A stretch of DNA of 18,371 nucleotides from a bacterium (GTDB lineage: Bacteria > ARS69): positions 1 through 18,371 of the forward strand of contig JALGZO010000690.1 in the NCBI GenBank assembly GCA_025774865.1, given 5' to 3'. The notes beneath the pieces are model-generated. The model saw nothing but the letters and a program-made list of their open reading frames with translations. It was not told the DNA's origin and ran no database searches. A program made the position numbers and the translations under genes. Positions 1-18,371 of the stretch are shown one piece after another. The stretch's first letter is position 1. Every line of letters begins with the position of its first letter.

Positions 1-1919
1 TCGCTGCTCGTCGCCAGCTCCGCGGAGCGCTTCGGGTGGATCACCCGCATCACGTTGTCGCCCTCGCTCACCTCGTCGGCGCCCTTCAGGATCAGCTCGA
101 TCACGTCCGGCGGGGAGAGGTCCGAGTCCAGGGCGATCAGCTTGGCCGCGAGGTTCGCCACGTTCGGGGACGCCATCGACGTTCCCGAGAACTTCACACG
201 GTCGCCGCCCGGAACGTAGCTCTCGACTTCGAACCCGTTGGAATAGACGTTCACGGTCGGGCCGAAGCTCGTGAAGCTCGTGGCCTCGCCGGCTTGATCG
301 ACTGCGCCCGCGATCATGAGGTTCGGGAGTTGGAACATCGGCGGGAAGAACTCGTCGAACTGAATGTCGTTGTCGGAATTGCCCGCTCCCCCCACGAAGA
401 GAATGTCGGGCGCGCCCTCGATCGCCTCGTGGAGGGCCTTCTTCATGACCTCGAACATCTCGCGTGCCATCGCCTTTCGTTCCTCGGCGTCCTTCCCTAC
501 GTTGTTCTGCTCGAGATCATTCTCGAGCGATGACCGCGCGACGACCCAGCTCATGTTCACGACCCGGACTCCCGCCTGCTTGAAGTAATCGACCGTCTTC
601 GCGAACGCTTCGGCCGACCGCTGGCAGTCCTCCATCGTCGGCGGCTCCGGCACCATGCGCGCGTCACCGGTCAGCCGCGAGATGAGAACGCTCGCGGCGG
701 GATTCCCGTCGACCGCGATCCCGGCCACGTGTGTCCCGTGCGAGTACATCGTGTAGTGCCCGAGATCCTCGAGGAACGTCTTCACGTCTTCCTGGGCGAG
801 CTCCGACAGCTTCTGTCGGAGCACCATCGACTCCGGCGTGTCGAGCGCGGCCTGCATGTCGAAGAGGCCCTTCGACTGGTCTTGCAGCTCGGGGATCGGC
901 CGGCTCGCGTCATCCATCGGGTAGAGCTCACCGGTCGTTGGATGCCAGTGCAGGTCGTAAGCGATCCCGTGGACATCGTCGACGAAGCCGTTGCCATCGT
1001 CGTCCTTGCCGTTCCGCTTCTCGTTCGCGTTCGTGTACATCCGCTTCCCGTACACGCTCGGATCCACGCCCGTGTCCCAAACCGCCACCAGCACCGGCGT
1101 GAGTCCCTCCGCGTCGGACAGATCCAGCGAGCGCGCCGGCCAGATGTTCGGCTTCTCCACCCGGTTGGCGTCGATCACGTCCTGCAGGACGGCGACGACC
1201 ACATCCTTCACCGGCAAGGTCCACTGGAGGGCGTTGTAGATGCCGAGAATCTGTCCTGCCACCGGACCGCTGACGCTGCCGGCCTCCGCGACCATCGGTT
1301 CGAGCCGCTCCTGGATGACTCCCATGAGCAGGGGCTCGGAGAAGATTTCCATCTGCGCCTTGTTGCTCTGGAGCACGTCCTGGACGACTTCGTAGGGAAG
1401 CGCGCTCACCTTCGCCTCATAGACGCGGCCGAACGCTTTCCGGTAGGCCTCCAAGTTCTTTTCGGGGCCGCCGGTCTCACGAATCGCCGCGATGCGGGAC
1501 TCGACACCGATTCCCGACGTCAGCTTGAGCGCAGGCTTGTCCTCCAGTTCGCGCAACGTCCCGAGCTGCTGCAGCGCAGAGTCGTAGTTGCCATCCAGCA
1601 AGTCCAGAGTGAGGAGCGTCCCGTGAATGCTCTGGAGCGTTGTCTTGTCTTGGATGTCGTAGGTCTCGAGGTCCGACTCGAGGTTCGCGCGCACCTGCTT
1701 CGCGAGCGGCGCCAGCGCGTCCCACGACTTGACGAGCTCGGCCACCGTCACCGACACCTCGTAGGTGTGCCGGGGCAGGTCGTCTTCCTTCGTGATCTTG
1801 ATCTTGTCTTTGACGAGCGTCGGCGCGGCCAAACCGTTTCCGGCGAACGCGAGAAGCGCGACGATCGCCGTCCATCCCGGGGTAGGCGCGCGGTGCGGAC
1901 GCCGGGGGTGGTCTCTCAT
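1..1919 (-). CDS. Secreted subtilisin-like serine protease (S8 family), C-terminus cut by window edge
   Basis: Extracellular or periplasmic serine endopeptidase of the subtilase family. The full catalytic set is visible in one frame: Asp282 in VAVWDTGVD, His394 in SHGTHVAG, oxyanion-hole Asn514 in GGAGNSDND and nucleophile Ser581 in FSGTSMASP. An acidic KDDDGNGFVDD stretch after the Asp motif is typical of calcium-binding bacterial subtilases. The ATG start is supported by a GAGGAGG ribosome site about 8 nt upstream and by a signal peptide (basic start, then hydrophobic AIVALLAFAGNGLA). About 240 residues between signal peptide and catalytic domain match no standard inhibitor-type propeptide I recognise. 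Asp-to-His spacing is about 112 residues, against about 32 in subtilisin, so there is a large insertion. At least 639 codons are present and the gene runs off the left edge. The substrate is unknown. Confidence 0.93.
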   Translation of the reverse strand, partial: MRDHPRRPHRAPTPGWTAIVALLAFAGNGLAAPTLVKDKIKITKEDDLPRHTYEVSVTVAELVKSWDALAPLAKQVRANLESDLETYDIQDKTTLQSIHGTLLTLDLLDGNYDSALQQLGTLRELEDKPALKLTSGIGVESRIAAIRETGGPEKNLEAYRKAFGRVYEAKVSALPYEVVQDVLQSNKAQMEIFSEPLLMGVIQERLEPMVAEAGSVSGPVAGQILGIYNALQWTLPVKDVVVAVLQDVIDANRVEKPNIWPARSLDLSDAEGLTPVLVAVWDTGVDPSVYGKRMYTNANEKRNGKDDDGNGFVDDVHGIAYDLHWHPTTGELYPMDDASRPIPELQDQSKGLFDMQAALDTPESMVLRQKLSELAQEDVKTFLEDLGHYTMYSHGTHVAGIAVDGNPAASVLISRLTGDARMVPEPPTMEDCQRSAEAFAKTVDYFKQAGVRVVNMSWVVARSSLENDLEQNNVGKDAEERKAMAREMFEVMKKALHEAIEGAPDILFVGGAGNSDNDIQFDEFFPPMFQLPNLMIAGAVDQAGEATSFTSFGPTVNVYSNGFEVESYVPGGDRVKFSGTSMASPNVANLAAKLIALDSDLSPPDVIELILKGADEVSEGDNVMRVIHPKRSAELATSS

Positions 1920-2050
1920 GAGGGGCCTCCTCGTGTCGGGTATCAGTACCGTGGAACCCCGGCCGGGGCGCGAGGGCTGCGCGCACTGTACACCTGCGGG
2001 GCGACCCGGGGACAGCCCGAGATCAGCGACCGCGCGGTCCGGTTGGAACA

Positions 2051-2079
2051 CGGCCCCTTCCCGACGAGGAAAGGGGCCG
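2051..2079 (-). terminator. GC-rich stem-loop, possible terminator of the small secreted protein gene
   Basis: An inverted repeat pairs CGGCCCCTTCC (2051-2061) with GGAAAGGGGCCG (2068-2079), with one bulged A and a 6-nt loop. It lies about 40 nt past the stop of the minus-strand gene at 2118 and upstream of the subtilase. Neither side has a real T-tract, so termination is plausible rather than certain. It could instead be an mRNA-stabilising hairpin between the two minus-strand genes. Confidence 0.45.
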
Positions 2080-2117
2080 CTCATTCGGACCCGCTGGCGA
2101 GATGACGGTCAGGTGCG

Positions 2118-2504
2118 CTATGGCTGAACCGGGCACTTGAAGTCGTTGTCCGGCACGCGGGTGATCGTCACGTCGCCACTGGCCGCGGCGGCGAGCACGG
2201 CGTCCGCCGACGTGAGCAGGTAGGGAGTCACGTTCCAGACGACGCCGTGAAAGGCCCACTGGCCACCGTGATATTCGCGATCGCCCGGAGCGACGGCGAT
2301 CACCGCGAGCTGGCCCGCGGCTCCTCCATCGATCGCGTAGAGATCGTCACGCCCGCGATTCGGCATGGCCGCAGGAGGCACGACGGTCCGAACGATGGCT
2401 CCTTCGTAGTACAGGCGCCCGAAGGCCGGAGTCTGCGCCACAGCGTCTCCGGCGGTCGCGGCAAGCATGGTGAGGATTGAGAGAGCCAACAGGGTCGTTC
2501 TCAT
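2118..2504 (-). CDS. Small secreted protein of unknown function (128 aa)
   Basis: A 128-residue exported protein. The ATG at 2504 is chosen over a longer open frame because it has a strong AAGGAGACAG ribosome site just upstream and starts a clean signal peptide (MRTTLLALSILTMLAATAG, with probable cleavage after AVA). The mature part is about 105 residues, with no transmembrane segment, a single Cys near the C-terminus (FKCPVQP) and short conserved-looking blocks such as GRLYYEG, VVPPAAMPN and HGGQWAFHGVVWN. I recognise no catalytic motif and assign no function. It lies upstream of the subtilase in the same orientation, separated by about 200 nt with a hairpin, and diverges from the sigma-factor operon across about 150 nt. 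It could be a target of that sigma factor, but no shared promoter motif is evident. Confidence 0.85.
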   Translation of the reverse strand: MRTTLLALSILTMLAATAGDAVAQTPAFGRLYYEGAIVRTVVPPAAMPNRGRDDLYAIDGGAAGQLAVIAVAPGDREYHGGQWAFHGVVWNVTPYLLTSADAVLAAAASGDVTITRVPDNDFKCPVQP

Positions 2505-2655
2505 TACTGTCTCCTTCTCGTTGTTCGCTGGATGTCCGGCGCCTTGCCTGACGGGCCCTCTACGCGTAACGTCGCGGCGATGTGACGTGGTTTCTCGCCC
2601 CGCGAGATCCGGATTGGCGTGGGACAAGACGCCCCTTCGATCCGTAGAGGAAGAC

Positions 2656-3243
2656 GTGGATCAGCCGACGCGAGTATGCGGGCCACTCTCCCGCGAGACG
2701 CTGGAGGGCGCGCAACGCCGGGATCCCGAAGCACTCGGGGAGCTCTTCGAAAGGCACGCCGATCGGATCTACGATTTGGCGTACCGGCTCCTCGGTGAAC
2801 GAGCGGCGGCCGAAGACGCCATGCAGGAGGTCTTTCTCAAGATCTACCGGGGCGTACCGAAGCTCGACATTGAGCGAGATCCGGCGCCGTGGGTTCTTCG
2901 CGTCACTCAGAACGTCTGTCGCGACGTGTGGCGGTCGGCGCAGTACCGGGCGTCCCGGCGGTCGCGCCCGATCCACGAAGAAGTCGATAGTGGTCTTACG
3001 CTCGCGGCGCATTCTGCGGATCCCGAGCAAGCCATGCTGAAGTCCGAACGAGAACGACTCGTGCAGGAGGCGATCATGAGACTTCCACCCACTCTCCGCG
3101 TAGTGGTCGTCTTGCACGAGTACATGGGCCTACCGCACCAGGAGGTCGCGGACATCGTGGGCGCGAGCCACACCGCAGTGCGGAAACGTCATTCACGAGC
3201 TCTGGCCAAGCTCGGCCGGTTCCTGAAGGGGACCTTGTCATGA
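2656..3243 (+). CDS. ECF (sigma-70 family) RNA polymerase sigma factor, first module
   Basis: Extracytoplasmic-function sigma factor that directs RNA polymerase to alternative promoters. Region 2 covers about residues 27-94 (LFERHADRIYDLAYRLLG, then AEDAMQEVFLKIYR). Region 4 covers about 131-187 and has the helix-turn-helix MGLPHQEVADIVGASHTAVRKR. The open frame extends back to 2467, but that would overlap the divergent secreted-protein gene and add non-homologous sequence. I place the start at GTG 2656, preceded by AGAGGAAG at short spacing, giving 195 residues, normal for the family. The stop overlaps the next start as ATGA, so it is translationally coupled to the FecR-type protein. The exact start is less certain than the function. 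Confidence 0.9.
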   Translation: MDQPTRVCGPLSRETLEGAQRRDPEALGELFERHADRIYDLAYRLLGERAAAEDAMQEVFLKIYRGVPKLDIERDPAPWVLRVTQNVCRDVWRSAQYRASRRSRPIHEEVDSGLTLAAHSADPEQAMLKSERERLVQEAIMRLPPTLRVVVVLHEYMGLPHQEVADIVGASHTAVRKRHSRALAKLGRFLKGTLS

Positions 3244-4031
3244 GCCGAGATCGGGAAACCCGACGGTCCGAGCAGGAACGGGCGGGTGAGGCGGTCCGTG
3301 GTCTGACCCTCGCGGCGCCCGCCCCGCACTTCCGGGAACGGCTCAAGAGCGATTTCGTATCCGGTCGGCTGGCCGCGACGGAAGTCGTCCGGCGCCCCGC
3401 GCGACGCGTTCGGTGGTGGTGGGCACTGGCCCCGGCGGCCGCCGCCGTCCTGGCGATCGCGCTGCTCGCCCGGGGGCCCCGCGTTCCGGTCTGGACCGTG
3501 CGCGCCGCCTCGGCCGAGAGCGCCCAGGTGGACGGTCGCGAGCTCGCGCTGGAGCCCGGGCGGTCCCTCCCGGGCGGTGGGAAAATCCGCGTCACCGGAG
3601 GCTGGCTGGAGATGAACCTCGGCGACATGCTCGCGATGCAGATCAACGCGGGATCGGAAGTCGAGCTTCCCGCGCTGATCGAGCGCGACCCCGGGACTCT
3701 CGACGTTCATGTTGCCCGGGGAGAGGTCCTTTTTCTGACCGGCGAGACGTTTCCGGGAACGACCCTCAACGTCGAAACTCCGGAGGGGCGAATCGAGGTG
3801 ACCGGAACCGCATTCGCCGTCTACCGAGACGCCGACGTGACGTGCGTTTGTGTTCTGGAGGGCCGCGCGCGGGTGGGCGTCGGCCCCACCGACCTGGAGA
3901 TCATCGTGCCGGGTAAGCGGAAGGTCATGTTCAGCGACGGTCGGCCGCCGAAGATCCTCGACATCGAGCCGCAACATCGCGAAGGTGTCGAGGCATTCGT
4001 GCGACGCGCCCGATCCGAGGGAAAGAGCTGA
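3240..4031 (+). CDS. FecR-domain membrane anti-sigma/sigma regulator
   Basis: Probable regulator of the ECF sigma factor encoded just upstream. Residues 1-57 form a charged cytoplasmic segment that would bind sigma. One transmembrane helix spans about residues 58-77 (WWWALAPAAAAVLAIALLA). The extracytoplasmic part (about 85-235) has the FecR pattern: a glycine-rich beta segment (LPGGGKIRVTGGWLEM), then LDVHVARGEVLF, then VETPEGRIEVTGTAFAVY. In classical systems FecR relays a signal from a TonB-dependent receptor, but no such receptor is in this window. Many FecR-domain proteins elsewhere act simply as membrane anti-sigma factors. The start overlaps the sigma stop by 4 nt (ATGA), strong support for one transcription unit. 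Length is 263 residues. The external signal is unknown. Confidence 0.87.
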   Translation: MSRDRETRRSEQERAGEAVRGLTLAAPAPHFRERLKSDFVSGRLAATEVVRRPARRVRWWWALAPAAAAVLAIALLARGPRVPVWTVRAASAESAQVDGRELALEPGRSLPGGGKIRVTGGWLEMNLGDMLAMQINAGSEVELPALIERDPGTLDVHVARGEVLFLTGETFPGTTLNVETPEGRIEVTGTAFAVYRDADVTCVCVLEGRARVGVGPTDLEIIVPGKRKVMFSDGRPPKILDIEPQHREGVEAFVRRARSEGKS

Positions 4032-4044
4032 GGGGCGCCTGACG

Positions 4045-4458
4045 ATGACGGCGATGGAGAAATCCTTCCCGCGAGATTTCGCGGTCCTCGACGACATCCA
4101 CGCCTTCGTCCAGGAGTATCTGGCCGCGGAAGGCATCGAGCCCGCCAATTGCTACTGGGCCGACTTCATCATCGAGGAACTGTTCACCAACTTCGTCAAG
4201 TACAGCAAGGGCGGGCGGAGTGAGATCAAGGTCCGGCTCGACGCCGATGGCGATCAGATCGTCATTCGGGTCACGGACTTCGACGTCGAGGCTTTCGACA
4301 TCACGAAAGTACCGGAAGTCGATCTCGAGCAGTGGGCCACCGAGGGACGCGACGGCGGCCTCGGCATCCACCTCGTGAAGCAGATCGCCGACACCATCAC
4401 CTACGAGTACGAGGACCGGAACAGCATCGTCACGGTCAGGAAGCGCCTGGAGAACTGA
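4045..4458 (+). CDS. RsbW/SpoIIAB-like serine kinase or anti-sigma ATPase (HATPase_c_2)
   Basis: A 137-residue GHKL-fold ATPase of the partner-switching type, which binds or phosphorylates a STAS antagonist and may sequester a sigma factor or other partner. The N-box is visible as FIIEELFTNFVKY, with Glu45 and Asn49, and the G2 box as GRDGGLGIHLVKQIAD (about residues 101-116). The G1 box is degenerate: the usual Asp-x-Gly is Asp78-Phe-Asp80. ATP binding is therefore likely but not certain. The start is ATG 4045, with AGGGG about 10 nt upstream; ATG 4054 is an alternative. The gene lies 13 nt after the FecR-type gene and overlaps the STAS gene by 1 nt (TGATG), so all four genes from 2656 to 4742 look like one operon. 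Confidence 0.88.
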   Translation: MTAMEKSFPRDFAVLDDIHAFVQEYLAAEGIEPANCYWADFIIEELFTNFVKYSKGGRSEIKVRLDADGDQIVIRVTDFDVEAFDITKVPEVDLEQWATEGRDGGLGIHLVKQIADTITYEYEDRNSIVTVRKRLEN

Positions 4459-4742
4459 TGCTCGAGATCAAGGTCGAAGACGGCGGGATCGTGTCCCTGG
4501 CCGGGCGATTCGACGCTTCCCAGGCTGCGAACGCACGCGCCGCGCTCGAGCACGTCGAGCGTTCCGTCACGATCGACCTCGCGGATCTGGAGTACATCTC
4601 GAGTGCGGGAATCGGCATCCTCATGGGGACGTACCGGAGGCTGCACGCGGCCGGCGACACCATGAAGCTCGTGAACCTGAATCCCCGCATCCGGAACATC
4701 TTTCGACTCGCCGGTCTCGATAAGGTGCTCGTCATCGAGTGA
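4458..4742 (+). CDS. STAS-domain anti-sigma factor antagonist (RsbV/SpoIIAA-like)
   Basis: A single-domain 94-residue STAS protein, expected to be the partner and phosphorylation substrate of the ATPase encoded upstream. The hallmark segment is DLADLEYISSAGIGILMGTY (residues 40-59). Ser49 aligns with the phosphorylated Ser58 of Bacillus SpoIIAA, and the preceding Asp is replaced by Ser48, a common variant in this family. When unphosphorylated, such proteins bind the kinase and release its target. The start codon shares one base with the upstream stop, indicating translational coupling. The C-terminus (NPRIRNIFRLAGLDKVLVI) is typical of the family. It is the last gene of the operon; about 250 nt without a gene follow. 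Confidence 0.92.
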   Translation: MLEIKVEDGGIVSLAGRFDASQAANARAALEHVERSVTIDLADLEYISSAGIGILMGTYRRLHAAGDTMKLVNLNPRIRNIFRLAGLDKVLVIE

Positions 4743-4993
4743 GCCTCGCGGCAGAAGCACCCGCCATGAGTACGAGTTTCCCCCATTCTTGTAGGGGTTT
4801 CCCGCCTATTGAGATCCGGCCGGTCTTGAGCTACTAGTCAGGGAGCGGCATTCGGCGATACCGTCTCCTGTCTCGCGTGTTTCGCCCTCGGGCCGGATGT
4901 CCCCACCTTCAGGGCCCGTCGTCGCCTGGTCGAAGGGCGCCCGGCAACAAAGTCGGGAGGCTCGACCAACTTTCTCGGCGGTCATTTGTAGTT
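4743..4993 (+). other. Intergenic region between the two sigma-factor modules
   Basis: These 251 nt hold no credible gene. The only structures I see are a possible promoter (listed separately) and a weak 4-bp CCCC/GGGG hairpin near 4781-4797 followed by three Ts, too short to call a terminator. There is no good ribosome site before the next ATG at 4994. The leader upstream of the second sigma gene would be about 150 nt if the proposed promoter is used. Confidence 0.6.
4809..4837 (+). promoter_or_regulatory. Possible housekeeping-type promoter for the second sigma module
   Basis: TTGAGA (4809-4814) matches the -35 consensus at five of six positions and is followed after exactly 17 nt by TACTAG (4832-4837), which matches the -10 consensus at three of six. 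It lies about 155 nt upstream of the second ECF sigma start. The -10 match is weak, and the phylum's promoter consensus is unknown. Confidence 0.25.
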
Positions 4994-5536
4994 ATGTCCG
5001 AGCCCACGGATCAAGCGCTCGTCGAAGGAACACTCGATGGTGACGAGCACGCGTTCGAACGGCTCGTCGACCGCTACGAAAGGACCCTCTTTCATGTCGC
5101 CTTCCGAATGGTCGGCGACTTCGAGGAGGCGCGGGACGTCACGCAGACGACCTTCGTGAAGGTCTACGAGAAGCTCGACCGTTTCGATCCGCGGTTCAAG
5201 TTCTTCAGCTGGCTCTTCAAGATCCTCGTGAACGAGTCACGGAACGCTCTCAAGAAGAGAAGGAATCACGAGCCGCTAGCCGACGATTTGATCTCACCAC
5301 GGAAGACACCCGACGACGTCGTGCATGAACGGCTACAGGGGGAGATGGTGCAGCGGGCGATCCTCGATCTGTCGATCGAACACCGTCAGGTGATTCTGCT
5401 CCGACACTTCGGGGAACTTTCGTACCGGGAAATGAGCTGGGCGCTCGACGTTCCCGAAAGGACCGTGAAGTCGCGTTTGTTCACGGCCCGCCGCCGTCTG
5501 TGTGACATTCTGACCGGACTGGGGGTCACCCATTGA
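4994..5536 (+). CDS. ECF (sigma-70 family) RNA polymerase sigma factor, second module
   Basis: A second ECF sigma factor, 180 residues. Region 2 lies at about residues 20-90 (FERLVDRYERTLFHVAFRMV, then ARDVTQTTFVKVYEKLDRF and FFSWLFKILVNESRNALKKR). Region 4 lies at about 116-170, with the helix-turn-helix LSYREMSWALDVPERTVKSR. The ATG at 4994 fits the usual N-terminus, although the frame is open further upstream and no strong ribosome site precedes this ATG. It resembles the RpoE/SigW-like group more closely than the first sigma factor here does. Its stop overlaps a TTG start for the next gene (TTGA), the standard arrangement with a cognate anti-sigma factor. Confidence 0.92.
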   Translation: MSEPTDQALVEGTLDGDEHAFERLVDRYERTLFHVAFRMVGDFEEARDVTQTTFVKVYEKLDRFDPRFKFFSWLFKILVNESRNALKKRRNHEPLADDLISPRKTPDDVVHERLQGEMVQRAILDLSIEHRQVILLRHFGELSYREMSWALDVPERTVKSRLFTARRRLCDILTGLGVTH

Positions 5537-6339
5537 CCGACGAACAGCTCGAGCTGATTCACCGCGCGATCGACGGAGAGACGACGGCCGAGGAGTCGGG
5601 ACGGCTCCGCGAGCTGCTCGCGGCCGACGAGGAAGCGCGGCGCTGCCACGACGAGCTCCGCGGTCTCACGCACCGTCTGAAGCACATCGAGCCCGTCGAC
5701 CCGCCGTCGGATCTGAGAGCGGACATTCTCCGGTCGATCCGCCGAGGCGTGCGCCCGGAACCGGGAGGAACCCGCGTCGGTGCCATTCGACGTCTCGTCG
5801 ACCTGCTTCGTCCGGGACACGCGTACGCATTCGCGACCGGCCTCGCCGCCGGGATCGTGCTGCTCGCGTTCTTGTCGGCGGATCAAATGCCCGAGCTGGA
5901 TGAATCGCTCGCGTCCGGAACGCTTCTGCGACCGGCGCCGAGCGGCCACGTCGAGACCCTGGACCGCGTGCAACTCGATTCGGTCGGAGCGCGAGGCCTG
6001 GTGGTGGCGCGGCGCGCCAACGGGACCGTGTGGCTCGACATCGACGTCGTCTCGGAGGAGGCCGTCGAGCTCGAACTCGAGCCGGGGGACGGTTCGTGGA
6101 GCCCACTCGGTTTCGAGCAATTGCAACCGGGCGCCGACGTGACGATGCTGGCAAACCGTCTCTCGGTCCGTCACCGGGGCGAGAATCACTATCGGATCGC
6201 ATTCGCGGAGTCGACGTCGCCGATCCGGGTCACGCTTCGCACGAGTCTCGGCGCGAAAGTCGAACGAGTCGTGAATACGACGGGGCCCGAAGGGCCGAAC
6301 AGTTCCGTTACCCGGAGCGCCACCCCTCCGGGTCCATGA
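5533..6339 (+). CDS. Single-pass membrane anti-sigma factor (putative), TTG start
   Basis: A 268-residue protein coupled to the ECF sigma gene by a 4-nt TTGA overlap. There is no ATG in frame until about codon 119, inside the post-membrane part, so TTG is the credible start. Residues 1-70 are helical and charged (LIHRAIDGETTAEESGRLRE), like the sigma-binding N-terminal domain of anti-sigma factors. The zinc motif Hx3CxxC of the ZAS group is absent; only a lone Cys-His occurs near residue 38. One transmembrane helix spans about 97-115 (YAFATGLAAGIVLLAFLSA). The remaining 150 residues are predicted outside the cytoplasm, rich in beta-type sequence, and match no domain I know. The role is inferred mainly from topology and context. 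Confidence 0.78.
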   Translation: MTDEQLELIHRAIDGETTAEESGRLRELLAADEEARRCHDELRGLTHRLKHIEPVDPPSDLRADILRSIRRGVRPEPGGTRVGAIRRLVDLLRPGHAYAFATGLAAGIVLLAFLSADQMPELDESLASGTLLRPAPSGHVETLDRVQLDSVGARGLVVARRANGTVWLDIDVVSEEAVELELEPGDGSWSPLGFEQLQPGADVTMLANRLSVRHRGENHYRIAFAESTSPIRVTLRTSLGAKVERVVNTTGPEGPNSSVTRSATPPGP

Positions 6340-6356
6340 CGACGGTTTCTTCAGGA

Positions 6357-6384
6357 GGAACAACCCAGTAGGTGGAGCAGCGCT
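6357..6384 (+). promoter_or_regulatory. Weak candidate ECF-type promoter before the repeat-protein gene
   Basis: GGAAC (6357-6361), the classic ECF -35 core, is followed after 19 nt by CGCT, a poor match to the usual CGTC -10 element and at longer than normal spacing. It lies in the 76-nt gap between the anti-sigma gene and the nonapeptide-repeat gene. The GGAAC also overlaps a GGAGGAA purine run, so it may be a chance match. Confidence 0.2.
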
Positions 6385-6415
6385 ACTCTAGCCAGGTTTC
6401 AAGAGGGAGGTAACC

Positions 6416-7246
6416 ATGACGAATCCATCGAGCTCCGGTGGCAAGAAGTTTCTGATCGGGGTGGGAATCGTAGCGGTGGCCGGAATCGTGTATTTCTCGG
6501 TCAACGGCATCACCACCCCGCAGGAGGGAGCCGAGGGAGCCATCGGTGCGGTCGAACGGTACCGAACGGATCAAATGTCCTCTGAGGACGTCATTCTGAA
6601 GGACCCCGAGTTCCAGGCGTGGATGCAGACCGACGAGTTTGACCGGTTGATCAAGGACGAAGCGTTCATCGAGGCTCTGGGCAGCCAGAATTTCGAGGCC
6701 GCGTTCGCGAACGAGGCGTTCAAGACGGCCGTGGCCAGCGATGAGTTCCGCGCGCAGCTCGGGAGCTCGTTGCGGTCGCGTGTCTTCGAAAACGAGCAAT
6801 TCAATGTGGCCCTCGAGGACGCGCAGTTCCGCCAGGCGATCGGCAGCCAGGCCTTCAAGGCCGCGGTCAAGAGCGCGGAGTTCGAGGCCGCGGTCGGCAG
6901 CGCGCAGTTCGACCAGGCCGCGCTGGGGAACCTGTTCCGGGGAATCCCGGTCGTTTACGACAACACGCACTTCAATGCGGCTCTCAAGAGCGCTGAGTTC
7001 GCGGCCGAACTGGCGACCTTGTACCGGGCGCAGAACGTCGTTTTCGAGAACGTGCATTTCAATGCGGCTTACGAGAGTGGGGCGTTCCGGGCCGCGATGA
7101 AGGATCGAGTGTTCCGGGCCGCCGTCGAGAGCTCGGCGCTTGAGGACGCGCTCCACAGCGACTATCTTCGGCAGTCGCTCGGCAACGCCCATTTCCAGGC
7201 GGCCGTGGTGAGCAACATTCCCATGGTGGAACACGTCTACGACTGA
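6416..7246 (+). CDS. Membrane-anchored nonapeptide-repeat protein, unrecognised family (276 aa)
   Basis: I do not recognise this family. Residues 12-30 form one hydrophobic segment (FLIGVGIVAVAGIVYFSV) after a short basic N-terminus. It is either an uncleaved anchor with the rest outside the cytoplasm or a poor signal peptide. From residue 62 to 264 the protein is a run of about 22 nine-residue units with consensus [G/K/E]-[S/D]-x-x-F-x-A-A-[V/L/I]. Phe is at position 5 in 18 of 22 units, and the period is broken only by a 3-residue insert (179-181) and a 2-residue insert (209-210). Examples are GSQAFKAAV, KSAEFEAAV and KDRVFRAAV. Ser or Asp before the Phe looks like a helix cap, suggesting a stack of short helices. 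The ATG has a strong GAGGGAGGT ribosome site. The gene follows the sigma/anti-sigma pair and ends at a strong terminator. Confidence 0.88.
   Translation: MTNPSSSGGKKFLIGVGIVAVAGIVYFSVNGITTPQEGAEGAIGAVERYRTDQMSSEDVILKDPEFQAWMQTDEFDRLIKDEAFIEALGSQNFEAAFANEAFKTAVASDEFRAQLGSSLRSRVFENEQFNVALEDAQFRQAIGSQAFKAAVKSAEFEAAVGSAQFDQAALGNLFRGIPVVYDNTHFNAALKSAEFAAELATLYRAQNVVFENVHFNAAYESGAFRAAMKDRVFRAAVESSALEDALHSDYLRQSLGNAHFQAAVVSNIPMVEHVYD
6599..7207 (+). repeat. In-frame array of about 22 degenerate 27-bp repeats
   Basis: This is the coding array for the nine-residue repeat. Each unit is 27 bp and carries a conserved TTC or TTT Phe codon in the middle and often ends in GCCGCGGTC or similar. Nucleotide identity between units is patchy, which points to old duplications kept under protein-level selection rather than recent slippage. 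The array keeps the reading frame throughout, with small insertions of 9 and 6 bp. Confidence 0.85.
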
Positions 7247-7269
7247 GATCGGCTTGCACGATGGGACCG

Positions 7270-7307
7270 GAGAGGAGATGCTCGCAGGAGTGTCTCCTCT
7301 CTTTTTT
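7270..7307 (+). terminator. Strong intrinsic terminator after the nonapeptide-repeat gene
   Basis: A perfect 9-bp stem pairs GAGAGGAGA (7270-7278) with TCTCCTCTC (7293-7301) around a 14-nt loop. The loop can form a small inner CTC/GAG helix. Six Ts (7302-7307) follow immediately. It begins 23 nt after the repeat-protein stop codon and should end the second sigma operon. The next gene starts only 24 nt after the T-tract. Confidence 0.93.
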
Positions 7308-7330
7308 CGCCTCGGGGGCGATCACGACTG

Positions 7331-10300
7331 ATGTTCACCGGACCCTGTTTCCGCTCCACTTCGATGATCGCCGCGCGGGCGGTCACTCTCGGCGTCTGCT
7401 TCTTCGCCTCGCCCCCCGCTGCCCGCGCTCAGCTGCAGGCCCTCGAGACGGAGCACCTGCGACTCGTCTACGAGAACGCGACACTCTCCTACCTCGCTCC
7501 ACACGTGGCTCGGTGCTTCGAGAACTCCCTCCGCTTTCACCGGGAGCTCTTCGACTACGAACCATCCGAGAAGATCACGGTGATTCTGAACGACTTCGCG
7601 GACTTTGGACACGCGGCCGCCACCGCGACTCCGCGCAACGCCTTGCTCGTCAGCGTGGCTCCGATGAGTCTCGCGTACGAGACGTACCCATCGAACGAGC
7701 GCATGAACACCATGATGAACCACGAGCTCGTTCACATCGCGGCCCTCGATCGCGCCGCCGGCCGCGAGCGATTCTTCCGGGCCTTGTTCCAGGGCAAGGT
7801 CCAGGTCACGTCGGATCATCCGGAGACGATCGTCTACTCCTACCTGACGACGCCGCGCCGGGCGTCGCCGCGCTGGTACCACGAAGGCATCGCGGTCTTT
7901 CTGGAGACGTGGATGGCCGGGGGGCTCGGCCGCGCCCAGGGACCGTACGACGAGATGGTCTTCCGGTCGATGGTGCGCGACGGAAGTCACTTCTATGATC
8001 CGCTCGGGCTCGTCTCCGAAGGAACGAGGACCGACTTTCAGCAGGAAGCGAACTCCTACCTCTACGGAACGAGGTTCCAGAGCTATCTCGTTCACCGCTA
8101 CTCGCCGGAATCTCTGATCCAGTGGGTCGCTCGGACGGATGACACGAAGTCCCACTATGCCGCGCAATTCAAGCGCGCGTACGGGATGGGACTCGGGGAG
8201 GCCTGGAGCGATTGGATCGAATGGGAGCGCCAGTTTCAGGAGGAGAACCTGGCGTCCATCCGCCGGTACCCCACGACGCCGTATCGATCCGTCTCGACAC
8301 GACCGTTGGGCTCCGTGTCACGGACTCTCTGGGACCCCGAGAACGGAAAACTCTACGCCGCGTTGAATTACCCGGGGAAACTCGCGCATGTCGCGGCGAT
8401 CTCGGTTGAAGACGGTCGGATCCAGAGCCTCCGCGACGTGAAGGGTCCCGACATGCACACCGTCACGTCGCTCGCGTTCGACCCGGCCGGGGGCACGCTC
8501 TTCTACACGACCGACAACACGGCCTGGCGTGACCTCTGCGCGCTCGACCCGGCGACCGGCCGTCACGATATTCTGATGAAAGACGTGCGCGTCGGAGATC
8601 TCGCCTTCAACCGGGCCGACGATTCCCTCTGGGGCGTCCGCCACTACAACGGAATCTCCACGCTCGTGCGCATTCCGCCGCCCTATGACGAATGGGATCA
8701 GGTCTACTCCTGGCCCTATGGCGAGTTTCTGTACGACATCGATGTCTCGCCGGACGGGAGGTGGCTTTCCACTTCGGTCGGAGAGATCAACGGTCGTCAG
8801 AGCCTCCGCGTCCTGGATCTGGAAGCTCTCGCGGCCGGCGACACGACGGCGACGGCGACGTACGCCTTCAGCAACAACGCGATCCCTTCCAACTTCGTCT
8901 TCGCTCCCAACGGGCGCTACCTATACGGCAGCTCCTACTTCTCCGGCGTGTCGAATATCTTCCGCTACGACGCAGCCGCGGACTCGATGGATGCGGTCAC
9001 GAACGGTGAGACCGGGTGGTTCCGCCCGATTCCGATCGGCGGCGACTCGCTCATCGCGTTTCGGTATACGGGTGAGGGCTTCGTTCCCGCCCGGCTGGAG
9101 GCACTTCCGCTGGAGGACGTGAGCGCGGTGACCTTCCTCGGCGCTCGAATCGCGTCCGAGCATCAAGCCGTCCGGGAGTGGGTGGCGCCGTCACCGCTGA
9201 CCGTCGACCTCGAGGCCGCGACCACGTACTCCGGGCCCTACCGGAGCTGGCCCAACATCGGGCTCGCGTCCGCAGTTCCCATCGTGGAGGGGTACAAGGA
9301 CGTGCCTGCGTACGGTCTGGCGTTCGCGCTCTCCGATCCGGTCTTCATGAACCGGATCGACTTGGCCCTCTCCTACTCACCGGACGGCCGGGTCGGTGAC
9401 GACGAGCGCGCGCACATCCAGCTCGACTACCATCGATGGAACTTCACGAGCTTCTTCACTCTCAACGATGCCGACTTCTACGACCTGTTCGGTCCCACGA
9501 AGAGGAGCCGCAAAGGTTACGCCATCGGAATTCAATACCGGCGAATCCTCCTCTACGACGAACCCCGGCACTGGGACCTCCACTTCGATCTCACCCGCTA
9601 CTGGGGTTTGGAGCGGCTCCCGAACTACCAGAACGTGATCACTTCGTTCGGGGACATGCTCTCCGGATCCTTGCGCGTCGGGTATCGCAACCTCGGGTTC
9701 TCGCTCGGCGCGGTCGACTACGAGAAGGGAGTGCAGGGGAACGTCGCGGCGCACGCGAATTTGGTCGAAGGGATGGTGTTCCCGAGCCTGCAAGGGGACC
9801 TGGACCTGGGCTTTCCACTTCCGCTGCACCATTCCTCTCTGTGGCTGCGGGGCTCCGCCGGACTCGCGACCCAGGACCGGGACGAGCCGCTCGCCAACTT
9901 CTTCTTCGGAGGCTTCGGAAACAACTGGGTCGATCACCTCGAACCGAAGCGTTATCGAAAGAACTACAGCTTCCCGGGAGCCGAGCTGAACGAGATCGCC
10001 GGCACGAACTACGGGAGGCTGCTCGTCGAGTGGAACCTGCCCCCGCTCCGGTTCCGGCGCGTGGGCACAGCCGACTTCTACGCGACGTGGGCCCGGCTCG
10101 CCCTGTTCTCGGCCGGACTCCTCACGAACTTGGATCACGAGGAGAGCCGCCGCGAGTTGGCCACGGCCGGCGCCCAGCTGGATATCCGGTTCAAGCTGCT
10201 GTCGAACCTGAACATGACGCTGTCCGGCGGATACGCCGTCGCCGTCGAGGACGGCCGGCGGCACGGCGACGAGGTCATGGTCTCCCTCAAGATTCTATGA
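7331..10300 (+). CDS. Zinc metalloprotease (HExxH gluzincin) fused to a propeller and outer-membrane beta-barrel
   Basis: A 989-residue multidomain exported protein. An N-terminal signal sequence (about residues 12-33, ending PAARAQ) precedes a peptidase-MA-like domain. His131-Glu132-Leu-Val-His135 is the zinc-binding motif, and Glu185 in RWYHEGIAVFLE is the likely third ligand, the gluzincin pattern. Residues of about 330-620 read as TolB/WD-like propeller blades (LAFDPAGGTLFYTTD, IDVSPDGRWLSTS, FVFAPNGRYLYGSS). Residues of about 640-989 are aromatic, alternating beta sequence with many short turns, ending MVSLKIL, like a surface-antigen/BamA-type barrel. The model is an outer-membrane protein with a periplasmic or surface protease. 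ATG 7331 is the listed start; ATG 7364 would give a tighter signal peptide, but neither has a strong ribosome site. The stop overlaps the PrsW start (ATGA). Confidence 0.88.
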   Translation: MFTGPCFRSTSMIAARAVTLGVCFFASPPAARAQLQALETEHLRLVYENATLSYLAPHVARCFENSLRFHRELFDYEPSEKITVILNDFADFGHAAATATPRNALLVSVAPMSLAYETYPSNERMNTMMNHELVHIAALDRAAGRERFFRALFQGKVQVTSDHPETIVYSYLTTPRRASPRWYHEGIAVFLETWMAGGLGRAQGPYDEMVFRSMVRDGSHFYDPLGLVSEGTRTDFQQEANSYLYGTRFQSYLVHRYSPESLIQWVARTDDTKSHYAAQFKRAYGMGLGEAWSDWIEWERQFQEENLASIRRYPTTPYRSVSTRPLGSVSRTLWDPENGKLYAALNYPGKLAHVAAISVEDGRIQSLRDVKGPDMHTVTSLAFDPAGGTLFYTTDNTAWRDLCALDPATGRHDILMKDVRVGDLAFNRADDSLWGVRHYNGISTLVRIPPPYDEWDQVYSWPYGEFLYDIDVSPDGRWLSTSVGEINGRQSLRVLDLEALAAGDTTATATYAFSNNAIPSNFVFAPNGRYLYGSSYFSGVSNIFRYDAAADSMDAVTNGETGWFRPIPIGGDSLIAFRYTGEGFVPARLEALPLEDVSAVTFLGARIASEHQAVREWVAPSPLTVDLEAATTYSGPYRSWPNIGLASAVPIVEGYKDVPAYGLAFALSDPVFMNRIDLALSYSPDGRVGDDERAHIQLDYHRWNFTSFFTLNDADFYDLFGPTKRSRKGYAIGIQYRRILLYDEPRHWDLHFDLTRYWGLERLPNYQNVITSFGDMLSGSLRVGYRNLGFSLGAVDYEKGVQGNVAAHANLVEGMVFPSLQGDLDLGFPLPLHHSSLWLRGSAGLATQDRDEPLANFFFGGFGNNWVDHLEPKRYRKNYSFPGAELNEIAGTNYGRLLVEWNLPPLRFRRVGTADFYATWARLALFSAGLLTNLDHEESRRELATAGAQLDIRFKLLSNLNMTLSGGYAVAVEDGRRHGDEVMVSLKIL

Positions 10301-11307
10301 CCGAGCTTCTCCGCATTCCGGTGAGCCTGTTACCGGTTCTCATCTTCCTTTCCGTCCTCGTCGTCCTGGACAGCTACAAGCTCGTGTCGCTTCGGGTGAT
10401 CGTCCGATCGATCGGCGCAGGCTGCGTCGCCGCCGTCGCGTGCCTGTACCTCAACGGTTGGCTGGTCGGTGTCTTGGACACGAGCCACTCGACGTTCACC
10501 CGATACCTCGCGCCACCGATCGAGGAGGCGATGAAGTGCTTGTTCGTCATCTACCTCATCCGAACCCACCGCGTCGGATTCTCCGTCGACGCCGCAATTC
10601 ACGGGTTCGCGGTCGGCACGGGTTTCGCCCTCGTGGAGAACGCCTATTTCCTCCGGGCGCTCGACGCGTCGAGCATCTTCCTCTGGTTCGTCCGGGGTTT
10701 CGGGACCGCGATTCTGCACGGATCGACGACCGCGATCTTCGCCATCCTCTCGAAGACCCTGACCGATCGCCATTCGCCGGCGGCGATCGCGGCCTACCTC
10801 CCCGGATTGGGGCTGGCCGCTGGCTTGCACTCGCTCTACAACCACTTCGTCCTCCCTCCCGTGATCGCGACCGCGGCCCTGCTCGCGGTTCTGCCGTTCG
10901 TGATCTCTCTGGTCTTCACGCGAAGTGAGAAGGCGACCCGCCGCTGGCTCGGCATGGGGTTCGACGCGGACGTCGAGCTCCTCGAGCTCATCGAGTCGGG
11001 CGAAATCCAGGAAAGCCGAATCGGGCGCTACCTGGAATCGCTCCGGAGCCGGTTTCCCCCGGCGGTCGTCGCGGACATGCTCTGCTTTCTGCAGATTCAC
11101 CACGAGCTGGCCGTGCGCGCGAAGGGGATGCTGATCGCACACGAGGCGGGGTTCGATCTGCCCCCCGGCCCCGGCGTGCGCGCGAACCTGGAGGAGCTCC
11201 GCTACCTCGAGAAGTCGATCGGCAAGACCGGGAAGCTCGCGCTCATGCCCTTCCTCGGTACGAAGAGCCGGGATCTGTGGCAGGTGTACATGCTCGGCGA
11301 GTCCTGA
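10297..11307 (+). CDS. PrsW-family intramembrane protease
   Basis: A 336-residue polytopic membrane protein with about seven hydrophobic helices in residues 8-207. The family's conserved residues are visible: Glu76-Glu77-x-x-Lys80 (PPIEEAMK), Glu114-Asn115 within GTGFALVENAYF, His141 (AILHGSTTAIFA) and His178/His183 (LHSLYNHF). In Bacillus subtilis, PrsW makes the site-1 cut in the membrane anti-sigma RsiW to release SigW. Here two membrane anti-sigma-type proteins are encoded within 8 kb upstream, so a similar role is possible but inferred. Residues 208-336 form a cytoplasmic helical extension (DADVELLELIESGEIQESR) beyond the catalytic core. The start overlaps the protease-barrel stop by 4 nt, so the two are cotranslated. 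The 3' end faces the minus-strand UnbV gene across 9 nt. Confidence 0.9.
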   Translation: MTELLRIPVSLLPVLIFLSVLVVLDSYKLVSLRVIVRSIGAGCVAAVACLYLNGWLVGVLDTSHSTFTRYLAPPIEEAMKCLFVIYLIRTHRVGFSVDAAIHGFAVGTGFALVENAYFLRALDASSIFLWFVRGFGTAILHGSTTAIFAILSKTLTDRHSPAAIAAYLPGLGLAAGLHSLYNHFVLPPVIATAALLAVLPFVISLVFTRSEKATRRWLGMGFDADVELLELIESGEIQESRIGRYLESLRSRFPPAVVADMLCFLQIHHELAVRAKGMLIAHEAGFDLPPGPGVRANLEELRYLEKSIGKTGKLALMPFLGTKSRDLWQVYMLGES

Positions 11308-11316
11308 AACGAGGCG

Positions 11317-12999
11317 TCACCTATCCTCTCCCTCCCCCCGGCGCAGGAAGACCGCGCGGTTCCCCTCGAAGTCCCCGAACGACTCTTCGTAGCCATCCAC
11401 CCAGCGCACGCGCACGTCGGTCACTCCCGTCGCGTCTCCGAGACCGAGGTGCACGCGCGGGTCGTTGGCCGCGGCGTAGCTGTAGGCACTCACCGCGTCG
11501 CGCCGGACCCGCCGGCTGCCGGTCGTGGCGGTCACCGTCGCGCCCAGGGCATCCCTTCCGCTCCTCTCCAGGACGCGGAACGAGATCCACCCGCCTCGGT
11601 CCCTCACGACGTTCTCGAGCATTTGCACGGGGCCGTCCCGGTTGACGACGACCACGTCGACGCCGCCGTCGCCGTCGATGTCGCCGAAAGCCGCCGCCCT
11701 CGACGTCAGGATGTGCGCCTGGGCCGTACCACCCGGCGGATCCACCACCGCGAAGCCACCGCCGGCCGTGCCCCGGAACAGCAGGTTCGGCTCCGCGTAG
11801 GCATCGTCGACCGATGGCTCCGGCGAAAGCGCCACGCGACCGTTCGCTTGGTAAAGGTCGAGTGATCCGTCGTTGTCGAAGTCGGCGAACCCGACTCCGA
11901 AGCGAGTGTGCGGACGGCTGGCCGAGCCCAACCCCCGGACCGCCGTGCGGTCGGAGAAGTACTCTCCGTCGTTGGTGTAGAACGAATCCGATTCGTGGCT
12001 GAGATTCACCACGAGGATATCGAGGTCTCCGTCGTCATCCAGGTCCGCGGTCGCCACTCCCATCCCGGCCTTCGCCTTGCCGTGTTCGTCGAGAGCGCAG
12101 CCGCGGAGCAGGGCCTCGTCGACGAAACGGCCGTCACCCTGATTCAGCCACAACTGGTTCATCATCGTGTCGTTCGCCACGAACACGTCGATCCGACCGT
12201 CGCCGTCGTAGTCACCGCAACCGATTCCCAGACCGTTACCGAACGCCGTGCGTAGCCCGGCCGGCTCGGTGACATCCGTGAACGTTCCGTCTCCTTCGTT
12301 CCGGAACAGGACGTCGCCAGCGGGCGCTCCGTAGTTGGTGGGGAGGCAGTAGTCGCGCACGCCGAAATCGTTGTAGCAGTCCATCTCGCTCTCGGGGGTC
12401 CAGTTGACGTAGTTGACCACCCAGAGGTCCAGGTCGCCGTCCGCGTCGTGATCGAGGAACGCCGCGCTCGTCCCCCAGGCCGAATGACCGGTTCCCGAGC
12501 GATCCGTCACGTCCGTGAACTTCCCGCTGCCGTCGTTCCTCAGGAGCGTGTTGCGGCCGACGTTCGTCACGTAGAGATCTGTGTCGCCGTCGCCGTCGTA
12601 GTCTCCCGCGGCCACCCCGACTCCGTACCGGGGGTCCTCCGCCCCGCTCCCCACTGTCACATCCGTGAATCGGAATCCGCCGTCGTTGCGATACAACCGG
12701 TTCGGGAGCTCCTCGCCGGGTGCGGAGAAAACGGGTCCCCCCTGAACGAGGTAGAGATCGAGATCGTCGTCGCCGTCCATGTCGAAGAGAGCACACCCGC
12801 CGAGGATGATCTCCGGAAACAGAAGGCTCTCCCGGTGCCCGGACCGGCACTGAAAGTCGATGCCGGCAGCGGCCGAGACCTCCTCGAACCAGGGGACAGC
12901 GGCGGCGCGCTCCCCCCCTTTCGAAGGCGAGGGATCGCGCCCGCTCTCGCAGGCCGGCAGCGCCATCAGGAGTCCGGCCAGGAAATACCGGAGCCTCAT
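11317..12999 (-). CDS. FG-GAP/VCBS-repeat lipoprotein with C-terminal ASPIC/UnbV domain
   Basis: A 560-residue predicted lipoprotein. The signal ends in the lipobox LPAC with Cys17; the next residue is Glu, not Asp, consistent with outer-membrane sorting. The body is a seven-bladed-type propeller made of FG-GAP/VCBS repeats carrying calcium-binding loops: DMDGDDDLDLYLV, DYDGDGDTDLYVT, DHDADGDLDLWVV, DYDGDGRIDVFVA, DLDDDGDLDILVV, DFDNDGSLDLYQ and DIDGDGGVDVVVV. The C-terminal 80 residues are the ASPIC/UnbV module (ALGATVTATTGSRRVRRD, then HLGLGDATGVTDVRVRWVDG). The ATG overlaps the TPR gene's stop (ATGA), which fixes the start. Function is unknown; the family is usually linked to surface binding or assembly. 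The open frame continues far upstream inside the TPR gene, but that part is a shadow. Confidence 0.92.
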   Translation of the reverse strand: MRLRYFLAGLLMALPACESGRDPSPSKGGERAAAVPWFEEVSAAAGIDFQCRSGHRESLLFPEIILGGCALFDMDGDDDLDLYLVQGGPVFSAPGEELPNRLYRNDGGFRFTDVTVGSGAEDPRYGVGVAAGDYDGDGDTDLYVTNVGRNTLLRNDGSGKFTDVTDRSGTGHSAWGTSAAFLDHDADGDLDLWVVNYVNWTPESEMDCYNDFGVRDYCLPTNYGAPAGDVLFRNEGDGTFTDVTEPAGLRTAFGNGLGIGCGDYDGDGRIDVFVANDTMMNQLWLNQGDGRFVDEALLRGCALDEHGKAKAGMGVATADLDDDGDLDILVVNLSHESDSFYTNDGEYFSDRTAVRGLGSASRPHTRFGVGFADFDNDGSLDLYQANGRVALSPEPSVDDAYAEPNLLFRGTAGGGFAVVDPPGGTAQAHILTSRAAAFGDIDGDGGVDVVVVNRDGPVQMLENVVRDRGGWISFRVLERSGRDALGATVTATTGSRRVRRDAVSAYSYAAANDPRVHLGLGDATGVTDVRVRWVDGYEESFGDFEGNRAVFLRRGEGEDR

Positions 13000-14420
13000 C
13001 GGCGACTGCCCTGCGAGCGTTCGAGCTCCTGAATGCGGCGGCGGATCTGGTCGAGCTCGGGAGCGCCGGGGGTCGCCCGCGACGCCTGCCGCAGGGACTC
13101 GCGTGCTCCGGCGAGGTCCCCCGCCTCGGCCTGCGCGCGCGCCAGCCAGACGTACGTGCCGATCATTCGAGGATCCTCCTGGAGGACAGCCTCGAAATCC
13201 CGAACGGCCTCGCTCCACCGATTCAGCTCGCTCCGCAATGCTCCCGACCAGAAGAGGCTCGTCGTCGATCGGGCATCCAGCCGCCTCGCTGTCTGAAAGG
13301 ACTCCAGCGCTTCTTCTCTTCGCTCGAGCCGGGCCAGGACCTGGCCCTTCATCACGTGAGCGTGCCCCAACTGCGGATGCGCCTCGACGGCCCGCTCGGC
13401 GAGGCCGAGCGCTTCTCCCGGCCGTCCCGTCCCCTCGTAGGCCTGAATCAGGTTGGCCAGCGATACGAAATGACCGGGCCGGTGCCGCAGGGCGGCCTCC
13501 AGCACTTCGATCCCCTTCTCGAGCTGACCGGTCTTGCAGTACGCCGCCCCGAGGTTCGAAAGGAGCCCGACGTTGTCGTCGTGCCCGGGGCGAAGCTCCT
13601 CGAGAATCCGGATCCCCTGCTCGACGTCGTCTCCCGCCGCGAGCTGGATCGCCCGCGCGAGCTCGACTCCGAATCCGACCCGGTAACGGTCGCGTTCTTC
13701 GGTCCAGGGATCCGGCCACTCGGGCTTCGTGGGGTTCACCGCTCTGACGTACGCTTCTCGCGCGAGATCGAGATCCCCGACGCGACGCAGCGCGATCCCG
13801 AGAAGGTGATAGACGTACGGCTGATCGCCGACCGTCGTGAGGAGATCTTCGAGGATCTCGATCGCGGCAGGGTCTTCGCCTCGCTGGATGTGCGCCCTCG
13901 CGAGCCCGATTCGGCCGGCCACGCTCTCGGGCTCGAGACGGATCGCCGTCCCGTAGCTCTCCTCGGCGTCGTCGGCCCGACCGGCGTCCAGGAGCCAGTC
14001 GCCCCGGCGCAAGTGGGCGGGCGCATACTCCGCGTCGAGCTGAAGCACGACGTCCACCGACGACAGAGCGCCGGCAAGATCCCCGTTCGCCGCCTGCATC
14101 CGCGCTCGGTGGTAGGACCAGCGGGGTTCCTCCGGCTCGAGCGTAACGGCTTGTCCGAACGCGGACAGCGCGGCGCGCGACATCCCGTTCACCTCGTACG
14201 CCAGGCCGAGCCGGGCGCGGGCGCCGGCGTCCTCCGGATTCCGCTCCGCCTCGTCGACGCACTCGCGGATCACTCTCGCGACTTCGGGGTCGACAGCGTC
14301 CAGTTCGACGCGCGGAACCGGCCCGACTTCCGCGGCCGGCTCGCGACCGCAGGCCGCGCCGAGCAGCATGACGGCGGCGGCGGCGAGGATTGATCGGGAC
14401 CGCGACATTGTAGCGCCCAT
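12996..14420 (-). CDS. TPR-repeat lipoprotein (about 474 aa)
   Basis: A tetratricopeptide-repeat scaffold protein, probably anchored by lipid. The N-terminus has a hydrophobic stretch ending in the lipobox LGAAC. About ten TPR-type helix pairs follow, for example ARLGLAYEVNGMSRAALSAF, AHLRRGDWLLDAGRADDAEE, LLSNLGAAYCKTGQLEKGIE, SLANLIQAYEGTGRPGEALG and AHVMKGQVLARLERREEALE. The C-terminal 20 residues look like a short charged helix. The start is uncertain between ATG 14420, with GGA 8 nt upstream, and ATG 14408 (470 aa), which gives a more compact signal. The frame is open further upstream without coding character. It overlaps the UnbV gene by 4 nt, and TPR plus ASPIC/UnbV pairs recur in several phyla, suggesting one complex. 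The partner is not known. Confidence 0.9.
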   Translation of the reverse strand: MGATMSRSRSILAAAAVMLLGAACGREPAAEVGPVPRVELDAVDPEVARVIRECVDEAERNPEDAGARARLGLAYEVNGMSRAALSAFGQAVTLEPEEPRWSYHRARMQAANGDLAGALSSVDVVLQLDAEYAPAHLRRGDWLLDAGRADDAEESYGTAIRLEPESVAGRIGLARAHIQRGEDPAAIEILEDLLTTVGDQPYVYHLLGIALRRVGDLDLAREAYVRAVNPTKPEWPDPWTEERDRYRVGFGVELARAIQLAAGDDVEQGIRILEELRPGHDDNVGLLSNLGAAYCKTGQLEKGIEVLEAALRHRPGHFVSLANLIQAYEGTGRPGEALGLAERAVEAHPQLGHAHVMKGQVLARLERREEALESFQTARRLDARSTTSLFWSGALRSELNRWSEAVRDFEAVLQEDPRMIGTYVWLARAQAEAGDLAGARESLRQASRATPGAPELDQIRRRIQELERSQGSRR

Positions 14421-14583
14421 TTGAGTCGTCCACGAACCGACCGGAAAACCATGTGACACGTCGTCCTCGAACCTCATCAGACCGTAACGCATTAACACCC
14501 TCTCGACAGCCCTCCGAGGAGAGCGGTCTCGTTCACGTCGCGAGGTCGCGGTCGCCGTGCTATGGTCGGCCGCGGGGCGTCGG

Positions 14584-14598
14584 GACATCTTGGATGTC
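14584..14598. promoter_or_regulatory. Perfect 6-3-6 palindrome upstream of the universal stress protein
   Basis: GACATC-TTG-GATGTC is a perfect inverted repeat with a 3-nt centre. It lies 33 nt upstream of the universal stress protein start, inside the 211-nt divergent gap from the TPR gene. Its size and place suit a dimeric repressor or activator site, but a single copy of this length in GC-rich DNA can occur by chance. No clear -10/-35 pair is visible on either strand of the gap. Confidence 0.25.
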
Positions 14599-14631
14599 GG
14601 GGGGACCAGAGGTGGAAGGGAGGCCCTGAGC

Positions 14632-15705
14632 ATGAACGAGAGGGGCAAAGCGGACGATCCCGGCCCGCCAGGTGCGGTCGAGGTTCACCCCTCCGACGGG
14701 TCGAGAGCGGCCCTTCGGAAATCCATCGAGACCTTCCGACATTTTCTCATCTGCCTGGACCGCTCCGAGCTCGGCGAGCGTGTCCTCGCCCACGCGGCGT
14801 GTCTGGCGGACACGTTCAGCGCCCGCGTGACGCTCCTCCACGTTCTCGAACCGATGCAGGACTCCGGCGGGCCGGCCGACGCGCTGAACTGGGAGATCGG
14901 CAGGGTGGAGTCGCGCAGCTACCTCGAGGAGCTGAGCGGGAGGCTGAGAGAGGGCGGCCTCGAGGTCGTCGGGAAACTGGCCCAGGGTCGCGCCGCCGAG
15001 CAGATCCTCCAGGAGACCCGGGCGGGCGACATCGACGTGGCGGTGATGGCGTCCCACGGCGCGGGCGGGCTCTCCGATTGGGATCTGTCCAGCACGGTGC
15101 ACAAGGTGGTGGCGCGGTCCCGCGGATCGGTCCTCGTGGTTCCGGTCGAGCACCCGAGCGCGGGGTACAAGTGCCGGCGCCTGGCCGTTCCCCTGGACGG
15201 CTCGCTCCGCGCGGAATGCGTGCTGCCGATCGTGTCGCAGATCGCCGTCTACCAGAAGGCCGAGGTTCTTCTCATCCACGCGGTCCCGGAGATGGAGCAC
15301 GGCCTGCCGAGGATGAGGACGAGGGAGGACCGGGAGATGGCGCGCCAGCTCGAGGGCCGGCACGAGGAGCTGGCGCACCGCTACCTCGACGACATCCGCG
15401 GTCTCCTCGAGCGCAACGGCGCGAGCGTGCGGACGATTCTCCGCCGCGACGGGGATTTCCGGCGCGTGCTGTACGACATCGTCGAGCGGGAGCGGCCCGA
15501 CCTCTTGGTGCTGGCGGCGCACGGCCGCACGGGCAGCGGCGACGCCCCCTTCGGCAAGGTCGCGATGGAATGCATCCACCGCCCGCCGGCTCCTCTCCTG
15601 GTGATCCAGGATCTCTCGCCCGAGGAGGTCGATCGGTGCCTCCGGCGGGAGCGCGGGTCCGCGCGCCCGCGCGAGTCGCGGCTGTGGCACGAGGAAACCC
15701 TCTGA
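14632..15705 (+). CDS. Universal stress protein with two tandem Usp domains
   Basis: A 357-residue cytoplasmic protein with two Usp domains of about 145 residues each (about 34-172 and 181-318). Domain 1 starts FRHFLICLDRSELGERVLAH and has MASHGAGGLSDWDLSSTVHK; domain 2 starts CRRLAVPLDGSLRAECVLP and has AAHGRTGSGDAPFGKVAM. In the usual ATP-binding pattern GxxGx9G(S/T), domain 1 has Ser153 in place of the last Gly, while domain 2 keeps that Gly with Lys after it. Domain 2 may therefore be the better nucleotide binder. ATG 14632 is chosen over an upstream in-frame ATG at 14557 because a GGGAGG ribosome site lies about 9 nt upstream and the longer N-terminus is non-homologous. The next gene begins 2 nt after the stop, suggesting coexpression with the glucan synthase. 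Confidence 0.92.
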   Translation: MNERGKADDPGPPGAVEVHPSDGSRAALRKSIETFRHFLICLDRSELGERVLAHAACLADTFSARVTLLHVLEPMQDSGGPADALNWEIGRVESRSYLEELSGRLREGGLEVVGKLAQGRAAEQILQETRAGDIDVAVMASHGAGGLSDWDLSSTVHKVVARSRGSVLVVPVEHPSAGYKCRRLAVPLDGSLRAECVLPIVSQIAVYQKAEVLLIHAVPEMEHGLPRMRTREDREMARQLEGRHEELAHRYLDDIRGLLERNGASVRTILRRDGDFRRVLYDIVERERPDLLVLAAHGRTGSGDAPFGKVAMECIHRPPAPLLVIQDLSPEEVDRCLRRERGSARPRESRLWHEETL

Positions 15706-15707
15706 CG

Positions 15708-18371
15708 GTGGCCGGTGACGCTCTGCGCGTCCTGAGCGCGCTCCCCGCGGCAGAGACCTTCTTCAAACGTCTCGGGGGCCGCCTCGGCTCGGCGGAGCTC
15801 GAGGCGGGCGAGCCCCTGACCCGGGCGGCCGAGTGGTTCCTGGACAACCGGCACATCGTTCTCCGGACCGTGCGCCAGGTTCGGAAGGACATGCCGCCGG
15901 GCTTCTACCGGCGACTCCCGGCCGGAAGGAGCGGTCCCCTCCGGGTCTGGTCGCTCGCCTGGGAGTATCTGGACTCCGTCGACTTCGAGCCCGATGCGGA
16001 CTCGCTCGCCCGGTTCGTTCGGGGGAGCGAGGACCGCCGGCCCCTGGGCACGGCCGAGCTCTGGGCCGTGCCGCCGATGCTCCGGGCCGCTGCGCTGCAG
16101 AGGCTGGCCGCGGCCCTATGCCGGTTGGTTCCCGAGGAGGAGAACCCGTTTCCGCCTCCTCCGGTCGACTCCGTGCAGAACGAGGCCGACGCGGTCGCCC
16201 ACTGCGTCCGCACGTTCCGGACGCTCGACGAGATCCGATGGGCGGATTTCTTCGAGCAGACGAGCCTCGTGGAGGAGGCGCTTCGAGAGGATCCCGGCGG
16301 CGTCTACGCGGCAATGGACTTCGACACCCGCGACCGCTGTCGCGGGACGGTCGAGCGCATCGCCTGGCGCACGGGGCTCGCAGAGACGGTGATCGCGCAG
16401 AGAGCTCTGGAGTGGGCAGGGCGCGAGTCCGATCCGTCGTCGCGGCGTGCGCACGTCGGCTACTGGCTGCTCGACGCGGGGCAGCGGGAGTTCGAGCGTT
16501 CCTTCGCGTATCGTCCGCGGTGGCGGGAGCGGATTCGGCGCGCGTTGCTCAACCGTCCCATGTGGACCTACACCACGAGCATGGTGGGCGCCACGCTGGC
16601 CCTGTGGGCCATCCCGATCGCGTGGCTGGTGTCACTGGGAACCGGCGCCGCGCTCTTGACCCTCGGCGCGACTGTCACGCTGATCCCCGCCTCGATGCTG
16701 GCGACGAGCCTCGTCCAGTGGGTGCTCTCGCTGGTGATCCCGCCGCGCGTCCTTCCCAAGCTGGACTTCGAGAAGGCCATCCCGGAGCGGGCCCGTACCG
16801 TCGTGATCATCCCCACGCTCCTGGGCAGCGAAGACGAGGTCCGCTCGCTCGTCCGCCGGCTCGAGAGACACTATCTCGGCAATCCCCAGGACCGGCTGGA
16901 CTTCGTCCTGCTCGGGGACTTCCTGGACGCACCGAGCGAGGTCGGGCCGGAGGACGACGGAATCGCGCGCGTCGCCCGCGAGGAGATCCGCGCGCTGAAC
17001 GAGAAGCACGGCTCGGCGGACCGGAGTCCCTTCCACTACATGCACCGCAAGCGCCTCTGGAACCCGTCCGAGGGATGCTGGATGGGCTGGGAGCGCAAGC
17101 GGGGGAAGGTAGAGGAGTTCAACCGTCTTCTCCTGGGAGCGAACGACACCTCGTTCGACGTGCAGGTCGGCGATGTCGCGGCTCTCCGCCGGGCGCGCTT
17201 CGTCATCACACTCGACAGCGACACGGTGCTGCCGCCCGGACTGGCGGCTCGCCTCGCGGGAACGCTCGCGCACCCGCTGAACCTTCCGGAGATCGATCCC
17301 GCGACCGGACAGGTGATCGCCGGCTACACCATCATCCAGCCGCGGGTGGATGTGGCTCCGCGCTCCGGAGGACGAAGCAAATTCTCGGGGATCTTCTCCG
17401 GCGACGCGACGATCGACATCTACACGCGAGCGGTCTCGGACATCTATCAGGACTTGTTCGGGGCCGGCGTTTACGTGGGCAAGGGGATCTACGATCTGAA
17501 GGGCTTCGACCGGAGCCTCGTGGGACGTATGCCCGAGAACGCGCTCCTCAGTCACGACCTCTTCGAGGGAATCCACGGGCGGGTCGCGCTCGCCAGCGAC
17601 CTGGTCCTCTACGAGGACTACCCGTCGACCTACTTGGCCTACACGCGACGGCTGCACCGTTGGATCCGGGGAGACTGGCAGCTTCTGCCCTGGTTCTTCT
17701 CCAGGGTTCGAGCGCCCGCCGGGGGCACTCTGCCGAACCGCTTTCGTCCCATCGATCAGTGGAAGCTCATCGACAATCTACGACGCAGTCTCTTCGTCCC
17801 GAGCCTGCTGCTTCTGGTGACGGCCGGCTGGTTGCTGCTGCCCGGCGAGGCCTGGCTCTGGACGGGGATGGCTCTCATCGCTCCCTCCGGACAGCTTCTG
17901 ATCGGGATCCTCGGGGGACTGACCCGTGGCCTCGTCCGCGCCCGCCGGCGCCGCGCGATCCGCCAGTGGAGCGAGGTACGAGGCGGCTTCCGACGGTGGC
18001 TGATGTTCTGGGCGTTCGTCCCGCACGAGGCCTGGACGGCAACGGACGCGATCGTGCGGACCCTGCACCGCATCCTGATCAGTCGCCGCCGCCTTCTCGA
18101 GTGGCGCACCGCCGCGCACACCGCTCGTCTTCTCGAGACGGGAAGCGGGATGCTCCGCGAGTGGGGCGAGATGCCCGCCGGCGTCGTCTGCGCGACTTTC
18201 CTGGCCGCGCTCGTTCTCCTATTCCGGCCGGAAGTGCTCCCCGTCGCCGCCCCGCTTCTGGCTCTCTGGCTCGCGTCGCCCGCGATCGCCGGCTGGATCA
18301 GCCGCGAGGTGGTGCCTCCGCGGGAGTCGCCCGACCCGACACAGCTGACCGCGCTGCGGAGGCTCGCGCGG
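15708..18371 (+). CDS. Cyclic beta-1,2-glucan synthase-type protein (NdvB/Cgs-like), C-terminus cut by window edge
   Basis: The first 888 codons of a large inner-membrane glycosyltransferase, open to the right edge. Characterised NdvB/Cgs proteins use UDP-glucose to build and cyclise beta-1,2-glucan that is exported to the periplasm. The N-terminal part (WFLDNRHIVLRTVRQV, then FYRRLP) matches the segment before the first membrane helices of that family. Transmembrane segments lie at about 285-345, 700-750 and 820-870. Between them is the GT84-type catalytic domain: Asp503-Ser-Asp505 (TLDSDTVLPPG), GAGVYVGKGIYDLKGFD, Asp617 in LLSHDLFEG, and RRLHRWIRGDWQ with Arg651-Trp652, the counterpart of QxxRW. 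It is followed by FRPIDQWKLIDNLRRSL. The GTG start, 10 nt after GAGGAAA, is inferred. The C-terminal phosphorylase-like domain that sets ring size would lie outside the window, so cyclic product formation cannot be confirmed. Confidence 0.9.
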   Translation, partial: MAGDALRVLSALPAAETFFKRLGGRLGSAELEAGEPLTRAAEWFLDNRHIVLRTVRQVRKDMPPGFYRRLPAGRSGPLRVWSLAWEYLDSVDFEPDADSLARFVRGSEDRRPLGTAELWAVPPMLRAAALQRLAAALCRLVPEEENPFPPPPVDSVQNEADAVAHCVRTFRTLDEIRWADFFEQTSLVEEALREDPGGVYAAMDFDTRDRCRGTVERIAWRTGLAETVIAQRALEWAGRESDPSSRRAHVGYWLLDAGQREFERSFAYRPRWRERIRRALLNRPMWTYTTSMVGATLALWAIPIAWLVSLGTGAALLTLGATVTLIPASMLATSLVQWVLSLVIPPRVLPKLDFEKAIPERARTVVIIPTLLGSEDEVRSLVRRLERHYLGNPQDRLDFVLLGDFLDAPSEVGPEDDGIARVAREEIRALNEKHGSADRSPFHYMHRKRLWNPSEGCWMGWERKRGKVEEFNRLLLGANDTSFDVQVGDVAALRRARFVITLDSDTVLPPGLAARLAGTLAHPLNLPEIDPATGQVIAGYTIIQPRVDVAPRSGGRSKFSGIFSGDATIDIYTRAVSDIYQDLFGAGVYVGKGIYDLKGFDRSLVGRMPENALLSHDLFEGIHGRVALASDLVLYEDYPSTYLAYTRRLHRWIRGDWQLLPWFFSRVRAPAGGTLPNRFRPIDQWKLIDNLRRSLFVPSLLLLVTAGWLLLPGEAWLWTGMALIAPSGQLLIGILGGLTRGLVRARRRRAIRQWSEVRGGFRRWLMFWAFVPHEAWTATDAIVRTLHRILISRRRLLEWRTAAHTARLLETGSGMLREWGEMPAGVVCATFLAALVLLFRPEVLPVAAPLLALWLASPAIAGWISREVVPPRESPDPTQLTALRRLAR

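Follow-up and report, generated by a model that had tools for sequence, protein, structure and literature searches.

At positions 6416 to 7246 of the 18,371-nucleotide stretch of bacterial DNA analysed here (the window) lies the gene of P0001, a membrane-anchored protein made of tandem nonapeptides. It belongs to an apparently undescribed family that joins a transmembrane (TM) anchor, a juxtamembrane module and a repeat array. The preliminary description of this DNA, made from the one stretch, could not see that the repeat is part of a multi-phylum family and of a conserved locus, in which the zincin/propeller/barrel protein encoded downstream appears to be the obligate genetic partner of the repeat protein. 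The orphan repeat has thereby become a system open to experiment: seven genes in a conserved locus, two of which encode a strict pair of proteins. We give an even chance to the reading in which P0001, anchored in the inner membrane, forms the periplasmic arm of a conserved trans-envelope locus read by ECF/PrsW signalling.

The nonapeptide protein P0001

The gene follows a plausible ribosome site (GGGAGGTAACCATG) and has these features:

6416..7246, + strand: membrane-anchored tandem nonapeptide protein (P0001), 276 aa, an open reading frame with translation
6449..6502, + strand: predicted TM anchor, residues 12-29 (hydropathy maximum 2.46; TM aligned in all family members)
6521..6598, + strand: conserved juxtamembrane module QEGAEGAIGAVERYRTDQMSSEDVIL, residues 36-61 (family consensus GTIGGVKKAEKYxxxQMSxxDVxL)
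6599..7207, + strand: nonapeptide array, residues 62-264 (18 strong units plus degenerate ones)

The protein thus starts with a short, predicted cytoplasmic N-terminus, continues through the TM segment (~12-29), where hydropathy agrees with the anchor proposed earlier, the module (~36-61) and the array, and ends in a C-tail (265-276).

The tandem nonapeptides of the preliminary description are real. Self-similarity at lag 9 was +0.52 (BLOSUM62, residues 56-270), about 12 SD above shuffled sequence and above the maximum of 2000 shuffles (best lag of each shuffle: mean -0.39, SD 0.07, maximum 0.02), with further peaks at lags 18 and 27, and 13 of the 21 Phe past residue 60 fall in one phase modulo 9. 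An iterative nine-column profile found 18 strong units between residues 62 and 264, all of them with S, N, D or T at position 2 and a hydrophobic residue at position 9, 17 with Phe-5 and 14 with Ala-8. Together with the degenerate units, this makes the earlier count of about 22 units, 18 of them with Phe-5, a fair one. The claim that residues 62-264 parse almost without gaps was slightly generous, since the array is degenerate or irregular at 116-124, 170-181 (LGNLFRGIPVVY), 200-210 (ATLYRAQNVVF) and 247-255. Irregular joints were seen in three stretches (VFENEQFNVAL, VVYDNTHFNAAL and VVFENVHFNAAY), suggesting that the array has a weak higher-order pattern in addition.

At the DNA level the units share 53% identity, against 32% in codon-shuffled sequence, TRF reports just 2.9 copies, and Ala-8 is encoded by a mixture of GCG, GCC and GCT (6/5/3). 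Since the DNA units have diverged and Ala-8 is written with mixed codons, the nonapeptide pattern is held at the protein level. These data bear on the idea that the repeats are mainly a by-product of 27-bp tandem duplication, that is a coding minisatellite with little function of its own, which we regard as very improbable. Relatives do have similar DNA units (29.5 copies with a 72% match in L043) and the unit sequence turns over between lineages, but the units of the window are old, their pattern persists through synonymous change at Ala-8, and the array goes with the module in essentially all members, other unit lengths taking its place with no loss of an array. An antisense open frame of 283 aa also lies over the gene (window 6383-7234, - strand); similar antisense frames occur in relatives, and the frame appears to be a side effect of GC-rich codon use.

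The repeat family and the fold of its unit

P0001 itself had no Pfam match (hmmscan, E<=1) and no PDB match, and its NCBIfam and PHROG matches were all sub-threshold (TPR_END_plus of NCBIfam, at E=0.27, was far under the cut-off). As a lone query it retrieved no relative among the genome contigs, the plasmids, the 60 relatives or its own five-genome phylum. The statement that it belongs to no recognised family therefore holds for the protein taken singly and fails if it is read as a lone oddity, since relatives exist in several phyla. The exclusion of pentapeptide, TPR, Sel1 and HEAT repeats was also correct; these and ALF had no Pfam profile match in P0001 (E<=1) or in the scanned relatives (E<=0.1).

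Finding the relatives required a 27-residue, three-unit repeat profile, which in a search of 386 genomes returned one true relative, which has 347 aa, about 30 units of the type ANASFREAL and an N-terminus laid out like that of P0001. P0001 and the relative P0003 align over 262 residues with 31% identity (E=3e-31). The family is present in 16 of 82 KSB1 genomes, a count that leaves out a 17th match (G439) as a different protein, and has members in Calditrichia, Aminicenantes and other uncultured lineages; no relatives were found in viral contigs. The G439 protein (L035, C136:6886-7269) is a sugar-binding domain fused to a MalF-like permease, with a nonapeptide array of the IDSLGFKAF type between the domains and without the GTIG module.

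The common part of the family consists of the TM anchor, 9-14 residues, the motif GTIGGVKKAEKYxxxQMSxxDVxL and then, usually, three nonapeptides. P0001 fits this module in the alignment (TM anchor followed by G[TA]IGxV...Y/F..xxQ[MI]..xDV.L), and the family profile, of whose 12 rows the window sequence is one, matches it in its own genome with E=3.6e-30. By sequence pattern it also carries the family trait of an array of short capped units, predicted to be helical. Past the common part the arrays differ, with units of 9 residues in most members, 11 in five genomes and 12 in three, and more rarely of 22 (13+9), in the second copy of genome G194, or 8, in a 1135-aa protein. Conservation thus extends to the general build, a long array of short units that are capped, amphipathic and probably helical, and not to the unit sequence.

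Several members have unusual arrangements. The second G194 copy (L044, contig C30, locus 8928-9929) is made of 22-residue units (MADSRYAVAWSNLLADDKFREL) and has its own partner gene. The 1135-aa member (L123, G062:C1:2034000-2052000, locus 8435-11857), from a single-contig genome, mixes 8-residue VIPALERQ units with longer blocks and has a Ser/Thr kinase gene close by and no ECF gene nearby. At a third locus (L124, G082:C181, 6339-8473) three module proteins of 207-216 aa with degenerate repeats stand in tandem, followed by the partner gene, and an ECF gene is absent within 18 kb. In G436 the assembly breaks inside an array that apparently resumes on another contig (L056 and L107, contigs C170 and C186), so array lengths from draft genomes are unreliable.

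To characterise the unit we pooled 223 distinct nonapeptides from nine family members. Of these, 86% have S, N or D at position 2, 96% have L, F, I or M at position 5 and 76% have Ala at position 8, and position 9 is aliphatic or aromatic; of the 75 Pro, 73 stand at positions 3-4, immediately following the S, N or D. The polar cap followed by Pro, the hydrophobic positions 5 and 9 and Ala-8 are together characteristic of a helix that begins anew in each unit. AlphaFold2 modelled P0001 with a pLDDT of 39 without relatives and a mean of 50 (arrays ~60) with ten other rows, and both of these low-confidence runs placed one 7-residue helix in each unit (64-70, 73-79, 82-88, 91-98 and so on). The array is thus likely to be a chain of micro-helices, as the models suggest, and the earlier preference for short helices over one continuous helix stands: in a continuous helix the Phe would alternate between faces, and the Pro at positions 3-4 of many units speaks against it. 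A beta-solenoid, suggested by the F-x-A-x-V alternation, was rejected because the composition rich in A, E, K, Q and R, the Pro after S/N/D and both models favour helix.

The nearest known kind of unit, judged from sequence, would be the STI1/DP domain. Of all families, STI1-HOP_DP (PF17830) alone was matched by the majority of the relatives (6 of 9). Single 58-aa pieces reached E-values as low as 6e-5, and scores ran from 18.9 bits (P0003) to 56.2 bits (the highly repetitive L061) around a gathering cut-off of 29.1; in P0001 it has no match at E<=1. The PDB matches of the relatives were weak, namely 2llw (E=0.035) and the ADRM1 domain. Compared with the five-helix hand of PF17830, the P0001 models show micro-helices at low pLDDT, and a Foldseek search with the low-confidence model, whose packing is unreliable, returned no match and nothing usable. 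A new repeat fold, which the preliminary description had raised, is not demonstrated by these data: the three-dimensional packing has no confidence, and the relatives weakly resemble STI1/HOP DP.

The partner protein and its signalling neighbourhood

The genes around the repeat gene in the window are:

4054..4458, + strand: RsbW-like HATPase (PF13581 E=6e-17; upstream position conserved)
4458..4742, + strand: STAS anti-anti-sigma-like protein (PF13466 E=4e-15)
4994..5536, + strand: ECF sigma factor (Pfam Sigma70_r2 3e-16, r4_2 6e-12)
5533..6339, + strand: anti-sigma factor with one TM segment and G[TSA][ILM] 12-19 residues beyond it (NCBIfam NF052375 E=1.7e-7, below the curated cut-off)
7331..10300, + strand: partner, predicted outer-membrane protein of ~1000 aa (signal peptide; zincin motif HELVH/WYHEG; propeller of PD40-like type; probable barrel at the C-terminus, with SLKIL as its last residues)
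10297..11307, + strand: PrsW-family intramembrane protease (PF13367 E=2.6e-18; EExxK and FxxxEN motifs conserved)

The partner is the next gene downstream on the same strand in 22 of the 22 loci with enough flank, and at L124 it sits after the last of the three tandem copies. Its Pfam matches (PD40 and Peptidase_MA_2) are weak. Partner proteins are of about 1000 aa and have a signal peptide, the gluzincin-type HExxH/WYxEG motif, in which HExxH is kept, repeats resembling those of a propeller and a C-terminal end of the kind usual in outer-membrane barrels; a barrel is therefore probable from the sequences. Repeat gene and partner gene occur in the same 6 of 386 diverse genomes and nowhere else (Fisher 2e-13). 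In KSB1, 15 of the 16 genomes with the repeat gene encode a partner that is 50% identical or more, exceptions all lying at contig ends. At L099 (G437:C118, locus 8162-8434) an open frame of 17-residue repeats (SISKDDAAQLNELGHIL) that runs off the contig lies 5' of a distant partner homologue (31% identical), and may be a different repeat protein in the same place.

With the HExxH protease encoded next door, we considered the array as a chaperone-like or substrate-like periplasmic tail, whose STI1-type micro-helices would hold unfolded outer-membrane proteins or serve as bait for the zincin, cleavage reporting protease activity. The similarity of relatives to STI1-HOP_DP and to 2llw is consistent with this, and STI1 domains bind hydrophobic helices (PMC8010706). 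However, arrays with units of 11 or 12 residues do not resemble STI1 in sequence and P0001 lacks a Pfam match, and we consider this reading improbable.

ECF sigma factor, TM anti-sigma factor and PrsW all lie in one locus in the window. Elsewhere the ECF and anti-sigma genes are upstream in about 20 loci, mostly with the RsbW-like and STAS genes, and PrsW is downstream in most loci, upstream in G457 and G458 and on the opposite strand in G176. ECF/anti-sigma genes were not detected near five loci (L044, L067, L069, L123 and L124), suggesting that repeat gene and partner gene make up the core, which the sigma module often accompanies; no PrsW gene was found at L044, L047 and L049, all three with flanking sequence, and given these absences sigma signalling may be an add-on. 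A second, distinct pair of an ECF sigma and a FecR-domain anti-sigma factor is encoded just 5' of the RsbW-like gene (window 2467-4031).

The main rival to the signalling reading builds on this pattern. Repeat protein and partner would form a structural or enzymatic outer-membrane machine processed by PrsW, with the ECF module merely controlling its expression and the array acting as an inter-membrane scaffold or tether, not a sensor. The partner adjoins the repeat gene in all loci, including the second pair of G194, which has neither ECF nor PrsW nearby, and a tether needs no conserved unit sequence, in line with units of 8, 9, 11, 12 and 13+9 residues. We hold this rival to be possible but doubtful: the length of complete proteins varies between about 200 and 1135 aa, contrary to a fixed-length ruler (a fixed periplasmic ruler was rejected because lengths vary more than fivefold), and two further observations point to a direct role in the switch.

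The first is a fusion. At L055, in one MAG, a single open frame right after an ECF gene combines an anti-sigma cytoplasmic domain, a TM segment, the module and an array of 11-residue units; its anti-sigma domain is 53% identical over 79 aa to the neighbour's anti-sigma factor, and the locus has no separate one. This is direct evidence that the part of an anti-sigma factor outside the cytoplasm can be an array of this kind; provided that the anti-sigma domain has its usual cytoplasmic location, the array would lie in the periplasm. The fusion suggests, at the level of sequence, that the N-terminus is inside and the repeats outside. The second is a shared motif. The separate anti-sigma factors carry G[TSA][ILMVA] 12-19 residues past the TM segment in 18 of 18 cases (shuffled mean 1.3), mirroring the GTIG of the repeat proteins; since they are mutually related, these are not 18 independent events. 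Common descent of the two juxtamembrane segments was not accepted, because their similarity (hhalign 15%, 9 columns) is too short as proof, and the natural reading would be a shared protease or partner site.

Proposed role and comparison with known systems

The signalling reading can be set out in steps. The N-terminus of the repeat protein would lie inside and the repeats in the periplasm, each nonapeptide probably forming a two-turn helix capped by S, N or D at position 2. The array would then be a flexible necklace of amphipathic micro-helices of the STI1/DP kind, with Phe/Leu-5, Ala-8 and Leu-9 exposed, and could bind hydrophobic segments, the periplasmic part of the outer-membrane partner, or the partner's clients. 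Depending on whether the array is free or occupied, PrsW would or would not cut in the juxtamembrane region shared by repeat protein and anti-sigma factor (G-T/A-I/M), and the cut would free the ECF sigma factor. PrsW, the ECF sigma/anti-sigma pair and the RsbW/STAS switch seem to accompany the repeat-partner pair in most lineages.

More tentatively, the locus could represent an undescribed and widespread trans-envelope sensor of uncultured phyla, in which a necklace of variable length, made of micro-helices of about nine residues, spans the periplasm and connects an ECF/anti-sigma/PrsW switch to the outer-membrane zincin/propeller/barrel protein; its unit would be exceptionally short and could differ in length between lineages without a change of role. 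Little is known of envelope signalling in the host lineages (KSB1, Calditrichia, Aminicenantes and others). The family also offers a natural series of short-helix arrays, with units of 8 to 13 residues and a common conserved anchor, which is useful for asking what the smallest possible helical repeat is and whether function rests on unit sequence or merely on capped amphipathic helices.

At the level of the unit, the closest comparison is with STI1/HOP DP (PF17830; 2llw). DP2 is built from five amphipathic helices that together make a hydrophobic, flexible hand (PMC8010706). Its helices and those predicted for the nonapeptides are alike in being short, capped and amphipathic, with the pattern [D/S/N]-P-x-hydrophobic-x-x-hydrophobic-hydrophobic. 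DP is however a single five-helix domain of a cytosolic co-chaperone, whereas the repeat family has 20-70 units, a predicted periplasmic location and a strict 9-residue period. The alpha-helical stalk repeats of polymorphic toxins, ALF among them, are a second point of comparison, and an association with PrsW peptidases has been described for these toxins (PMC3482391). The repeat family differs in having no ALF Pfam match and no C-terminal effector domain, and a toxin stalk was rejected for P0001, whose chain stops 12 residues after the last unit.

At the level of the locus, the ECF sigma factor, the TM anti-sigma factor, the PrsW-family protease and an extra extracytoplasmic component recall the RsiW/PrsW and RseA/RseB/DegS systems, PrsW being the site-1 protease for RsiW (PMC4598750). 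In contrast to these, the present locus also contains genes for a membrane protein of tandem repeats, for the zincin/propeller/barrel protein and for an RsbW/STAS pair, and its proteolysis steps are putative. The HATPase and STAS pair upstream in most loci resembles the sigma-B type partner switch (RsbW/RsbV), but here it adjoins an ECF sigma factor with its own TM anti-sigma factor. The locus is undescribed in the open-access literature that we searched: its signalling parts are of known kinds, and the repeat protein, its pairing with the partner and its interchangeable unit lengths appear to be new.
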